This document shows, in pieces, positions 1 to 64,000 of a stretch of 64,000 bases of DNA. Position numbers and translations under genes: made by a program. The notes under the pieces were generated by a model. It saw nothing but the letters and a program-made list of their open reading frames with translations, searched no databases and was not told the DNA's origin. Every line of letters starts with the position of its first letter. Position 1 is the stretch's first letter. The stretch is taken from contig NZ_JACCBV010000001.1 of NCBI RefSeq assembly GCF_013409785.1, positions 1,550,001 to 1,614,000 on the forward strand, in the 5' to 3' direction. Origin of the DNA: Microbacterium immunditiarum. GTDB taxonomy: Bacteria; Actinomycetota; Actinomycetes; Actinomycetales; Microbacteriaceae.

Positions 1-536
1 CAGTCGGTCGAGTCGGATGCCTGCACATGAACGTGCGGCTCGGTGCTGTTGCCCGAGTTGCCGCACTCGCCGACCTGCGCGCCCGCGACGACCTCGTCGC
101 CGGGACGCACGCGCACCGAACCGCGTCGCAGGTGCGCGAGCAGCACGAACGGTCCACGGGGGGACGCCGCGATGACGACGTGGTTTCCCGCGATGCCCGC
201 GACGCCCGCGCGGACACGCTGCGGTTGCGTGAGTGCGTAGGGAATGAGCGTGAACGGCGATCGCCGCGCCTCGTGATCGGGTTCGCCGTCGTGCACCGCG
301 ACGACCGTGCCGTCGATCGGCGCCAGTATCGGCGCGCCGAACCCGACGAAGCCCTGGGGCGTTTCGGTCGCGAACATCGACCGCAGGCTCGGTGGCGCCG
401 ACCGCCCGTGCTCGTCGACCGCGACGAAGTCGATGGCGTGCGCGGAGCCGAACGCCTCGGTCCCGTGGCTCGGCACGCGGTCGGCGGGGCTGTTGTGCGC
501 GACCCACCGGCCGGTGAACGGAAAGCGCAGGAGCAT
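1..536 (-). CDS. M23 family metallopeptidase (3' end outside window)
   Basis: About 178 codons are visible and the frame runs off the left edge. The Zn-site pattern of lysostaphin-type (M23) peptidases is present: His33 and Asp36 in HAIDF, His135 in LLAHLRRGS, then GECGNSGNSTEPHVHVQ with His168 and His170. The stretch VRVRPGDEVVAGAQVG is the usual M23 strand before the last motif. No signal peptide is visible, so if the start is right the protein may be cytoplasmic or a non-secreted variant. An in-frame TAG lies four codons upstream of the ATG; a TTG two codons upstream is the only alternative start. The family normally cuts peptidoglycan cross-bridges; activity here is inferred. Confidence 0.8.
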   Translation of the reverse strand, partial: MLLRFPFTGRWVAHNSPADRVPSHGTEAFGSAHAIDFVAVDEHGRSAPPSLRSMFATETPQGFVGFGAPILAPIDGTVVAVHDGEPDHEARRSPFTLIPYALTQPQRVRAGVAGIAGNHVVIAASPRGPFVLLAHLRRGSVRVRPGDEVVAGAQVGECGNSGNSTEPHVHVQASDSTD

Positions 537-640
537 CCGCAAACCCTAGCCAGCCGATGCCGTGCACGCGAGGGGAGTCCGCTGGTCGCCCGGCGTGCCT
601 ACGATGGCAGAAGACTTCCCTGACGACGGAAGGAGGCGAC

Positions 641-1132
641 ATGGTCCAGGTCCGCGTCGCCGGAGTCGCGCTCGACGCCGCGCGCCAGCACGTCATCCTG
701 CTCAAGCCCATCGACGACCTTCCCGGGGCGGGTCAGATCCTGCCGATCTGGATCGGCCAGCAGGAGGCCACGTCGATCCTCATCGCCGTCGAGGGGGCGC
801 CCGTGCCGCGTCCGCTCGCGCACGATCTCATGCGCGCGATGCTCGACACGCTCGACGCAAAGGTCACCCGCGTCGAGGTGTCGCGCATCGACGACGGCAC
901 GTTCTACGCCGACATCACGCTCCAGTCGCCCGCGGGAGAGCGGGTCGTCGATGCGCGCCCGTCCGACGCGATCGCGCTCGCGTCGCGCGTCGGCGCGCCG
1001 ATCTGGGTCGCCGACGATGTCATCGAAGAGGCGGGGGTCGACGACTTCATGCCGGAGGAAGACGCGTCCGATCGCCTCGACGAGTTCAAGAAGTTCCTCG
1101 ACGACGTCGAGCCCGAGGACTTCGCTGAGTAG
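641..1132 (+). CDS. Bifunctional nuclease family (BFN/DUF151) protein
   Basis: 163 residues, almost entirely one BFN domain. Typical features are LPIWIGQQEATSI near residues 38-50, the acidic DARPSDAIALA motif near residue 107, and an acidic C-terminal tail (FKKFLDDVEPEDFAE). The start was taken at the ATG behind a good Shine-Dalgarno (AAGGAGG at 630-636); the frame is open further upstream but has no ribosome site there. Family members are found in many actinobacteria, often as single genes; nuclease activity has been reported for some plant and bacterial members, but the bacterial role is poorly defined. It is divergent from the M23 peptidase, with 104 bp between the two starts. Confidence 0.88.
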   Translation: MVQVRVAGVALDAARQHVILLKPIDDLPGAGQILPIWIGQQEATSILIAVEGAPVPRPLAHDLMRAMLDTLDAKVTRVEVSRIDDGTFYADITLQSPAGERVVDARPSDAIALASRVGAPIWVADDVIEEAGVDDFMPEEDASDRLDEFKKFLDDVEPEDFAE

Positions 1133-1147
1133 GCGCCGTTCCGGCCC

Positions 1148-2161
1148 TCACGCGAGTTCCGCGTCGATCGCCTCGGCGACCGTGAAGATCACGGGCCACG
1201 CGCCCTCGGAGCTGTTGCCGAGCACGCTCACGGTCGTGCGGCTGTCGACGAGGTGCGTCGAGCGGAACGAGACGCCCGCGTCGTAGCCCTCCATGATGAC
1301 CGCCGGTGCTGTGCGGTGCAGCCAGACGCCTATGCCGTAGCGCTTGTTCTCGTCCTCGACATCGTGGCGCGGGTGGATCATCTCCTCGACGGTGTCGGGC
1401 CGCACGATCCGTCCCTCCAGGAAGGCCATCCAGAAGCGGTGCAGGTCGTCCGCCGTCGTGAACGCGCCGCCGTCGCCGTTGCCGCGCACCGGAAGGCGAA
1501 GCGTGTTCACCAGGTCGCCCTCCTCGAACAGGTAGCCGAGCGCCGCATCGCCCGGCAGTTCGTCGAGGCGTGGGAACCCGGTCTTCTCGAGTCCGGCAGG
1601 GTCGAGCACGAGGCGCTGCACGAGGTCGTGATACGGCTCGTCGGCGATGCGCTCCAGCACGACGGCGAGCACCATGTAGCCGCCGTTGCAGTACGAGAAC
1701 CGCTCGCCCGGCGGGAACTTCTGCGGATGGCCCTCGAGCATCGGCAGGAACGCGCTCGCGGTCGTGAGGGTGTGCACCGGAACCGTCAGGACGAAGTCGG
1801 ATGGCTCCCACTCGCCCTCCTCGTCGAGATAGTCGCCGATCCCAGAGGTGTGGGTGAGCAGCTCCTCGATCGTGACGGCGTCGTCGATCAACGGCAGGTC
1901 CGCGCCGAGGATCTCGCGCACGGGTTGGTCGAGCCCGAGCCGGCCGTCCTCCACGAGCCGCATGACGGCGAGGGCGGTGAACGTCTTGCTTCCGCTCGCG
2001 ACCGCGAACCGCGTCTGGGCCGTGGTCGGGACGCGCAGGCCGCGGTGCAGGAACCCCTCGCATCGCTCGAACGTGCGGCGATCGCCGACGTCGACCGTCA
2101 CGACCCCCGTGAACGCCTTCCTCGCGACGGCCTGGTCGAGAGCGGCAGCATCGATGTGCAT
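1148..2161 (-). CDS. Serine hydrolase, beta-lactamase class C / penicillin-binding-protein-like
   Basis: 337 residues. The catalytic motifs of class C-type serine hydrolases are visible: SGSK (Ser56, Lys59) and YCN (Tyr157-Asn159), plus LLTHTSGIGDY, the common TSG segment. No signal peptide, so this is probably a cytosolic esterase/peptidase-type member rather than a secreted beta-lactamase. The C-terminal HxG-like motif is not obvious. It converges with the BFN nuclease gene, the two stops being 16 bp apart. Substrate unknown. Confidence 0.8.
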   Translation of the reverse strand: MHIDAAALDQAVARKAFTGVVTVDVGDRRTFERCEGFLHRGLRVPTTAQTRFAVASGSKTFTALAVMRLVEDGRLGLDQPVREILGADLPLIDDAVTIEELLTHTSGIGDYLDEEGEWEPSDFVLTVPVHTLTTASAFLPMLEGHPQKFPPGERFSYCNGGYMVLAVVLERIADEPYHDLVQRLVLDPAGLEKTGFPRLDELPGDAALGYLFEEGDLVNTLRLPVRGNGDGGAFTTADDLHRFWMAFLEGRIVRPDTVEEMIHPRHDVEDENKRYGIGVWLHRTAPAVIMEGYDAGVSFRSTHLVDSRTTVSVLGNSSEGAWPVIFTVAEAIDAELA

Positions 2162-2298
2162 GCGAGCGAGTCTGACGGAAACTCCCCGTGGTCAAAAGGG
2201 CGGGCTCGATCGCACCGTCGGGCACTCCGAAGGCCGGTGAGGCGGGATCCAGCCCGACGCTTTCACGCCCCCGCCCCTTCCCCCGAGGACGCCGCGGG

Positions 2299-3042
2299 TC
2301 ATCCGAGCGGGTACACCCGCCTCAGGATGAGCCGCTGCCCGAGCGTCCAGGCGACGGTCGTCAGCAGGTACAGTGCCGCGGCGAGCGGCACGAACACGGC
2401 GACGACGGCCGTCGTGAGCTGCAGCATCCCGAGCATCCGGGTCGACACGACGGGAAGCGGCGAGTCGTCGTCGCGGGGGAGGGGCGGCATGCGGAGCATC
2501 CGTCGCGTCAGCTCGCCGACCACCGCGATGAGCATGACGACCGCGCCGATCACGACCAGCGTCATCGGCGTGAGCGCTCCGCCGAACGCGGCTCCGGTGA
2601 GGCTCGTGCCGAGGGGCACGCCGAGCAGGGTCTGGTTGAGCAGTTCGTTCGCGTGTCCGGCGATCGTCGGATGGAGGAACACCGCATACACGAGCCCGAT
2701 GACCGGTGCCTGCAGCAGCACCGGGAGACATCCCGCGAACGGCGACGTGCGCTCGTCGCGGTACAGCTGCATCGTCTCGCGCTGCAGGCGCTCGGGGCTC
2801 TTGCGATATCGCTTCTGCAGCTCGCGCAGGCGCGGTGCGAGGCGCACGCGCGTCTGCTCGGCCTTCGACTGCGAGATGCCGACGGGGATGAGCGCGGTGC
2901 GTACGAGGAGGGTTACGAGCACGACAGCCGCAGCGGCGGCGGATGCGCCGGCGACCGGTTCGAGGAGAGAAGCGAGCCCCATGAGCCCCGCGTACGCGAG
3001 GTCGAGGAGGGCGGCGATGGGCGGGAAGGCGAAGACATCCAT
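2299..3042 (-). CDS. yidC: Membrane protein insertase YidC/Oxa1/Alb3 family
   Basis: 247 residues with several hydrophobic segments (about 10-50, 105-130, 150-185, 205-235). The conserved membrane-buried Arg lies in VTLLVRTALIP (Arg48), followed by the cytoplasmic hairpin with PRLRELQKRYRKSPERL. This is the short Gram-positive type lacking the large periplasmic domain. It differs from the main yidC normally found next to rnpA, so it is probably a second paralogue. The start ATG at 3042 begins MDVFAF; longer readings upstream are Arg/Pro-rich translated spacer. The neighbour upstream is a small membrane protein, likely co-transcribed. Confidence 0.88.
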   Translation of the reverse strand: MDVFAFPPIAALLDLAYAGLMGLASLLEPVAGASAAAAAVVLVTLLVRTALIPVGISQSKAEQTRVRLAPRLRELQKRYRKSPERLQRETMQLYRDERTSPFAGCLPVLLQAPVIGLVYAVFLHPTIAGHANELLNQTLLGVPLGTSLTGAAFGGALTPMTLVVIGAVVMLIAVVGELTRRMLRMPPLPRDDDSPLPVVSTRMLGMLQLTTAVVAVFVPLAAALYLLTTVAWTLGQRLILRRVYPLG

Positions 3043-3143
3043 GGCGGTATCCGTTCTGTGGCTGGTCGATGGGGATCGATCGGCCGCGGAGGGACGCCGC
3101 GACGGCGCGCCCGTGGCGGACGCGCGGAGACGGACGGCGAAGG

Positions 3144-3443
3144 CTACGCGGCCGAGGCCGCGTGCTGCGGTGCCCTCGGGCGCGGGTGGCCCGGGGCATC
3201 CGGATCGCTCTGCGTGAGCGGAGAGGAGATGTCGATCGCGCGTCGCGGGTGCGGGGGAGACGCGCCCCCCGAAGCCGGGTGCGCGACGGCGAGGATCGCG
3301 ACGAGGACCACGGATGCCGCGACCAGCGCGATCGTGACGGCGACGGCCGTCGTGGCGCCGCCGAAGGCCGTGAGGTCGGGCGTGCCGGCGACGGCGAGCG
3401 TCGCGAGCAGGAGCTGCACGGACGTGAGGAGCTGCGCGAACAT
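3144..3443 (-). CDS. Small two-helix membrane protein, DUF6412-like
   Basis: 99 residues: two hydrophobic segments (about residues 3-20 and 28-52) followed by a Pro/Ala-rich polar tail. A Shine-Dalgarno-like GAGAGGAG sits just before the ATG. I recall DUF6412 proteins as short membrane proteins encoded beside a yidC paralogue in actinobacteria, and this position fits; the family name is inference from context. It lies 101 bp upstream of yidC on the same strand, suggesting a two-gene operon for membrane insertion. Function unknown. Confidence 0.6.
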   Translation of the reverse strand: MFAQLLTSVQLLLATLAVAGTPDLTAFGGATTAVAVTIALVAASVVLVAILAVAHPASGGASPPHPRRAIDISSPLTQSDPDAPGHPRPRAPQHAASAA

Positions 3444-3498
3444 GCGGTGCTCCTCTCGCTCGTACGGGCGTGCGGTCCTGCCACGCTAACACCCGAGC

Positions 3499-3561
3499 CC
3501 GGTCGCTGAGCCGTCGCGCGTCCGAAACCCGCTCGCTGCGCTCACTCGCTCAACGACCGGG
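3499..3561. repeat. Intergenic hairpin repeat (GGTCGCTGAGC family)
   Basis: The left arm CCCGGTCGCTGAGC (3499-3512) matches the right arm GCTCAACGACCGGG (3548-3561) as an inverted repeat at 13 of 14 positions. The right arm overlaps the last codons of the oxidoreductase gene, so part of its C-terminus (SRSLSE) is repeat-derived. Related copies occur elsewhere in the window. It may end transcription of the oxidoreductase gene. Confidence 0.65.
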
Positions 3562-4453
3562 AAACCGAGGCACGCTCCTCGAGCGTCCGCACCACGGCCG
3601 ACATGTCCTCGCGCGCCGCTCCGAGCGCCACGGTCTCGGCGAACAGCATCTCCGCGAGCCGGAGCATCGGGGTCGCGGCACCGACCACAGCCGCCTCGTC
3701 GAGCACGAGCCTCGTGTTCATCAGCGCGTCGGAGGTCGCCGCCTGCGGCGAGAACTCGCGCGCGACGAGCTTCGGCAGCTTGACGCGCGTGAGGTCGGAG
3801 GCGGTCTGCCCGAGCCCGATCGCCTCCTGGAACGTCGCGAGGTCGACGCCGCCCGCCGCGGCGAAATGGGTCGCCTCGGCGAGGGCGGCCATCGTCGTGG
3901 TGAGGTACAGGTTGACGGCGAGCTTCATGCGCAGGCCGCTGCCCGTTGCGCCGCAGTAGAGGGTCGCGCGGCACGTCGGGGCGAGCAGCGGCATGACCTG
4001 CCGCGCCACCTCCTCGTCGCCCCCGAGCATCGCGACGAGCTGCGCGTTCTCGGCTGGCACGCGCGACCCCGCGACCGGAGCCTCCACGAACCGGCCGCCC
4101 GCCGCGGCGATCTCGGCCGCGAGCGCCTCCGCGTAGGCGGGGGTCGTCGTGCCGCACGAGACGACCGTGCGACCCTTCACGCGACGGGCGAACGCCTCCG
4201 TGCCGCGTTCGAGCACGGCATCCGTCGCGGCCTCGTTCACGAGCATGAGCACGACCGCGGGGCAGCGCGCGAAGACGTCATCGACGGATGCCGCGGCATC
4301 CGCCCCTGCGTCGACCAGAGGCGCGAGCCGCTCGCGCGTGCGGTTCCACACCACGAGGTCGATGCCGGCGCGCACGAGGTTGCGTGCCATCGGCGTGCCC
4401 ATGAGGCCGATGCCGATGAAGCCGACGGGCCCGGAATCGTTCGCGGCGGTCAT
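3542..4453 (-). CDS. NAD(P)-dependent oxidoreductase, 3-hydroxyisobutyrate dehydrogenase family
   Basis: 303 residues. The N-terminal Rossmann motif GFIGIGLMGTPMARNL starts near residue 10; GTTTPAYAEAL fits the family's conserved central segment, and GSGLRMKLAVNLYL carries the expected catalytic Lys (about residue 170). The length matches beta-hydroxyacid dehydrogenases. The start was set at the ATG of MTAANDS; the longer open frame upstream is Arg-rich and lacks a ribosome site. The exact substrate (3-hydroxyisobutyrate, tartronate semialdehyde, succinic semialdehyde or other) cannot be told. It is downstream of dinB on the same strand. Confidence 0.85.
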   Translation of the reverse strand: MTAANDSGPVGFIGIGLMGTPMARNLVRAGIDLVVWNRTRERLAPLVDAGADAAASVDDVFARCPAVVLMLVNEAATDAVLERGTEAFARRVKGRTVVSCGTTTPAYAEALAAEIAAAGGRFVEAPVAGSRVPAENAQLVAMLGGDEEVARQVMPLLAPTCRATLYCGATGSGLRMKLAVNLYLTTTMAALAEATHFAAAGGVDLATFQEAIGLGQTASDLTRVKLPKLVAREFSPQAATSDALMNTRLVLDEAAVVGAATPMLRLAEMLFAETVALGAAREDMSAVVRTLEERASVSRSLSE

Positions 4454-4527
4454 GCTTCGAGTCTCCGGTGCGCGCGAGGTCGCGTCGTGCCAACAGTCGC
4501 TGTCGGACTGCCGATCTCGACGGCCGC

Positions 4528-5607
4528 TCACCACCCGCTGCGCGTCGGCGTGTGCCCTTCGCGGGCGTCGTCGGGCATCGCCATCTCGGCGCGGACGCCC
4601 AGCAGCCGGATCGGCCGGTCGTGCTCGATGCGGTCGACGAGCTTCATCGTCTCGGCGATGACCGTGGCGCGGTCGAAGGTCTTGGCGACCTTGTGCACGA
4701 ACGTCTTCGTGATGAACGGCGCGTAGCGCACCTTGATCCCGACGCCCACGACCGGCCTGCCTTCGGTGGCGACGTCGGCGAGCACCTGGTCGATCAGCTC
4801 GCGCGCGGCGTTCTCGATCTCGGCGCGGTCGACGAGGTTCTGCTGGAACGTCGTCTCACGCCCGTGGCCGCGGGGCACCCACGGCGTGTCGTCGACGATG
4901 TTCGTGCCGTCGCCGCGGCCGAGCTGGCGGTACCACGGGCCCATCTTCGGCCCGAACTCGGCGGCGAGCGCATCGACGTCGGCTCGCACCAGGTCGTCGA
5001 CCGTGTTGATGCCGAGAGCCGCGAGGCGCTTCGAGATCTTCGAGCCGATGCCCCACAGAGCGACCGTGGGCTTGCCCCCCATGATCTCGAGCCAGTTGTC
5101 GGCGGTGAGCCGGAACACGCCGCGAGGCTTGCCGAAGTCGGTCGCGTTCTTGGCGCGCACGAGCGTGTCGCCGATGCCGACGCTGCAGTGCAGCTGCGTG
5201 CGCTCGAGCACTTTCCGCTGGATGTCGCGCGCGTACGCCTCAGGGTCGTCGGTCGTCACGCCGACGAAGGCTTCGTCCCATCCGAGCACCTGCACGACGG
5301 CGCCGGGCATCGAGCGCAGCGTCGCCATGACCTCTTCGGACGCCTCGGTGTAGGCGGGCGCGTCGACGGGGAGGATGATCGCGTCGGGCGCCTTGCGCGC
5401 GGCGATCCGCAGCGGCATGCCCGACCCGACGCCGAACTCACGCGCCTCGTACGACGCCGTGGAGACGACGGCGCGCTCGGTGGGGTCGCCGCGCCCGCCG
5501 ACGATGACGGGCTTGCCGGCGAGATCGGGCCGCCGCAGCACCTCGACCGCGGCGATGAACTGGTCGAGGTCGACGTGCAGCACCCACGGTCGGGCCTCAG
5601 CGGACAT
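4528..5607 (-). CDS. dinB: Y-family DNA polymerase IV, DinB2-like, with Ile at the steric-gate position
   Basis: 359 residues with the palm, thumb and little-finger layout of DinB. Metal-binding acids are Asp13 (HVDLDQF) and Asp111-Glu112 (GWDEAF); ASYEAREFGV and CSVGIGDTLVRAK are further family motifs. The steric-gate residue, normally Phe or Tyr after DxDxF, is Ile18 (DLDQFIAAVE). Mycobacterium smegmatis DinB2 has Leu here and readily inserts ribonucleotides, and the surrounding sequence (WVLHVDLDQF, GDPTE, WDEA) also resembles DinB2 rather than canonical Pol IV. No LexA-type box was seen upstream. The ATG at 5607 gives a normal N-terminus. Confidence 0.88.
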   Translation of the reverse strand: MSAEARPWVLHVDLDQFIAAVEVLRRPDLAGKPVIVGGRGDPTERAVVSTASYEAREFGVGSGMPLRIAARKAPDAIILPVDAPAYTEASEEVMATLRSMPGAVVQVLGWDEAFVGVTTDDPEAYARDIQRKVLERTQLHCSVGIGDTLVRAKNATDFGKPRGVFRLTADNWLEIMGGKPTVALWGIGSKISKRLAALGINTVDDLVRADVDALAAEFGPKMGPWYRQLGRGDGTNIVDDTPWVPRGHGRETTFQQNLVDRAEIENAARELIDQVLADVATEGRPVVGVGIKVRYAPFITKTFVHKVAKTFDRATVIAETMKLVDRIEHDRPIRLLGVRAEMAMPDDAREGHTPTRSGW

Positions 5608-5694
5608 GTCCCCAGTCTGGAGGCAAGCGCCGACACGCGTCGAGACACGCGAAGGCCGGGGTGGCACGAACGCTCACCCCGGCCGACGTGTGGA

Positions 5695-5898
5695 TCAGAG
5701 AGGCCGGATGTTGGCGGCCTGCATGCCCTTCGGGCCACGCTCCGCGTCGAACTCGACCTTCTGGGTCTCGTGGAGCTCCTTGTAGCCGTCGCCGGCGATC
5801 GCGCTGAAGTGCGCGAAGAGATCGGCCGAGCCGTCGTCGGGTGCGATGAACCCGTAGCCCTTCTCGGAGTTGAACCATTTCACGGTGCCAGTGGCCAT
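5695..5898 (-). CDS. cspA: Cold-shock protein, CspA family
   Basis: 67 residues, a single cold-shock domain. RNP1 is KGYGFI and RNP2 is DLFAHFSAI, preceded by the invariant GTVKWFN start. It binds single-stranded nucleic acid and acts as an RNA chaperone in the cytoplasm. The AAAGGAAAG ribosome site upstream supports the ATG at 5898. The reading frame stays open upstream for another 110 codons with protein-like content at its far end, see the next entry. It is encoded between dinB and a START/SRPBCC gene, apparently as its own unit. Confidence 0.93.
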
Positions 5899-6228
5899 CG
5901 TGTCTTTCCTTTTGTTATGCGGGCCGCGTGAGCGGCCGGGTGTGCCGCGCCGCATTGTGCGGAGCGGACGGGTGGGGCGCGAGCGACGCGGCCGCGACGT
6001 CGCGGGCCGAGAGGCGGATGCCGCGACGGCGGCTTCCGCGGATTCGCGCGTGTCGAACAGCCCGAGCTGGTCGCCGCGTGCGGTGTGGGCTTCGAAGCCC
6101 TGCGGCGCGACGGCGATGAAGCCGGCGTACTCGCCGGCGGCGGTGGCGACGAACACGTCGTCGTCGGCCTGGCGCCAGTCGAGCTCGAATGCGGGTGCGG
6201 ACGGAGGGGGAGGTTCTGCGAGTATCAA
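5899..6228 (-). CDS. Possible hypothetical coding segment in frame with cspA
   Basis: Reading from a TTG at 6228, about 60 codons look like real protein: [19 protein letters not shown], then [16 protein letters not shown], then [16 protein letters not shown]. After that the translation becomes Arg/Pro-rich and continues without a stop straight into cspA. Either a small unknown protein has lost its stop, or it is a fusion with the cold-shock domain, or the stop is missing by sequencing error. No good ribosome site precedes the TTG. It resembles no family that I recognise. Confidence 0.3.
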
Positions 6229-6407
6229 GTGTTTTTTCGGAGGATGCGCGGCGAGGTGGCACGCGACTGCGCGGAGTGTTGGTGAGCGGGCGGCCGCTGA
6301 GCGGCGGCGGTGCGTCAGGCGATCTGCTTCTCCACGATGAGGCAGAGGTTCGACGCGAGGACCCGATGGGTCGCTCCACCCTAGCACGCCGGGGTGTGAG
6401 CCCGACG

Positions 6408-6448
6408 GACGGATGCCCCGCCCCGAAGCCGCGGGCGGGGCGTCCGTC
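6408..6448 (-). terminator. Terminator-like hairpin after the SRPBCC gene
   Basis: GACGGA-T-GCCCCGCCC (6408-6423) pairs with GGGCGGGGC-G-TCCGTC (6433-6448), a 15-bp stem with one mismatch and a 9-nt loop. It lies 27 bp beyond the SRPBCC stop. There is no U-tract, as is common in high-GC actinobacteria. Confidence 0.65.
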
Positions 6449-6474
6449 GCACAATGTGCTCGGCGCGACGCGTA

Positions 6475-6930
6475 TCAGCGCGGAACGTCGCCTCGCCACG
6501 CACCCGTCGCGACATGGCGGCTCTCGATGAACTCCTTGAAGTTCTCGAGATCCTTCTTCACCGCGTGCTTGCCGGCGCCGACGAAGGCACCGACGTGCTC
6601 GACGAAGCCGGACGGCTCCCAGTCGATCTGCGCAGTCACACGCGTCGAGCTCTCGTCGAGCTTGTGGAAGGTCACGACGCCCGCGTGGGCGGTCTCGCCG
6701 CCGATGCTGCGCCACGCGACACGCTCATCGGGGTGCTGCTCGGTGATCTCGGCGTCGAACTCGCGCTCCGCGCCGCCGACCTTCACCTTCCAGTGCAGGT
6801 GGGTGTCGTCGATCTGCCGGATGGACTCGACCTCCTGGAGGAACTCCGGGAAGCTCTCGAACTGCGTCCACTGGTTGTAGGCGGTGGTGACGGGGACGTC
6901 CACGTCGATGGTCTCGATGATCTGCGGCAT
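6475..6930 (-). CDS. SRPBCC (START-like/polyketide cyclase) family protein
   Basis: 151 residues with the START/Bet v1-like layout: an N-terminal strand (IIETIDVDVPVTTAYNQW), then ESFPEFLQEVESI, DTHLHWKVKVGG, and a long C-terminal helix (KKDLENFKEFIESR). This superfamily binds hydrophobic ligands; the subgroup with a QWTQFESFPEFM-type motif is often called cyclase/dehydrase, but no catalytic residues can be assigned. It starts with ATG behind GAAGGAGAAG. The small Pro-rich gene lies just upstream on the same strand, probably in one transcript. Confidence 0.85.
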   Translation of the reverse strand: MPQIIETIDVDVPVTTAYNQWTQFESFPEFLQEVESIRQIDDTHLHWKVKVGGAEREFDAEITEQHPDERVAWRSIGGETAHAGVVTFHKLDESSTRVTAQIDWEPSGFVEHVGAFVGAGKHAVKKDLENFKEFIESRHVATGAWRGDVPR

Positions 6931-6965
6931 CCGCTTCTCTCCTTCGGCTGGTGTTCGGTCTGTCG

Positions 6966-7223
6966 TCAGTGCTCGACGGTCGGGTCGATGCCGGACTCAG
7001 GCGGCGTCGGGAACGTCGGCTCTTCGGGATTCGGCGCGAGCGGCTCCTCCGGGTTGGGGGCGAGCGGCTCCTCCGGCGCGGGAGTGGCCGGCTCTTCCGG
7101 ATGCGGCGCGACCGGGTCGCGGCCGGGAGGCCCCGGCGCCGGTGGCACACCGGGCGCGCCCGGAGTTCCCGGCGTTCCGGGAGCGTCCGGCTCAGGCGGC
7201 AGTGGTGTGGTCGGATCGGTCAT
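6966..7223 (-). CDS. Proline/glutamate-rich low-complexity protein
   Basis: 85 residues made almost wholly of Pro, Glu, Ala and Gly. It contains a short tandem repeat, EEPLAPNP, twice in full with degenerate copies around it (PEEPATPAPEEP), and a GTPGTPGAPG run. No membrane segment or signal peptide. An AAGGAGGA ribosome site 7 bases upstream supports the ATG at 7223. The composition suggests an intrinsically disordered protein; no function can be assigned. It is divergent from phosphoketolase. Confidence 0.55.
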   Translation of the reverse strand: MTDPTTPLPPEPDAPGTPGTPGAPGVPPAPGPPGRDPVAPHPEEPATPAPEEPLAPNPEEPLAPNPEEPTFPTPPESGIDPTVEH

Positions 7224-7381
7224 GGCGACGAATCCTCCTTCCTGCACCGGCGACGGCGCCGCCGGTCGTCGTGTCGACCCATCCAGCCTGTGCGACGCGG
7301 CCCTCCGCACCCACCCCCTTGACCCTGGGTGCACGCCACGTTCGAACGGCTTGAAGAGCCGCCGGCAGAGGGAGACCGCCC

Positions 7382-9745
7382 GTGCCCATCGACGATGCGA
7401 CGCTCGACGCCCTCGACACATGGTGGCGAGCCGCCAACTACCTCGGGGCGGCGCAGATCTACCTGCTCGACAATCCGCTGCTGCGTAGGCCGCTCACGCG
7501 CGACGACATCAAGCCGCGCCTGCTCGGCCATTTCGGCACGGTGCCGGGGCTGAACCTCATCTACGCGCACCTGAACCGCGCGATCCGGGAGCGTGACCTC
7601 GACGCGCTGTACATCGCCGGTCCCGGTCACGGCGGTCCGGCCATGGTCGCGAGCGCGTACCTCGACGGCACCTACACCGAGAAGTATCCCGAGGTGACGC
7701 GTGACGAAGAGGGCATGCGGCGGCTCTTCCGCCAGTTCTCGTTCCCCGGCGGCATCCCGAGCCACGCGGCGCCCGAGACACCGGGGTCGATCCACGAGGG
7801 CGGCGAGCTCGGATACTCCCTCTCTCACGCCTTCGGCGCCGCGTTCGACAACCCCGGCCTGACCGTCGTGTGCGTCGTGGGCGACGGAGAGGCCGAGACG
7901 GGTCCCGCGGCGATCGGCTGGCACTCGAACAAGTTCCTGCACCCCGTCAACGACGGCACGGTGCTGCCGATCCTGCACCTGAACGGGTGGAAGATCGCCA
8001 ATCCGACGGTGCTCGCGCGCATCCCCGAAGACGAGTTGCGCGCGCTGTTCGAGGGGTACGGCTACGATCCCATCCCCGTCGAGTTCACCGCCGGCGAAGA
8101 CCACCGCGAAGTGCACCGGCGGTTCGCGGAGGTGATCGACGACGCGCTCGACCGCATCGCGGCGATCCGCGAGAACGCCCGCGGCGGCGACCTCACGCGT
8201 CCGCGCTGGCCGATGATCATCCTGCGCTCGCCGAAGGGCTGGACCGGCCCGCGCGAGGTCGACGGAGACCCCATCGAGGGCACGTGGCGCGCGCACCAGG
8301 TGCCGCTCGCGGGTGTGCGCGACAGCCCCGAGCACCTCGCGCAGCTCGAGCAGTGGCTGCGCTCGTACCGCCCCGACGACCTGTTCGACGAGTCGGGTGC
8401 TCCGATCCCGCTCGCGACCGCCCTCGCGCCCGAGGGCAATCGCCGAATGAGCGCTTCGCCCCACACGAGCGGCGGGGTGCGGCATCCGATCGTCGTTCCC
8501 GACTTCCGCGACTACGCGGTCGAGGTCGACGAGAGCAGGCGAGGGGCGACGGATGCCGAGGCGACCCGTGTGCTCGGAGTGATGCTCGCCGACGTGATCC
8601 GGCGCAATCCCACGAGCTTCCGGCTCTTCGGCCCCGACGAGGTGGCGTCGAACCGGCTCGCACCGCCCGTGTACAAGGCGACCGCGAAGCAATGGGTCGC
8701 CGAGATGCTCCTGGTCGACCGCGACCTCGCGACGGCGGGTCGCGTCATGGAGATGCTCAGCGAGCACCAGTGCCAGGGATGGCTCGAGGGGTACGTGCTC
8801 ACGGGCCGGCACGGCGTCTTCACGTCGTACGAGGCGTTCGTGCACATCGTCGACTCGATGTTCAACCAGCACGCGAAGTGGCTCGAGGCGGCGCGGGCCG
8901 TGCCGTGGCGCGAGCCGATCCCGAGCTTCAACTACCTGCTGTCGAGCCACGTGTGGCGGCAGGACCACAACGGCTTCACGCACCAGGACCCCGGATTCCT
9001 CGACGTCGCCGTCAACAAGAGCGCGCAGGTCGTGCGGGTGTACCTGCCCTTCGACGCCAACACGCTGCTCTCGACGTACGACCACTGCCTGCGCTCGCTC
9101 GGCTATGTCAACGTCGTTATCGCGGGCAAGCAGCCGCATCCGCAGTGGCTCACGATGGACGAGGCCATCCGTCACTGCACGCGCGGCCTCGGCATCTTCG
9201 AGTGGGCGGGCACAGAGGTCTCGGGGGAGGCGCCGGACCTCGTGCTCGCCGCCGCGGGCGACGTGCCGACGCTCGAGGTGCTCGCGGCCGCGGCGCTGCT
9301 GCGCGAGGGCATTCCGGAGTTGAAGGTGCGTGTGGTCAACGTCGTCGATCTCATGCGGCTGCTGTCCGAGCACGAGCATCCGCATGGCCTGTCGGATGCC
9401 GACTACGACGCGATCTTCACGTCGGATCGGCCCGTCATCTTCGCGTTCCACGGCTACCCGTGGCTCGTGCACCGGCTCGCGTACAAGCGGCACGGGCATC
9501 CGTTCCTGCACGTGCGCGGCTACAAGGAGAAGGGCACGACGACCACGCCGTTCGACATGGTCATGCTCAACGACCTCGACCGGTACCAGCTCGCGATCGA
9601 CGCGATCGACCGCGTGCCCGGACTCGCCGAGAAGCACGCGACGTTCCGCCAGAGGCTCGTCGACGACCGCATCCGCGCCCGCATGTACACGCGAGAGCAC
9701 GGGGAGGACATTCCCGAGGTCGCCGACTGGCGCTGGTCGACCTGA
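7382..9745 (+). CDS. xfp: Phosphoketolase (xylulose-5-phosphate/fructose-6-phosphate)
   Basis: 787 residues, the normal length for this thiamine-diphosphate enzyme. It cleaves xylulose 5-P (and often fructose 6-P) with phosphate to give acetyl-P. The TPP site is [13 protein letters not shown] near residue 165; substrate/phosphate motifs include [38 protein letters not shown] and, in the C-terminal half, [11 protein letters not shown] follows a weak AGAGGGAGA site. The TTGACC at 7318 may be its -35. It is followed at 75 bp by a PadR-family regulator, possibly unrelated. Confidence 0.95.
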
Positions 9746-9760
9746 CCCTTCCGCCGACAC

Positions 9761-9782
9761 GCTCAGCGATATATCGTTGAGC
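9761..9782. promoter_or_regulatory. 22-bp palindrome, probable PadR operator
   Basis: GCTCAGCGATATATCGTTGAGC is an inverted repeat with only one mismatched pair; the core CGATATATCG (9767-9776) is perfect. A second related site, CCGAGATATCGG, lies at 9787-9798. Both sit just before the padR-type gene, so autoregulation by its product is the simplest reading. ATAT-centred palindromes of this kind are common for PadR proteins. Confidence 0.65.
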
Positions 9783-9819
9783 ATCGCCGAGATATCGGAT
9801 GACAGTCGTAGGAGGCATC

Positions 9820-10404
9820 ATGAGCGGTTCATTCATGGGCGACCCGTGGGGTTCGCGTCACCGCGGAGGCGGCTACGGCAAGCCCGGCGGAGCCGGCGGC
9901 GGCATCTGGGATGCGATGGAGCAGCTGCGCGACGTGTTCGAGCAGCGGTTCTCCCCGCCCCGCATGGGCCGCGGCGACGTGCGCGCCGCGGTGCTCGCAC
10001 TGCTGGCCGAGGGGCCGATGCACGGGTACCAGATCATCCGCGAGATCGAGGAGCGCAGCGCCGGCGCCTGGAAGCCGAGCCCGGGCTCGGTGTATCCGAC
10101 GCTTCAGCTGCTGGCAGACGAGGGGCTCATCGTGGCGACCGAGTCGGGCGGCAAGAAGACGTACTCGCTGACCGACGCGGGGCGCGCCGAGGCCGAGGCA
10201 TCCGGCGCCGAGTCGGCCCCGTGGGAGTCGCAGGGCATGAAGGACGCGGCCGCCCGCACGACCGCTCTGCCCAAGGCCGGAGCACGGCTCGCGCAGGCGG
10301 TCGCGCAGGTCGTGAGCAGCGGCAGCGCGGATCAGGCGCAGCGCGCGGTCGAGGTTCTCGACGAGGCCAGGCGTAAGCTCTACTCCATCCTCGCCGAGGA
10401 CTGA
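9820..10404 (+). CDS. PadR family transcriptional regulator
   Basis: 194 residues. A Gly-rich N-terminal extension (HRGGGYGKPGGAGGG) precedes the winged-helix domain: GDVRAAVLALLAEGPMHGYQ, then GSVYPTLQLLADEGLI and KKTYSLTDAGR. The C-terminal helices would mediate dimerisation. The ATG at 9820 follows a strong GTAGGAGG; the upstream in-frame GTG start would place the operator inside the gene. Downstream is the ABC1 kinase gene, 43 bp away. Targets are unknown; the palindromes upstream suggest self-control. Confidence 0.9.
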   Translation: MSGSFMGDPWGSRHRGGGYGKPGGAGGGIWDAMEQLRDVFEQRFSPPRMGRGDVRAAVLALLAEGPMHGYQIIREIEERSAGAWKPSPGSVYPTLQLLADEGLIVATESGGKKTYSLTDAGRAEAEASGAESAPWESQGMKDAAARTTALPKAGARLAQAVAQVVSSGSADQAQRAVEVLDEARRKLYSILAED

Positions 10405-10447
10405 CTCGACGCGCCCGACGCGCCGGCGTCGGCGTCAAGGAGATTCG

Positions 10448-12133
10448 ATGGCCGATCCCGGCAGCGCCCGCGCCCGCTACCGCAGGATCCTCTGGTTCGC
10501 CGCGCGCACGATCGCGCAGACCTGGTGGTTTGAGCTCATCTTGCCGCGCATCGGATTCGCGGAGTCTGTCGCGCGCGGGCGCGCGGCGCGTCTTCAAGGC
10601 ATCGCCCAGCGCTTCCACGCGCTCGCGGTCGAGCTGGGCGGCCTCATGATCAAGGTCGGGCAGTTCATGTCGTCGCGACTCGACGTGCTGCCGCCCGAGA
10701 TCACGAAGGAGCTCGCGGGCCTCCAAGACGAAGTGCCGCCGGTCGAGTTCGGGCTCATCCGCGAGCTCGCCGAAGCAGAGCTGGACATCCCGCTCGAGCG
10801 CGCCTTCGCCTTCGTCGACCCCGTCCCCGTCGCGGCGGCGTCGCTCGGGCAGGCGCATCGGGCGAGGCTGACGGATGCCGAGGCCGAAGACACCGGGTTC
10901 GCCGAGGTCGTCGTGAAGGTGCAGCGGCCCGGCATCGAGCGGATCATCGAGGTCGACCTCGCCGCGCTGCGCCGGGTGGCCGGATGGCTCAGCCGCGTCC
11001 GCTTCGTGGCGGCGCACGTCGACCCTCCGCGGCTCATCGCCGAGTTCACGAACGTGAGCCTGCAGGAGGTCGACTACCTGCACGAGGCGCAGAACGCCGA
11101 ACGGTTCGCCGAGGACTTCGCCGACGACGCTCGTGTCGGCGTGCCGATCGTCGCGTGGGAGCGCACGACACCTCGTGTGCTGACGCTGTCGGACGTCACC
11201 GCCATCAAGGTCAACGACGTCGAGGGCCTGCGCGCGGCGGGGATCGACCCGACCGAGGTCGCGCACACGTTCGCGCGCGTGATGTTCGACCAGTTCTTCG
11301 AGCACGGGTACTTCCACGCCGACCCGCACCCGGGCAACATCTTCGTCACGCAGACAGGCTCCAGGCCGGACGGCACTCCCGAGTGGCGGCTCACGTTCGT
11401 CGACTTCGGCATGATGGGCGAGGTCCCCGACGACCTTCGCCACAACCTGCAGCATGTGCTCATCGCGGTCGCCTCGCGCAACGGGAAGCAGCTCGTCGAC
11501 AGCATCCGTCGCGTCGGCGTCCTGCTGCCGTCGGCCGACACCGCCGAGCTCGAACGGGCGATGACGGCGCTGTTCGCGCGCTTCGGGGGAATGGGGTTCG
11601 CCCAGCTTCAGCGCGTCGATCCGCGTGAGTTCCGCGAGTTCGGGACCGAGTTCAGCGACGTCGTGCGGTCGCTGCCCTTCCAGCTTCCCGAGAACTTCCT
11701 GCTCATCATCCGCGCCGTCTCGCTCACGTCGGGGATGTGCAGCTCGCTCGATCCCGAGTTCAACATGTGGGATGCCGTCGAGCCCTACGCGGCGAAGCTC
11801 CTGCGCGAAGAGCAGGGCAACATCGTGCAGTCGTTCGCGCGCGAGGCGCTTTCGGTGGCCGGCATCACCGCGCGGCTCCCGCGCCGCGCCGACGATCTCA
11901 TGACGAAGGTCGAGAACGGGCAGCTCACGGTCGACCTGAGCCGGATGGAGACACGGATGCGCCGCCTCGAGCGCCTCGCCAGGCGCGTGATCTCGGCGGT
12001 GCTCTTCGCGAGCCTGCTCATCGCAGGTGCGGTGCTGCGGGCCCAGGACTACAGTCTCGGCACGGTCCTGATCGTGGCATCCGCTCTGCCGCTCCTGCAC
12101 GCGCTGTTCGCCGGCCTCGGACGGCGGAGCTGA
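10448..12133 (+). CDS. AarF/UbiB/ABC1 family atypical protein kinase-like protein
   Basis: 561 residues. The family KxGQ signature is GLMIKVGQFMSSR (about residue 65), with the Ala-rich loop AAASLGQAHRA in place of the Gly-rich loop, and YFHADPHPGNIF near residue 290 as the catalytic loop, followed by FVDFGMMGEV. Two hydrophobic segments at the C-terminus (about 515-535 and 538-557) anchor it in the membrane. Family members support isoprenoid-lipid metabolism (ubiquinone in proteobacteria, mitochondria); the substrate in actinobacteria is not known. AAGGAGATTCG precedes the ATG. Confidence 0.92.
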   Translation: MADPGSARARYRRILWFAARTIAQTWWFELILPRIGFAESVARGRAARLQGIAQRFHALAVELGGLMIKVGQFMSSRLDVLPPEITKELAGLQDEVPPVEFGLIRELAEAELDIPLERAFAFVDPVPVAAASLGQAHRARLTDAEAEDTGFAEVVVKVQRPGIERIIEVDLAALRRVAGWLSRVRFVAAHVDPPRLIAEFTNVSLQEVDYLHEAQNAERFAEDFADDARVGVPIVAWERTTPRVLTLSDVTAIKVNDVEGLRAAGIDPTEVAHTFARVMFDQFFEHGYFHADPHPGNIFVTQTGSRPDGTPEWRLTFVDFGMMGEVPDDLRHNLQHVLIAVASRNGKQLVDSIRRVGVLLPSADTAELERAMTALFARFGGMGFAQLQRVDPREFREFGTEFSDVVRSLPFQLPENFLLIIRAVSLTSGMCSSLDPEFNMWDAVEPYAAKLLREEQGNIVQSFAREALSVAGITARLPRRADDLMTKVENGQLTVDLSRMETRMRRLERLARRVISAVLFASLLIAGAVLRAQDYSLGTVLIVASALPLLHALFAGLGRRS

Positions 12134-12157
12134 CCGGTCCGCCCCGCCGGGTCAGCT
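12128..12157. terminator. Bidirectional terminator-like hairpin
   Basis: AGCTGACC (12128-12135) and GGTCAGCT (12150-12157) form a perfect 8-bp stem across the ends of two convergent genes, with further GG/CC pairing inside. The right arm overlaps the last codons of the LuxR-type regulator. Confidence 0.55.
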
Positions 12158-14722
12158 GACCAGGCCGCCCGCCGCGCGCACGGCGAGCTCGACCCGGCTC
12201 TTGATGCCCAGCTTCGTGAAGATGTGGGCGACGTGCGTCTCGACCGTACGAGGCGAGATCGACAGCGTCTGGGCGATCGCGGGGTTCGACATCCCGCGTC
12301 CGACCAGGTCCGCGACCCTGCGCTCCGCCGGCGTGAGGCTGGCAGGGCCGTCGGCGACCCGGACCTTCCGGTCCTGCAACGTGAAGAAGCCGTGCGCGCG
12401 CATCTCGTCGCGCAGTGCGGCGACCCGGCCGGCCGCGCCGACGTCGTGGTAGATCATGCGCGCCTCGCGGAACAGCTCAGCCGCGCTCGCGGCGTCGGCA
12501 CGCGTCTCGGTGCACAGGCGCGCCGCATCGACGGCCGTCGCGGCGAGCTCGACCGGGCGGTAGGCGTCGCGGAGCACCTCCACGGCGCGGATCGCCAGGA
12601 CGCTGTCGCCCTCATGCAGGGCCCGCGTGCGCAGTGCCGCAGCGGTGATGTACGGCGCCTGCGCCCGCGAGGCGACCTCGTCGAGCAGCGGCAGCACGTC
12701 GCGGCACTCCCGGGTGCGATCCAGGCGCCGCGCGATGCGGACCAGATCCGGCGCGAGCCAGCGCAGGCGTGATACGACGCCGTAGTCGACGATCAGGTCC
12801 GTCGCCCGGCGGAGCAGGTCGAACGCCTCGCGGGGCTGTCCGAGGGCATCGGCCATGAGCGCGCGGGCCCACAGCACGGCATCCAGCGAGTGATGCGGGG
12901 TGTTGGCATCCTCCAGCTCGATCGCGTCCAGGTGCACGCGGGCCTCGTCGAGCCTGCCTCGGTCGATGGCCATGGCCGCCAGGTGCGCGCGCGCCGCCCA
13001 CGACTCCCACCGGGTGGAGACCTGTTCGCCGAACCGCAGCGCGTCCGACAGACGCGCCGTGGCCTCATCCCAGCGTCCGCGGTGGAAGGCGAGCAGCCCG
13101 AGTCCGACGTGGGGGAGCGGGAGGTGCCATGAGGCGGAGTTGCCGTCCGAGCGCTCGCGCTCCCGCTCGAAGACCGCGGCGGCGCGATCGGGCTCGTCCG
13201 CGTGGATGAGGAACATCCCGAGCTCGTAGCGCGAGCGGCGCCGAGCCTCGTCCGAGTCCCCCCGATCGGCGTGGCGGACGGCCTCGTCGGCCAGCCGGGT
13301 GGCCGTGCGGATGTCGCCGCGGTAGTACGCGACGTGGGCGAGCGCGCTCAGGGCGATACTCTCCCCGACGTCGTCACCGGAGGCCTGCCCGCGCCGGCGG
13401 GCCTCCTCCGCCTCGGACTCGCCGGCCTGCAACTCGCCGGCGAGCACGCGGTGGAAGCTGCGCACCGCCATCAGCCGGTCGTGCTCGTGCGCCGCGCCGC
13501 TCGCCGTCGCGGCGGCCGCCAGGACGTCCACCGACTTGCGCACGTCGTCGCCGAGCAGGAGCGCCTCGCTGAGATGGATGAGGAGGGGGATCGACTCGCT
13601 CTTGCCGCCACCGTCGGCGAGGGCGGACTCGACGAGCCTCTCGACGTCGGGCGCGCGGCCCGCGGCCGCCAGGGCCCGCGCCAGCACGCGCCGCGCCTGC
13701 TCGCGGAGGGCGAAGCGCGGCGGCGCGGTCGCCATGAGCGTCTCGAGGATCTGGACGGCGGACAGTGGGTCCTCCGAGATCCGCTGGGTCGCCTCCTCGA
13801 TGAGCCAGCTCACCGCGGACGTGCTCCGGTCATCGGACGCGAGGAGGTGGTGCGTGATCGCGAGCGGATCACCTCCCTCGGCGAGCAGCCCCTCGGCGAT
13901 CAGCGAATGCCGGCTGCGGGCCTCGGCCGCCGTGCGGCCCGCGATGAGGATGTCGGCGAGCCACGCGTGCCCGAAGCGCCACGACTCGGCGCCCGGCTCC
14001 AGGATCCCCGCGCGCTCGGCGGCGACGAGCGCGCGGAGGGTCTCGGCGGGAGTGAGGCCGAGGCCGTGCGCCGTCCGGCGCACCTCGACCGCATCGCCGC
14101 ATAGCGCGGCGACGTACAGCACGTCGGAGGTCTCGCGATCGAGGGCCGCCAGCAGTGGCACGTCGCCCTCGCGGACCCGGCCGCTCGCCGGGACATCCGA
14201 GAGACGTGTCAGCCCCTCCCGCGCCGCCACGTGCGCGACCGCCGCGACGAGCCCGGGGTGGCCCCCGGCGCCCGACACGTCGTCCACCTCGACGGCGTCG
14301 CCGCCGAGGTCCGACGCGAGCCCGCGCAGCTCCGCGTCCGGCACGCGGGGCACGCAGCGCTCGACGACACCGGCCGGCCGAAGCATCGCCGCCCACTCGG
14401 CCGCAGCACCGCCCGGCCACGACGAGAGGGCGAGGACGGCGCGCACCGGCTCGCCGCGCTCCACGAGAGCGCGCAGCGCGTCCCGCTCGGCGGGTGCCGC
14501 GCGATCCGCGTCGTCGAAGATCAGCACGGAGTCCGCGCTAGCCTCGGAGGGGGAGGTCGTCACCCGCCGGCCTCGTGCGCGCTCCGCCGCGGCCCAGGCC
14601 GCGAGCAGGTGGCTGCGCCCCGATCCCGGCAGGCCGCTGACGAGGAAGACGCGATCCACGGCCGGGGTCTCCGCCGACGGCGTCGAACGCCCCGCCGACG
14701 TCGCAGACACGTTCACAGACAC
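12152..14722 (-). CDS. Large LuxR/LAL-type transcriptional regulator with AAA and TPR-like regions
   Basis: 856 residues from a GTG start. The N-terminus has an ATP-binding region: VFLVSGLPGSGRSHLL is a Walker A with Arg in place of the usual Lys, and SVLIFDDADRA is Walker B. A long helical, TPR-like middle (about 300-770) follows. The C-terminal LuxR helix-turn-helix is SLTPAERRVADLVGRGMSN then SPRTVETHVAHIFTKL. LAL regulators usually bind an inducer and ATP. It is divergent from the ABC-DUF1028-amidohydrolase operon with 188 bp between, so it likely controls that operon. The GTG choice avoids a Trp/Arg-rich leader; two more in-frame GTGs follow closely. Confidence 0.88.
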   Translation of the reverse strand: MSVNVSATSAGRSTPSAETPAVDRVFLVSGLPGSGRSHLLAAWAAAERARGRRVTTSPSEASADSVLIFDDADRAAPAERDALRALVERGEPVRAVLALSSWPGGAAAEWAAMLRPAGVVERCVPRVPDAELRGLASDLGGDAVEVDDVSGAGGHPGLVAAVAHVAAREGLTRLSDVPASGRVREGDVPLLAALDRETSDVLYVAALCGDAVEVRRTAHGLGLTPAETLRALVAAERAGILEPGAESWRFGHAWLADILIAGRTAAEARSRHSLIAEGLLAEGGDPLAITHHLLASDDRSTSAVSWLIEEATQRISEDPLSAVQILETLMATAPPRFALREQARRVLARALAAAGRAPDVERLVESALADGGGKSESIPLLIHLSEALLLGDDVRKSVDVLAAAATASGAAHEHDRLMAVRSFHRVLAGELQAGESEAEEARRRGQASGDDVGESIALSALAHVAYYRGDIRTATRLADEAVRHADRGDSDEARRRSRYELGMFLIHADEPDRAAAVFERERERSDGNSASWHLPLPHVGLGLLAFHRGRWDEATARLSDALRFGEQVSTRWESWAARAHLAAMAIDRGRLDEARVHLDAIELEDANTPHHSLDAVLWARALMADALGQPREAFDLLRRATDLIVDYGVVSRLRWLAPDLVRIARRLDRTRECRDVLPLLDEVASRAQAPYITAAALRTRALHEGDSVLAIRAVEVLRDAYRPVELAATAVDAARLCTETRADAASAAELFREARMIYHDVGAAGRVAALRDEMRAHGFFTLQDRKVRVADGPASLTPAERRVADLVGRGMSNPAIAQTLSISPRTVETHVAHIFTKLGIKSRVELAVRAAGGLVS

Positions 14723-14910
14723 GATTCGAAGGTACCGCCACACCACCGACCGCCCATGACACGAGCCGCCGCCCCACCGAAACATCAGGGTGCACCCGGA
14801 TGCCGCCGCCCACCGGCGTCGCAAGGCTTGACTCGACCACAGCAATGCCGTGCACGTCCCTCGCGCGCGGCGCCAAGAGCGGTGCGCCCGCGCACCGAGA
14901 CGGAGATGAC

Positions 14911-15939
14911 ATGCGAACATTCACCAGGAAGGCGGCGGCGGTGCTCTCGATCGCCGCGCTGATGTTCACCGCAAGCGCCTGCACCCCGGCATCCACCGAT
15001 TCGAGTTCCGACTCCGGTTCCGAGTCGGCTGAGGGCCCCCGTATCGCGTACCTCGCCGCTTTCACCAACCACGACTGGTCGCAGGTGGGCATCACCGCGG
15101 CGACCGAGGCCGCCGAGGCCGCCGGTGGGACGATCGAGATCTTCGACGCCCAGAGCGACCCCACCAAGCAGTACGCGCAGGTGCAGGACATCATCACGAG
15201 CGGCCGCTTCGACGGCATGGTGATCATGCCCGTCGACGGACCCAGCCTCGTGCCCGCGGTCGAGGAGGCCGTCACGGCCGGCCTCGGCGTCGTCGACGTC
15301 GCGTTCCCGATCGGCACCGACCTGGCCACGCGTGAGCCGCAGGTCGAGGGCATGGTCGGCTCGGTCGTCATCTCGCCCGAGCAGAACGGCCGCGTGCTGG
15401 CTGACATCGTCGTCGAGGGCTGCGAGGGCATCGACCCGTGCGAGGTCGCGGTCCTGCCCGGCTCCCTGACCGTCTCCGCCGACGCCGCGCGCGTGCGTGA
15501 GATCGAGTCGGTGCTCGCCGGCGTCGCGAACGTGACGATCGCCGCAGTCCAGGAGACCGGCTACACCACGGACGGCGCGTTCGCGGTGGCGCAGACGATC
15601 CTCACCGCCAACCCGGGTCTCGACCTGTTCGTCGCCATCGGCTCCGAGTCGGTCGTGGGCGCCGAGCGCGCCGTCGTCGACGCGGGCCTGCAGGGCAAGG
15701 TCGCGCTCGCGGGCGGCGCCTGCTCGTCCAACGCCACCACGGCGATCGAAGAGGGCCGCTTCTTCGCGTGCTACCGCGGGACGCCCGTCGACGACAACCG
15801 CGCCGCCGTCGAGCTCCTGATCGCCTGGATCGCCGGCGAGACGATCGAGAACACCAGCCCCGACCCGGGCGCCGACTCGTGGCCCGAGGTCGTGACCGCG
15901 AAGAACCTGGACGGCCGCGTCGGTCAGTGGACTGACTGA
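14911..15939 (+). CDS. Sugar-type ABC transporter substrate-binding lipoprotein
   Basis: 342 residues. A lipoprotein signal peptide (MRTFTRKAAAVLSIAALMF) ends at a lipobox-like TASAC, with Cys23 or so as the lipidated residue, followed by a Ser/Asp-rich linker. The mature part is a periplasmic-binding-protein type 1 (ribose/xylose-like) fold: IAYLAAFTNHDW, SGRFDGMVIMPVDGPSLVPA, LFVAIGSESVVGAERA. Four extra Cys (CEGIDPCEV and GGACSSN/FACYRG) could form disulfides. It delivers an unknown substrate to the following transporter. First gene of a five-gene operon. Confidence 0.9.
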   Translation: MRTFTRKAAAVLSIAALMFTASACTPASTDSSSDSGSESAEGPRIAYLAAFTNHDWSQVGITAATEAAEAAGGTIEIFDAQSDPTKQYAQVQDIITSGRFDGMVIMPVDGPSLVPAVEEAVTAGLGVVDVAFPIGTDLATREPQVEGMVGSVVISPEQNGRVLADIVVEGCEGIDPCEVAVLPGSLTVSADAARVREIESVLAGVANVTIAAVQETGYTTDGAFAVAQTILTANPGLDLFVAIGSESVVGAERAVVDAGLQGKVALAGGACSSNATTAIEEGRFFACYRGTPVDDNRAAVELLIAWIAGETIENTSPDPGADSWPEVVTAKNLDGRVGQWTD

Positions 15940-15984
15940 AACCCTTCCGTCTGAGAGCGCCCGGAACCCCATGAAGGAGAAACG

Positions 15985-17493
15985 ATGACCACCGTCCACG
16001 TCCGTGTGGCCGACGTCTCGAAGTCCTTCGGCGGGAGCCGGGCGCTCTCGGACGTCTCCCTGGAGATCTTCCGCGGCCAGGTCCACTGCCTCATCGGCGA
16101 GAACGGAGCCGGCAAGTCGACCCTGGGCCGGCTGCTCGCCGGCATCCATCGCCCAGATGAGGGGTCGATCGAGGTCGCCGGCCGCGAGGTGTCGTTCCGC
16201 TCGCCCGCCGAGGCGCTTGCCGCCGGCATCGCCGGCATGGCGCAGGAAGTCGCCCTCGTCCCGGCGATGTCGGTCGCCGACAATATCCTCCTCGGCGCCA
16301 ACGAGGCGACGATCGGCTTCGTGAGCCGTCAGCGGCAGCGTGAGCGCGTCGAGGAGATCCTGGCGCGCTACGACTTCGTCCTCGACCCCGACGCCCGCGT
16401 GGGCGATCTGCGCATCGCCGATCAGCAGAAGGTCGAGATCCTCAAGGCCATCGCCCGCGGCAGCGACCTCATCGTCATGGACGAGCCCACGGCGAGCCTG
16501 GGCGACAAGGACGCGCGCGCCCTGCTGGAGGTCGTGCGCCGGCTGCGCGACGACGGCACCACGATCATCTACATCTCCCACCACCTCGACGAGGTGCTCT
16601 CGATCGCAGACCGTGTGTCGGTGCTGCGCGACGGCAGGGTCGTCTACGACGGCGACCCCCTCACCAAGTCGGAGCTCGTCGTCCATATGCTCGGACGACC
16701 GCTCGAGGCGAGCTTCCCCGAAAAGACCCTGCCCGCGCCCGACGCCCCCGTCGTCCTCCGCGTCGAGGACCTCGCGTGCGGGGACGCCTTCTCCGGTGTC
16801 TCGTTCTCGGTGCGCGCCGGCGAGATCGTCGGCCTCGCCGGGCTCGTGGGCAGCGGTCGCAGCGCCCTGGCCCGCGTGCTCGGGGGAGTGGAGCGGCCGC
16901 GAGCGGGCACCATCGAGGTCCGCGGTGCCCCGCAGCGCTTCCGCTCGCCCCGCGCAGCCATGCGTGCGGGCGTGCATCTGATCCCCGAGGACCGCAAGCG
17001 CCAGGGCCTCATCCTGGTCCGACCGACGCGCGAGAACATCACCTCGTCGGTTCTGGAGCGTCTGTCGACGCTCGGCGTCGTCGACTCGCGCGCGGAACGG
17101 GAGATCGCCGAGCGGGCCGCGACCCGCACCGACGTGCGCGCGGCCAGCCTCGAGACGCCCGTGTGGGCCCTGTCCGGAGGCAACCAGCAGAAGGTGATGT
17201 TCGCGCGGGCGTCGCTGGCCGAGCCTGCGGTGCTCCTCATCGACGAGCCCACGAAGGGCGTCGATGTGGGGGCGAAGTTCGCGATCCACCAGCTGATCGG
17301 GGAGATCGCCGCGCGCGGCGTGGCCGTCGTCCTGATCTCCTCCGAGCACGAGGAGGTCATGGGACTGGCCCATCGCCTGCTCGTCATGGCCGAGGGCGTG
17401 CTGGTCGCCGAATTCGACGGCCCCGAGTTCCCCGCCGACGAGGTCTCCCGCGCGGTCATGACCGACGTGGCCAAGAGAACGGATGTTGTGTGA
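15985..17493 (+). CDS. Sugar-type ABC transporter ATP-binding protein (RbsA/MglA-like, two domains)
   Basis: 502 residues with two nucleotide-binding domains. Domain 1 has Walker A GENGAGKST (near 36) and Walker B LIVMDEPTAS (near 162); its signature motif is degenerate. Domain 2 has the usual altered Walker A GLVGSGRSA, signature LSGGNQQK and VLLIDEPTKGVDVG. This asymmetric arrangement is normal for CUT2-family monosaccharide transporters. A good AAGGAGAAACG ribosome site precedes the ATG. The stop overlaps the permease start. Confidence 0.94.
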   Translation: MTTVHVRVADVSKSFGGSRALSDVSLEIFRGQVHCLIGENGAGKSTLGRLLAGIHRPDEGSIEVAGREVSFRSPAEALAAGIAGMAQEVALVPAMSVADNILLGANEATIGFVSRQRQRERVEEILARYDFVLDPDARVGDLRIADQQKVEILKAIARGSDLIVMDEPTASLGDKDARALLEVVRRLRDDGTTIIYISHHLDEVLSIADRVSVLRDGRVVYDGDPLTKSELVVHMLGRPLEASFPEKTLPAPDAPVVLRVEDLACGDAFSGVSFSVRAGEIVGLAGLVGSGRSALARVLGGVERPRAGTIEVRGAPQRFRSPRAAMRAGVHLIPEDRKRQGLILVRPTRENITSSVLERLSTLGVVDSRAEREIAERAATRTDVRAASLETPVWALSGGNQQKVMFARASLAEPAVLLIDEPTKGVDVGAKFAIHQLIGEIAARGVAVVLISSEHEEVMGLAHRLLVMAEGVLVAEFDGPEFPADEVSRAVMTDVAKRTDVV

Positions 17494-18476
17494 GCAGTTC
17501 CCCGAGCGCAACCCTGCGCATGCGATCGCGCCTGAAGCGGGTCTCCCCGCTGGACTACGGCATCGTCATCAGCTTCGTCGCGGTGTTCGTCACCTTGGCG
17601 ATCGCGAGCCCCGTCTTCGCGACCCCGCAGAACCTGCTGAACCTCCTGGAGCAGTCCGCCGTCGTCGGGATCATCGCGGTGGGCGGCACGCTCGTGATCA
17701 TCGCGGGTGGGTTCGACCTCTCGGTCGGCGCGATCTTCGCGCTCTCGGGCATCGTCACCGCCTTCGCGGTGAACACGTTCGGCGCACTGGTCGGCGTGCT
17801 GTGCGGGCTGGCCGTGGGGGCGCTGATCGGCCTGGTCAACGGGCTCATGTCGACGGTCGGCGGGATCAACCCGTTCATCACGACCCTGGCGACCTCGATC
17901 ATCGTGCGCGGCGTGTGCCTGGCGGTCACCGGCGGCTTCCTGATCGCCATCCAGGACCCGGGCTTCTCGGTCCTCGGCCGTGGCGGGATCGGCGGCGTCA
18001 AGTTCTCCGTGATCGTCTTCGCGATCGTGGTGATCGCCGGTGCCATCCTTCTGTCGCGGACCGTCTTCGGCCGTCAGGTGTACGCGGCGGGCGGAAACCC
18101 CGAGGCCGCTCGGCTCGCCGGAGTCAACGTCGCGCGCGTGCGCACGGTCACCTTCATCATCAGCGGCGTGTGCGCCGCGATCGCGGGCATCATCATCGCC
18201 TCCCGATCGGGCAACGGCCAGGCCAACATCGGCATCGGCCTCGAGTTCTCCGCGATCGCGGCGATCGCGGTCGGCGGCACCAGCATCTTCGGCGGCGAGG
18301 GCGCGATCTGGCGCACCGTCCTGGGTGTGCTCCTGATCGCCCTCATCGGCAACGGCTTCACGCTGCTGGCCGTCCCGCCCACGTTCCAGCAGGTGTTCGA
18401 GGGCACCATCATCCTGATCGCCGTCGGATTCGACCTGTGGTTCCGGCGCCGTCGCCGAGGAGGGCAACGAGCATGA
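17490..18476 (+). CDS. Sugar-type ABC transporter permease (RbsC-like)
   Basis: 328 residues, about 8-10 hydrophobic segments. Family motifs include GGTLVIIAGGFDLSVGAI, NPFITTLATSIIVRG and AGGNPEAARLAGVNV, the coupling loop typical of RbsC-like permeases. It starts at a GTG that overlaps the ATPase stop (GTGA), so translation is probably coupled. Together with the preceding genes it forms a CUT2-class importer in the cytoplasmic membrane. CUT2 systems mainly move sugars, but members for nucleosides, autoinducer and other small molecules are known. Confidence 0.94.
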   Translation: MSSSPSATLRMRSRLKRVSPLDYGIVISFVAVFVTLAIASPVFATPQNLLNLLEQSAVVGIIAVGGTLVIIAGGFDLSVGAIFALSGIVTAFAVNTFGALVGVLCGLAVGALIGLVNGLMSTVGGINPFITTLATSIIVRGVCLAVTGGFLIAIQDPGFSVLGRGGIGGVKFSVIVFAIVVIAGAILLSRTVFGRQVYAAGGNPEAARLAGVNVARVRTVTFIISGVCAAIAGIIIASRSGNGQANIGIGLEFSAIAAIAVGGTSIFGGEGAIWRTVLGVLLIALIGNGFTLLAVPPTFQQVFEGTIILIAVGFDLWFRRRRRGGQRA

Positions 18477-19183
18477 CATTCTCGATCGTCGCGCGGGACA
18501 GCCGCACGGGAGCCCTGGGCACGGCCGTCACCACGACCGTCACGTGCGTCGGCGCGCTGGCTCCGCATGTCAGCCGGGATGCCGCGGTCTCGACCCAGGC
18601 GTACGTCAACGTGGATCTGGGCCTGGCCACCCTCGAACTCGTCGCGGCCGGAGAGACCGTGGAGGCGGCGATGCGCGGCGCGCTCGCGCGCGACCACCAT
18701 GTCGAGCAGCGTCAGCTCGTCGGAATCGGCGCGTCCGGTGAGGGCTTCGCCTTCACCGGCTCAGAGGTGCTCGCCGACAGTGGACATCTCGTGGCCGACG
18801 ACCACGCCGTCGCCGGGAACCTCCTGGTGTCCACCGAGGTCCTCGAGGCGATGTCGCGCGCCTTCGCGTCGTCGGACGGCGAGGAGTTCACCAGCCGGCT
18901 CATCGGCGCCCTCGAGGCCGGGCTCGCGGCGGGGGGCGAGCGCGACTCGTCCGACTTCGCCGAGACCTATGGGTCTGCTGCCGTGCTCGTGGCGAGCCCC
19001 GAGCCGAAGGGCTTCCACAACCTCCGCGTGGACGCGTCGCTGACCGCGGTCGCCGATCTCCGCAGCGTGTACGAGCGTGCGGTCGAGAGCGCGCGCGCCC
19101 TCGATGAGTTCTACGCAGGCGCGATCGTCGTGAACCCGGTGCACTGGCGCCGCTCGGCGCTCGGGGAGCAGCACGATGCGTGA
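18473..19183 (+). CDS. DUF1028 family protein (putative Ntn-type hydrolase)
   Basis: 236 residues. The N-terminus TFSIVARDSRTGALGTAV and the later STQAYVNVDLGLATLEL and GIGASGEGFAFTG follow the DUF1028 pattern. The fold is thought to be Ntn-hydrolase-like, which would need Met removal to expose Thr2. It overlaps the permease by four bases (ATGA) and the next gene by eight, so it is firmly part of the operon. DUF1028 genes often accompany amidohydrolases or peptide/amide catabolic genes; the reaction is unknown. Confidence 0.88.
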   Translation: MTFSIVARDSRTGALGTAVTTTVTCVGALAPHVSRDAAVSTQAYVNVDLGLATLELVAAGETVEAAMRGALARDHHVEQRQLVGIGASGEGFAFTGSEVLADSGHLVADDHAVAGNLLVSTEVLEAMSRAFASSDGEEFTSRLIGALEAGLAAGGERDSSDFAETYGSAAVLVASPEPKGFHNLRVDASLTAVADLRSVYERAVESARALDEFYAGAIVVNPVHWRRSALGEQHDA

Positions 19184-20384
19184 AGTCCTGCGCGGCGCAC
19201 GCGTGCTCGACGGCCTCGGCGGTGATGCCGAGGCGGGCGACATCCTCCTCGAGGACGGGCTGATCGTCGACCTCGGGTCGGGCTTCGACGCCGACGTCGA
19301 GACGGACGTGTCAGGGCGCTGGATCATGCCGGGCGCGATCGACTGCCACGTGCACGCGATGGTGGAGAGCTTCGACCTCGACACGGTCCTCGCCACCCCG
19401 TTCTCGCTCGCGTTCTACGTCGCCGCGCGCAATCTCGCACTCACGCTGCAGGCGGGTGTCACGTTCGTCCGCGACGCCGGCGGCGCGGACCTGGGCGTCA
19501 AGCGCGCGCAGGAGCTCGGCTATCTCGCCGGTCCCGCCATGCAGATCAGCGTCAACCTGCTGTCCATCACCGGCGGCCACGCGGACCACTGGTCGCCGTG
19601 CGGCTACGCGCTGCCCGACCTGCTCGCCCACCCCGGGCGGCCCGATGGCGTGTGCGACGGGCCCGCCGAGGTGGTGCGGCGCACGCGCGAGATGATCCGG
19701 GCCGGGGCGGACTTCGTGAAGCTCTGCGCCACCGGCGGCGTGCTGTCGCCGCGCGACCACCCCTCGGAGTCGCAGTTCCTCCCCGAGGAGCTCCGGCTCA
19801 TCGTCGAGACCGCTGCGGCCGCGCACCGCCCGGTCGCCGCGCACGCGCAGGGCGCCGAGGGCGTCAAGAACGCGGTGCGCGCGGGGGTCAGGTCCATCGA
19901 GCATGGCACCATGATCGACGACGAGGCGATCGACGAGATGCTTGCGCGCGGCACGTTCCTCGTGCCGACGCTGGCGGCACTGCGGTGGGTCACCGAGAGC
20001 CCGGAGGGCCGGCGCCCGAGCGAGGTCGAGCAGGCGCGCGAGATCCTCGACGTGCAGCGGGAGTCGGTCACGCGCACCATCGAGGCGGGTGTGCGGATCG
20101 CGGTCGGATCGGATGCCGGCGTGGTGCCGCACGGCACGAACCTACGCGAGCTCGAACTGCTGGTCGAGTTCGGCATGTCGCCGCGCGACGCGATCCGCGC
20201 CGCGACGTCGGAGGGAGCGGACCTGCTCGGGATCGGCGACCGGGTGGGCCGCATCGCGCCGGGCTACCGCGCCGATCTGCTCGTCCTGGACTCCGACCCG
20301 CTCGAGTCGATGGCCGGACTCGCGTCGGGATCCTCGATCGTCGACGTCCGGCAGGCCGGGAAGTCGGTGCGCGCGGGGGTCTGA
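19176..20384 (+). CDS. Metal-dependent amidohydrolase family protein
   Basis: 402 residues with a full binuclear amidohydrolase site: His58 and His60 (DCHVHAM), Lys182 (ADFVKLCATGG, likely carboxylated), His223 (AAHAQG), His243 (SIEHGT) and Asp313 (VGSDAG). The FVKLCATGG and SDAGVVPHG motifs match the prolidase/arginine carboxypeptidase-like subgroup, which cleaves C-terminal residues or amide bonds. No signal peptide, so it acts in the cytoplasm on the imported substrate. It is the last gene of the operon and ends 7 bp from the convergent SulP gene. Confidence 0.9.
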   Translation: MREVLRGARVLDGLGGDAEAGDILLEDGLIVDLGSGFDADVETDVSGRWIMPGAIDCHVHAMVESFDLDTVLATPFSLAFYVAARNLALTLQAGVTFVRDAGGADLGVKRAQELGYLAGPAMQISVNLLSITGGHADHWSPCGYALPDLLAHPGRPDGVCDGPAEVVRRTREMIRAGADFVKLCATGGVLSPRDHPSESQFLPEELRLIVETAAAAHRPVAAHAQGAEGVKNAVRAGVRSIEHGTMIDDEAIDEMLARGTFLVPTLAALRWVTESPEGRRPSEVEQAREILDVQRESVTRTIEAGVRIAVGSDAGVVPHGTNLRELELLVEFGMSPRDAIRAATSEGADLLGIGDRVGRIAPGYRADLLVLDSDPLESMAGLASGSSIVDVRQAGKSVRAGV

Positions 20385-20390
20385 TCGGCC

Positions 20391-21898
20391 TCAGCTGCCG
20401 CCGAGCCCGCCGCTGAGACGGCGGTGCAGGGCGGTGGCCGTGGCGTTCATGCCCACGATCTCGACGTGGCATCCGTGCCGCTCGTACTTGATGACGATGG
20501 CGTCGAGGGCGGCGACGGTCGAGGCATCCCACACGAGCGACCGGGTCAGGTCGATCACGACGTGCGCGGGGTCGGCGGCGTACTCGAACTGCGTCGTGAG
20601 GTCGTTGCTCGAGGCGAAGAAGAGCTCACCGTCCACGGTGTAGCGCGCGGTGTCGCCGTCGACGACGCGGGTCAGCGTCGTGAAGTGGGCGACCCGGCGG
20701 GCGAAGAGCACCATGGCGGTGATCACGCCGGTGACGACCCCGATCGCGAGGTTGTGGGTCCACACGGTAATGCCGACGGTGACCACCATGACGAGGGTCT
20801 CGCTGAGGGGCATCCGCTTGAGGGTGGACGGACGGATGCTGTGCCAGTCGAACGTCGATACCGAGACGACGATCATCACGGCGACGAGAGCGGCCATCGG
20901 GATGGCGCCGACGATGTCTCCGAGGGCGACGACGAGCACGAGCACCCACACCCCGGCGAGGAAGCTCGAGATGCGCGTGCGCCCGCCCGAGGTCTTGACG
21001 TTGATCATCGTCTGGCCGATCATGGCGCAGCCGCCGGTGCCGCCCAAGAACGCCGAGGCGAGGTTGGCGACGCCGAGGCCCACGCCTCGTGCGTCTTGCG
21101 CGAGCGGGTGTCGGTGATGTCGTCGCCGAGCTTGGCGGTCATGAGTGACTCGAGGAGGCCGACGAGGGCGGCCGCGAACGCGTACGGCGCGATGATCCGC
21201 AGCGTCTCCCACGTGAGGGGCACGTTCGGGATCAGGAGCTCAGGAAGGCTCCGTGGCAGCTCGCCCTGATCGGCGACATCCGGCACGGCGATTCCGAACA
21301 CGGCCACCGCCGCGGTCAGCAGCACGATCGCGATGAGCGGGCCGGGGATCGCCTTCGTCACACGCGGCCAGAGCACCATCACGCCGAGTCCGACGGCGAC
21401 GAGCACGTATACCGGCCACGGCACGTCGATGAAGTGGGGCAGCTGCGAGACGAAGACGAGGATCGCCAGAGCGTTCACGAAGCCGACCATGACGCTGCGC
21501 GGGATGAACCGCATCAGCCGCGCGACGCCCAGCGCCGCCATGAGCACCTGCAACACACCGGCGAGGGCAATCGTCACGATGAGGTAGTCGGGGCCGTACT
21601 CGCGTGCGACGGGCGCGATGACCAGGGCCACGGCGCCTGCCGCGGCGGTGATCATCGCGGGCCGTCCGCCGGTGAACGCGATGATCAAGGCGAGCACGAA
21701 CGACGAGAACAGGCCGACCCGCGGGTCGACGCCCGCGACGACCGAGAACGCGATGGCCTCGGGGATCAGCGCCAGGGCGACCACGAGCCCGGCCAGCACC
21801 TCGCGCGTGAGCAGGCGGGGGCTGCGCAGGGCGTCGACCACGGTGGGCTCGATGCTACGGCGCGCGGCGGAATCGCGCGCGACGGCGGGGTGGGACAC
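20391..21898 (-). pseudogene. SulP family anion transporter with STAS domain, frameshifted
   Basis: The 5' part (21898 to about 21085) encodes the SulP membrane domain from a GTG start behind CAGGAG: LTREVLAGLVVALALIPEAI up to KLGDDITDTRSRK. The normal continuation VGLGVANLASAFLGGTGG is in another frame, down to the STAS domain (AHVVIDLTRSLVWDASTVAA) ending at 20391. One base appears to be missing around 21083-21087 (a GCGGTG-type sequence reads GCGTG). If the base were restored the protein would be about 500 residues, the usual length. It could be a real mutation, a sequencing error, or a programmed event. Family members carry sulfate, bicarbonate or other anions. Confidence 0.85.
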
Positions 21899-22089
21899 GG
21901 GTGCTCCTGAAGCGAAGGCGCGCCGTTGCGCCGCCGGTGAGACGGAGAAAGGGAGGGATGCCGCGGCGCGGCCCCTCGACTCTACTCGCGTGCTCCCGAC
22001 CGTCCGCTGGCAAATCCGCCCGCGATCCGCAACCCCCTTCGGTGCCCCGGCCGCGCGGGTGAGGGTAGGGGGATTGACCGGGAGGTGCG

Positions 22090-22449
22090 ATGAAGGCCAT
22101 GACCTACCGCGGGCCGTACAAGCTCCGCGTCGAGAGCAAGCGCGACCCGCGAATCGAGCATCCGAACGACGCCGTCGTGCGGGTCGAGCTCGCCGCGATC
22201 TGCGGCTCGGACCTGCAGCTGTACCACGGCATGATGCCCGATACGAGGGTCGGCCACACGTTCGGCCACGAGTTCATCGGGCGCGTCGAAGAGATCGGGT
22301 CATCGGTGCAGAGCCTCCAGGTGGGCGACCGCGTGCTCGTGCCGTTCAACATCTACTGCGGCTCGTGCTTCTTCTGCGGGGTGCTCGCAGCGACGCCGGT
22401 GTTTCGGCTGGGCCGCGCTATCGTGCGGCCGGCTGGGCGCCGTCGCTGA
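22090..22449 (+). pseudogene. Truncated zinc-dependent alcohol dehydrogenase
   Basis: The first ~97 codons are a clear medium-chain dehydrogenase N-terminus: AAICGSDLQLYHGMMP (catalytic Cys), GHTFGHEFIG and VGDRVLVPFNIYCGSCFFCG, which should enter the structural-zinc lobe. After this, at about 22380, the frame changes into unrelated Arg/Pro sequence and stops at 22449, so roughly three quarters of the gene (cofactor domain) is missing. A proper ribosome site (GGGAGGTG) remains upstream. The 3' end overlaps the convergent glycosyltransferase gene, so the deletion joined the two. Confidence 0.85.
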
Positions 22450-23227
22450 TTCTGGGCGCCGGGCGTGCGGGTCGCGGTTCTGCCGCTGCGGTGACCGCCA
22501 GGCGCAGCCACCGCAGCGGCGGGAAGTCGCGCGGCCAGTGCACGAGCACCGACCGGAAGCCCCGGACGATCCGCCGCACGAACCCGCCCGCGTCGCCGAA
22601 CGGACGCATCGAGATGCCCATGGTCGCGCCGCGCAGGTACCGCACGGCCCCGGTCTCGCCGAGGTGGAACGACAGGTCGATGTCGTCGTGCAGCTCGGGG
22701 TCGGCGCGGTGCACGCGCGAGCGGATGCCCCGCCACGTCGACGCGCGAAAGGCGAGGTTCGATCCGAACAGCGGTACGTGTCCGAGGGTCGGGGTCAGGA
22801 CCAGCGCGTAGGCCCCGAGGTACAGCGCCGCGAGCGGTGTGCGGAGCCGGCGCGGACCATCGAGGAATCGTGCCCCTCCCGTGAACGCGACGACGCCGGG
22901 GTGGCGGGTGAAGGCATCCGTCATCGTGCGAACCCACGTCGACGCGGGTACGCAGTCGGCGTCGAGCCGCAGGATGATCTGGCCCTTCGCCGCGTCGTAG
23001 CCGGCCGCGCTCGCGGCGGGGATGCCGCGGTGCTCGCAGCGGATCACCGTCGCCCCGGCGGCACGCGCGACCTGCGCCGATGCGTCCGACGACCCGTTGT
23101 CGACGACGAGCACCTCGTCGGGTCGCCGCGTCTGCACGGCGAGGGCCGCAAGGCAGCGGCCGAGTTCGCGGTCGTCGTCCTTCACGGGGATCACGACCGA
23201 CACGGTCGGCCTGCCTGAATCGTGCAT
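22418..23227 (-). CDS. Family 2 glycosyltransferase
   Basis: 269 residues. GT-A fold motifs: VSVVIPVKDDDRELGRCLAA at the N-terminus, VLVVDNGSSDAS, and the metal-binding LRLDADCVP (DxD near residue 100). A possible catalytic Asp lies in ELHDDIDLSFHL. A hydrophobic segment (LAALYLGAYALVLTPTLGH) suggests membrane association. It probably adds a sugar to a lipid or surface polymer; donor and acceptor unknown. The C-terminus overlaps the truncated dehydrogenase and may have been altered by the deletion there, since the last ~20 residues are Pro/Ala/Arg-rich. Confidence 0.85.
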   Translation of the reverse strand: MHDSGRPTVSVVIPVKDDDRELGRCLAALAVQTRRPDEVLVVDNGSSDASAQVARAAGATVIRCEHRGIPAASAAGYDAAKGQIILRLDADCVPASTWVRTMTDAFTRHPGVVAFTGGARFLDGPRRLRTPLAALYLGAYALVLTPTLGHVPLFGSNLAFRASTWRGIRSRVHRADPELHDDIDLSFHLGETGAVRYLRGATMGISMRPFGDAGGFVRRIVRGFRSVLVHWPRDFPPLRWLRLAVTAAAEPRPARPAPRISDGAQPAAR

Positions 23228-23358
23228 AGCGTGACGCTAACCGGGCGAAGTGCGCGTGCGGGCTCCCGTTGACATGGCCGTTGTCGTGCGTTAGCCGCGA
23301 AGACGACGGATGCCGCGACCCGGCCGGGCCGCGGCATCCGCTCGTTCCGTCTCTTGCG

Positions 23359-23919
23359 TCACGCGCTCGCGCTGGTTTCCGACCGCTTGGGCAGCACCCA
23401 GCCCGCGCGCGGGAAGTGGCACGTGTACCCGTTGGGGATGCGAACCAGGTAGTCCTGGTGCTCGGGCTCGGCCTCCCAGAACGGGCCGGCGGGCTCGATC
23501 GTGGTGACGGCCTTGCCGGGCCACAGGCCGGACGCGTCGACGTCGGCGATCGTCTCGCGGGCGACGCGCTCCTGCTCGGCGTCCAGTGGGAAGATCGTGG
23601 ACCGGTAGCTCGTGCCGACGTCGTTGCCCTGACGGTTCAGCGTCGACGGGTCGTGGATCTGAAAGAAGAACGCGAGGATGTCGCGGTACGTCGTCTTGGT
23701 CGGGTCGAACACGATCTCGACCGCCTCGGCGTGACCGGGGTGGTTGTAGTACGTCGCGTGTGCGTTCTGGCCGCCGGTGTAGCCGACGCGCGTGTCGATC
23801 ACGCCGGGCTGGCGGCGGATGAGGTCCTCGACGCCCCAGAAACAGCCGCCCGCGAGGACGGCGGTCTCCATGCCGGGGGCGCGGGTGATCTCTCCGGTGT
23901 CCAGGGGTCCGCTGGTCAT
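23359..23919 (-). CDS. msrA: Peptide-methionine (S)-S-oxide reductase MsrA
   Basis: 186 residues. The catalytic motif GGCFWGVE contains Cys26; [40 protein letters not shown] and [20 protein letters not shown] are family motifs. It reduces the S-epimer of methionine sulfoxide in proteins. The start codon overlaps the msrB stop (ATGA) and has GGAGACAG just upstream, so the two are co-translated. Only one Cys beyond Cys26 (in TCHFPRA) is present near the C-terminus, a candidate resolving residue. Confidence 0.95.
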
Positions 23920-24389
23920 GATGCTGTCTCCTGCTCGTTGGTGGTCTCGAAGAGGTGCCGGTACTCGCCGTAGCCCTCGCTCTCGAGCTCGGCGGCGGGA
24001 ACGAAGCGCAACGCGGCCGAGTTCATGCAGTATCTCAGGCCCCCGGCGTCCCGCGGGCCGTCGTCGAAGACGTGGCCCAGGTGGCTGTCGGCGCCGGACG
24101 ACCGCACCTCGGTGCGGGTCATCCACAGCGAGCCGTCGGTCTGTGTCGTGACGGCACCGGAGTCGATCGGCTTCGTGAAGCTCGGCCAGCCGGTTCCGCT
24201 GTCGTACTTGTCGGTCGATGAGAACAGCGGCTGCCCTGACACGACGTCGACGTAGACGCCGGACTCATGGTTGTTCCAGTACGCGTTGCGGAACGGCGGC
24301 TCGGTGCCGTCCTCCTGCGTCACCGCGTACTGCGCGTCGGTGAGGCGGCTCAGCGCCTCGGGGGTCTTGCGGTAGTCGTTGTGACTCAC
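23916..24389 (-). CDS. msrB: Peptide-methionine (R)-S-oxide reductase MsrB, zinc-less
   Basis: 157 residues from a GTG behind GAGGAGG. Family motifs: [41 protein letters not shown] and [12 protein letters not shown] with catalytic Cys121. The two CxxC pairs that bind zinc in many MsrB proteins are absent, and Cys121 is the only Cys in the protein, so regeneration cannot use an internal disulfide. It reduces the R-epimer of methionine sulfoxide. First gene of the msrB-msrA operon. Confidence 0.93.
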
Positions 24390-24726
24390 GGGGTTCCTCC
24401 TCGGAAGACGTCGCTGGCTGCGGCGCCATAGAGAAGAACGGATGCCCCGCCCGTTTTGGTCCCGTGAAGCTGGGAGCGGGCCGTGAGTTTCTGCGTCCGT
24501 CGCGATCGAGTGATCCCGCATCGGAAGGGATGACGGATGCCGTGCGCGCACGCGTTTCCCAGCGCGGCCGCGCGGCATCCGCCCTCCCGAAGCCCGCCTC
24601 CCCAGAAGGCGGCACCGCCATCCCAGTCGGCGGTGTCGAACACATCATGGCCCCGGGTCCCGACATCCGCAACGGGAAGTTCCCGGGTTGTGGATAACTC
24701 GAGCGGGACCGAGGGGACCGGCCCGC
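24390..24726. other. 337-bp intergenic stretch without recognised gene
   Basis: It lies between msrB and the cupin gene (both on the minus strand). No convincing coding frame. It must hold the msrB promoter at its left end. One exact TTGTGGATAA (DnaA-box-like) is at 24688-24697, but a single site is not an origin. Two long GC-rich mirror stretches are present without a clear stem. Confidence 0.4.
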
Positions 24727-25089
24727 CTACACGCTGGCGCGATAGTCGCCCATGGGCCGTTTCACGACCGTGAGCAGCACCGCGGAGTCCTCGAGCGCAT
24801 CGAGACGGTGACGACTGCGCGGGATGGCGAGGTGATCACCGGATGCGCCATCCCACGACTCGTCGCCGGCGACGATTCGCACACGACCGACGAGCACCTG
24901 CAGCGTCGCCTCGCCGGGGCTCTCGTGCTCGCCCATCTTCGCCCCGCCCCGCAGCGCGATGACCGTCTCGCGCAGGGCGTGCTCGTGGTCGCCGGTGATC
25001 GTGCGTGCGGCGCGGCCGCTCGAGGCGATGCGGGCGGTCTGCATGAGCTCCGCAACCAGGTCGGTCAAGTTGTCGTCCACGGCGCGCAT
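24727..25089 (-). CDS. Cupin domain protein
   Basis: 120 residues, one small beta-barrel. The first cupin motif is weak ([20 protein letters not shown]) with His and Glu as possible metal ligands; the second is [29 protein letters not shown] is the usual core strand. Such proteins can be metal-binding enzymes or sensors; nothing here defines a ligand. It begins with ATG and a GGGGAGCCCG site. Probably transcribed alone. Confidence 0.75.
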
Positions 25090-25130
25090 CGGGCTCCCCG
25101 TTCATCGTCGAGTGGGTCCTGCTGGCCAGG

Positions 25131-25517
25131 CTACGCCACCGCCGCCTCCTCGACGATCTTCCAGTACGAGTCTTTCCGCACGACCAGCCCGTCGCGGAAC
25201 GTGTAGAAGTCGCATCCGCGCACCTCCTTGCGCTCCCCGGCAGGCGTCGTCCCGGTCAGCAGCCACTTCGACATGCCGGTCTGCCGCTCGCCGTCGACGA
25301 AGTGCTCCTCGTCGCCGTAGTGCACGTCGGGGAGCCCGGCGAACCTGCCGGCGAGCGCCTCTCGCACCGCCGCCTTACCCTCATAGCGGGATCCCCACGG
25401 ATCGGCGCCACGCGGCATCTCGAGAACGCAATCGTCCGCGAAGAGGGACATGATGCGGTCGAGGTCGTGCGCGTTGAACGCGTCGCACAGCCCGATCAGC
25501 GCCGACCGGATGTCCAT
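25131..25517 (-). CDS. NTF2-like (SnoaL-type) family protein
   Basis: 128 residues with the cone-shaped NTF2 fold pattern: N-terminal helices ([20 protein letters not shown]), [21 protein letters not shown], then beta strands ending [20 protein letters not shown]. Most SnoaL-like proteins bind small hydrophobic ligands or act as isomerases; no catalytic dyad can be fixed here. It is divergent from the DUF2200 gene, with only 36 bp between the starts, so promoters must overlap. Confidence 0.8.
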
Positions 25518-25553
25518 GACTGCACGGTACGCCTGCCGCGTACCCTGGGGAAT

Positions 25554-25922
25554 ATGGAACGGATCTTCCGCATGCCCTTCGCCAAGGTCTACCCGCTATA
25601 CATCGAGAAGGTCGAGAAGAAGGGCCGCACGAAGGCCGAGCTCGACGCGGTGATCGAGTGGCTCACGGGCTTCGGCGACGGCGAGCTGCAGCGGCACCTC
25701 GACGAGAGCACGTCGTTCGAGGACTTCTTCGCAGCTGCCGACCTCAACCCCAACGCAGACCTCATCACAGGCGTCGTATGCGGGGTGCGGGTCGAGAACA
25801 TCGAGGACCCGCTCATGCAGAAGATCCGCTACCTCGACAAGCTCGTCGACGAGCTCGCCAAGGGCAAGGCGATGGAGAAGATCCTCCGCGAGCCGAGCGC
25901 CGCCGCCGCGGCGAAGCGATGA
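25554..25922 (+). CDS. DUF2200 family protein
   Basis: 122 residues. The sequence follows DUF2200 throughout: [37 protein letters not shown], and [20 protein letters not shown]. Function is not known. The ATG at 25554 is preceded by CCTGGGGAAT, a modest site. The stop overlaps the start of the phosphoesterase gene (ATGA), so the two are co-translated. Confidence 0.88.
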
Positions 25923-26413
25923 CGACGCGCCTGCTGCTCATCTCCGACACCCATATCCCGGGGCGCGCGAAGCGCCTTCCCGAGACGGTGCTGAGGGCAG
26001 CGGATGCCGCGGACCTCGTGATCCACGCCGGCGATTGGGTCGCGGAATCCGTGCTCGACGTGCTCGAGCAGCACGGCGAGGTGCTCGGCGTCTACGGGAA
26101 CAACGACGGCGCGGACCTGCGTGCGCGGCTGCCCGAGGTCGCCCGGCGAACGGTCGAGGGCGTGCGGTTCGCGGTCGTGCACGAGACGGGCGCGTCGGCT
26201 CGCCGCGAGATCCGCATGGACGAGACGTTCCCCGACACGGACGTGCTCGTGTTCGGGCACAGCCACATCCCGTGGCACACGGTATCGCCGCGAGGCATGC
26301 GGCTGCTCAACCCGGGCTCGCCCACGGATCGCCGCCGTCAGCCGGTGCACACGATGATGATCGCGGTCGCGGACGACGGTGAGCTGCGCGAGCTGGAGCT
26401 CATCTCGCTCTGA
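25919..26413 (+). CDS. YfcE-type metallophosphoesterase
   Basis: 164 residues with all five metallophosphoesterase motifs: LISDTHI (Asp-x-His), HAGDWV, YGNNDG, VVHE and VFGHSHIPW, followed by [10 protein letters not shown]. This is the small single-domain class (YfcE/MJ0936) that hydrolyses phosphodiesters with two metal ions, in the cytoplasm. The natural substrate is unknown. Co-translated with DUF2200. A hairpin follows the stop. Confidence 0.9.
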
Positions 26414-26440
26414 GCGCCGTCTCGCGTACGGCTCGCTCAG
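26410..26440. terminator. Bidirectional terminator hairpin between convergent genes
   Basis: CTGAGCG (26410-26416) pairs with CGCTCAG (26434-26440), with CGT/ACG pairing inside. It overlaps the stop codons of both the phosphoesterase and the sigma-factor genes. The arms resemble the GCTGAGCGAGC core of the dispersed repeat family. Confidence 0.65.
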
Positions 26441-27687
26441 CGTCCGGAACGCAGCGCGGCCGCCTTGTCGCGCAGCACGCGCTGCTGCACCTCGTTCGCC
26501 GTGAGGCCGGCGGCGGTGAGCAGCTCCGAGCGGGCTTCGTCGTTGCGCCCGAGCTGCGCGAGCAGCTCACCGCGCACGCTCGGCACGAGATACGAGCCGC
26601 GGAGGGCGCCGGATGCCTCGAGGGCGTCGACGATGCGCAGGGCATCGGCGGGTCCGGATGCCTTCGACACCGCCACCGCACGGTTGAGCTCGACGACGGG
26701 GCTCGGGGCGATGCGTCCGAGCACTTCGTACAGGAGCACGATCCAGTGCCAGTCCGTCTCGTCGATGCTCGGCGCGACCGCGTGGCACTGCGCGATCGCG
26801 GCCTGCAGCGCGTACGGGCCCCGTCCTCTCTGGCGGGCGGCGGCTGCGGCATCCGCCTTCTTCAGCAGCTCGATCGCGCGCGCGATCTGGCCGCGGTCCC
26901 ATCGCGACCGGTCCTGGTCGGCGAGCAGCACGGGCTGGCCCGAGCGCGTCTCGCGCGCGGCGAACCGTGACCGCTGGAACTCCATGAGCGCGACGAGCGC
27001 GAGCGGCTCGGGCTCGCGCGGCAGCAGGCCCGCGACGATGCGGCCCAGCCGAAGGGCTTCGTCGGCGAGGTCGGGGCGCACCCATCGGTCGCCCGCGGTC
27101 GCGGCGTAGCCCTCGGTGAAGACGAGGTACACGACCCCGAGCACGCCCGCGAGGCGCGCCTTCCACTCCGACGGGTCGGGCGTCTCGAACGGCACGCGCG
27201 CGGCCGCGAGCGACTTCTTCGCCCGCGTGATGCGCGCCTGCACCGTGGGGACGCTGGTCAGCAGCATCCGTGCGATCTCTTCGGTCGACAGCCCGGCGAC
27301 AATCCGCAGCGTGAGGGCGACCTGCGATTCGCGCGACAGCGCGGGGTGGCACGCCGTGAAGATGAGGCGCAGCACGTCGTCGTCGATCGGCTCCCACGAG
27401 TCGTCGGATGCCTCATCGAGCGTGTGCGCGATCGCCGCGTAACGCTCGTCGAGTCCGTCGCGCCGGCGCCACGCGTCGATCGCGCGCCGCTTCGCGACCG
27501 CCGTGAGCCACGCGCCCGGATTGTTCGGGACGCCGTGCTCGGGCCACGAGCCGAGCGCTTCGACGACGGCCTCCTGCGCGACATCCTCGGCGAGGCCGAG
27601 GTCGCCGGTCATCTTGGCCACGGATGCCACGATCCGCAGCCCCTCGATGCGCCAGACGGCCTCGACCGTGCGCCGGGTGTCGCTCAT
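26437..27687 (-). CDS. ECF42-type RNA polymerase sigma factor with C-terminal extension
   Basis: 416 residues. Sigma region 2 is seen in LGLAEDVAQEAVVEALGSW, followed by NNPGAWLTAVAKRRAIDAWR; region 4 is in IVAGLSTEEIARMLLTSVPT then VQARITRAKKSL. The remaining ~230 residues form the helical TPR-like extension (DUF6596) of group ECF42, which is needed for activity in characterised members. No anti-sigma gene is present. The neighbouring DGPF gene is the usual partner of this group. It probably transcribes the DGPF gene; the stimulus is unknown. Confidence 0.93.
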   Translation of the reverse strand: MSDTRRTVEAVWRIEGLRIVASVAKMTGDLGLAEDVAQEAVVEALGSWPEHGVPNNPGAWLTAVAKRRAIDAWRRRDGLDERYAAIAHTLDEASDDSWEPIDDDVLRLIFTACHPALSRESQVALTLRIVAGLSTEEIARMLLTSVPTVQARITRAKKSLAAARVPFETPDPSEWKARLAGVLGVVYLVFTEGYAATAGDRWVRPDLADEALRLGRIVAGLLPREPEPLALVALMEFQRSRFAARETRSGQPVLLADQDRSRWDRGQIARAIELLKKADAAAAARQRGRGPYALQAAIAQCHAVAPSIDETDWHWIVLLYEVLGRIAPSPVVELNRAVAVSKASGPADALRIVDALEASGALRGSYLVPSVRGELLAQLGRNDEARSELLTAAGLTANEVQQRVLRDKAAALRSGR

Positions 27688-27712
27688 CGTCGGTCTCTCG
27701 TCGGACGCCGGA

Positions 27713-28132
27713 TTACTCGGTTCCGAGCTCGGCGCGCCACTCCTTCTCCTTCTGGACGTACTCGTTGTCGGAGAAGTCCGCGAAGTCGGACTCGTCGGTC
27801 GCGCGGCGCACCTCGAGCTTGTTGCCCGGCGTGAGCGGTGCGCGCTTGGCCCATTCGAGAGCCTCTTCGGGGGTCGCGGTCTGGATGATCCAGAACCCGT
27901 TGAACAGCTCGTGCACCTCGCCGTAGGGGCCGTCGCTCACGATCGGCGTCTCGCCCGAGAAGTCGACCACGTAGCCGGGCTCGGGGGCCAGACCGTCGCC
28001 CGACACCATCACGCCGGCCTTGATCATGGACTCGTTGTAGGCGCCCATCGCGTTGATGACGGCCTCGAAGTCCATCTTCTCGTAGTCCTCGACGGCTTCC
28101 TGGGTCGCCCGCATGATCAGCATGTGCTTCAT
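27713..28132 (-). CDS. DGPF/YCII-related domain protein, ECF42 partner
   Basis: 139 residues. The family motif appears as SDGPYGEVHELFNGFWII (Phe of DGPF replaced by Tyr); the N-terminus KHMLIMRATQEA is the common opening. YCII-like proteins have a ferredoxin-like fold and often a His/Asp pair of unclear role. It sits 25 bp upstream of the sigma factor, on the same strand, the arrangement typical for ECF42. GAAGGAACGAAACG precedes the ATG at 28132. Confidence 0.9.
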   Translation of the reverse strand: MKHMLIMRATQEAVEDYEKMDFEAVINAMGAYNESMIKAGVMVSGDGLAPEPGYVVDFSGETPIVSDGPYGEVHELFNGFWIIQTATPEEALEWAKRAPLTPGNKLEVRRATDESDFADFSDNEYVQKEKEWRAELGTE

Positions 28133-28294
28133 CGTTTCGTTCCTTCGTTCGGTTCCCTGTGGGGAGGCCGTTCGCCTCCTCTCACTATCGCGTCGAACGG
28201 CGACATCGGGAATCGACATCGAGTTCGAAGAATTTTCGGATGCCGGGTTTCAACCCCCTTGTGAGCGTGGAATGTCCCGGCTGAGAGTGGGCGT

Positions 28295-28678
28295 ATGACT
28301 TCCGTGATGAGTGAACTGCTGCGCCTCGAGATGGCCGGGTGGGAATCGCTGTGCGACGGCTCGGGCGACGACTTCTACCGTCAGATCATGACCGACGACG
28401 GCGTCATGGTGATCGCCGATGGCACGGTGCTCGATCGTGACGCGGTCGCCGAGTCGCTGCGCGATGCGCCGGCCTGGAGCTCGTACGAGATCTCCGACGA
28501 GCGGGTTGTGACGGTGGGTCCGGATGCCGCGGCGCTGGTCTACACGGGCCACGCGTCGCGCCCCGGCGACGAGGCTCCGTTCGTGGCGGCGATGTCGAGC
28601 GTGTACGTGAAGCAGGCGGGGGAGTGGCGGCTGGCGCTGTACCAGCAGACCCCGCTCGCCCCACCTCCCGGTCGCTGA
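28295..28678 (+). CDS. NTF2-like / DUF4440-type protein
   Basis: 127 residues. The sequence MAGWESLCDGSGDDFYRQIM, then DDGVMVIADGTVLDRDAVAE, then VYVKQAGEWRLALYQQTPL fits the small NTF2-like ligand-binding fold (DUF4440). Function unknown; these proteins frequently sit beside ECF sigma factors. It is divergent from the DGPF gene and ends just inside a long inverted repeat. Confidence 0.8.
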   Translation: MTSVMSELLRLEMAGWESLCDGSGDDFYRQIMTDDGVMVIADGTVLDRDAVAESLRDAPAWSSYEISDERVVTVGPDAAALVYTGHASRPGDEAPFVAAMSSVYVKQAGEWRLALYQQTPLAPPPGR

Positions 28679-28746
28679 GCGAGCGAAGCGAGACGAAGCG
28701 CCCCCCGTGGCGGCGCTTCGTCTCGTCCCTGCGCTCCTCGCTCAGC
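28669..28746. repeat. Long intergenic inverted repeat (GCTGAGCGAGC family), terminator-like
   Basis: CGGTCGCTGAGCGAGC, AAGCGAGACGAAGCGCC is the left arm (28669-28702); the right arm GGCGCTTCGTCTCG, then GCGCTCCTCGCTCAGC (28711-28745) is nearly its reverse complement. The stem of about 30 bp overlaps the stop of the NTF2-like gene and precedes the convergent oxidase stop, so it may act as a bidirectional terminator. Other copies are scattered through the window. Confidence 0.75.
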
Positions 28747-28771
28747 ATCCGGAGTATGCGCGCTCCGCTGC

Positions 28772-30151
28772 TCAGACCGGGTGCGCGGCCGCGAACATGT
28801 CGCTCGGGTCGAACCGGCGCTTCAGTTCGCGAAGGCGCTCAATGGCGATCCCGAAGCCGGCGTCGCGATCGACTCCGCCGCCGTCGATGAAGGTGAGCAC
28901 GAGGCTGTCGGCCCGCCAGGGCGCGAACATGGCGATGCCGGTCTGCACCGCGGCATCCGCGCCCGCCATCGCCTCGGGAACCGGCACCATCGCGAGCGTG
29001 TGCGCGAGGTAGGCGCCGTCGACCGATCCCACGGCTCCCGCGTGCGCCGGGCGCTGCGCGATCGCTCCGCCGAGGTGGCGCAGCTCGGTCATGAAGAGCC
29101 CGGGCACGTCGGCGGCCGCGAGGAAGGCCCCGACGGCGTCGGCGGGCAGGTCCGCGAGCACCGAGTGCACCGAGGCGGCGGGTGTCGGTCCAGGCGGGTC
29201 CATGTGGACGGCGACGAGTTCGGGCGACGGGATCCGCGTGAAGGTGTCGATCTCGGGTGCGAGAGCGCGGAGGGGTTCGAGAAGGGCGGATGCCGCAGCA
29301 TCCGTCTCGAGGATCGCCCCGTCGATCACCACGACCGAGCGTCCGGACAGGAACGGCGGAAGGTCGGGCATGGGCGGGAAGTTGATCACGCGCAGCGTCG
29401 TCGTCGCCGACTCGGGTGCGGTGGCGGTCCACGCCGCCCAGGCGTGCGAGACCTCGGCCGCGCGGGCGGCGTCCCAAAGCATCATGCCCGCGAACACGTC
29501 GGCGTACGGCAGCAGGTCGATCTCGAGCGAGACGACGACACCGAAAGCGCCGGCGCCGCCGCGCACCGCCCAGAAGAGGTCCGGGTCTTCATTCGCGCTC
29601 GCCCGCACGAGACGGCCGTCGGCGGTGACGAGCTGCACGGAACGCACCGCATTCACCGCGAGCCCGTGAGTGCGGGCGTAGAACGACAGCCCGCCGTTGA
29701 GCGCGTATCCGGCGACCGAGACGTCGCCCGCGCTGCCGTGGAGAGCGGTGAGGCCGTGCGGCGCCGCCGCTTCGAGCACGTCGTTCCACTGCGATCCGCC
29801 CAGCACGCGCGCGGTGCGGGTGTCGGCGTCGACGGTGACCCCGCGCAGGCCCGCGAGTGAGAGGAGCACGACATCGGAGAGGTCGGTGTCGGCGAGGGGT
29901 CCGGCGGCGTGCCCGGTCGACTGGGGTGCGACGCGGAGTCCGGATGCCGCGACCGCGCGCACCGCCTCGACGACCTCTTCGGCGGTCTCAGGCCGCACGA
30001 TCGCGAGCGGGCGCTGGTCGAACGCCACGTTCCACGGGATGCGGGCGTGGTCGTAGCCGGGGTCGTCGGCGACGATGACGCGATCGCCGAGCGTGCGCTT
30101 GAGCGCGGCGACGCGTTCGTCCGTCGTGAGGGTCGTATCGAAGACGGTCAT
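28772..30151 (-). CDS. FAD-binding oxidoreductase, berberine-bridge/PCMH type
   Basis: 459 residues. The FAD-binding PCMH domain is seen in RPETAEEVVEAVRAVAASGL, APQSTGHAAGPL (His for flavin attachment) and SAGDVSVAGYALNGGLSFY; then RGGAGAFGVVVSLEIDLLP. The second covalent-flavin Cys of berberine-bridge enzymes is absent (SAGDVSVAG), so attachment, if any, is through one residue. The C-terminus (RLRELKRRFDPSDMF) is the BBE-type tail. Substrate unknown. It is divergent from a LuxR regulator with a striking palindrome between them. Confidence 0.88.
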   Translation of the reverse strand: MTVFDTTLTTDERVAALKRTLGDRVIVADDPGYDHARIPWNVAFDQRPLAIVRPETAEEVVEAVRAVAASGLRVAPQSTGHAAGPLADTDLSDVVLLSLAGLRGVTVDADTRTARVLGGSQWNDVLEAAAPHGLTALHGSAGDVSVAGYALNGGLSFYARTHGLAVNAVRSVQLVTADGRLVRASANEDPDLFWAVRGGAGAFGVVVSLEIDLLPYADVFAGMMLWDAARAAEVSHAWAAWTATAPESATTTLRVINFPPMPDLPPFLSGRSVVVIDGAILETDAAASALLEPLRALAPEIDTFTRIPSPELVAVHMDPPGPTPAASVHSVLADLPADAVGAFLAAADVPGLFMTELRHLGGAIAQRPAHAGAVGSVDGAYLAHTLAMVPVPEAMAGADAAVQTGIAMFAPWRADSLVLTFIDGGGVDRDAGFGIAIERLRELKRRFDPSDMFAAAHPV

Positions 30152-30210
30152 CTGTTCTCCTGGTTCTCATGAATGGCCTCCGCCAGCATGGCGGTCCCGG
30201 CGTCGCCAGG

Positions 30211-30258
30211 CCATCCCAGGTCGAGAGGGATTACGGCTCTCCCAGATACCTGGGATGG
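30211..30258. promoter_or_regulatory. Perfect 11-bp inverted repeat between oxidase and LuxR genes
   Basis: CCATCCCAGGT (30211-30221) and ACCTGGGATGG (30248-30258) are exact reverse complements separated by 26 bp. Within the spacer GAGAG (30223-30227) and CTCTC (30238-30242) pair again. It lies 33 bp before the LuxR start and 59 bp before the oxidase start, so it is a likely operator for both, or a hairpin in the luxR leader. Confidence 0.6.
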
Positions 30259-30291
30259 CGGCGCGCCGGCAGGGGGGAGCACACTGGTGGC

Positions 30292-31425
30292 ATGACTTCG
30301 GCGCTGGCGATCGGTCGAGCGCGCAGCGACATCGATGTGATCTCGCGCGCCGGACTGCCGTTGCACCACTTCATGGACGAGGCGGCCGCGGCATTGCAGA
30401 GCGCCGTCCCGTTCGTCGCGGCATGCGTGTCGACGATCGACCCGGCCACGACGATGGTCTCCAGCTCGCGCAAGATCGGCGAGCTCGATGGCCGCAACGA
30501 GCAGGACCTCAGGTGGTCGCAGATCGAGTATGGCAGCGACGACCCGACCTCGATCACAGCCATCGTGGCGGCCGGACAGATCGCGGTCGGCGTGCAGCGC
30601 GTCACGCACGGCGTGCTCGATCGGTCGGTCCGCATGTCCGAGCTCATCGTGCCGCACTTCGACTTCCGCGACGAGGCTCGCGCCGTGTTCTCCGACCGCA
30701 ACGGCGCGTGGGGGCACATCTCCCTGTTCCGCGGCGACGACGATCCCGCGTTCGCGGTGGAGGAGCTCGACCTCCTCGCGGCGGTGGCTCCCGCGTTCAC
30801 GCGCGGCATCCGCACCGGACTGCTCGCACAGTCGAGCCGAACGGATGCCGCGACCGACGCCGGGCCGGCCGTGATGGTCTTCGACGCGCAGGACCGCATC
30901 GTGCAATCGACGCCCGGCGCGCAGGCTCATCTCGCGCAGATGTCATCCGTGCCGGGGATGGGGGATCCGCTGACATCGGTGCAGGCGCTCGTGAGCGGCG
31001 CGCGTCGCTTCGCTCGCGGAGAGATCGAACGGATGCCGCGCATCCGCGCCCGCACCTACGACGGCGTGTGGGTCGTGCTGCACGCCTCGCCGCTGGGCGG
31101 TGCCGGCGATCGCGCCGGCGATGTGGTCGTGACGATCGAAGAGGCGCGTCCGCAGGAGGTGATCGACATCGTGGCGGCGGCGTTCGGCCTCACCGCGCGC
31201 GAGCGCGATGTCGTCGCGATCGTGCTGCGAGGTGCCGACACTCGTGAGATCGCCGCCGAGCTTCACCTCTCGCCCTACACGGTGCAGGACCACCTCAAGT
31301 CGATCTTCGACAAGGCCGGGGTGGCCAGTCGGCGCGAGCTCGTCGCGCGCGTCTACTTCGACCAGTACCTGCCGCGCCGGGGCGAGGGCATCGGCCCGAG
31401 CGGGTGGTACGCGGGCGGCGGCTGA
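30292..31425 (+). CDS. LuxR family transcriptional regulator with GAF/PAS-like N-terminal region
   Basis: 377 residues. The first ~280 residues are a sensor region without a recognised exact family (AACVSTIDPATTMVSSS and VMVFDAQDRIVQSTP are PAS/GAF-like). The C-terminal HTH is LTARERDVVAIVLRGADTRE then LSPYTVQDHLKSIFDKAGV. The tail YLPRRGEGIGPSGWYAGGG is Gly-rich. It probably senses a ligand and controls the divergent FAD oxidase through the inverted repeat. The ATG at 30292 has a GGGGGGAG purine tract 13 bases upstream. Confidence 0.9.
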   Translation: MTSALAIGRARSDIDVISRAGLPLHHFMDEAAAALQSAVPFVAACVSTIDPATTMVSSSRKIGELDGRNEQDLRWSQIEYGSDDPTSITAIVAAGQIAVGVQRVTHGVLDRSVRMSELIVPHFDFRDEARAVFSDRNGAWGHISLFRGDDDPAFAVEELDLLAAVAPAFTRGIRTGLLAQSSRTDAATDAGPAVMVFDAQDRIVQSTPGAQAHLAQMSSVPGMGDPLTSVQALVSGARRFARGEIERMPRIRARTYDGVWVVLHASPLGGAGDRAGDVVVTIEEARPQEVIDIVAAAFGLTARERDVVAIVLRGADTREIAAELHLSPYTVQDHLKSIFDKAGVASRRELVARVYFDQYLPRRGEGIGPSGWYAGGG

Positions 31426-31429
31426 GCGA

Positions 31430-31483
31430 GCGGCCGCGCCGCGACCCCGGACGCTGAGCGAGCCGGAGGCGAGACGAAGCGCC
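31430..31483. repeat. Intergenic repeat (GCTGAGCGAGC family), two copies
   Basis: GCTGAGCGAGC occurs at 31431-31441 and again inside ACGCTGAGCGAGCC, GGAGGCGAGACGAAGCGC (31451-31482). Both are in the same orientation, so they form no stem together. They lie between the LuxR and erm stops. Confidence 0.6.
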
Positions 31484-31494
31484 CGCCCCGCTCA

Positions 31495-32268
31495 TCAGCC
31501 ACTGACCCCGCGCCACAGCGCCGCCCACTGCTCCGGCCGCAGGTCACGCGGGAGGCTGCATCCGTCGATGTCCGCGCCGCGCACCGCGGCTCGCGCCTGC
31601 CCGCGCGTCACGCGGGCGCGCTGCTGCACGAGAGCGACGAGCCCGTTGCCGCGGCCGGTGAACATGTCACGCACGAACCGCTCATACGCCGCCCGATCCC
31701 GCGGATCGACGAGCGGGGACCCCCGCCGCGTGATGCCGATGATGCCGCCGTCGACGCTCGGCACAGGACGGAAATGCCGCGCCGGCACCCGTCCGTGCAG
31801 CCGGAACTCGAACCACGGAGCGGCCTGCGCGCTCATCATGCTGCCGCCGCCGACGCCGGCGCGCTTGCGCGCGACCTCCCATTGGGTGAGGAGGATCGCG
31901 TGGCGCCAGGACCGGCGCGTCAGCATCCGTCTCATGATCGGCGTCGTGAGGTGGTACGGCACGTTGCCGACCACGACGGGGTGATCGAGCGGATGCCGCA
32001 GCGCATCCGCGTGCTGGATGCGGACGTCCGGCAGCCGGCGCCTCAGCGTGCGCACGCGATGCTCGTCGATGTCGATCGCGACGAGGGGCCGCCCGAGGCG
32101 GGCGAGCGGTGTGGTGAGGTCGCCGTCTCCCGCGCCGATCTCGAGGATCGTGCCCTCGGTGGACGCGACGAGGTCGACGATCGCGCGGATCGTCGGGCGA
32201 TGGATGAGGAAGTTCTGGCCGAGCTCGTGTCGGCCGCCGTTCGCGGAACGGCGAGGGTGGGTTCGCAT
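31495..32268 (-). CDS. erm: 23S rRNA (adenine-N6) methyltransferase, Erm family
   Basis: 257 residues. RHELGQNFLIHR is the Erm/KsgA N-terminal signature; the SAM site is ILEIGAGDGDLT and the catalytic motif is GNVPYHLTTPI. It methylates A2058 of 23S rRNA, giving macrolide-lincosamide-streptogramin B resistance. The start at 32268 follows a GGAG ribosome site that lies inside a hairpin. The 206-base leader holds a 24-codon peptide and three possible stems, strong signs of macrolide-inducible translation. Chromosomal erm genes are known in Microbacterium and relatives. Confidence 0.93.
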   Translation of the reverse strand: MRTHPRRSANGGRHELGQNFLIHRPTIRAIVDLVASTEGTILEIGAGDGDLTTPLARLGRPLVAIDIDEHRVRTLRRRLPDVRIQHADALRHPLDHPVVVGNVPYHLTTPIMRRMLTRRSWRHAILLTQWEVARKRAGVGGGSMMSAQAAPWFEFRLHGRVPARHFRPVPSVDGGIIGITRRGSPLVDPRDRAAYERFVRDMFTGRGNGLVALVQQRARVTRGQARAAVRGADIDGCSLPRDLRPEQWAALWRGVSG

Positions 32269-32273
32269 TGAGC

Positions 32274-32402
32274 GCTCCAAGGAGAAGGGTTGGAGCACCC
32301 CGATGCGGCGTCTGCCGAGAACCGGCGGAGGTGGGACGCGCGCCCGGGGTGCGAGGACTCCCGGATGACGGCGCTTACGCGAAGATCTGCGAGGGCGCCG
32401 TC
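32274..32402 (-). promoter_or_regulatory. erm translational attenuator (competing hairpins)
   Basis: Three perfect stems are readable in the leader. (1) GACGGCGC (32395-32402 in mRNA sense, overlapping the leader stop) pairs with GCGCCGTC (32367-32374). (2) GCACCCCG (32345-32352) pairs with CGGGGTGC (32295-32302). (3) GCTCCAA (32290-32296) pairs with TTGGAGC (32274-32280), which contains the erm Shine-Dalgarno. Stems 2 and 3 share bases at 32295-32296 and adjacent sequence, so forming one disfavours the other. A second GACGGCG inside the leader peptide gene can also pair with GCGCCGTC. Confidence 0.7.
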
Positions 32403-32475
32403 AGGCGCGGCGGTCGCGGATGTAGAAGTCGCACGCCGTCGTCAGCGCGCTCTTGATCATTCCCACGCGTGCCAT
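32401..32475 (-). CDS. erm leader peptide (24 aa)
   Basis: ATG to TGA, 24 residues, beginning MARVGMIKSALTTACDF and ending YIRDRRA. The Arg-Asp-Arg near the end fits the +X+ motif at which macrolide-bound ribosomes are known to stall. It lies 132 bases upstream of the erm start, and its stop codon falls in the first arm of the first leader hairpin. No strong ribosome site is visible before the ATG. No promoter was identified with confidence. Confidence 0.6.
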   Translation of the reverse strand: MARVGMIKSALTTACDFYIRDRRA

Positions 32476-32524
32476 GGTACCCGAGCTCTCACTACCCGGT
32501 CGCTGAGCTTGTCGGAGCGCGGTG

Positions 32525-33109
32525 CTACGCCGACCCGCTCCACGGCGCCGGGACGATCACCCACACGACACTCGCCGGCTTCCCGCCGTCGACGTACCAC
32601 GTGTGCGGCTCGCGCCCCGGGAAGGTCAGCGCATCGCCGGCGCCGAGCGTCACCGTCCGGTCCGAGAACCGCATCACGACCGTCCCCTTCACAACGTGCA
32701 GCACCTCGACGTCGCAGTTGATCGTGTAGAGCTCCTTGCCGCCGTGCGCGTCGGGCTCGAGCTCCGACCGCAGCAGCTGCACGCGGTGCTCGCTGCGCGG
32801 TGACATGAGCCGCTCCTCGGCGTGCACACCGCCGAGGTTGATGCGCGGCGCGTCGTCGTACGACACGCGCTGGATCTCGGGCTCCGCGAAGAGCGACCCG
32901 ATCGGCAGCGACAGCACCTGGCACAGCTGCACGAGCGTCGCGACGCTGGGGGAGGTCTCGTCGCGCTCGACGCGACTGAGGAAACCCTTCGACAGGCCGG
33001 TGGTCTCGGCGAGTCGGCCGAGCGAGAGGCCTTGGCCCGTGCGTGCCGCGCGCAGGCGGGCTCCGATCGGGGTGGCGTTGGCGTCGGCATCCGGATGAAT
33101 CGCGCGCAT
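32525..33109 (-). CDS. XRE family regulator with C-terminal cupin domain
   Basis: 194 residues. The HTH is LSLGRLAETTGLSKGFLSRV, then ERDETSPSVATLVQLCQVL; the cupin covers about 110-190 (YTINCDVEVLHVVKGTVVMR, GAGDALTFPGREPHTWYVD). Such regulators sense a small molecule through the cupin. AGGGAGAG precedes the ATG. It is divergent from the agmatinase gene, with 96 bp between, and most likely controls the ureohydrolase-permease-cyclase cluster. Confidence 0.9.
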   Translation of the reverse strand: MRAIHPDADANATPIGARLRAARTGQGLSLGRLAETTGLSKGFLSRVERDETSPSVATLVQLCQVLSLPIGSLFAEPEIQRVSYDDAPRINLGGVHAEERLMSPRSEHRVQLLRSELEPDAHGGKELYTINCDVEVLHVVKGTVVMRFSDRTVTLGAGDALTFPGREPHTWYVDGGKPASVVWVIVPAPWSGSA

Positions 33110-33124
33110 GTCTCTCCCTCGAAA

Positions 33125-33158
33125 GCCCGCGGCTCTTGACGCGGATGCGACCGCGGGC
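33125..33158. promoter_or_regulatory. Inverted repeat and promoter between XRE and agmatinase genes
   Basis: GCCCGCGG (33125-33132) and CCGCGGGC (33151-33158) are perfect reverse complements 18 bp apart. A TTGACG at 33136-33141 with TACCGT at 33160-33165 (18-bp gap) is a plausible promoter toward agmatinase; the repeat surrounds the -35. Operator of the XRE protein is the simplest reading. Confidence 0.5.
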
Positions 33159-33205
33159 GTACCGTGGCCGCAACGTTGCTCACAGAGTATCGAAAGTTGT
33201 CAAAT

Positions 33206-34159
33206 ATGCAACCCTCCGGAACGCCGGAGCCGCGCGGCCCGGTCGACGCGAGCGTCGTGCCGCGGTTCGCGGGCATTGCGACGTTCGCGCGCCTGCCGCG
33301 GCTCGACGAGGTCGAGAAGGCGGATGTCGCGATCGTCGGCGTCCCGTTCGACAGCGGTGTCAGTTACCGTCCCGGTGCGCGCTTCGGCCCGGCGCACGTG
33401 CGCGAGGCGTCGCGTCTGCTGCGTCCGTACAACCCCGCGCAGGAGGTGTTCCCGTTCGGCGCACAGCAGGTCGCCGACGCCGGAGACATCGCCGCGAACC
33501 CCTTCGACATCGCGGCCGCGGTCGCCGAGATCGAGGCCGGTGCGCGTGAGCTGCGGAGCCGCGCCGACCGCCTCGTCGCGATCGGCGGTGACCACACGAT
33601 CGCCCTGCCGCTGCTGCGCGAGGTGACCTCGGTGCACGGTCCGGTCGCGGTGCTGCACTTCGACGCGCACCTCGACACGTGGGACACGTACTTCGGTGCC
33701 CCGACCACCCACGGCACGCCGTTCCGTCGCGCGTCGGAGGAGGGGCTCATCGACCTCACCGCGAGCATGCACGTCGGCATCCGCGGCCCCCTCTACGCGA
33801 AGAGCGACCTCGAAGACGACGCGCGCCTCGGCTTCGCGATCGTCACGAGCGAGTACGTCGAGGAGCACGGCGTGCCGTCGGCGGTCGACCGCATCCGCGC
33901 CCGCGTCGGCGACAAGCCGCTCTACATCTCGATCGACATCGACGTGCTCGATCCCGCGCACGCGCCGGGAACGGGAACGCCCGAGGCGGGCGGGCTCACG
34001 AGTCGTGAGCTGTTGCGGATGCTCCGTGCCCTCACCGATCTGCGCATCGTCGGCGCCGACGTGGTCGAGGTCGCGCCCGCGTACGACCACGCGCAGCTCA
34101 CGGCGGTCGCGGCGAGCCATGTCGTGTACGAGCTGCTGAGTGCGATGGCGCCGCGGTAG
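33206..34159 (+). CDS. speB: Agmatinase-like ureohydrolase
   Basis: 317 residues. All manganese-ligand motifs are present: [25 protein letters not shown] and [31 protein letters not shown] matches agmatinases more than arginases. It would hydrolyse a guanidino compound to urea plus amine; agmatine, guanidinobutyrate and guanidinopropionate are all possible. The start is the ATG of MQPSGTPE; no Shine-Dalgarno is evident, so the mRNA may be leaderless or nearly so. First gene of the cluster. Confidence 0.9.
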
Positions 34160-34206
34160 GCGCATCCGCTGATTCGTCTTCGGAATCGTCTTCAAAGGAG
34201 AAGCAC

Positions 34207-34596
34207 ATGACGACACCCGACCCCGCGGCCGTCGAAGCCGCCGCTGCCGCGATCGTCGACGCGTTCGCCGCGACCGACGCCGAGCGGTACTTCGCGGCGT
34301 TCTCGCCGGATGCGACGTTCGTGTTCCATCCCGAGCCGCGACGCCTCGAGAACCGAGGTGAGTACGAGCGCCTGTGGGAGGGGTGGGTCGCCGACGGCTG
34401 GCGTGTGACGTCGTGCACGTCGAGCGACGCGCGCGTGCAGGTGTTCGACGGCGGCGCGATCTTCTCGCACACCGTCGACACGTCGGTCGAGACATCCGAC
34501 GCCCCCGAGTCGTATCGCGAGAGGGAGACGATCGTGTTCGTCGTCGACGGCGACGAGCTGGTTGCCGTGCACGAGCACCTGTCGCCCTTCGCCTAA
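34207..34596 (+). CDS. NTF2-like / DUF4440-type protein in ureohydrolase cluster
   Basis: 129 residues. The pattern AAAAIVDAFAATDAERYFAA, then FSPDATFVFHPEPRRLENRG, then YRERETIVFVVDGDELVAVH is an NTF2-like fold. AAAGGAGAAGC gives a good ribosome site. It lies 47 bp after the ureohydrolase. A small ligand-binding or isomerase role in the same pathway is possible; no catalytic residues can be assigned. Confidence 0.8.
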   Translation: MTTPDPAAVEAAAAAIVDAFAATDAERYFAAFSPDATFVFHPEPRRLENRGEYERLWEGWVADGWRVTSCTSSDARVQVFDGGAIFSHTVDTSVETSDAPESYRERETIVFVVDGDELVAVHEHLSPFA

Positions 34597-34601
34597 CCGC
34601 C

Positions 34602-34644
34602 CCGTCGCTGAGCCCCCACCCCGGTCGCTGAGCCTGTCGAAGCG
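34602..34644. repeat. Intergenic repeat, GTCGCTGAGCCTGTCGAAGCG type, two copies
   Basis: CCGTCGCTGAGC (34602-34613) is followed by CCCGGTCGCTGAGCCTGTCG then AAGCG (34620-34644). The second is the form widespread between genes in Microbacteriaceae and relatives. It sits between the NTF2-like and permease genes. A partial copy is also at 32495-32520 (CCCGGTCGCTGAGCTTGTCG), near the erm leader. Confidence 0.7.
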
Positions 34645-34695
34645 TCGCCCCACAACTCAACCCCCCGACAACCCGAACCCGAAGGAGCCCCAACG

Positions 34696-36087
34696 ATGTC
34701 GCTCTACTCCCGCCTCGAGCAGCGCCTCGAAGCCCAATCCGATGACGCCGGCCCCCTCGTCGGCACGTATTCGACCGGCCGCCTGTTCATGATCTGGCTG
34801 GCGGCGAACCTCGTCGTCACGACGCTGCTGACGGGAACGCTGTTCATCCCCGATGTGAACTACGGCCTCGTGCTGCTGCTGATCGTGCTCGGCACGGTGA
34901 TCGGCGCGGCGGTGCTCGTCGCGGTCGGCACGATCGGTCGCCGCACGGGGCTGCCGACGATGGCGCTCACGCGTGGTCCGTTCGGAACGCGCGGGAGCCT
35001 GCTGCCGGTCGCTGCGAACGTGATCATCCTCATGGGGTGGAGCTGGGTGCAGGCGATGCTCGCGGGCATCGCGCTGGACTACATCGTCATGACGTTCACG
35101 GGCTTCTCGTCTCCGGTCATCTTCGCGGTGCTGTGCCAGACGATCGTCGTGATCCTCGCGATCTTCGGGCACGCGGGAGTCGCGCGCGTCGAGCCGTGGT
35201 TCGCGGCCGTGATCCTCGCGATCGCCGCATACATCTTCGTGGTGGCGTTCTCCACCTATGGTCCGGCCGAGTTCACGTCGATCGCGGCATCCGCTGAGCC
35301 TTACTACGACGCAGGTCTCGTATTCGACGTCGTGCTCGCGACGGCGATCTCATGGACCGTCCTCTCGGCCGACTTCAATCGCCTCGCCGGCAGCACGCGC
35401 GCGAGCGTGATCGGCTCGGGCGTCGGCTACACGCTGTCGACGGTCATCTCCATGTCGCTCGGCGCGACGGCGATGGCGTTCGTGATCCTGAGCGGGGGAG
35501 AGGCGATTCCGTTCGACCCGGTGACGATCATCGAGCCCTTCGGCTGGGCCTTCGGCGTCGCGATCTTCCTGTCGGTGATGGCGACGAACACGATGGTGGT
35601 GTACGGCATGGTGACGACGGTCGTGAACGCGATCCCGGGTCTGCGGATCAAGTTCCTGCCCGCCGCGCTCATCCTCGGCGTCATCTCTATCCTCGGAGCG
35701 ACGCTGTTCGGCCTGCTCGACCAGTTCACGAACTTCCTCGTGACGATCGGCGCGCTGTTCGCCCCGATCTTCGCGATCATGATCGTGGACTACTACTTCA
35801 TCAAGCGCTCGTCGTACGACCGCGACATCCTGAATGTGAAGGGCGGTCGCTACTGGTACACGGGCGGCGTGAACTGGCTCGCGATCGGCTCGTGGTTCGT
35901 CGGCGCCGGACTCGCGTACGTGTGGGCGTACGTGTGGCCGCTGCCGTTCGGCTCGACCGCGCCCGCGTTCATCGTGACGTTCGTGCTGTACCTCGCGGTG
36001 TCGTGGCACCGGCGTCCGAAGGGCGAGTTCACGCCGGTCGGCAATCTGGCCGAAGAGGCGGATGCAGCCCCCGCAGTGAAGGCATGA
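34696..36087 (+). CDS. NCS1-family permease (cytosine/purine/hydantoin type)
   Basis: 463 residues with about 12 hydrophobic segments. Early motifs GRLFMIWLAANLVVTTLL and GRRTGLPTMALTRGPFGTRG are characteristic of cytosine/purine permeases; SWTVLSADFNRLA and IMIVDYYFIKRSSYDRDIL also fit. NCS1 proteins are Na+ or H+ symporters for nucleobases, allantoin, hydantoins or thiamine. In this cluster it may import the substrate of the ureohydrolase or cyclase. GAAGGAGCCCC precedes the ATG. It ends 7 bp before the cyclase gene. Confidence 0.9.
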   Translation: MSLYSRLEQRLEAQSDDAGPLVGTYSTGRLFMIWLAANLVVTTLLTGTLFIPDVNYGLVLLLIVLGTVIGAAVLVAVGTIGRRTGLPTMALTRGPFGTRGSLLPVAANVIILMGWSWVQAMLAGIALDYIVMTFTGFSSPVIFAVLCQTIVVILAIFGHAGVARVEPWFAAVILAIAAYIFVVAFSTYGPAEFTSIAASAEPYYDAGLVFDVVLATAISWTVLSADFNRLAGSTRASVIGSGVGYTLSTVISMSLGATAMAFVILSGGEAIPFDPVTIIEPFGWAFGVAIFLSVMATNTMVVYGMVTTVVNAIPGLRIKFLPAALILGVISILGATLFGLLDQFTNFLVTIGALFAPIFAIMIVDYYFIKRSSYDRDILNVKGGRYWYTGGVNWLAIGSWFVGAGLAYVWAYVWPLPFGSTAPAFIVTFVLYLAVSWHRRPKGEFTPVGNLAEEADAAPAVKA

Positions 36088-36094
36088 TGACCGG

Positions 36095-36724
36095 ATGCTG
36101 CGAGACCTGAGCCACCCGATCCGCGACGGCATGATGGTCTACCCCGGGGATCCCTCGGTGTCTGTGCGGCCGGCTCTGTCGTTGGAGGCCGATGGCGTGG
36201 AGGTCGCGCGCATCGACATGGGTTCCCACACGGGGACCCATGTCGATGCGCCGGCGCACACCGTGGCGGGTGGGCGGACGATGGCTTCGGTTTCGCTCGA
36301 TGAGCTCGTGGGGGAGGCGGTGGTGTTGCGGCTCGGTTCGGCCGCTGCTGGTTCTTCGTACGGGGTGGGCGAGCTGACGCTCGACGGCGGGGCAGTGCCG
36401 GACGAGCTGCCTCGGATCGTGATCGTCGACACCGGGTGGGCCCAGTGGTTCGGGTCGGAGCGGGCGTTGCAGCATCCGTTCATGTCCGCTTCTGCGGCGC
36501 GAGAGTTGTGGGCGCGGGGGATGCGCGTGCTCGCGGTGGACACGTTGAGTCCGGATGAGACGGGTGGTTCGGCGTTTCCTATTCACGACGTCGTGCTCGG
36601 TGGGGATGGGCTCATCGTCGAGAACGTGTGCGGGTTGGAGGAGCTGCCGGGGCGGGTGGAGGTGGGGTTCTTCCCGTTACGTTTGGAGGGGGATGGGGCG
36701 CCGGTGCGGGGGGTGGCGTTCTAG
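36095..36724 (+). CDS. Cyclase-family metal-dependent hydrolase (kynurenine-formamidase-like)
   Basis: 209 residues. The metal site HxGTHxDxP is SHTGTHVDAPAH; RDLSHPIRDGMMVYPGDP is the family N-terminus, and VLAVDTLSPDETGGSAFPIH contains the later conserved His. Relatives hydrolyse formamides, isatin or cyclic amides. It is tightly linked to the NCS1 permease. Substrate unknown. Codon use late in this gene (many GGG and GTG) is somewhat different from its neighbours. Confidence 0.88.
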   Translation: MLRDLSHPIRDGMMVYPGDPSVSVRPALSLEADGVEVARIDMGSHTGTHVDAPAHTVAGGRTMASVSLDELVGEAVVLRLGSAAAGSSYGVGELTLDGGAVPDELPRIVIVDTGWAQWFGSERALQHPFMSASAARELWARGMRVLAVDTLSPDETGGSAFPIHDVVLGGDGLIVENVCGLEELPGRVEVGFFPLRLEGDGAPVRGVAF

Positions 36725-37172
36725 CCGGCAGGGAGCAGGGCCTCCGCACGCGTTCGTCGGACCAGACGTTAGGGTCGTCGCCGACTTCACCGAGCTCTCA
36801 CCGGGAGATCGAGTTGTCTCACGAGTCGAGTTTCAGCTGCAGGCAGATTTCGGCAACTGGTTGGTCGCCCGGGGGACCCCGCCGAGCCGTCTGCGGCTCC
36901 CCGTCGCCGGAACGATCATCGAGCCAGACATGTACGTGGAGGCTGAGGGGTGGGTCGTCGAGGCAAAGAAGTCGACTGGCCGTGAGTATGTACGCATGGC
37001 GATCGGACAGGTTCTGGACTACACCAACAACGCGCAAGGACTCGACGCGAGCGTGGCTCCACTGATTCTCCTTCCGGGGCGGGCCGAGGCCGATCTGATG
37101 CAACTGTCTGCCGACTTAGGCATCGCGCTCGCACTGCGTGACGGAGACTCATTCGAGCTCGTTCGTCCGTAA
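36725..37172 (+). pseudogene. C-terminal remnant of a restriction/MrcB-like protein
   Basis: About 130 codons read as protein with no usable start: FQLQADFGNWLVARG, DMYVEAEGWVVEAKKSTG, REYVRMAIGQVLDYTNN, PLILLPGRAEADLMQL. The D-x13-15-E-x-K pattern (VEAKKS) and IGQVLDY resemble the nuclease-like end of proteins annotated as MrcB/HNH-associated in actinobacteria. No ATG, GTG or TTG is present at a sensible point, so it is probably a decayed 3' fragment. Family assignment is from memory and uncertain. Confidence 0.5.
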
Positions 37173-37218
37173 CCCGTCCGGTCAACCACCGTCGCACCCG
37201 CTGACTACGCTCGAACGC

Positions 37219-37722
37219 ATGCTCCCGAAGACCCTGCCCGACGGCGCGATCCTGCGCGAAGCGCGCTCCGGTGACGAGGCGGGTGTGCTTGCCTGCATCC
37301 GCGGACTCGCCGAATACGAACGCGAACCGGATGCCGTCGAGAACACCGTCGAAGCCCTCACACGCACGCTCTTCGGCGAGACGCCGCACGCGTTCGCGCA
37401 CGTGGTCGAGCGCGACGGCGAGATCGTCGGCATTGCGATCTGGTTCCTCACCTATTCGACCTGGACCGGCACGCACGGCATCTGGCTAGAAGACCTCTTC
37501 GTCGACGACGCGCAGCGCGGCCGCGGCTACGGCAAGGCCCTCATGGCGGCGCTCGCGGCGGTGTGCGTCGAGCGCGGCTACGCGCGCTTCGAGTGGAGCG
37601 TCCTGGACTGGAACGAGCCGTCCATCGCCTTCTACCGCTCGATCGGCGCCGTCCCGATGGACGAATGGACCACCCAGCGGCTCACCGGCACCCACCTCGA
37701 GGCGCTCGCGCGGGTCTTGTGA
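37219..37722 (+). CDS. GNAT family N-acetyltransferase
   Basis: 167 residues. Acetyl-CoA site: LEDLFVDDAQRGRGYGKALM (motif A, Q/RxxGxG/A), then the C-terminal WSVLDWNEPSIAFYRSIGA. The length and the N-terminal [20 protein letters not shown] match diamine/spermidine-type or general GNATs. The acceptor is unknown. The start at 37219 is preferred because it gives the usual N-terminus; an upstream in-frame start at 37138 would overlap the pseudogene. Confidence 0.9.
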   Translation: MLPKTLPDGAILREARSGDEAGVLACIRGLAEYEREPDAVENTVEALTRTLFGETPHAFAHVVERDGEIVGIAIWFLTYSTWTGTHGIWLEDLFVDDAQRGRGYGKALMAALAAVCVERGYARFEWSVLDWNEPSIAFYRSIGAVPMDEWTTQRLTGTHLEALARVL

Positions 37723-37756
37723 ATCGACGGATGCCGCCACCGCGGCCCCTCCGTCG

Positions 37757-38284
37757 TCACGCGTCCCGCGCGAACCGCGCCACGAACCGCTCGACCGTGG
37801 GCAACCCCCGCGCCGACGCACGGGTGCCCGTGATCGACTCGATCGTCGGCGTCGCGTGACCCTCGCCCTCGATCTTGTTGCGCACGAGCGCCCACCCGCG
37901 CCCCGAGTCGACGAGCTCGCAGCGGTTGCGGTCGGCTTCGGCCGTGGCATCGGCGTCATTCGTGTCGATCGTGCCGCCTCCGTGCAGCGCGAACTCGAAC
38001 CTCCGCGGATCGCGCACTGCGCCATACCTCGAAGCGACCTCCACGAGCGTGTCGAGCGGAGTCCAGTAGATTTCGCGCGCGTATCCCGAGCGGGCGGCAA
38101 TCGACGCTTCGGCTTTGGCGATGACCTTGGCGGCAGCATCCGACTCGAACAGGATCGTGCCGTTGCTCTGGAACGTCACCGCGTCGGGGCATCCGGCATC
38201 GGCGAAGCCCGCGCGGATGTCGTCGCTCGACGGGTGTCCGTGCTGGCCTTGGTTGACGTTCCGCATGAACGCGACGCAGCGCAT
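37757..38284 (-). CDS. DUF1697 family protein
   Basis: 175 residues. The DUF1697 start is seen in CVAFMRNVNQGQHGHPSS followed by DDIRAGFADAG and VTFQSNGTILFES; ITGTRASARGLPTVERFV is near the end, matching the family's TxRNxxTxxKL segment only loosely. Function unknown. It starts at 38284 (MRCVAF); a longer reading would run into the VOC gene. Convergent with the GNAT gene. Confidence 0.82.
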   Translation of the reverse strand: MRCVAFMRNVNQGQHGHPSSDDIRAGFADAGCPDAVTFQSNGTILFESDAAAKVIAKAEASIAARSGYAREIYWTPLDTLVEVASRYGAVRDPRRFEFALHGGGTIDTNDADATAEADRNRCELVDSGRGWALVRNKIEGEGHATPTIESITGTRASARGLPTVERFVARFARDA

Positions 38285-38328
38285 GCCTCCGAGAGTAGGG
38301 GAGGGCATGCGCTGCGCCGGTGTGTCGC

Positions 38329-38721
38329 TCAGTCCTGAGCCGGCGGCGTCACCCACTGCACGAGCTGGTAGACGATGCCGTTGGGGTCGGCCATCTGGAA
38401 GTAGCGCTCGCCCCACGGCTCGGTCTCGATCGGCGTGACGATCTCGACGCCGTCCTCGCGCAGTCGCTCGTAGTAGGCATCGATGTCGTCGACCGTGAAC
38501 ACCACGAGCAGCCCGTCGGCATGGCCGGCCGCCGACGCGGGCTTGAACGTCGACAGCCCGGTGCGCAGGTAGATGAGGTTGAAGCCGGCATCCGGATGCG
38601 CCAGCGAGCAGAACCCGTCGGCCTCCATCGCGACCTCGAAGCCCAAGTAGCTGCGCGCCCACGCGGACGACGCCGCGACATCGGCGACGTTGAGCGAGAT
38701 GGCGGAATCGGTGATGGTCAA
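38329..38721 (-). CDS. VOC (glyoxalase/bleomycin-resistance-type) family protein, TTG start
   Basis: 130 residues with two betaalphabetabetabeta units: ISLNVADVAASSAWARSYLG, FTVDDIDAYYERLREDGVEI and FQMADPNGIVYQLVQW (last metal Glu replaced by Gln). The TTG at 38721 is chosen because a strong AAGGAGG (38734-38728) stands six bases before it; the ATG 24 bases upstream has none and lies in the operator. It is divergent from a TetR regulator that probably controls it. Confidence 0.85.
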   Translation of the reverse strand: MTITDSAISLNVADVAASSAWARSYLGFEVAMEADGFCSLAHPDAGFNLIYLRTGLSTFKPASAAGHADGLLVVFTVDDIDAYYERLREDGVEIVTPIETEPWGERYFQMADPNGIVYQLVQWVTPPAQD

Positions 38722-38738
38722 GAGGCGCCTCCTTATTT

Positions 38739-38765
38739 CGTACAACGTACAATGTATAACGTACG
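38739..38765. promoter_or_regulatory. Repeated operator between VOC and TetR genes
   Basis: CGTACAACGTACAATGTATA then ACGTACG holds two exact AACGTAC copies with AATGTAT between, and the small palindrome TACAATGTA in the centre. It is the only AT-rich patch between the two divergent starts. It fits a TetR-family operator, probably blocking both promoters. Confidence 0.6.
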
Positions 38766-38789
38766 GCGAAAGAGTGCAAGGATGAGGCC

Positions 38790-39560
38790 ATGACCGCAGA
38801 TCGCACGGGCGCCGGCTCGCCGAGCGCGACCCTCGCGCTGCTGTGGGGGCCGTCCAATGAGGCGTCGCGCCGAAAGGGACCGGCGCGTTCCGTGACGGTC
38901 GCGCAGGTCGTCGATGCCGCCCTCGCTCTCGCGGACGAGCAGGGGCTCACCGCGCTCACGATGCGCGCGGTCGCCGAGCGCGTCGGCATCTCGACGATGT
39001 CCGTCTATACGTACGTCCCCGGCAAACCCGAGCTCCTCGATCTCATGGTCGACGCGCTGTATGCGCGGATGGAGCGCCGTTCCTGGGATGCGTCGGAGTC
39101 GTGGCGTGAGCGGGTCTCGACGTTGGCGGAGGAGAACCGGATGCTGCTGCTCCAGCATCCGTGGATGACCGAAGTCGCCGCCCTCAGCCGCCCACCCCTC
39201 GGGCCGGGCTTGATGGCGAAATACGAGCACGAGCTCGCGGCGTTCGACGACACCGCGCTGTCGGATGTCGATACGGATTCGGCTTTGAGTTGGGTACTGG
39301 GTTTCGTGCAGGCGCATTGCCGGGCGGCGCACGATGCGCGGCGAGCGACGACCGACACGGCCATCAGCGACGCCGAGTGGTGGGAGGCGAATCAGCCGAT
39401 CCTGGCGCGGGCGTTCGATCCGGAGAGGTATCCGCGTGCGGTGCGCGTCGGCGCGGCCGCGGGTGAAGCGCAGGGGAGTGCGTGGAGCGAGGAGCGGGCG
39501 TGGGAGTTCGGCCTCGCGCGGACGCTGGATGGGTTGGCGGTGCTGATCGAAGGGCGGTAG
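38790..39560 (+). CDS. TetR/AcrR family transcriptional regulator
   Basis: 256 residues. The HTH is LTALTMRAVAERVGISTMSV, then YTYVPGKPELLDLMVDAL. The C-terminal part is of the TetR_C_1 (tetracycline-repressor-like) type. Its N-terminal extension of about 35 residues (LALLWGPSNEASRRKGPA) is common in this subgroup. It likely represses itself and the divergent VOC gene through the AACGTAC repeats. Inducer unknown. Confidence 0.92.
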   Translation: MTADRTGAGSPSATLALLWGPSNEASRRKGPARSVTVAQVVDAALALADEQGLTALTMRAVAERVGISTMSVYTYVPGKPELLDLMVDALYARMERRSWDASESWRERVSTLAEENRMLLLQHPWMTEVAALSRPPLGPGLMAKYEHELAAFDDTALSDVDTDSALSWVLGFVQAHCRAAHDARRATTDTAISDAEWWEANQPILARAFDPERYPRAVRVGAAAGEAQGSAWSEERAWEFGLARTLDGLAVLIEGR

Positions 39561-39680
39561 CGGCGGGGGAGCCGCCTGCCGGTCGAGTGGCCGGCGTAGC
39601 CCGGTTTCGAGACCCCCCTCCTCCACCGACCGACAATCCACCCGCATTTCTCCACAGCCTCGCCAACGCGAATCGGAATG

Positions 39681-39696
39681 TCGTACCTATGTTCTA
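39681..39696. promoter_or_regulatory. LexA/SOS-box-like site before the DUF222-HNH gene
   Basis: TCGTACCTATGTTCTA matches the actinobacterial consensus TCGAAC-N4-GTTCGA at 10 of 12 positions. It lies 10 bp before the ATG. LexA boxes before 13E12-type (DUF222/HNH) genes are known in Mycobacterium. Upstream, at about 39577-39615, a further intergenic repeat (GTCGAGTGGCCGGCGTAGCC) is present. Confidence 0.65.
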
Positions 39697-39706
39697 AGGT
39701 CGAAGC

Positions 39707-41017
39707 ATGCCCGCCACCGCCGAGGGTTATCCGCCCTCCCAGGTCCCCGACGCGATCGATCGCGTCCGCGTGGCGGGCGACATGGTGGCGATGTTCGCGG
39801 CTGAGCAGTTCTACCGGGTCGACGAAGCCCGCACCGAGGCCCTGGCCGATGCGGCCCGGTACGGGCGGGACCTCACCACTGTGGTGGAGCGGGGCATCCG
39901 GCTGGAGTTGGCGGCGGGGATGCGGATCACGGAGCACGCCGCCGGCGACCTCATCCGCCGCGCCGAGGCGCTCGTGCACCGGTACCCGGACGCACTGGAC
40001 TCACTCAGTCGCGCACGTATCACTCTTGCCCACGCCGAGTACCTCGTCGACCGCCTCGACGAGCTCGAGCCCGACGTGCGCGACGGGCTCATCGCTGACG
40101 CGATCGGGCTTGCCGAGGAGCACCCGGTTGGCGTGTTCCGGCGAGCGCTGCGGAATTTGATCGAGATGCATCGGTCGGTCACCCTCGCCCAGCGGCATGA
40201 GGTGGCGCTCGTAAAGCGGCGGGTCGTGGTCGAGCGCGCCGATGACGGGATGGCGTGGCTCAGCGCCTGCATCCCGGCGGTGGAGGCGCACGCCATCTAC
40301 GGGCGCCTGACCGCGATGGCGAAGGCGATCAAGGCCCACGAATCCGAGACGGCACCGCGCGACAGCGGCGCGACGCCGATTGACGCACGCTCGATGGATC
40401 AGCTCCGTGCAGACGTGCTCAGCGACCTGCTCATCGACGGCGACACCAGCGTGCACCCGGACGAAGTGCGCGGGATCCGTGCGACGGTCGCGGTGACGGT
40501 GCCCGCGCTGACGCTCCTCGCCGAAACGGACACCGATCGTGCCGTGGCGGGGTTGGCGCCGGCGGTGGTGGAGGGTGTTGGGCCCATCGCGCTGGACCGC
40601 GCCCGCGAGCTGTGCGGCGGCGCGGACGGATGGATGCGGATCCTCACCCACCCCGAAACGGGCATGGTGCTCTCTGCCGGTCGGACGCAATATCGGCCGC
40701 CCCCGATGCTGCGGAAACTGGTCAGGTGGCGGGCGGATCGATGTATGGCTCCCGGATGCGGCATCCCCGCCTCCCGCTGCGAGATCGACCACACCATCGC
40801 GTGGGAACACGGCGGGGAGACCTCGCTCGACAACCTCGCCCCCTTGTGCAAGGGGCACCACACGGTGAAACACCACGGCGGGTGGCGAGTGAGACAGGTC
40901 CCCGAAAGCGGGGGAGCGCTCGAGTGGAGATCTCCCGCGGGTCGCACCTACGTGGTGCAACCGGAACGCCGCGTGCCCGTGTTCCGACCCGCCGACGCCG
41001 CCAACGCACCCTTCTGA
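39707..41017 (+). CDS. DUF222 / HNH endonuclease signature protein (13E12 repeat family-like)
   Basis: 436 residues. The long helical DUF222 region covers about 30-330; the HNH domain follows with DRCMAPGCGIPASRCEIDHT (zinc Cys and the first H), then NLAPLCKGHHTVKHHGGW. These genes occur in several copies in actinobacterial genomes and behave somewhat like mobile elements or toxins; DNA cleavage has not been shown for most. The start ATG stands next to an SOS-box-like site, suggesting DNA-damage control. Confidence 0.92.
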   Translation: MPATAEGYPPSQVPDAIDRVRVAGDMVAMFAAEQFYRVDEARTEALADAARYGRDLTTVVERGIRLELAAGMRITEHAAGDLIRRAEALVHRYPDALDSLSRARITLAHAEYLVDRLDELEPDVRDGLIADAIGLAEEHPVGVFRRALRNLIEMHRSVTLAQRHEVALVKRRVVVERADDGMAWLSACIPAVEAHAIYGRLTAMAKAIKAHESETAPRDSGATPIDARSMDQLRADVLSDLLIDGDTSVHPDEVRGIRATVAVTVPALTLLAETDTDRAVAGLAPAVVEGVGPIALDRARELCGGADGWMRILTHPETGMVLSAGRTQYRPPPMLRKLVRWRADRCMAPGCGIPASRCEIDHTIAWEHGGETSLDNLAPLCKGHHTVKHHGGWRVRQVPESGGALEWRSPAGRTYVVQPERRVPVFRPADAANAPF

Positions 41018-41294
41018 CACGCCCGGGCGCCGAGGGTGGCGCCGGTGTGCGTGCGAGGCCCGGCCCCGGGGTCCTGCTCCGCGGCGAAGCTCCGCGGCGA
41101 ACCTCCGCACCGAACCCTCGCGCCCGACAGCAGCGGCAGTCGCGCCGGCGCCCGCCTGCCACGCTCAGTGCGCAGCGACGTCAGTGGACGGCAAACGCGC
41201 CTCCGGGCCACCTCACCGCACCGGTCCGCCGATGCCCTGTCGTCGAGGCATCCGCCGTGCCAACGTGGTCACGACGACATCGAGAGGAGCCGCC

Positions 41295-41885
41295 GTGTCC
41301 GACCGTCCCCGTCCCGCCGTTCCGCCCGCGCCAGTCGGTTCGAACACCGTCAACCCGTTCATCATGGCCGACAACGCCGCCGAGCTCATCGAGTTTCTCG
41401 AGTACGTCTTCGGAGCGATAGACGTTCCCGAAGCCCGCACGCTCGACGGGGACGGCACGATCCTGCACTCCGAGCTGCTCATCGGCGATTCGATGATCAC
41501 CGTGGCCGACCGCAAAGCCGACTGGCCGTTCACGCCTGCGTTCACCCGCGTGTACGTCGACGACGTCGACGCGACGCTTGAGCGAGCCGTCCAACGGGGA
41601 GGGCGGATCGTGACCAACCCGACAGACTTCTGGGGCGACGTCTTCTCGCGCTTCGTGGACCCGCAGCAGAACCTGTGGTGGGTGTACGCCCACAACCCCG
41701 CGCCAGCCGACACCGGCGACGCCGACAGCCAGACCTGGTCCGGGACCTGGACCGAGCCGGATGCCGAGCCCAACGCCGAACCCGGAGCCGACGAGACCTG
41801 GGAGTCGTACTCCTCACCAGAGCTGACGTACATCCACTCCACACTTCTCGAAGCGGTGGCATCCCTGCGCGACCCGCGTCGCTGA
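41295..41885 (+). CDS. VOC family protein, PhnB-like
   Basis: 196 residues from a GTG after GAGAGGAG. NTVNPFIMADNAAELIEFLE, then DGTILHSELLIGDSMITVAD and FWGDVFSRFVDPQQNLWWVY are the two halves of a PhnB/glyoxalase-like fold. A Glu/Ala/Asp-rich linker (EPDAEPNAEPGADETWESY) and a short helix follow. Function unknown. About 280 bp before it carry no gene that I can support. Confidence 0.82.
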   Translation: MSDRPRPAVPPAPVGSNTVNPFIMADNAAELIEFLEYVFGAIDVPEARTLDGDGTILHSELLIGDSMITVADRKADWPFTPAFTRVYVDDVDATLERAVQRGGRIVTNPTDFWGDVFSRFVDPQQNLWWVYAHNPAPADTGDADSQTWSGTWTEPDAEPNAEPGADETWESYSSPELTYIHSTLLEAVASLRDPRR

Positions 41886-41933
41886 CGAACCGGCGCTGAA
41901 TCACACCTGCCTTCGCCCGTCACCACGGGTTGC

Positions 41934-42595
41934 TTGACACCGCCGACGACATACGTTCTTCGGGGAAGAGCTCCCGTGACGTTCAGCCGTGCGGGCTTCG
42001 CGGGAGCGCAGGCGCACGGCGCGTTCTGGGCGGGGGACGAGAACTCGACGTGGGAGGCGTTCCGCTGGTCGATGAACGCGGGGCTCACGGCCGCGGCATC
42101 CGGCATCGTCTACTGGGGCTGGGACATCGCCGGCTTCTCCGGCGAGATCCCCGCAGCCCGTCGCGCGACCGCACGCCGTGGAACATCGCCGAGCGCACGG
42201 GCGACGAGCGCGTGCTGCCGCTCTTCCGCCGGTACACGAAGCTGCGTGAGCGGCTCGTGCCGTACCTCGAGCGTTCCGCCGCGGCGACGATCGCGACCGA
42301 CCGGCCGCTCATGCGCCCGCTGTTCTTCGAGTGGCCCGACGACCCCGCCGTGTGGACGGCACCGACCCAGTGGCTGCTCGGCGACGACATCCTCGTGGCG
42401 CCCGTGCTCGAAGAGGGCGCGACCGAGTGGTCGGTCTACCTTCCCGAGACCCCCGAGGGGGAATGGGCGGATGCCTGGACCGGCGACCGCATCACGGGCG
42501 GCGGCACGGGCACGGTGCCCACCCCGATCGACCGGATCCCGGTGTTCGTGCGGGGCGACTCGATCGACGAGCTGCTCGCGCTGTTCCGCGAGTAG
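41934..42595 (+). pseudogene. Glycoside hydrolase family 31 remnant (alpha-glucosidase/xylosidase)
   Basis: Two frames carry parts of a GH31 catalytic domain. Frame 1 has TFSRAGFAGAQAHGAFWAGD, then WSMNAGLTAAASGIVYWGWD and IAGFSGEIP. At about 42155 the match jumps to another frame with RTPWNIAERTGDERVLPLFR, YTKLRERLVPYLER and LLGDDILVAPVLEEGATEWS through to the stop at 42595. Compared with complete enzymes, about 35 residues between these parts and the whole N-terminal half are missing. It is a decayed gene with deletion and frameshift. Confidence 0.82.
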
Positions 42596-42598
42596 GGA

Positions 42599-43657
42599 TC
42601 AGTACCAGCCCACGGACTGCGAGTGACCCCAGGCGTTGCACGGCGAGCCGTAACGACCGGAGATGTAGCCGAGACCCCACGCGATCTGCGTGCGGGCACT
42701 GGTCTGCCAGTCGGCGCCCGCGGTCGCCATCTTGCTGCCGGGAAGCGCCTGCGGAATGCCGAACGCACCGCTCGAGCGGTTGTAGGCCTGGTAGTTCCAG
42801 CCGGACTCCTTCTGCCACAGGTTGTACAGGCAGCCGAACTGGTCATCGCCCCAGCCGTAGCTGCCGAGCATGCCGCGAGCCGTGGCCTGCGCGCCGGCCG
42901 GGCTGTTGTCGCCCGTGGCGCCGCCGACGGGCACCGAGGGCACCCAGCCGCCGCCACCCGAGCCGGACGACTGCTGCTGCCGCGCGCGCTCGGCGGCTTC
43001 GGCGGCCTGGCGCGCCTTCTCCTCGGCCGCGCGACGGGCCTGCTCCTCGGCCTCCTTCTTGGCCTGGACCGCCGCATCGAGTCGGCCGCGCAGACCCGCG
43101 ACCTGCTCCTGCACCGACGACACGAGCGCGGTCACATCCGCCGTGACATCCGGCAGCAACGACTCGGGAAGGCTCTTGATGCCAAGCGCGAGGCGACCCG
43201 CGGTCGCCTCGAGCGCGGTCGTGTCGACCGTCGGCGTCACGCCGATGTCGAGCCCGGATGCCTCGACATCCGTCGCCACCTGCGCGGCGCTCGCGACAGC
43301 GGCGTCCGCGGCCTCCACGGCGGCCCTCGCCTCGGTGGTCGACGTGTCCCCGGTGGCGACGGCGAGCTCGGCGTCGGCCGCTAGCGGAGCGGGCGTCGAG
43401 TACGAAGCGAGCACCATCGAGGGCATCGCGGGCGCGGAGTTCACGGATGCCTCGGCGTACGAGAGCGGAACGGCACCCGCGCATCCGACGATCGTCGCCA
43501 CGGCGAGACCGAGACCCGTCGCGAACAGGAGGGGGCGACGACGAGCGCGGCGCTCGGCGAGGCGGCGGTTGCGGCGCGCGGGAACGGGGGACTCGAGAGA
43601 AGAAGTACGAGGGGAAGAAGGAGGCGTAGAAGGAGACGTGGGAGTGCTGGAGCGCAT
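42599..43657 (-). CDS. Secreted lytic-transglycosylase-like protein with coiled coil
   Basis: 352 residues. After a basic N-terminus (RRNRRLAERRARRRPLLF) a hydrophobic segment (LLFATGLGLAVATIVGCAGA) acts as an export signal or anchor. An Ala-rich helical region and a clear coiled coil (AAVQAKKEAEEQARRAAEEK) follow, then a Gly/Ser linker. The C-terminal domain has LYNLWQKESGWNYQAYNRSS, with the catalytic Glu of SLT-type transglycosylases, and WGLGYISGRYG. It would cleave peptidoglycan outside the membrane. Direct repeats upstream suggest MtrA-type control. Confidence 0.88.
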   Translation of the reverse strand: MRSSTPTSPSTPPSSPRTSSLESPVPARRNRRLAERRARRRPLLFATGLGLAVATIVGCAGAVPLSYAEASVNSAPAMPSMVLASYSTPAPLAADAELAVATGDTSTTEARAAVEAADAAVASAAQVATDVEASGLDIGVTPTVDTTALEATAGRLALGIKSLPESLLPDVTADVTALVSSVQEQVAGLRGRLDAAVQAKKEAEEQARRAAEEKARQAAEAAERARQQQSSGSGGGGWVPSVPVGGATGDNSPAGAQATARGMLGSYGWGDDQFGCLYNLWQKESGWNYQAYNRSSGAFGIPQALPGSKMATAGADWQTSARTQIAWGLGYISGRYGSPCNAWGHSQSVGWY

Positions 43658-43756
43658 GAATTCGGGTTTCGTGTCGGGTTGTCAGCGCCGCGGAGACGCA
43701 TCGCGCGGCCGCTTCGCGGACACACAAAGCCCTGATCCTTACCGGCTCTTCTGAGC

Positions 43757-43775
43757 GTTACCTGACCGTTACCTG
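43757..43775 (-). promoter_or_regulatory. Direct repeat CAGGTAAC, MtrA-box-like
   Basis: In gene sense, CAGGTAAC-GGT-CAGGTAAC: two exact 8-bp copies 11 bp apart, about one helical turn, 100 bp before the transglycosylase start. MtrA response regulators of actinobacteria bind tandem GTAAC-type repeats upstream of cell-wall hydrolase genes; the assignment here is inference. Confidence 0.5.
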
Positions 43776-43784
43776 GCTGCCACC

Positions 43785-44081
43785 TCAGTCCTCGCTCGAA
43801 TGAAGACCCCGTCTCGACGACAGCAGGGTGACTTCCGGATGCTCCTCTGCGAGCATCCGCTCTGCCCTTTCGAGCACGTCTCGGACGTGCCTCGCGTCCC
43901 TCGCGACGACCGACATTCCGATGGACGTGCGCCGGTGCAGGTCGTTCGCGCCGACCTCCGCGACGGCGGCCTCGGTGCGCCGGCTGAGGTCCGCGAGGAG
44001 GGGGCGCACGATGCTGCGCTTCTGCTTCAGCGAATGCACCTCGCCGAGCAGCACGTCGAACTCGATCCAGCCGATCCACAT
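43785..44081 (-). CDS. DUF503 family protein (YlxP-like)
   Basis: 98 residues. WIGWIEFDVLLGEVHSLKQK, then RSIVRPLLADLSRR and VARDARHVRDVLERAERML follow DUF503. The fold is a ferredoxin-like sandwich; YlxP of other bacteria is linked to ribosome/translation genes. The start was placed at MWIGW, where the family begins. It is divergent from the NUDIX gene with 26 bp between, so each has a very short leader. Confidence 0.88.
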   Translation of the reverse strand: MWIGWIEFDVLLGEVHSLKQKRSIVRPLLADLSRRTEAAVAEVGANDLHRRTSIGMSVVARDARHVRDVLERAERMLAEEHPEVTLLSSRRGLHSSED

Positions 44082-44107
44082 GTCGTCTGCGAGCGTAGCC
44101 TGAACGG

Positions 44108-44809
44108 GTGCCCGCCGAACCGACCGCACGAGCTCAGCTCGCGGCCCTCGCCCAAGCCAACCACTCCTCGTCCCGCGCGCACGACGCGGGAGAGTCCCGT
44201 CCCGCCGCCGTGCTCATCCTGTTCGGGGTGCTGGATGGACTCCCGAGCGAACACGAAGCGCAGGCGGCAGCGGTGCCGCGCGACCTCGACGTCCTCCTGC
44301 TCGAGCGCGCGTCGACGCTGCGCTCCCACCCCGGTCAGGTGGCCTTTCCGGGCGGACGGCTCGACCCGCGTGACGACGGCCCTGTCGCGGCCGCGCTCCG
44401 CGAGGCCCACGAAGAGACCGGCGTCGACCCGGCAGGCGTCGAGGTGCTCGGAACGCTCGAGAACATCCCGCTCGAGTACTCGCAGCACCTCGTGACTCCG
44501 GTGCTCGCGTGGTGGCGGCATCCGTCACCCGTTCGAGTCGTCGATGAACGCGAGTCCGCCGACGTGTTCCGCGCACCCGTCGCCGACCTGCTCGACCCGG
44601 CCAATCGCGGCGTGACGGTCATCCGCCGCGACGGCCAGGAGTGGCGCGGGCCCGGCTTCCTCGTGCGCGCCGAGAACGGCGATCACCTCGTGTGGGGCTT
44701 CACCGGGCTCGTGCTCGACGGCCTCTTCAACCGCCTCGGCTGGACCGAGCCGTGGGACGACACGCGCGAGCTGCCGCTCGAGCTCCCCGACATCGAGCCC
44801 GAGGTCTAG
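44108..44809 (+). CDS. NUDIX hydrolase, CoA pyrophosphatase type
   Basis: 233 residues from a GTG. The coenzyme-A-pyrophosphatase motif LRSHPGQVAFPGGRLDP leads into the NUDIX box (AALREAHEETGVDP). It would split CoA or related dinucleotides with Mg2+ or Mn2+. The C-terminal WRGPGFLVRAENGDHLVWGF is usual in actinobacterial members. The gene ends one base before the convergent dps stop. Confidence 0.92.
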   Translation: MPAEPTARAQLAALAQANHSSSRAHDAGESRPAAVLILFGVLDGLPSEHEAQAAAVPRDLDVLLLERASTLRSHPGQVAFPGGRLDPRDDGPVAAALREAHEETGVDPAGVEVLGTLENIPLEYSQHLVTPVLAWWRHPSPVRVVDERESADVFRAPVADLLDPANRGVTVIRRDGQEWRGPGFLVRAENGDHLVWGFTGLVLDGLFNRLGWTEPWDDTRELPLELPDIEPEV

Positions 44810-44810
44810 C

Positions 44811-45386
44811 TCACTTCTTCGGCGTCCGGTTCTCGGCGCTCACCATCCACGACAGCTGCTCGATCTTCTCGAGGATCGCGTGCAGCAGGTCGGCGCTCGT
44901 GGGGTCCTCTTCGTCGACGTCGTCGTGCACCTCACGGCACGTCGACGCGACGGCGTCGAGCCGCTCGGTCATGAGGTCGATGACTTCGGTCGTCGCGATC
45001 TCACCCTGCGGGAAGTCCGGCAGAGTCGTGGTCTGCGCCACGACATCGCTGCGCCCGTCGGGCAGGGCGTGGAGCGCCCGCATCCGCTCGGCCACATCGT
45101 CGCTGAACGCGCGAGCCGCTTCGATGATCTCGTCGAGCTGAAGGTGCGTGTCTCGGAAGTTGCGCCCGACGACGTTCCAGTGCGCCTGCTTGCCCTGCAG
45201 CGACAGCTCAATGAGGTCGACGAGCACCTTCTGAAGGTTCTCGCTGAGGGCCTCGGATGCCTGGAACCCGCGCTCCGCGTTCTGCTCGCGCGTCAGCTCG
45301 GCGCCCTTGCGCGCGGGGCGGCGCTTGCTCGCCGTCGTCGAGCCCTTGCTGGTCTTGTCGGTCTTGGTCGCGGTCGTTGTAGCCAC
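44811..45386 (-). CDS. dps: Dps family DNA-binding/ferritin-like protein
   Basis: 191 residues. The N-terminus is Lys/Thr-rich (TATKTDKTSKGSTTASKRRP), suited to DNA binding. The ferritin-like core has LQGKQAHWNVVGRNFRDTHL and QLDEIIEAARAFSDDVAER with the inter-subunit ferroxidase His and Asp/Glu. It would store iron and protect DNA from peroxide. It starts at a GTG after GGAGACACACC. A 13-bp direct repeat lies just upstream. Confidence 0.93.
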   Translation of the reverse strand: MATTTATKTDKTSKGSTTASKRRPARKGAELTREQNAERGFQASEALSENLQKVLVDLIELSLQGKQAHWNVVGRNFRDTHLQLDEIIEAARAFSDDVAERMRALHALPDGRSDVVAQTTTLPDFPQGEIATTEVIDLMTERLDAVASTCREVHDDVDEEDPTSADLLHAILEKIEQLSWMVSAENRTPKK

Positions 45387-45400
45387 GGTGTGTCTCCATT

Positions 45401-45425
45401 CGTCGTGAACACCCGTCGTGAACAC
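45401..45425. repeat. Tandem CGTCGTGAACAC upstream of dps
   Basis: CGTCGTGAACAC at 45401-45412 and again at 45414-45425, 15 bases before the dps start. It could be a regulatory site or a simple duplication. Confidence 0.5.
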
Positions 45426-45505
45426 GCCCGACCGTACCCGGCCGATTTCGTGGGACAGCGGGGATTGAGAGCACCGCCCCGCAGTGCTAGGGGCAGACTG
45501 GGCGG

Positions 45506-46420
45506 ATGCTTGCGATCGTCTCGGCACCGACCAATCTCGGCCTGCGACCCCCCGAGCCCGGCACCGTTCCAGGCACGGCGAAGGCGCCCGAAGCCCTGCG
45601 CGAGGCGGGTCTCTACTCCCGTCTCGCCGAGCTCGGAGCACGGGACGCGGGCACCGTCCTCCCCGGACGGTACGTCGACGACGACGAGACCCGCCCGTCC
45701 GGAGAGGTGCGCAACCAGGCCGCACTCGTCGACCACGCCAGGCGGCTCGCCGAGCGCCTCGACCGCGTGTGGACGGCGGGCGCGGTTCCGCTCGTGATCG
45801 GTGGCGACTGCAGCCTCGTGATCGCCGCAGGATTGACGGATGCCGCGCCCGAGGGCCGCGGGCTCATCCACGTCGACGGGCACACCGACTTCCGGCATCC
45901 GGCGATCAGCGACGAGTGCGCGCGCGTCGCGGGGGAGGACCTCGCCGCCGCGATCGGCCTGCACTGGCCGGCGATCTCCGATATCGACGGGCGCGGCCCG
46001 TACTTCGACGCCGAGCGCACGGTGCACATCGGATGCCGCGACGACGACCCGAACCTGGAGCGCGTGCGGGCGGCGATCGGCGCCGTCGCCCCCGCAAGCG
46101 AGGTGATCCTGCATGGGGGAGCACGTGTGGCGGCTCGCGTGCGAGAGGTCGCGGACCAGGGAGCCGGCTACTGGCTCCAGGTCGACGTGGACGTGCTCGA
46201 CCCCGAGGTGATGCCCGCGGTCGATGCCCCGACCCCAGGCGGATTGCGGGCAGACGAGCTCGTCGCGCTGCTGCAGGGGCTCGCGCCCCGCGCGATCGGA
46301 GCATCGGTCACGATCTTCGATCCGGATCTCGACCCCGACGGCCGGTACGCGTCGCTGCTCACGGACGTCGTCGTCAACGGGCTGAGCGAGCTGGGCGCAG
46401 AGCTCGGGGACGAGATCTAG
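45506..46420 (+). CDS. Arginase-family ureohydrolase-like protein
   Basis: 304 residues. Metal motifs: VIGGDCSLVIAAG (the usual GGDH His is Cys), IHVDGHTDFRHP and LQVDVDVLDPEVMPAVDAP. The other ligands are intact. GGDC variants are frequent in actinobacterial arginase-like proteins whose substrate is unknown, so arginase activity should not be assumed. It lies alone, divergent from dps with 119 bp between, and is convergent with the next gene. Confidence 0.85.
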   Translation: MLAIVSAPTNLGLRPPEPGTVPGTAKAPEALREAGLYSRLAELGARDAGTVLPGRYVDDDETRPSGEVRNQAALVDHARRLAERLDRVWTAGAVPLVIGGDCSLVIAAGLTDAAPEGRGLIHVDGHTDFRHPAISDECARVAGEDLAAAIGLHWPAISDIDGRGPYFDAERTVHIGCRDDDPNLERVRAAIGAVAPASEVILHGGARVAARVREVADQGAGYWLQVDVDVLDPEVMPAVDAPTPGGLRADELVALLQGLAPRAIGASVTIFDPDLDPDGRYASLLTDVVVNGLSELGAELGDEI

Positions 46421-46975
46421 TTAGACCTCGTCTCTGAGCCCCACCCGGTCGGGTATTTCGAACGGTAGATGCGGCAGCCACGATGCCGGGTCGGGCCACG
46501 GACGTGACGACGGCAGAGCGGTCAGCAGCCGCCGGACCGCCGCGTCACGAGGTCCTTCGGGCCCCCGCGACGCGAGCACTCGCTGCGGTGCATGATGCCC
46601 GAGCGCCCCGAGCCACCAGTGGCGCCACGTGCCGGGCACGTCCTGCGGGTCGAGCACGATGTAGTAATCGGGCATGAGCGCCGAACCCTCTTCGAAGCGG
46701 GCGATGGCCGCCTCGACCTCGAGCTCGAGCACGCCGAGGCTCGAGCGCTCTTCGAAGAGCTCGACCCACGCCGCGGCGACGTGCTCGAGCGGGTCGGCGT
46801 CGTGGATGATCCAGGGAGTGCTCGCGGCCGCGATGCGCCGTGTCGCGAGGCCGGGGTCGCTGCCCTGCAGCGCGAGGATCTCGACCCCGGGGATGCCGTC
46901 GAAGGTCGCGAGGGCGTCTTCAGACTGCTCTCCGACGATCGCGACGATCGTGCCGGTCGGTGTCAGGTGCGCCAT
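46421..46975 (-). CDS. Hypothetical protein
   Basis: 184 residues, not recognised. Notable segments: TIVAIVGEQSEDALATFDGI at the N-terminus, LGVLELEVEAAIARFEEGSA, then DYYIVLDPQDVPGTWRHWWL. The last is reminiscent of actinobacterial proteins of unknown function. No signal peptide or membrane segment. It overlaps the end of the upstream membrane-protein gene by 56 bases, so the two are translationally linked. Confidence 0.65.
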   Translation of the reverse strand: MAHLTPTGTIVAIVGEQSEDALATFDGIPGVEILALQGSDPGLATRRIAAASTPWIIHDADPLEHVAAAWVELFEERSSLGVLELEVEAAIARFEEGSALMPDYYIVLDPQDVPGTWRHWWLGALGHHAPQRVLASRGPEGPRDAAVRRLLTALPSSRPWPDPASWLPHLPFEIPDRVGLRDEV

Positions 46976-47846
46976 GCTCGATGTTACGTCGATCGCGCCG
47001 CGAGAGGACTGAACGCGCCGCGAGTCCGATCGCCGCCACGACGACGGTCACGACGATCGGCCGCCAGGCCAGCTCGGGCGTGAACGTGGCGAGCCCGAAG
47101 ACCTGCAGCGCGTACTCCGCCATCTCACCCAGCTGCCGCGCGAGCACGCGCATCCCCACCGCCGCGGTCGCCGCTGTGATCGCCGCGGGAACGATCCATA
47201 CCATCGCGATGCTCGCCAACGCCGCGATGATTCGGCCCGTCGTCCCGAGGCCGGTCCACGCGATGGTGGCGCCGACGAGGACCGGGGCCACCCACTGGAT
47301 CAGCGCGACGAGCTCGTACGGGGTCGTCAGACCCATGAACCCTGTGAGCCACGAAGTGGTCGCGATCGCCCCGATCGTCAGCCCGATGAGGGCCCCGGCG
47401 CGCGGTGCGCGTGCGATGAGGAAGACGGCGAGCACCCCGACAAGCAGCGACAGGACGCTGACCACGACGAGCGCCCAGAGGTAGAGCACCGACTCTGTGC
47501 CGTCACGCAGCCCGCCGGCGACCGCGACCGTCGACTGCGCGATCGCGATGGCCTGGATCACGACGAGCCCGGTCACCACCAGTGCGAACCCGCCGCGGGG
47601 CATTCGCGGCCTGAGCGCCCGTGCGGCGATTCCGGCCGCCGACGCCCCCACGACGAGCAGCGCGAAGATGAGGCTCAGCGAATACTGGCTGAAGGGCAGC
47701 ATCGCGAGGGGCATCGCTTCCGGCGGGGTCGAGAGCTCCCACCAGTTCTGCAGCGGCAGGCGCATGCCGGTCACGAGCCACGGCAGCAGCCCCACGAACG
47801 CCGCGCCGACGCCGATCAGCGTGCACAGCCACGGCCGAATCCTCAC
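46920..47846 (-). CDS. Hypothetical integral membrane protein
   Basis: 308 residues, about 8 hydrophobic segments starting at residue 7 (LCTLIGVGAAFVGLLPWLV) and ending at about 280, with a charged Arg/Asp tail (RRDRRNIEHGAPDTDRHD). No family recognised. The start overlaps the end of the flavoprotein gene by four bases, so three genes (flavoprotein, this, hypothetical) may form one operon. Confidence 0.75.
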   Translation of the reverse strand: MRIRPWLCTLIGVGAAFVGLLPWLVTGMRLPLQNWWELSTPPEAMPLAMLPFSQYSLSLIFALLVVGASAAGIAARALRPRMPRGGFALVVTGLVVIQAIAIAQSTVAVAGGLRDGTESVLYLWALVVVSVLSLLVGVLAVFLIARAPRAGALIGLTIGAIATTSWLTGFMGLTTPYELVALIQWVAPVLVGATIAWTGLGTTGRIIAALASIAMVWIVPAAITAATAAVGMRVLARQLGEMAEYALQVFGLATFTPELAWRPIVVTVVVAAIGLAARSVLSRRDRRNIEHGAPDTDRHDRRDRRRAV

Positions 47847-49543
47847 GCGACGCCGCCGACAGCGGCGAGCGCACGATGAACGGATGCCACGGCGCTCGAC
47901 CCCTCGCCGACCGCCGCCGCGACGCGCTTCATCGATCCGCGGCGCACGTCACCCGCCGCGAACACGCGCGGGACGGACGTCTCGAATGGCAGCGGCTCGC
48001 GCCCGAGGCTCTCCCAGTCCTCGCCGAGCACGTCGAGCGGGATGTCGACACCCGTGCGGAGGAAACCCTCGGGGTCGCGGTCGATGCCGTCGAGCCACGA
48101 CGTCGCGGGCTCGGCGCCGATGAAGCAGAAGAGCCCTCGTGCGTCGACCTCGCCGACGCGGTCGATGTGCACGCGACGCAGGAACCGATCTCCGTCGAGG
48201 CCGACGACGTGGGAACGGGTGAGCACCTCGACGCGCGGGTCTTCGAGCAGCCGTGACACAAGGTACGACGACATGCGCCGGGTGAGGTCGTCGCCGCGGA
48301 CGACGAGGCGGACGGGGCATCCGTTCGATGCCAGGTACAGCGCCGCCTGACCGGCCGAGTTCGCGCCGCCGACGACCACGACGGGCGACTCCATCACCTG
48401 GCGCAGCTCGAGCGGCGTCGCGGCGTAGAAGATGCCCGACCCCTCGAAGTCGTTCCAGCGGTCGAGGTCGAGCGTGCGGTAGGCGGCACCCGACGTCACG
48501 ATCGCGCTGCGCGTGTGGATCGTGCGTCCGTCTCGGAGGGTGACCTCAAGGCCGTCGTCGATCGTCGTGAGGCTCACCGCTTCGCACGGCGCGTACACCC
48601 GCACGCCGAACTTGAGCGCCTGAAGCGACGCCTGGCCGATGAGCGCGCGGCCGGTGACGCCGAACGGGAACCCGAGGAAGTTCTCGATGCGCGAGGTCGC
48701 CGCGGCCTGGCCGCCGGGCGCGACGGCATCGAGGAGGACGGTGCGAAGACCTTCGGATGCCCCGTAGATCGCCGCCGCGAGGCCGGCGGGCCCTCCGCCG
48801 ATGACGGTCAGGTCGACGAAGTCGTCCGTGCTGGCCTGGTAGCTGAGGCCCAGGCGGTCGGCGACGAGCCCGGGCGTCGCACGCAGGATCGGCTCGCCCT
48901 GCACATATGCGATGGGGAGGTCGGCCTTGGTGAAGCCGCGCTCGCTGAGGTAGTCGGTGTGGTGGGTCTTGTCGGGGGCGTCTTCGAGGTCGATCGCGGT
49001 GTGCACGAGGTCGGTGCGCTCGGCGAACCGGCGCAGCGCGAGGAACTCGCGCGACGCCTTCGAGCCGACCATCTTGAGCGTCAGGGCGGCGGGGCCGCTG
49101 CGCAGGGACTCCCGCCGCGCCCACAGCGCGTGCAGGAGGATGTCGCACAGCTCGTCATCCTCCGCCATGAGGCGCCGCAGGCTCTCGTCGCTCACGCGGT
49201 ACGCGACGCCCGGTGCGGTGACGCGCGCCGACAGGAACGCGGCCTGGCGGTTGAGGAGGCCCAGCTCACCGAGGAACGAGCGCGGGCCAATGGTCGTGAT
49301 GATGACCTCGCCGACCCAGCCGAGCGGCTCGCGAACGATCTCGACCTCGCCGCTCTCGATGAGCATGAGGTTGTAGGCGCGCTGGCCCGTGCGGAAGAGG
49401 TAGTCGCCGGGCTTGATCTCTTCCGGCTCGCCGAATTCGAGCAGCCGCGCCCACTGGTCGTCGGTCAGCGCGGGCGACTGCACGGGATCGTGGACCGGCT
49501 CGGGCACGCGCTCGGGCACAGTTTCCTTGTTATCGGGGGACAC
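47843..49543 (-). CDS. Cyclic-nucleotide-binding / thioredoxin-reductase-like FAD oxidoreductase fusion
   Basis: 566 residues from a GTG. Residues about 20-135 are a cyclic-nucleotide-binding domain (KPGDYLFRTGQRAYNLMLIE, FLGELGLLNRQAAFLSARV). A linker leads to a thioredoxin-reductase-like module: VIGGGPAGLAAAIYGASEGL (FAD), VVVGGANSAGQAALYLAS (NADPH), RVFAAGDVRRGS. Where thioredoxin reductases have the CATC redox pair this protein reads FYAATPLEL, so it cannot reduce thioredoxin in the usual way. Ligand and electron acceptor are unknown. Confidence 0.9.
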   Translation of the reverse strand: MSPDNKETVPERVPEPVHDPVQSPALTDDQWARLLEFGEPEEIKPGDYLFRTGQRAYNLMLIESGEVEIVREPLGWVGEVIITTIGPRSFLGELGLLNRQAAFLSARVTAPGVAYRVSDESLRRLMAEDDELCDILLHALWARRESLRSGPAALTLKMVGSKASREFLALRRFAERTDLVHTAIDLEDAPDKTHHTDYLSERGFTKADLPIAYVQGEPILRATPGLVADRLGLSYQASTDDFVDLTVIGGGPAGLAAAIYGASEGLRTVLLDAVAPGGQAAATSRIENFLGFPFGVTGRALIGQASLQALKFGVRVYAPCEAVSLTTIDDGLEVTLRDGRTIHTRSAIVTSGAAYRTLDLDRWNDFEGSGIFYAATPLELRQVMESPVVVVGGANSAGQAALYLASNGCPVRLVVRGDDLTRRMSSYLVSRLLEDPRVEVLTRSHVVGLDGDRFLRRVHIDRVGEVDARGLFCFIGAEPATSWLDGIDRDPEGFLRTGVDIPLDVLGEDWESLGREPLPFETSVPRVFAAGDVRRGSMKRVAAAVGEGSSAVASVHRALAAVGGVA

Positions 49544-49577
49544 GATTCCGACGCTACTCGCGGCTAGCCTGGCTGTC

Positions 49578-49661
49578 ATGCGAATCCGTCCAGCCGTTCC
49601 TGCGGATGCCCCGCGAGTCGCCGAGGTGTGGGAGACGGGCTGGCGGTCCGAGAGCTCATGA
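49578..49661 (+). pseudogene. GNAT acetyltransferase N-terminal stub
   Basis: 27 codons from an ATG: RIRPAVPADAPRVAEVWETG, a typical acetyltransferase opening, which then stops at once. The stop overlaps the start of the following gene. It looks like the remains of a gene deleted except for its first 80 bases, or a leader for the next gene. Confidence 0.5.
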
Positions 49662-50737
49662 CGCACACGCTCACCCGCGAGCAGGCGCGCCGCATCATCG
49701 TGCGCGCGCAGCTGCTCGACGCCGAGCGTCCGGGCGACGTCGTCGAGGTCGCGGAGCAGCTCGGCCAGATCAAGATCGACCCGACGGCGGTCATCGCGCC
49801 GTGTGAGCACACGATCATGTGGTCGCGCATCGGGTGGTCGTACGAGCCGGGGCAGCTGCAGAAGGCGGTCGAGGAGGACCGGCTGCTGTTCGAGCTCGGT
49901 GGCATGTTCCACCCGATGAGCCTGCTTCCGCTCATGCTTCCCGCCATGCGCACGTGGCCGCGCCGCAAGAGCACCCGGGAGTGGCTCGAGGCGAACGACC
50001 GGTTCCGCAAGGACGTGCTCGCGCGCCTGCGCGCGGACGGCCCGCTGCTGGCGAGCGACATCCCCGACACGGCCCAGGTGAGCCGCCCGCCGGACGGCTG
50101 GTCGGGCTCGAACCAGGTGCCGATCATGCTCGACTTCCTCTCGCGGCAGGGCGTCGTCGCGATCACACGGCGCGAGGGCCGTCACCGCGTGTGGGATCTG
50201 GCGGAGCGCGTGTATCCGGCTGATCTTCCCGAGGTGCCCGCCGATGAAGCCGAACGGATGCTCCACGAGCGCACCCTGCAGGCCACAGGCATCGGCCGCT
50301 CGCACTGGTGGTGGTCGCCCGTGGGCGACGCGGGGGAGCCCGCCCGGGTCGAGGGCAGCACGTGGAAGCTCCGCGTCGACCCCGAGGCGCTCGCGGCGCT
50401 CGACGACGATCGTGGGGGCCGAGTCGCGTTCCTCAACCCGTACGACGGCCTGCTCTACGACCGGGGTCGGCTCGAGGAGGTCTTCGAGTTCACCTACGTG
50501 CTCGAGCAGTTCAAGCCGAAGGCGCAGCGTGTCTACGGGTACTTCGCGCATCCCATCCTGCTGGGCGACCGGTTCGTCGGCATGCTCGACGCCGAAGTCG
50601 ACCGCAAGGCCGACGTGCTGCGCGTCAACGCGATTCACGAGTTCCTGCCGTTCGAGCCCGAGGAGATGGAGATGGTGCGCGCCGAGATCATGGAGCTCGG
50701 CGAGTGGCTGGGGGTGCCGGTCGCGGGCCTGCCGTGA
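49658..50737 (+). CDS. Winged-helix (HTH_42/YcaQ-like) family protein
   Basis: 359 residues. The fold is that of the YcaQ/AlkX DNA glycosylases: ARRIIVRAQLLDAERPGDVV, EHTIMWSRIGWSYEPGQLQK, GGMFHPMSLLPLMLPAM, NPYDGLLYDRGRLEEVFEF and GYFAHPILLGDRFVG. In the position of the catalytic QxD of YcaQ the sequence reads KID (GQIKIDPTAV), so glycosylase activity is uncertain. The ATG at 49658 overlaps the acetyltransferase stub stop. Confidence 0.85.
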   Translation: MTHTLTREQARRIIVRAQLLDAERPGDVVEVAEQLGQIKIDPTAVIAPCEHTIMWSRIGWSYEPGQLQKAVEEDRLLFELGGMFHPMSLLPLMLPAMRTWPRRKSTREWLEANDRFRKDVLARLRADGPLLASDIPDTAQVSRPPDGWSGSNQVPIMLDFLSRQGVVAITRREGRHRVWDLAERVYPADLPEVPADEAERMLHERTLQATGIGRSHWWWSPVGDAGEPARVEGSTWKLRVDPEALAALDDDRGGRVAFLNPYDGLLYDRGRLEEVFEFTYVLEQFKPKAQRVYGYFAHPILLGDRFVGMLDAEVDRKADVLRVNAIHEFLPFEPEEMEMVRAEIMELGEWLGVPVAGLP

Positions 50738-50802
50738 CGGGCCTTTCGCGGCTCGTGGAGCCGACCTAGCCTGGGATCGACCCCGCCGAAGGGGGCGAGG
50801 CC

Positions 50803-50819
50803 GGGACGCGGAGCGTCCC
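50803..50819. terminator. Hairpin between YcaQ-like and dehydrogenase genes
   Basis: GGGACGC (50803-50809) and GCGTCCC (50813-50819), a perfect 7-bp stem with a 3-base loop, 66 bp after the stop. It may be a terminator or part of the next gene's leader. Confidence 0.45.
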
Positions 50820-50847
50820 TCAATCCGGGTGAAGGAGGTCGAGGGCG

Positions 50848-51804
50848 ATGAAGGCATGGCAGTTCGCGGGCACGGGCAAGCCCCTGGAGCTCAACGAGGT
50901 GGAGGAGCCGCACGCGGGTCCCGGCGAGGTCGTCGTCGACGTCAAGGCATCTGGGGTCTGTCATTCGGATGTCACGACGCTGGACGATCCCGGCTGGATG
51001 GCCCTGTTCCAGCACGGGCTGCCCCGGACGATGGGGCACGAGTCGGCGGGAGTCATCAGCGAGGTCGGCGAGGGCATGGAGCACTGGAAGGTGGGCGACC
51101 GAGTCGGTCTGGCCCCGGTCATGTCCGACGGCGACGCGCTCGGCTACGGCAAGTGGGACGGCGGGTTCGCGCCCAAGCTGCGCGCGACGGATGACAACCT
51201 CGTCGTTCTGCCGGACGAGGTGCCGTTCGATCTCGGGGCGATGGCGACGGATGCCGGGCTCACGGCGTACCACGCGATCATGGCGGTCGGCGGCGCGAAG
51301 GCGGGCATGCGCGTCGGCGTGATCGGCCTCGGCGGGCTCGGCTACATCGGGGCGCGGTGCGCAGCGCTCATCGGCGCCGATGTCTACGGGGCCGAGATCA
51401 ACCCCGAGACCCAGAAGCTCGCGGACGAGATCGGCCTGGCGGGCGTCGCGGGATCCATCGACGCGTTCAAAGACAAGAACCTCGAGCTCATCGTCGACTA
51501 CGCGGGGTTCGGCACCACGACGTCGGCCGCGATCGAGACGCTCACGGAGTTCGGCACACTCGTGCAGGTGGGTATGGGACGCCTCGAGGCCACGATCAAC
51601 ACGTACCCGATCATCATCAACCAGCTGACGATCAAGGGGTCGAAGTCGGGGACGAAGGAGGATCTCGCCGGCATCTACGACATCATGCGCAGCGGCGACC
51701 TCAAGCCACCGGTCAACCACATCACCCACGCCGACATCCCTGACGCGATCGACAAGCTCCGTCAGGGAGGCGTCATCGGCCGCTTCATCGCGATGTACGA
51801 CTGA
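50848..51804 (+). CDS. Zinc-type medium-chain alcohol dehydrogenase without structural zinc lobe
   Basis: 318 residues. Catalytic zinc residues are in SGVCHSDVTTLD (Cys38) and MGHESAGVISEVG; the Rossmann motif is VGVIGLGGLGYIGARCAAL. The four-Cys structural zinc loop of most family members is absent: the region reads LAPVMSDGDALGYGKWDGGF. That accounts for the short length. GTGAAGGAGG gives an excellent ribosome site. Substrate unknown. The VOC gene follows at 4 bp. Confidence 0.9.
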   Translation: MKAWQFAGTGKPLELNEVEEPHAGPGEVVVDVKASGVCHSDVTTLDDPGWMALFQHGLPRTMGHESAGVISEVGEGMEHWKVGDRVGLAPVMSDGDALGYGKWDGGFAPKLRATDDNLVVLPDEVPFDLGAMATDAGLTAYHAIMAVGGAKAGMRVGVIGLGGLGYIGARCAALIGADVYGAEINPETQKLADEIGLAGVAGSIDAFKDKNLELIVDYAGFGTTTSAAIETLTEFGTLVQVGMGRLEATINTYPIIINQLTIKGSKSGTKEDLAGIYDIMRSGDLKPPVNHITHADIPDAIDKLRQGGVIGRFIAMYD

Positions 51805-51808
51805 TCGC

Positions 51809-52246
51809 ATGCCCATCAAGCTCGAGAACGTCGGCATCGCCGTTCGAGACATCGAGGAGGCCATCGCGTTCTTCACCGACCTCGGACTGACCGTGCTCGG
51901 CCGAGACGAGGTCAGCGGGGAGTGGGCTGACACCGCGGTCGACCTGGACGGCAACCACGTCCGCATCGCCATGTTGCAGACGCCGGACGGCCACGGCCAG
52001 CTCGAGCTCTTCGAATACATCCACCCGGATGCGATCGAGACCGAGCCGACGCTGCCCAACGAGATCGGCATGCACCGGGTCGCGTTCTCGGTCGACGACA
52101 TCGACGAGGCGCTCGCGATCGCGGCCAAACACGGATGCCACCCGCTGCGCGGAGTCGCGAACTACCAGGACGTGTACAAGCTCGCGTACGTCCGTGGTCC
52201 GAGCGGCATCATCGTGATGCTGGCGCAGGATCTGACCAAGGGCTGA
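51809..52246 (+). CDS. VOC family protein
   Basis: 145 residues. IKLENVGIAVRDIEEAIAFF, then NEIGMHRVAFSVDDIDEALA and YKLAYVRGPSGIIVMLAQ (Met for the expected final Glu) are two VOC units. Its start lies only 4 bp after the dehydrogenase stop, so it shares that transcript. It may be a dioxygenase- or glyoxalase-like enzyme acting with the dehydrogenase. Confidence 0.88.
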   Translation: MPIKLENVGIAVRDIEEAIAFFTDLGLTVLGRDEVSGEWADTAVDLDGNHVRIAMLQTPDGHGQLELFEYIHPDAIETEPTLPNEIGMHRVAFSVDDIDEALAIAAKHGCHPLRGVANYQDVYKLAYVRGPSGIIVMLAQDLTKG

Positions 52247-52327
52247 GGGTGCACCGAACCGGAGCATGCTGCTGACGTACGTGCAGGCATCCTCCGTGGC
52301 GATTGTGGCGCCCGCATCGATCTCAGG

Positions 52328-53482
52328 CTATCGGCGGATCGCCATTGCGCCTCCCATCGCGCACACCACCGCCATCGTCAGAGCCACGAGGGTGTACGTC
52401 CCGGCAGTCGCGGCCAGAATCGCGGCGGCAGCGGGCGCGAAGGCTGTCAGCGCGATCACCGGAGCGGCGAGCACTCCATTCAGGCGTCCGTATGTTGCGG
52501 CTCCCCACCGGTCGGCGACCGCCGATGCTTGCACGAGCGTCAGAGCGCCCCGAATCGCGCCGGCCACGATCGCGGCAGCGAAGACCCCGGTCGGACTGGA
52601 TGCGACGGCGAACAGGACGAGGGCGGCAGCGCCGAGCAGTCCCACGCACGCGGGAGCGATCCACGGGGCGGCGGTGTGGGGGACGACCAGGTAGACGAGG
52701 CGCCCGAGCACCTGACCGGCGCCGATGAGTCCGAGCACCCAGGCGGCGGCCTGGAGGTCCAGCCCCTTCTCGACCGAGGCGGGGACGGCCGAGAGCGTCA
52801 CGGCGTAGAGCGAGAAGGACATGAGTGCGAACGCGATGGTGAGCGCCCAGAATCGCACTGAGCGGAGCACGCGACTCGCGGCTCCGCCTGCGGCGGGTTG
52901 CCCGGTGACGTGTGTCCAACGCCGCTCGATCGTGAGGGCGTATGTCGGCAGCGCTGTCACCGCGAGGATCGCGGCGAGGACGAAGAAGGCCGTCCGCCAA
53001 CCCAGCTCGAGGATGAGCCAGCCGGTGAGCGGAGCGAAGATCGTGGACGCGAGGCCGCCGGCGAGGGTGACGAGCGTGAGCGGTGCGCGCCGTGCCGCGC
53101 GGTAGCGGTGAGTGATCACCGTGAACGCCGCCTGGTAGAGCACACCGGATTGCGCGATCCCGCAGAGGATCCAAGCGGCGGCGAATATCCAGATGGTCGG
53201 TGACAGGGCGGCCACGGACATCGCGAGAGTTCCCATCATCGCTCCGCTGACCATGACCCGCCGGGGATGTCGGTCCAGCCATCGTCCGATGGGGATGGAG
53301 CTGAGCGCGGAGACGAGAAGTCCAGCTGTGACCGCGACGAAGATGAGCTCGTCATCCCAGCCGGTGTCGGCTGAGATCGCCGGCGCGGCCACGAGGACCC
53401 CGTAGTACAGCACGCCCCACGAGACGACCTGTGCGACGGCGAGCGCGGCGAGCCTAGCGCCCGAACCGCGCGCTGCCGTCAT
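52328..53482 (-). CDS. MFS transporter in the arsR operon
   Basis: 384 residues with about 12 hydrophobic segments. The MFS loop motif is IPIGRWLDRHPRRVMVSG; a basic central loop (ERRWTHVTGQPAAGGAAS) divides the halves. It follows arsR by 21 bp on the same strand, so ArsR should control it. Export of arsenite or of an organoarsenical is a reasonable inference, but it is not a close match to ArsB, Acr3 or ArsJ as far as can be read. Confidence 0.85.
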   Translation of the reverse strand: MTAARGSGARLAALAVAQVVSWGVLYYGVLVAAPAISADTGWDDELIFVAVTAGLLVSALSSIPIGRWLDRHPRRVMVSGAMMGTLAMSVAALSPTIWIFAAAWILCGIAQSGVLYQAAFTVITHRYRAARRAPLTLVTLAGGLASTIFAPLTGWLILELGWRTAFFVLAAILAVTALPTYALTIERRWTHVTGQPAAGGAASRVLRSVRFWALTIAFALMSFSLYAVTLSAVPASVEKGLDLQAAAWVLGLIGAGQVLGRLVYLVVPHTAAPWIAPACVGLLGAAALVLFAVASSPTGVFAAAIVAGAIRGALTLVQASAVADRWGAATYGRLNGVLAAPVIALTAFAPAAAAILAATAGTYTLVALTMAVVCAMGGAMAIRR

Positions 53483-53503
53483 CGATCGGCCGGGGGGCTG
53501 CGG

Positions 53504-53854
53504 TCACGACGCGACGAGGAGCTGCGAGATTCTGTCGAGCGCCCCGGGCACCAGCTTGAAGTACGCCCACGTGCCGCGCTTGCTCCGTGTGAGGAAACCG
53601 GCCGTCGTGAGGATCTTCAAGTGGTGCGACACCGTCGGCTGGCTCAGCCCGATCGGCTCGGTCAAGTCGCACACGCACGCCTCGGAGTCCTCGGAGGCGG
53701 CCACGATCGACAGGAGACGGAGCCGCGCCGGATCGGCCAGCGCCTTCATGGTTGCGGCCAGCTGCTCCGCTTCGGCCGCAGTGAGAGGCTCCCGCACCAG
53801 CGGGGCGCAGCATGCGCCGGCGGAGACATCCGTGACGTCGAGCATCGTGACCAT
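53504..53854 (-). CDS. arsR: ArsR/SmtB family repressor
   Basis: 116 residues. HTH: DPARLRLLSIVAASEDSEAC, then LSQPTVSHHLKILTTAGFL. Possible As(III)-binding thiols are Cys60 and Cys62 in ACVCDLTE (the ELCVCDL-type site of E. coli ArsR) and Cys15-Cys16 near the N-terminus (SAGACCAPL). It should repress both its own arsR-MFS unit and the divergent arsenic operon. The operator lies directly before its start. Confidence 0.93.
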   Translation of the reverse strand: MVTMLDVTDVSAGACCAPLVREPLTAAEAEQLAATMKALADPARLRLLSIVAASEDSEACVCDLTEPIGLSQPTVSHHLKILTTAGFLTRSKRGTWAYFKLVPGALDRISQLLVAS

Positions 53855-53861
53855 GCATCGA

Positions 53862-53879
53862 CAATAGTCGATATTGACA
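53862..53879. promoter_or_regulatory. ArsR operator overlapping a -35 box
   Basis: CAATA (53862-53866) and TATTG (53872-53876) form an inverted repeat across GTCGA. TTGACA (53874-53879) is a consensus -35 for the rightward operon, with CAGAAT 18 bp downstream as a possible -10. More TCGATA copies follow at 53884-53889 and 53920-53925. Confidence 0.6.
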
Positions 53880-53941
53880 GACGTCGATAGAGGGATGCAG
53901 AATCAAGCATCGAAGTTCATCGATATCCGTTGGAGGATGCT

Positions 53942-55261
53942 GTGACCCTGCTTGATCTGACACCCCGGACCGCCGCGACCGACCGCATGTCGACCCTGCC
54001 CGTTGCGATCATCGGCGCGGGCCCGATCGGGCTGGCTGCTGCGGCCAACCTCGTCGAGCGGGGGATCGACTTCCTCGTGTTCGAAGCAGGCGACCACGTC
54101 GCTGCGAGCGTCCAGCAGTGGGGGCACACCCGCCTCTTCTCGCCCTGGAAGCACCTGGTCGACCCGGCCTCCCGCCGACTGCTGGAACAGCGGGGGTGGA
54201 CGCTTCCCGACCCCGAGCGCGCGCCGACAGGGGCCGAGCTCGTGGAGAAGTATGTCGCACCCCTGGCCGAGCTGGAGGAGATCGATTCGCGAGTGCGGCT
54301 CGGTGCCGAGGTGATCGGTGTGACCCGCGAGGGCATGGACCGCACCCGCACCAGGGCGCGCGCCACGACACCGTTCGTCGTTCGCGTCCGCACGACGGAC
54401 GGCGCGATCGAGGATGTCCTTGCGCGTGCGGTGATCGACGCATCCGGAACGTACCGTTCGCCGAACTCGCTGTCCTCGAACGGACTGGACCTGCTCGGCA
54501 TGGCCGACATCGCCGACGCGGTCACCCCCGCGCTCCCCGATGTCCTCGGCCGCGACCGGGAGAAGTTCGCCCGACGCCACACCACCGTCGTCGGCGCCGG
54601 CCACTCGGCGGCGAACACGCTCCTGGGGCTGGTGGAGCTGGCTCGGGAAGAGCCCGGTACGTCGGTCACCTGGCTGATCCGGAACGCGCGTGCGGTGCGG
54701 GTCTCCTCGTCACCGGATGACGAGCTCGCTGACCGCGCGCGACTGGGCAGCCGCGTCGACCGGGCCGTCGCCGAGGGCCGCATCACGGTACTCGACGGGT
54801 TCGAGATCATCCGTGCGCGACGTGCCGACGATCGGGTCGAACTCGTCGGCCACCGGCGCGATGAGGTGGTCGTTCACGGCACGGACATCGTCGTCAACGC
54901 GACGGGGTTCCGTCCGAACCTCGACATCCTGCGCGAGATCCGGCTGGAACTGGATGAGATCGTCGAGGCCCCCAAGCGCCTCGCTCCGCTGATCGACCCG
55001 AACGTGCACTCCTGCGGCACGGTGGAGCCGCATGGCTTCCGAGAGCTCACGCACCCTGAGCAGGGGTTCTTCATCGTCGGCATGAAGGCCTACGGCCGCG
55101 CGCCGACCTTCCTCCTGACCACGGGATACGAGCAGGTTCGCTCGGTCACCGCCTGGCTGGCCGGCGACGTCGTGTCGGCGTCGAACGTGGAACTGGTGCT
55201 TCCCGCGATCGGGGTCTGCTCGACGAGCCTCGGCGACGGCGCTTCGAGCTGCTGCTCGTGA
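53942..55261 (+). CDS. ArsO-like FAD/NAD(P)-dependent flavoprotein
   Basis: 439 residues. FAD motif VAIIGAGPIGLAAAANLVER, second dinucleotide motif TTVVGAGHSAANTLLGLVEL, and DIVVNATGFRPNLDIL, as in flavin monooxygenase-like ArsO proteins of arsenic operons. The C-terminus is Cys-rich (GVCSTSLGDGASSCCS), a possible arsenic-binding tail. It starts at a GTG five bases after TTGGAGG. The substrate is not established. The stop overlaps the start of the acetyltransferase gene. Confidence 0.88.
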   Translation: MTLLDLTPRTAATDRMSTLPVAIIGAGPIGLAAAANLVERGIDFLVFEAGDHVAASVQQWGHTRLFSPWKHLVDPASRRLLEQRGWTLPDPERAPTGAELVEKYVAPLAELEEIDSRVRLGAEVIGVTREGMDRTRTRARATTPFVVRVRTTDGAIEDVLARAVIDASGTYRSPNSLSSNGLDLLGMADIADAVTPALPDVLGRDREKFARRHTTVVGAGHSAANTLLGLVELAREEPGTSVTWLIRNARAVRVSSSPDDELADRARLGSRVDRAVAEGRITVLDGFEIIRARRADDRVELVGHRRDEVVVHGTDIVVNATGFRPNLDILREIRLELDEIVEAPKRLAPLIDPNVHSCGTVEPHGFRELTHPEQGFFIVGMKAYGRAPTFLLTTGYEQVRSVTAWLAGDVVSASNVELVLPAIGVCSTSLGDGASSCCS

Positions 55262-55770
55262 CAGCGGTTCGGGCGATGACGGCGGCCGACTGGCCGGCCG
55301 TCGAGCGGATCTACGCACAGGGGATCGAAGACGGGGAGGCGACATTCGAGGTCGCCACCCCGTCGTGGACGGCCTTCGACGCGGGCAAGCTCCACGAGCT
55401 CCGGTTCGTCGCGGTCGATGAAACCGGGGCGATCGTGGGATGGATCGCGGCGTCGGCCGTGTCGGCGCGTCCCGCTTATCGTGGAGTCGTCGAGCACTCG
55501 GTCTACATCGATCGCGCGGCTCGGGGGCGTGGCATCGGCCGCCTCCTCCTCGACGCGTTCATCGACGCCGCGGAGCATGCGGGGATCTGGACGATCCAGT
55601 CGAGCATCTTCCCGGAGAACGCCGCCAGCGTTCGCCTGCACGAGGCCGCGGGGTTCCGCGTCGTGGGTCGACGGGAGCGGATCGCCCGATCCGGGACCGG
55701 CCCTCATGCCGGCGCGTGGCGTGACACGCTGCTCATCGAACGGCGCAGTTCGATCGACCGGAGCGGTTGA
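55258..55770 (+). CDS. arsN1: ArsN1-type N-acetyltransferase (arsinothricin/phosphinothricin-like)
   Basis: 170 residues from a GTG overlapping the previous stop. YAQGIEDGEATFEVATPSW, then VEHSVYIDRAARGRGIGRLL, SSIFPENAASVRLHEAAGFR and WRDTLLIERR follow the phosphinothricin acetyltransferase/ArsN1 group. ArsN1 proteins acetylate the arsenical antibiotic arsinothricin. Its place in an arsenic operon supports that role, but phosphinothricin or other amines are not excluded. Confidence 0.88.
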   Translation: MTAVRAMTAADWPAVERIYAQGIEDGEATFEVATPSWTAFDAGKLHELRFVAVDETGAIVGWIAASAVSARPAYRGVVEHSVYIDRAARGRGIGRLLLDAFIDAAEHAGIWTIQSSIFPENAASVRLHEAAGFRVVGRRERIARSGTGPHAGAWRDTLLIERRSSIDRSG

Positions 55771-55791
55771 ACGGCGACCCACGCGGGCGAG

Positions 55792-55807
55792 ATAGACTGG
55801 CGTCTAT
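55792..55807. promoter_or_regulatory. Operator ATAGAC-N4-GTCTAT over the fusion-gene start
   Basis: ATAGAC (55792-55797) and GTCTAT (55802-55807) are perfect reverse complements. The right arm includes the first two bases of the ATG, so a bound repressor would cover the start. A nearly identical site lies at 56711. Confidence 0.65.
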
Positions 55808-56714
55808 GGATCCGGTGGCGACCACACCCGCGCTCACGGTGCTGGCCGACCCCACCCGAGCACGCATTCTCCGACTGATCCGAGATGCCGAGGACGGTCG
55901 CGCGCGGGTCGGTCGCCTCGCCGATGAGCTCGGGCTTCGTCAGCCCACCGTCAGCCACCATATGCGCGCGCTGCACGACGAAGGCATCGTCATCCGGGAG
56001 CCCGAAGGTCGTCGAGTCTGGTACTCGATCAGCCCGGCGCACGTGGACCGCATCGACAGCCTGCTCGGGGATCGGGCGGCGGTTGTCAACGCGGGCGAAC
56101 CCGACCTCGACCGCGTCGTCGCCGACCTGGCCGACCGATACGCGGGGGTGATCAACAGGCAGACCGTCGGCCGATACGTCCAGGAGAGCCACGATCTCCT
56201 CGCTGCTCGCGAGAACACACCGCTCCTTGCATCGCGCACCGCTGCCTTCGCCGCCCAGCGTCTCGACGACCTCCTGCGCAGGGGACAGCGCGAGCAGCGC
56301 GAGCAGCGCGAGCAGGGAGTGCCGGAGGTCCTCTTCGTGTGCGTCGAGAACGCCGGGCGTTCCCAGTTGGCTGCCGGCATTCTGCGACAGCTCGCGGGCG
56401 ATCGCGTGCTGGTTCGCACCGCGGGGTCGGCGCCGGCGAGAGACCTCCGCGCCTCAATCGTCACGGCGCTCGATGAGATCGGCGTACCGGTCGGCGGAGA
56501 ATTCCCCAAGCCCCTCACCGACGAGGCCGTCCGGGCGGCCGACTACGTGATCACGATGGGCTGCGGCGACGCGTGTCCGATCTACCCCGGGCGCCGCTAC
56601 CTGGACTGGGATATCGATGATCCCGCCGGAAAGCCGCTCTCGGTGGTCCGCGGCATCCGTGACGACATCGAACGTCGGGTGCGTGACCTGCTTCCTGCGC
56701 TCATCAATCAATAG
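55806..56714 (+). CDS. ArsR-type HTH fused to low-molecular-weight phosphatase/arsenate reductase
   Basis: 302 residues. Residues 1-85 are an ArsR-like winged helix (LADELGLRQPTVSHHMRALH) without any Cys. About 95-165 form a helical segment (LADRYAGVINRQTVGRYVQE) similar to the N-terminus of the third reductase. Then comes a Gln/Arg linker with REQ repeated three times, and an arsenate-reductase domain: FVCVENAGRSQLAAGIL (catalytic Cys) and ITMGCGDACPIYPGRRYLDW. The only thiols are in the reductase part. It may be a repressor that responds to arsenic through its enzymatic domain. Confidence 0.9.
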   Translation: MDPVATTPALTVLADPTRARILRLIRDAEDGRARVGRLADELGLRQPTVSHHMRALHDEGIVIREPEGRRVWYSISPAHVDRIDSLLGDRAAVVNAGEPDLDRVVADLADRYAGVINRQTVGRYVQESHDLLAARENTPLLASRTAAFAAQRLDDLLRRGQREQREQREQGVPEVLFVCVENAGRSQLAAGILRQLAGDRVLVRTAGSAPARDLRASIVTALDEIGVPVGGEFPKPLTDEAVRAADYVITMGCGDACPIYPGRRYLDWDIDDPAGKPLSVVRGIRDDIERRVRDLLPALINQ

Positions 56715-56726
56715 ATCGTGGTCTAT
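56711..56726. promoter_or_regulatory. Operator ATAGAT-N4-GTCTAT before arsC
   Basis: ATAGAT (56711-56716) and GTCTAT (56721-56726), one mismatch in the pairing; same spacing as the site at 55792. It overlaps the stop codon of the fusion gene and ends 29 bp before the arsC start. Confidence 0.6.
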
Positions 56727-56755
56727 GCTTTCTTCCGAGAGGAAGCGAGACCGAC

Positions 56756-57178
56756 ATGACTGACAAGAAGCCCACCGTCCTGTTCGTCTGCGTGCACAAC
56801 GCGGGGCGATCCCAGATGGCCGCCGGATATCTGCGAGCGCTGGCCGGCAACCGTATCGAAGTCCTGTCGGCCGGATCTGCGCCGAAAGACGAGATCAACC
56901 CCGTCGCCGTGCAGGCGATGGCCGAGGAAGGCATTGACATCGCGGGGAACACGCCCAAGGTCCTGACGGTCGACGCTGTGAAGGAATCGGACGTCGTGAT
57001 CACGATGGGATGCGGCGACGCCTGCCCGATCTTCCCCGGCAAGCGCTACGAGGACTGGGAGCTCGACGATCCCGCCGGGCAGGGGATCGACGCGGTTCGG
57101 CCGATCCGTGACGAGATCCGCTCGCGCGTCGACGGCCTCATCGCCGAACTGCTCCCCGTGATCGCCGACCATGACTGA
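56756..57178 (+). CDS. arsC: Thioredoxin-coupled arsenate reductase
   Basis: 140 residues, the normal length of ArsC of the low-molecular-weight phosphatase fold. P-loop FVCVHNAGRSQMAAGYL (CX5R with catalytic Cys), then VITMGCGDACPIFPGKRYED holding the second and third redox Cys and the general acid region. It reduces arsenate to arsenite using thioredoxin or mycothiol. AGAGGAAGCG precedes the ATG. The stop overlaps the next gene by eight bases. Confidence 0.93.
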   Translation: MTDKKPTVLFVCVHNAGRSQMAAGYLRALAGNRIEVLSAGSAPKDEINPVAVQAMAEEGIDIAGNTPKVLTVDAVKESDVVITMGCGDACPIFPGKRYEDWELDDPAGQGIDAVRPIRDEIRSRVDGLIAELLPVIADHD

Positions 57179-57833
57179 GCGCCGCGGTCAGGACGCGCTG
57201 CTGTCAGCGGACTCGGTCCTCCACCGTGCGGCCGAGCGGCTCGCGCACCAGTTCGCGGGCATGGTCGGCGAAGAGACCGTCGAGCGTGTCGTGTTCGAGT
57301 CCTACGCCGCCCTCGCCCGAACGGCAGCCGTCTCCACACTCCTGCCGAGCCTCGCGGAGAAGTTCGCTCGTGACCGGCTGCTCGCCCTGGCACAGTCCCG
57401 CGGACTGATTGCGAAGCCCGTGCCGGAGATCCTCTACGTCTGCGTCCAGAACTCCGGTCGCTCGCAGATGGCGGCCGCGCTGACCAGGCACCTCGGCGGC
57501 GAGCGGGTGCACGTGCGCTCCGCGGGCTCGCAGCCCGCCGTCGGCGTGATGCCGGAGGTGGTCGCAGTCCTGGCGGAGATCGGCGTCGACGTCGGCGACG
57601 AGTTTCCCAAACCGCTGACGGACGACGTCGTGCGAGCCGCGGACGCGGTCGTCACCATGGGTTGCGGCGACGCATGCCCGCTGTACGCGGGCAAGAGGTA
57701 CCTCGATTGGGACCTGGACGACCCCGCCGAACTCGACCTCGAGGGAATCCGCGAGGTGTGCGACGAGATCCGTGCACAGGTCGAGCAGCTCCTCTCCGAG
57801 CTGCTGCCGCAGTCAGGGGCGAGGCGGTCGTGA
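57171..57833 (+). CDS. Arsenate reductase-like phosphatase with N-terminal three-helix domain
   Basis: 220 residues. The first ~80 are a helical bundle (VLHRAAERLAHQFAGMVGEE, LLPSLAEKFARDRLLALAQ) like the linker of the ArsR fusion. The C-terminal part has the P-loop YVCVQNSGRSQMAAAL and MGCGDACPLYAGKRYLDWDL, as in ArsC. It is the third such catalytic domain in a row. The helical domain likely mediates dimerisation. Overlaps arsC at its start and the aquaporin at its end. Confidence 0.9.
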   Translation: MTERRGQDALLSADSVLHRAAERLAHQFAGMVGEETVERVVFESYAALARTAAVSTLLPSLAEKFARDRLLALAQSRGLIAKPVPEILYVCVQNSGRSQMAAALTRHLGGERVHVRSAGSQPAVGVMPEVVAVLAEIGVDVGDEFPKPLTDDVVRAADAVVTMGCGDACPLYAGKRYLDWDLDDPAELDLEGIREVCDEIRAQVEQLLSELLPQSGARRS

Positions 57834-58630
57834 CGGCCGGCCTGACTCTCGCCCGACGCGCCGGCGCCGAGATGCTCGGCACCGGGCTGCTCGTAGCGGT
57901 GGTCGTCGGTTCCGGGATCGCGGCGCAGCGCCTCTCGGCCGACACCGGACTGCAACTGCTCGAGAACTCGATCGCGACCGCGCTCGGACTGGGCGTGCTG
58001 ATCCTGCTCCTCGGCCCGGTGTCGGGCGCGCACTTCAACCCCGTCGTGTCGATCGCGGACGCACTCCTCGGCCGCCGCGGCCGGGTCGGGCTGCCGTTGC
58101 CCGCCCTCATCGTCTACACCTTCGCGCAGATGAGCGGAGCCATCGGTGGGGCTGTGCTGGCGAACCTCATGTTCGCGGCGCCGACGACACTGTCGACTAC
58201 CGCCCGCGCCACACCGGCCACCGTTCTGGCCGAAGTCGTCGCCACCGCTGGGCTCGTCCTGCTGATCACCGGGCTGGCGCGCGCGGGCCGGCCCGTCCAG
58301 CAGGTCGCCATCGCCGTCGCCGCGTACATCGGAGCCGCGTACTGGTTCACCAGCTCCACGGCCTTCGCGAACCCGGCGGTCACCGTCGGCAGGGTCTTCA
58401 CCGACACGTTCGCCGGCATCGCACCGGCCTCAGTGCTTCCCTTCCTGGCCGGCCAGCTGCTGGGCGCCGGCGTCGCAATCGGAATGGCGGTGCTGCTGTT
58501 CCCACATGCCGCCTCCCAGACGGCCGACCTCGTCGCGGAACCTGTGCTCACTGAGCCTGGCGTGGCAGCGGCGGAGGATGTGGTGACGCGGAGGATGGGG
58601 GATTCGAACTCACATAGACGAGCGCGCTGA
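57830..58630 (+). CDS. Aquaglyceroporin (MIP family) of the arsenic operon
   Basis: 266 residues, six hydrophobic segments and two half-helices. The first NPA-type motif is SGAHFNPVVSIAD (NPV), the second is FANPAVTVGR (NPA). AqpS of Sinorhizobium, encoded in an ars operon in place of arsB, lets arsenite out after ArsC action, and this arrangement is similar. The GTG overlaps the previous stop (GTGA). The last ~16 residues (DVVTRRMGDSNSHRRAR) are read from the tRNA-like att fragment, so the original end was probably different. Confidence 0.9.
   Translation: MTAGLTLARRAGAEMLGTGLLVAVVVGSGIAAQRLSADTGLQLLENSIATALGLGVLILLLGPVSGAHFNPVVSIADALLGRRGRVGLPLPALIVYTFAQMSGAIGGAVLANLMFAAPTTLSTTARATPATVLAEVVATAGLVLLITGLARAGRPVQQVAIAVAAYIGAAYWFTSSTAFANPAVTVGRVFTDTFAGIAPASVLPFLAGQLLGAGVAIGMAVLLFPHAASQTADLVAEPVLTEPGVAAAEDVVTRRMGDSNSHRRAR
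58588..58611 (-). other. tRNA-Ser-like 3' fragment, probable attachment site
   Basis: On the minus strand, GAGTTCGAATCCCCCATCCT then CCGC reads like the T-loop and acceptor end of a tRNA-Ser. The 5' part of a tRNA is not found nearby and the T-stem does not pair, so this is a fragment. GCGGAGGATG also occurs at 58571-58580. Sequence character changes to the right. Confidence 0.5.
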
Positions 58631-58789
58631 TGAGCCCCCTTGCCGCGGAATATCAACGGTTTGCCGCCCGGGGCAATCGGGACGGGTGCAGTTAATCGCG
58701 TTCGTAAGCGGGTCGGCGCGTCTACTACTGCACCCCAAGCTGCGCCCCCAAGGGGTGATCCCACGGGCGGGGCCGTGAAGACCACGCGC

Positions 58790-59038
58790 TCAGTCGACCT
58801 TGAGTGAGTCGAGGTAGTCGTCCAGGTCCTCACGGAAGAAGATGAGGAGCTTCCCGTCACGACGGGCAACGATCTTGTTGTCCCGCTTCAACTGGCGCAG
58901 GAAGGAATCTGAACGGCCGATGTATATAGCGGCCTCGTGGACGGTGTACGCCCGCTTATCTCGTCCGATTGCCTCTGGGCTGACCGCGCTGACAATCGCT
59001 TGTTCAAGTTTGGGGTCGAGTCGGATCACGAGTGTCAT
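58790..59038 (-). CDS. Helix-turn-helix (excisionase-like) protein
   Basis: 82 residues. After a short ribbon-like start (TLVIRLDPKLEQAIVSAV) comes an excisionase/MerR-type HTH: YTVHEAAIYIGRSDSFLRQL, then KIVARRDGKLLIFFREDLDD. Such small proteins are usually directional factors of integrated elements or plasmid regulators. It is the first gene on the island side of the att-like fragment; the spacer 58631-58789 has no gene. Confidence 0.7.
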   Translation of the reverse strand: MTLVIRLDPKLEQAIVSAVSPEAIGRDKRAYTVHEAAIYIGRSDSFLRQLKRDNKIVARRDGKLLIFFREDLDDYLDSLKVD

Positions 59039-59111
59039 CCTCCACGTCCGAACGGTTGTTGTCGCACAACACCATCGCGGCGGAGACACCGGGGGGCCAT
59101 ACTCGGAGGGC

Positions 59112-59294
59112 ATGGGGAACAACGAGTACTGGGTGATCTCGCTCCCGTCTGGGCAGCGCCTCAGAGGTGAGGACGTTCTGGCGGCGATGAATCGCGAACT
59201 GGCAGAGCTGGCAGATAGAGGGTGGGAGGTAGCGGCCTTCGATCGCCCAAGCGCGATTGGACCGGCCACATTCGTGCTGAGGAAGTCGCGGTGA
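59112..59294 (+). CDS. Small hypothetical protein
   Basis: 60 residues: NNEYWVISLPSGQRLRGEDV, then LAELADRGWEVAAFDRPSAI. GGAGGGC precedes the ATG. The pattern of Tyr-Trp-Val strand plus helix with GWE resembles small proteins common in actinophages and islands. Function unknown. Overlaps the next start by four bases. Confidence 0.6.
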   Translation: MGNNEYWVISLPSGQRLRGEDVLAAMNRELAELADRGWEVAAFDRPSAIGPATFVLRKSR

Positions 59295-59665
59295 GCGACC
59301 GCACGCCACCAGGGATCCACCAGACCCCGAAGAAGTCGGGCGGATGCCTTTGGCTGGTGCTCGCGATAGTCCTGGTTGCGGCGGGTGTTGGGGGGTGCAC
59401 CGCCCTGCTAGCTGCCAACCGCGAACCCTACGATGCCGACAACAAGTACGAGGCGATCGCTCAGTGCGAAGCGAGAGTGAAGGAGCAACTGAGGGCGCCC
59501 TCTACCGCTACCTTCGATCTTGACGCGACCGGTTCTGGCACTTGGACAGTGACCGGGACGGTGGATGCTGAGAACGGATTCGGCGCGATGATACGCAACG
59601 ATGTCCAGTGCACCGTGATCATCGAGGGCGACCGTGCCCGAGTTCGAATCGACCTGTTGGAGTGA
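59291..59665 (+). CDS. Small membrane-anchored hypothetical protein
   Basis: 124 residues from a GTG that overlaps the preceding stop. One transmembrane segment, CLWLVLAIVLVAAGVGGCTA, ends in GGCTA; this could be a lipobox, but the preceding segment is long and uncharged, so a plain anchor is equally likely. The outside part, AIAQCEARVKEQLRAPSTAT then SGTWTVTGTVDAENGFGAMI, is a small beta domain seen in many actinobacterial exported proteins. Function unknown. Confidence 0.65.
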   Translation: MSDRTPPGIHQTPKKSGGCLWLVLAIVLVAAGVGGCTALLAANREPYDADNKYEAIAQCEARVKEQLRAPSTATFDLDATGSGTWTVTGTVDAENGFGAMIRNDVQCTVIIEGDRARVRIDLLE

Positions 59666-59678
59666 CTCCGGAGGGGAC

Positions 59679-59721
59679 GGGGGTGTGCCCCCAACAGCAC
59701 GGGGGGCCGGGGCACACCCCC
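59679..59721. terminator. Strong hairpin after the membrane-protein gene
   Basis: GGGGGTGTGCCCC (59679-59691) and GGGGCACACCCCC (59709-59721) form a perfect 13-bp stem with a 17-base loop, 14 bp after the stop. The rest of the 267-bp spacer to 59932 has two weaker stems (AGAACC/GGTTCT and TTGGC/GCCAA) and no gene. Confidence 0.65.
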
Positions 59722-59932
59722 GCGGGCCCACGTCGGCGTATGGGCCACTTCGGTGTTTCCCCCCTCGAAAGTTTCTAGCGGAATCCCCCGCGGAACGTCC
59801 AGATCCCTACAGCGAGAACCCCACAACTTGTGCGAGGTTCTGCATAACGTCTTTGGCTCTGTCGCCAAGACAGGCAACGGGACCGAACAAGCTTTTCACC
59901 CTCATCCGAGAACTCGCGAGAGCATCGTATAC

Positions 59933-60109
59933 ATGGCGATTGCATATGACTACGAGGGCGCTGCCGCTGCGATTGGTGTGTCGGTTTACAAGATTCAGGC
60001 TGCGGTGCGTGAGAACCGGATCGCGGTGAAGTATTGGGGCAAGGACGTCCTGATTCCTCACGAGGAGCTTGAGCGGCTGTTGGCGGAGCTTCCTGAGGAG
60101 CGCGACTAA
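59933..60109 (+). CDS. Small helix-turn-helix (excisionase-like) protein
   Basis: 58 residues, all HTH: YDYEGAAAAIGVSVYKIQAA, then NRIAVKYWGKDVLIPHEELE. It is the usual Xis/MerR-like form that recognises DNA at att or origin sites. The ATG at 59933 is chosen as the longer reading upstream is not protein-like. Second HTH of this type in the island. Confidence 0.65.
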   Translation: MAIAYDYEGAAAAIGVSVYKIQAAVRENRIAVKYWGKDVLIPHEELERLLAELPEERD

Positions 60110-60185
60110 CCTCCGGCCGCGTACGGCCAGGGACCGATCCGTTTGGGTTGGTCCGGGATCGATTCTTGCCGATGTACAATGCGGG

Positions 60186-60479
60186 CTAATCGCCCACGAG
60201 CTCGGATGTCGCCGGGTCGACGCGCCCTCCAAGTTCCACGGTAGCCCTCCCGACCACATTGTCGATGTCCTGCTCGATGTCGTACAGGCGCCATTCGCCC
60301 TCAAGCTCGTAGACGACGCTGAAATGCAGGCGCTCACCGTCCACGTTCTGCCGAATGTATCGCCCCACACGTACGTGGAAATCACGGAGAGCAGACCGCT
60401 GGTACCGCGCTGCGCGTTTCTGGAAGGCGTCCCACTGGTCGCGAGGAAGCACACCCGTTGTCGTGATCCTGGTGCGCAT
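60186..60479 (-). CDS. Hypothetical protein
   Basis: 97 residues, not recognised: VLPRDQWDAFQKRAARYQRS, then HVRVGRYIRQNVDGERLHFS and VVYELEGEWRLYDIEQDIDN. It looks like a real small alpha/beta protein. It is divergent from the Cys/His-motif gene with 50 bp between starts, so it may be part of the same module. Confidence 0.55.
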   Translation of the reverse strand: MRTRITTTGVLPRDQWDAFQKRAARYQRSALRDFHVRVGRYIRQNVDGERLHFSVVYELEGEWRLYDIEQDIDNVVGRATVELGGRVDPATSELVGD

Positions 60480-60529
60480 CTCGGCACGATATCCGGAATA
60501 TGCCTCGCATGACAGTACGATCTGGACGC

Positions 60530-61369
60530 ATGGCTGTGCGCACGGAGGCCGCCCAGGTCCTCATCACTGTCAAAGCGTCGCCGGTGCCGTCCCAGAAGTA
60601 CGGCGATACCGTTTGCGTCGCGGGCGTCAGGATGGATGCCCCGAGCGCATCCTTCATCCGCCTCTACCCAATCGCCTTCCGCTGGCTACGCGCAGACGCG
60701 CAGTTCAACAAGTACAACGTGGTGGAAGTCGAAGTGCAGCGGCGCACATCCGATACCCGCCCCGAGAGTTATACGCCGATCGAGGGCACATGGAAAAGAG
60801 TAGATCACCTGAAAGAGTGGTCGCGCAGACACGAAGTGCTTTCGCAGATCGCTCCCACCACGACGTGCCGGCTGATGCGCGCCGCTGAAGTCAACCATGC
60901 AGCCCCGTCGCTGGGTCTCGTCTACCCCGCCGACATTGATGATCGTCTCGAGTTCACCAAGAGCGAGCCATGGACTGAGGCGGAGCTCGAGAAGATGCGT
61001 AGCCGCGCCCGACGCGAGTCCGAGACCCTATTCGATGACGGGCACGTGATCCCGCCGCTGCTCAAGAAGCCTCGGTTCGACGTCCGCTACCGCTATCGAT
61101 GTGCCGACAAGGCGTGCCCGGGCCACGGCGCCAAGATCCTCGACTGGGAGATCACGGAGCTTCAACGACGGTTAGCAAGAGACGACGACGACACCTTCAA
61201 GCGCAAGGTGGAAGCGAAGTTCATCGGGCAGATGTTTTCGAGCAGTCGCGAGAGCGGGTTTTACCTCGGCAACTTCGAGCAGGCGATGAAGCGCGGAAAG
61301 TTTAGCGTTCTCGGTGTCTACTGGCCGAGAAAGAGCGACACCGCTCCGCCCACGCCGACGTTGTTCTAG
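60530..61369 (+). CDS. Unrecognised protein with Cys/His motif, DUF488 neighbour
   Basis: 279 residues. Conserved-looking parts: VLITVKASPVPSQKYGDTVC, SFIRLYPIAFRWLRADAQFN, and RYRCADKACPGHGAKILDWE, a possible C-x4-C-x2-H metal site. Further on, KRKVEAKFIGQMFSSSRESG and FYLGNFEQAMKRGKFSVLGV. I recall similar proteins beside DUF488 genes elsewhere but cannot confirm this. It ends tail-to-tail with the DUF488 gene, both using the same CTAG as stop. Two in-frame ATGs lie upstream (60500, 60509). Confidence 0.65.
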   Translation: MAVRTEAAQVLITVKASPVPSQKYGDTVCVAGVRMDAPSASFIRLYPIAFRWLRADAQFNKYNVVEVEVQRRTSDTRPESYTPIEGTWKRVDHLKEWSRRHEVLSQIAPTTTCRLMRAAEVNHAAPSLGLVYPADIDDRLEFTKSEPWTEAELEKMRSRARRESETLFDDGHVIPPLLKKPRFDVRYRYRCADKACPGHGAKILDWEITELQRRLARDDDDTFKRKVEAKFIGQMFSSSRESGFYLGNFEQAMKRGKFSVLGVYWPRKSDTAPPTPTLF

Positions 61370-62013
61370 ACCGGCAGGAGATCCCTGTTGACGTGAGCTG
61401 ACAGCGCTTCGCGCACCTGCTCTCGGTGGCAGTGGCGTTCGTCCGCTTCGAAGCAGAACAACGCGATCGTCTGCGTGCGCGCGAGCTTCGCGACCTCCTG
61501 CAGTGCCGCGTCGGCCCGCTCCGTGAGGAGAACTTCGCGGAAGCGATCCCGCGCGGCATGCGCGACGTCGGTGTCGGTCGTTGCGTACCCCTCACGGTTA
61601 TCCCGGTGATTGCCAAGTTCGGGCTTGTGAAGGTAGTCGATACCAGCCTCATGAAGCGCCGCGGCGAGCCCCGTCTTGGAGAAGCCTCGCTTTCGAGAGA
61701 TTGCGTTAAGCCGGACGTCGACGAGGACGTCGATCCCATGTAGCCGGAGCTTCGCCACGAGTGCATCGACAGTCTGGCCTTCGTAACCGAAGCCGAGGAT
61801 CTTGGGCACGCGCGGGGCCTCCTTATTCTTGGCCGCCCGGTGAGCGGCCGTGCGGCATTTCGTCGAACAGAAGCGAGCACCTGCACGCGCGATGAATTTG
61901 ATGCCGCAGCGAGTACACGCGTGCAACTCGCCGCTTCTACGACGGATCTCGCGGAGAACGCCTAGGCGCAACGCCTGAAGCTCTCCGAGTGAGAGCGCCT
62001 CGAGTTCGACCAT
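61366..62013 (-). CDS. DUF488 family protein with N-terminal zinc finger
   Basis: 215 residues. The N-terminal quarter has a zinc finger, ACTRCGIKFIARAGARFC then STKCRTAAHRAAK (C-x2-C-x14-C-x3-C). The DUF488 part is ILGFGYEGQTVDALVAKLRL, VDVRLNAISRKRGFSKTGLA, ELGNHRDNREG and the signature FCFEADERHCHREQV. DUF488 has been proposed to act on nucleic acid or nucleobases but is uncharacterised. The promoter has a TATAAT flanked by a palindrome. Confidence 0.85.
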   Translation of the reverse strand: MVELEALSLGELQALRLGVLREIRRRSGELHACTRCGIKFIARAGARFCSTKCRTAAHRAAKNKEAPRVPKILGFGYEGQTVDALVAKLRLHGIDVLVDVRLNAISRKRGFSKTGLAAALHEAGIDYLHKPELGNHRDNREGYATTDTDVAHAARDRFREVLLTERADAALQEVAKLARTQTIALFCFEADERHCHREQVREALSAHVNRDLLPV

Positions 62014-62035
62014 GTAACACATATTATACGTTACA
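62013..62035 (-). promoter_or_regulatory. Palindrome around the -10 box of the DUF488 gene
   Basis: In gene sense, TGTAAC (62035-62030) and GTTACA (62018-62013) flank TATAAT (62028-62023). The right arm enters the ATG. The -10 is so near the start that the mRNA must be leaderless or nearly so; a repressor on the palindrome would block it. Confidence 0.6.
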
Positions 62036-62063
62036 GGTGATCGTCGGTGGTGAAGGACCCCCT

Positions 62064-62288
62064 TTACGGCGTCCGCTTCCGCGCTAGGGACCTGTAGGAC
62101 TGCGCCCACGGATCCCGCGATCTCTCGAGGTGCGCGATCACCTTGGACGCCATGAACCGCCAGTGTCTGCCGGCTTTGAACCCCGGAATGTCGCCCCGCC
62201 GAACCATCGCCACGACAGTCCCGCGGGACACGTTGAGTATCCGCGCCATTTCCGCGGAGTCGACCGCTACCTCGTGTTCGTCACGCAC
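62064..62288 (-). CDS. Excisionase-like helix-turn-helix protein
   Basis: 74 residues from a GTG. HTH: VDSAEMARILNVSRGTVVAM, then RRGDIPGFKAGRHWRFMASK, the classic excisionase/plasmid-regulator pattern. It overlaps the end of the zinc-ribbon frame by eight bases. It could regulate the DUF488 promoter, 50 bp beyond its stop. Confidence 0.7.
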   Translation of the reverse strand: MRDEHEVAVDSAEMARILNVSRGTVVAMVRRGDIPGFKAGRHWRFMASKVIAHLERSRDPWAQSYRSLARKRTP

Positions 62289-62469
62289 GGTTACGTCGCC
62301 TGAGGCCGCGGCGGAGTGAAGGGTCCGCAAAACCAACCGCGATACTCGGCATGGTCGGGAGGAACGCGAGCCTGCACGCGCGGCACTCGAACCCAGGCGA
62401 GCGGTCGCGGAGCGCGGTCCCACAGTGGGGGCAGTGCGGCTGCGTGAGCGCATGGGCGACGTCGTACAC
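62281..62469 (-). CDS. Small zinc-ribbon protein
   Basis: 62 residues from a GTG; the protein-like part is HCPHCGTALRDRSPGFECRA, then CRLAFLPTMPSIAVGFAD, with two CxxC pairs. The tail is Arg-rich. An upstream TTG or ATG (62547, 62541) is possible. Its start lies beside that of a divergent gene, or overlaps it. Confidence 0.4.
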   Translation of the reverse strand: MYDVAHALTQPHCPHCGTALRDRSPGFECRACRLAFLPTMPSIAVGFADPSLRRGLRRRNRA

Positions 62470-62482
62470 GCGAGCTACCCTA

Positions 62483-62851
62483 TTGGTTCGGCCGGAGAAG
62501 GGACGCCGGCTATCCACAGAACCTCCGGCGAGCACGGCCATTACCAAGAATCGCCGCTACGAGGGCTACTACGACGCCCTGAACGACCGCCGCATGGCGG
62601 AAGCCGCCGCACGTCCTTGCACGCTCCCAGCTCAGGCGTACGGCCCTGAGCCGATCCAATGGGTGCCAGTGGGTCAGTCGAAGCCACCGGTGTGGGTGTG
62701 GGTGCAGTGGCCACACCGGCCCGCGGAACGGATCGGGGCGTTCGCGGCTGGGTGGAACGACAGGGTTGTGGTGGTGGAGTGGACTGGGCCGGGTGGGACG
62801 CGGAACACTGTCGTGTGGCGCAACGCCGTGACACGTCGCGTCCGTTCGTGA
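62483..62851 (+). CDS. Hypothetical protein, start uncertain
   Basis: 122 residues from TTG; the first internal ATG is at 62594. Protein-like parts: NRRYEGYYDALNDRRMAEAA, then PIQWVPVGQSKPPVWVWVQW and WNDRVVVVEWTGPGGTRNTV. Since the sequence before 62594 already looks coding, the true start is upstream, perhaps a non-ATG codon. TACCCT at 62476-62481 could be a -10 element. Not recognised. Confidence 0.45.
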   Translation: MVRPEKGRRLSTEPPASTAITKNRRYEGYYDALNDRRMAEAAARPCTLPAQAYGPEPIQWVPVGQSKPPVWVWVQWPHRPAERIGAFAAGWNDRVVVVEWTGPGGTRNTVVWRNAVTRRVRS

Positions 62852-62880
62852 TGTCGGACTGCTTCGCTAGGGTCAGCGCC

Positions 62881-63402
62881 ATGACTGACAATTCTCCCAA
62901 CGAACTCGACCGCCCGAGCGAACTTTTCTACGCCATTCAAGGATTGCCTGACTGGCGAGAAGTATTCAGCGACGTGACGGATCCGAACTGGTCCCCGATT
63001 CACAGACAGGCTGGCAGCCTTCTGTCGACCATCCTTGTCGCCACGGACGAAGGAAGGAGCATCGTCGCGGTCGCGGGGGAACTCTATGGTGAGAAGGGAT
63101 ATCTGGCCGCCGTCACGACGACCGGGGTCGTATATGCCGACTGCAACCCCATCACACACCAGCGGTTGGAATTCTCCGTTACCCTGCACCCGTTCAGCGA
63201 CGTCGAAGAGGTCACTATAAACGCGGACCATGTGTACTTCAGGGGAACTGAGGAGAGCCCGCGTCACCGCAGGCTCACCATGGCGCTGAAGGTTGCTGGG
63301 CGTACCGCAACGTTCAAATCGCATGGCGTGACACCGCTCACGACCGGTGACGACGTATTCGCGGCAATGAAGACCGTGCGCGACGGCCGCGCGAGCTCGT
63401 AA
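62881..63402 (+). CDS. Hypothetical protein
   Basis: 173 residues, soluble, not recognised: ELFYAIQGLPDWREVFSDVT, LLSTILVATDEGRSIVAVAG, TLHPFSDVEEVTINADHVYF. Predicted mostly beta. It follows the previous gene by 29 bp on the same strand. GC content is below that of the core region. Function unknown. Confidence 0.55.
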   Translation: MTDNSPNELDRPSELFYAIQGLPDWREVFSDVTDPNWSPIHRQAGSLLSTILVATDEGRSIVAVAGELYGEKGYLAAVTTTGVVYADCNPITHQRLEFSVTLHPFSDVEEVTINADHVYFRGTEESPRHRRLTMALKVAGRTATFKSHGVTPLTTGDDVFAAMKTVRDGRASS

Positions 63403-63459
63403 ACGCACGCAACGGGGGTGCGCCAGGATCTCTCCCAGCACACCGCCCACAAGAGGCGT

Positions 63460-64000
63460 TCACCCCATCGGTCTGGGCATCGCCGCTACCGACTCGTCGT
63501 AGTCGTCGAACCGGTGCCACAGCGCCGTCTCGATGTGCCCGTTCTGGACCATCGTCGCGATCAGGTCACCACCGATCCGGACACCCCACCCGTGACCCAA
63601 CTGCTCGTGGTTCATGTCCCGCACCCGGATAGCGAGGTCGATGACCTCCTGCTGCGACTGCGGGCGCTGGTACTGGAAGTCGGGCAACACCGGCTTCACC
63701 GTGAACTGGGAACCTTCGAACCGTTCCGGCTCGAAGTCGTTCGTCGACCGGTACGCGTACGACACGATCTTGTTGGAACCGGCAGGGAACCCGTGATGGT
63801 AGACGGTCGACGTCATCGGGAACTGCTCATATGCGGCGTTGTACTCGTCCCACAGCCTCCGCAGCTGACCGGGTGCCACCTCGTTCACCGTCTCGATGTC
63901 GACGAGGCCGGGCGTCGTGTCGATGACGTTTCGCCAGGACATGCCGACGAGGTGGGACCCGAGCGTGGAGACGGTCATGTTCAGGTGCGGGAGGGCGGTG
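63460..64000 (-). CDS. Hypothetical protein, probably cut by the window end
   Basis: The frame is open to the right edge. An ATG at 63978 has no ribosome site, and the codons before it (TALPHLN) look coding, so the gene most likely begins outside. Visible parts: SHLVGMSWRNVIDTTPGLVD, LRRLWDEYNAAYEQFPMTST, GHGWGVRIGGDLIATMVQNG. A distant likeness to Ntn-hydrolase-like plasmid proteins is only an impression. Function unknown. Confidence 0.5.
   Translation of the reverse strand, partial: TALPHLNMTVSTLGSHLVGMSWRNVIDTTPGLVDIETVNEVAPGQLRRLWDEYNAAYEQFPMTSTVYHHGFPAGSNKIVSYAYRSTNDFEPERFEGSQFTVKPVLPDFQYQRPQSQQEVIDLAIRVRDMNHEQLGHGWGVRIGGDLIATMVQNGHIETALWHRFDDYDESVAAMPRPMG

What the first reader, a model, noticed from the sequence alone, without database searches (positions are those of the whole stretch)
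32268..32475. erm gene with a leader peptide and a readable translational attenuator
A 24-residue leader ends in YIRDRRA (Arg-Asp-Arg, a +X+ macrolide stalling motif). Downstream are three perfect stems; one hides the erm ribosome site and another overlaps its 5' arm, so stalling could switch between them. I do not recognise this leader sequence from the known erm leaders.
Basis: partly seen in the sequence, partly recalled or inferred. Interest (0 to 1): 0.75.

Follow-up and report, generated by a model that had tools for sequence, protein, structure and literature searches.

The report
Leaderless macrolide-sensing switch before erm
In front of this macrolide-resistance gene lies a tiny gene that probably stalls ribosomes when the drug is present and so switches the resistance gene on; its start codon seems to sit at the very first base of the message, and the same arrangement recurs before most of the actinomycete erm genes examined.

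Summary
On the minus strand an erm gene (ATG 32268, 257 aa) follows a short leader ORF ending Arg-Asp-Arg-Arg-Ala and three perfect stems, one hiding the erm Shine-Dalgarno (SD) site. Comparison strengthens this and changes the start. The leader most likely begins at GTG 32466 (21 codons), not ATG 32475, which overlaps a -10 box (TACCAT). In 78 of 78 genus loci where the leader was found, TANNNT lies 6-7 nt before its start codon, and in 0 of 78 an SD-like motif does, so the leader is probably leaderless. Of 169 distinct actinomycete erm loci, 150 have such a leaderless Arg/Lys-X-Arg/Lys leader (controls: 4 of 845 shuffles, 5 of 1800 real windows), among them erm(X), erm(36), erm(50), erm(51) and erm(55). 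The switch helices 3:4 and 2:3 covary and exclude each other. Best reading: drug-induced translational attenuation of the ErmDL-like +X+ kind, in a leaderless variant. Transcription start and stalling were not measured; folding models show only a modest, unspecific shift toward the open state.

The parts
32474..32479 (-). -10 box TACCAT, 7 nt before the leader GTG; probable promoter of a leaderless message
   Evidence: TANNNT 6-7 nt before the leader start in 78 of 78 genus leaders; no -35 conserved and no TTGACA-type promoter found by the scan
32401..32466 (-). leader ORF, GTG to TGA, 21 codons, VGMIKSALTTACDFYIRDRRA
   Evidence: coordinates; relatives; 0 of 78 have an SD-like motif before it
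32410..32418 (-). codons of Arg-Asp-Arg, the +X+ motif, two residues before the stop
   Evidence: 123 of 131 distinct leaders have exactly two residues after the motif
32395..32403 (-). segment 1b with the leader stop codon, 5' arm of the 9-bp stem
32366..32374 (-). segment 1', 3' arm of the 9-bp stem
32360..32364 (-). segment 2 (CCGGG), pairs with segment 3
   Evidence: 2:3 covaries
32344..32352 (-). segment 3 (GCACCCCGG), pairs either with 2 or with 4
32292..32303 (-). segment 4 (TCGGGGTGCTCC), pairs either with 3 or with the SD
32274..32278 (-). segment 5 (GGAGC), Shine-Dalgarno site of erm
   Evidence: SD-like motif before erm in 76 of 78
31495..32268 (-). erm, 23S rRNA methyltransferase gene, 257 codons and stop
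   Evidence: upstream in-frame starts TTG and GTG exist

Best explanation
A macrolide-inducible translational attenuator whose leader ORF is leaderless. Shown from sequence: a -10 box 7 nt before the leader GTG and no SD; a conserved leader end R-D-R-R-A-stop; an RNA in which segment 4 can pair with 5 (the erm SD; OFF) or with 3 (ON), while 3 can instead pair with 2. Inferred: transcription starts at the GTG and ribosomes load on the 5' end; without drug they finish the 21 codons, 2:3 and 4:5 form, and erm is not translated; with a macrolide in the exit tunnel the ribosome stops with the Asp codon in the P site, its front edge reaches the stop-codon stem, 3:4 wins over 2:3 plus 4:5, and the erm SD opens. 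How the stop-codon stem passes the signal on to segment 3 is the least certain step.
For: Leader type in 78 of 81 genus erm loci. TANNNT spacing in 78 of 78, SD-like motif 0 of 78. Across actinomycetes 150 of 169 distinct erm loci against 4 of 845 shuffles and 5 of 1800 real windows. Motif exactly two residues before the stop in 123 of 131 distinct peptides while X varies. Column-based pairing 3:4 96.6% against 93.7% in shuffles and 2:3 96.4% against 90.3%, 0 of 500 shuffles reaching either. One 3:4 pair switches A-U/G-C with at least 11 changes on the tree and stays paired in 112 of 113. Masking at the Asp codon raises P(3:4) by more than 0.05 in 33 of 78 and lowers it in 15; for the window 3:4 rises 0.61 to 0.88 and 4:5 falls 0.65 to 0.11. 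ErmDL stalls with the X codon of Arg-X-Arg in the P site (passages of PMC8298421). No intrinsic terminator.
Against: No transcription start, stalling or induction was measured. No -35 is conserved and the promoter scan found none. With 36 nt of erm included, the SD stays paired in all states (mean unpaired 0.056 free, 0.050 masked at Asp). A ribosome at the stop codon shifts the balance about as much (mean P(3:4) 0.40 against 0.35 at Asp and 0.28 free; the window 0.97); in energy terms it is slightly more ON than at Asp (27 of 78 more ON at Asp, 40 less). Helices 1b:1', 1a:1b and 4:5 are nearly invariant and give no clear covariation; 1':3' has no support. At the base of segment 3 that faces both partners, segment 4 changes more often than segment 3 (16 against 5 changes) and 6 of 113 are unpaired.
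Confidence: 0.72

Rival explanations
1. Transcriptional attenuation: stalled ribosomes on the leader prevent premature termination before erm, as proposed for mef/msr leaders and for the mycobacterial whiB7 leader.
For: A uORF-linked transcriptional attenuation of whiB7 is discussed for mycobacteria (passages of PMC4128351); Rho-dependent sites would not show in my scans.
Against: No stem followed by a T run in 31300-32700; the conserved 4:5 stem holds the SD itself.
Confidence: 0.12
2. The drug response is at the promoter (for example WhiB7), and the leader is a minor or relic part.
For: erm(37) and erm(41) of mycobacteria are in the WhiB7 regulon (passages).
Against: No conserved block upstream of the -10 box among 78 loci; conservation lies in the leader end and in the alternative helices.
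Confidence: 0.07
3. The stalled ribosome mainly protects the 5' end of the message, and stability rather than SD opening raises Erm.
For: For ermB, expression was reported to follow mRNA stability (title and abstract start of PMC5118997); a leaderless leader puts the ribosome at the 5' end; my models do not show clear SD release.
Against: It does not explain the covarying, mutually exclusive helices 2:3 and 3:4.
Confidence: 0.09

Closest known systems
ermD leader ErmDL (Arg-Leu-Arg, +X+ class)
   Same: Arg-X-Arg motif in a short leader before erm; expected stop with X in the P site (passages of PMC8298421)
   Different: here X is Asp, the motif is followed by Arg-Ala-stop, the start is leaderless; stalling untested
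ermC/ermB translational attenuators
   Same: leader ORF plus alternative hairpins, one hiding the erm ribosome site (PMC11264731, abstract and passages)
   Different: leader without SD, other stall motif, and five alternating segments with 3 choosing between 2 and 4
leaderless polycysteine short ORFs of mycobacteria
   Same: leaderless short ORF acting as attenuator (title only, reference list of PMC9031893)
   Different: senses cysteine, not a drug; different downstream genes
leaders of erm(X), erm(36), erm(50), erm(51), erm(55)
   Same: leaderless +X+ leaders by the same rule (L117-L121)
   Different: shorter or differently ending peptides; their RNA switches were not analysed here

Membership tests
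Erm 23S rRNA methyltransferase (NF000499) | score over the curated cut-off | tested here: met
   238.9 bits, cut-off 212
Erm 23S rRNA methyltransferase (NF000499) | not the housekeeping RsmA/KsgA | tested here: met
   TIGR00755 133.3 under its cut-off 171; a second RsmA-family gene in the genome
Erm 23S rRNA methyltransferase (NF000499) | methylates A2058 and gives resistance | not testable with these tools
   needs an assay
erm translational attenuator | short leader ORF directly upstream on the same strand | tested here: met
erm translational attenuator | SD of erm hidden in a stem that excludes an alternative stem | tested here: met
erm translational attenuator | a stalled ribosome in the leader opens the erm SD | tested here: inconclusive
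   modest, unspecific shift in folding models; SD remains mostly paired
+X+ (ErmDL-type) leader | Arg/Lys-X-Arg/Lys in the leader | tested here: met
+X+ (ErmDL-type) leader | macrolide-dependent stop with X in the P site | not testable with these tools
   needs toeprinting
leaderless mRNA | -10 hexamer 6-7 nt before the start codon and no SD | tested here: met
   78 of 78 and 0 of 78
leaderless mRNA | mapped transcription start at the start codon | not testable with these tools
   needs 5' end mapping
transcription attenuator with intrinsic terminator | GC stem followed by a T run before the gene | tested here: not met
   0 found in 31300-32700

The most novel reading that the evidence does not exclude
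Leaderless +X+ leaders are the general way in which actinomycete erm genes sense macrolides: the drug-sensing ORF begins at the first base of the message, so promoter, start codon and stall motif form one compact sensor without 5' UTR or SD. In the RDRRA group the read-out is a covarying RNA switch in which one segment chooses between two partners.
Probability: 0.7. Interest if true: 0.65.

Novelty: new variant of a known kind. Interest (0 to 1): 0.6.

Why it matters
A 2024 survey of erm upstream regions concluded that uORFs are not universal among erm genes and show no universal conservation pattern (PMC11264731, section 15 read in full). Among the actinomycete loci tested here, 150 of 169 share one design: a leaderless start and an Arg/Lys-X-Arg/Lys motif, mostly two residues before the stop. 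If right, inducibility of many actinomycete erm genes could be predicted from sequence, and it becomes testable whether macrolide-bound ribosomes load on leaderless messages well enough to act as sensors.

Tried and rejected
Start at ATG 32475: rejected; it overlaps the -10 box and relatives point to the start 21 codons before the stop. ATG 32460 (19 codons): rejected; GGGA abuts it directly and most relatives have no ATG there. Intrinsic terminator and TTGACA-type promoter: none in 31300-32700. Rfam: no match at gathering threshold in the window.

A relay in which only a ribosome at the Asp codon gives ON (1a:1b, then 1':3' with 2:3, then 4:5) was attractive because a 16-nt footprint from the Asp codon ends at the UGAC after the leader. 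It is not kept as a claim: masking at the stop codon gives a similar shift and 1':3' has no column support.

C before the leader start (138 of 149) agrees with a start-site preference reported for mycobacteria (passage), but the erm start shows it too (73 of 78), so it is not used as evidence. Helix counts take partners by best complement and are partly circular; one search uses columns of a sequence-only alignment (77 distinct rows), with many gapped cells (616 cells counted for 3:4).

Rows dropped: one search left out two loci with under 150 nt upstream (L031, L160), loci whose match starts after residue 30, and repeated upstream sequences. One search found 21 rows without a leader, 149 distinct leaders, 114 with the segment-4 motif and 113 with a 3:4 score of 14 or more. 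The 19 exceptions were read: eight have the same kind of leader with spacing 8 (L098, L099, L103, L139, L162, L219, L223, L225); erm(46) L116, L096 and L213 have a leaderless ORF without +X+; L126, L134, L143 and L212 have a +X+ ORF without TANNNT at 5-8 nt; L133, L168, L185 and L221 have none that I recognise. Known to fit poorly: L079 and L080 lack a good 1b:1'.

Papers: ten searches ran, all in open-licence PMC text, at most 20 papers listed each; none of the listings showed a paper on leaderless erm leaders, and one search found none at all. Subscription papers are not held.

Full report
What is there. The window is G000:C1:1550001-1614000 of a 3.9-Mb single-contig genome. On the minus strand an erm gene runs from ATG 32268 to 31495. 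It passes the broad Erm model, scores under the cut-off of each allele-specific Erm model listed, and under that of RsmA/KsgA; a second RsmA-family gene lies elsewhere in the genome. The best plasmid match is 63.9% identical (Kocuria rosea).

The leader. Of 295 genomes of the genus, 93 have a match at E <= 1e-20. I took 81 loci with 54% identity or more as Erm (L003-L083) and set aside the matches of 30-36% identity as RsmA-like, without testing each. A leader ending R-[D/E/L]-R-[R/S]-X or LTRLRSA was found in 78 of 81. The others are L031 (73 nt upstream on its contig) and L082 and L083 (partial or interrupted erm), though one search prints an ORF ending FRDRRS for L083. In 78 of 78, TANNNT lies 6 or 7 nt before an RTG that gives a leader of 19-22 codons: 61 have the 21-codon start as only candidate, 4 have it among others, 13 have 19, 20 or 22 codons. 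An SD-like motif stands before the leader in 0 of 78 and before erm in 76 of 78. Leaderless genes of mycobacteria are described the same way: -10 hexamer, start codon at +1, no SD (passages of PMC4633059). No -35 is conserved, a consensus scan found no promoter of the TTGACA type, and no transcription start was measured.

How general. I added homologues from 398 genomes of the family (30 loci returned, eight matches not fetched), 394 of the class (30 loci returned, fifteen matches not fetched), ten plasmids and 80 named contigs (the best 80 of 518). Of 169 distinct erm loci, 150 have an ORF of 8-40 codons with Arg/Lys-X-Arg/Lys and TANNNT 6-7 nt before its ATG or GTG. The same rule is met by 4 of 845 dinucleotide shuffles and by 5 of 1800 other 450-nt windows of the same loci. 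By identity to the window's Erm: 60% or more 106 of 114, 50-60% 28 of 35, 40-50% 15 of 19, under 40% 1 of 1. Eight of the 19 exceptions have such a leader with spacing 8. erm(36), erm(X), erm(51), erm(50) and erm(55) are among those that fit (L117-L121); erm(46) (L116) has a leaderless ORF without +X+. Of 131 distinct peptides, 123 have exactly two residues after the motif; X is Asp in 85 and otherwise Ile, Leu, Glu, Pro and others. The loci are related by descent and the sample leans to close relatives, so the counts are not independent events.

The RNA. Segment 1b pairs with 1' across the leader stop codon, 2 with 3, 3 with 4, and 4 with 5, the SD. On a sequence-only alignment of 77 distinct rows, 3:4 is paired in 96.6% of cells (shuffles 93.7%) and 2:3 in 96.4% (shuffles 90.3%), 0 of 500 shuffles reaching either. 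1b:1' is 96.7% against 96.2% (24 of 500 reach it); 1a:1b and 4:5 hardly vary; 1':3' equals its shuffles. One base of segment 3, C or U, is matched both in 2 (G or A) and in 4 (G or A, with some G-U), which suggests that both alternatives are kept. On a FastTree of 113 loci with Fitch counts, the pair of the third base of segment 3 with segment 4 (A-U or G-C) needs 11 changes, as many as that base alone, and 112 of 113 stay paired. At the base that faces both partners segment 4 changes more often (16) than segment 3 (5), and 6 of 113 are unpaired.

Does stalling open it? ErmDL stalls with the X codon of Arg-X-Arg in the P site (passages of PMC8298421). Masking the RNA to 16 nt from the Asp codon changes mean P(3:4) over 78 loci from 0.28 to 0.35, and to 0.45 one codon later; 4:5 goes from 0.69 to 0.61 and 0.49. 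At the Asp codon 33 loci rise by more than 0.05 and 15 fall. For the window 3:4 goes from 0.61 to 0.88 and 4:5 from 0.65 to 0.11. Against a specific effect: a ribosome at the stop codon gives 0.40 on average and 0.97 in the window; the median energy shift at Asp is -1.2 kcal/mol against the free RNA (49 of 78 more ON, 22 less) but +0.4 against the stop codon (27 more ON, 40 less); and the SD itself remains mostly paired in the models. So I claim a conserved switch whose balance moves the expected way on average, not a computed proof of induction.

Surroundings. The LuxR-type regulator, XRE-cupin regulator and arginase-family protein beside erm in the window were found in 0 of 29 genus relatives within the flanks held (up to 1.5 kb), while leader and stems are kept. 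The leader-end 23-mer, up to 2 mismatches, occurs at 48 places in 46 of 149 genus genomes: 43 places lie beside an erm, five do not and differ by 1-2 bases; of these five I looked at one (G044), which precedes an unrelated gene.

Compared with what is known. It works like the erm translational attenuators and carries an ErmDL-type motif; it differs in the leaderless start, in the motif's place at the leader's end and in the RNA architecture. A survey of 35 known erm genes and homologues found uORFs not universal and without a common pattern (PMC11264731, sections 6 and 15 read in full). Leaderless short ORFs as cysteine attenuators are known in mycobacteria (title only). The paper searches named under Tried and rejected showed no report of leaderless erm leaders.

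Noticed in passing
L081, L082, L083: In three genus genomes the erm match is split or partial (G197, G174, G263); L081 keeps an intact-looking leader and L083 an ORF ending FRDRRS. Described only.
   Followed up: no
window 32431-32450: A hairpin of 8 pairs with a 4-base loop is predicted inside the leader codons themselves; similar GCGCC...GGCGC stretches are visible by eye in relatives, not counted.
   Followed up: no
149 leader loci; window 32463-32461: The second codon is Gly in 110 of 149 leaders; why is unknown.
   Followed up: no
window 32498-32513: GACAAGCTCAGCGACC just upstream of the promoter occurs at 5 places with at most 1 mismatch in the genome (2 in the reversed control), one of them 2.1 kb away.
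   Followed up: partly
window 27713-36724: Neighbouring genes: YCII-like, FAD-binding, LuxR-type, XRE-cupin, arginase family, SnoaL-like, cytosine/purine permease family and cyclase family proteins; the stretch from the XRE-cupin gene on could be a nitrogen-compound catabolic cluster (inference).
   Followed up: no
L102, L106, L107, L224: In some loci the leaderless +X+ leader starts 270-417 nt before erm instead of the more usual 80-260 nt, so the RNA between must be built differently.
   Followed up: no
G044 (L238): A one-mismatch copy of the leader-end 23-mer precedes an unrelated gene with no erm homologue beside it; taken as chance.
   Followed up: yes
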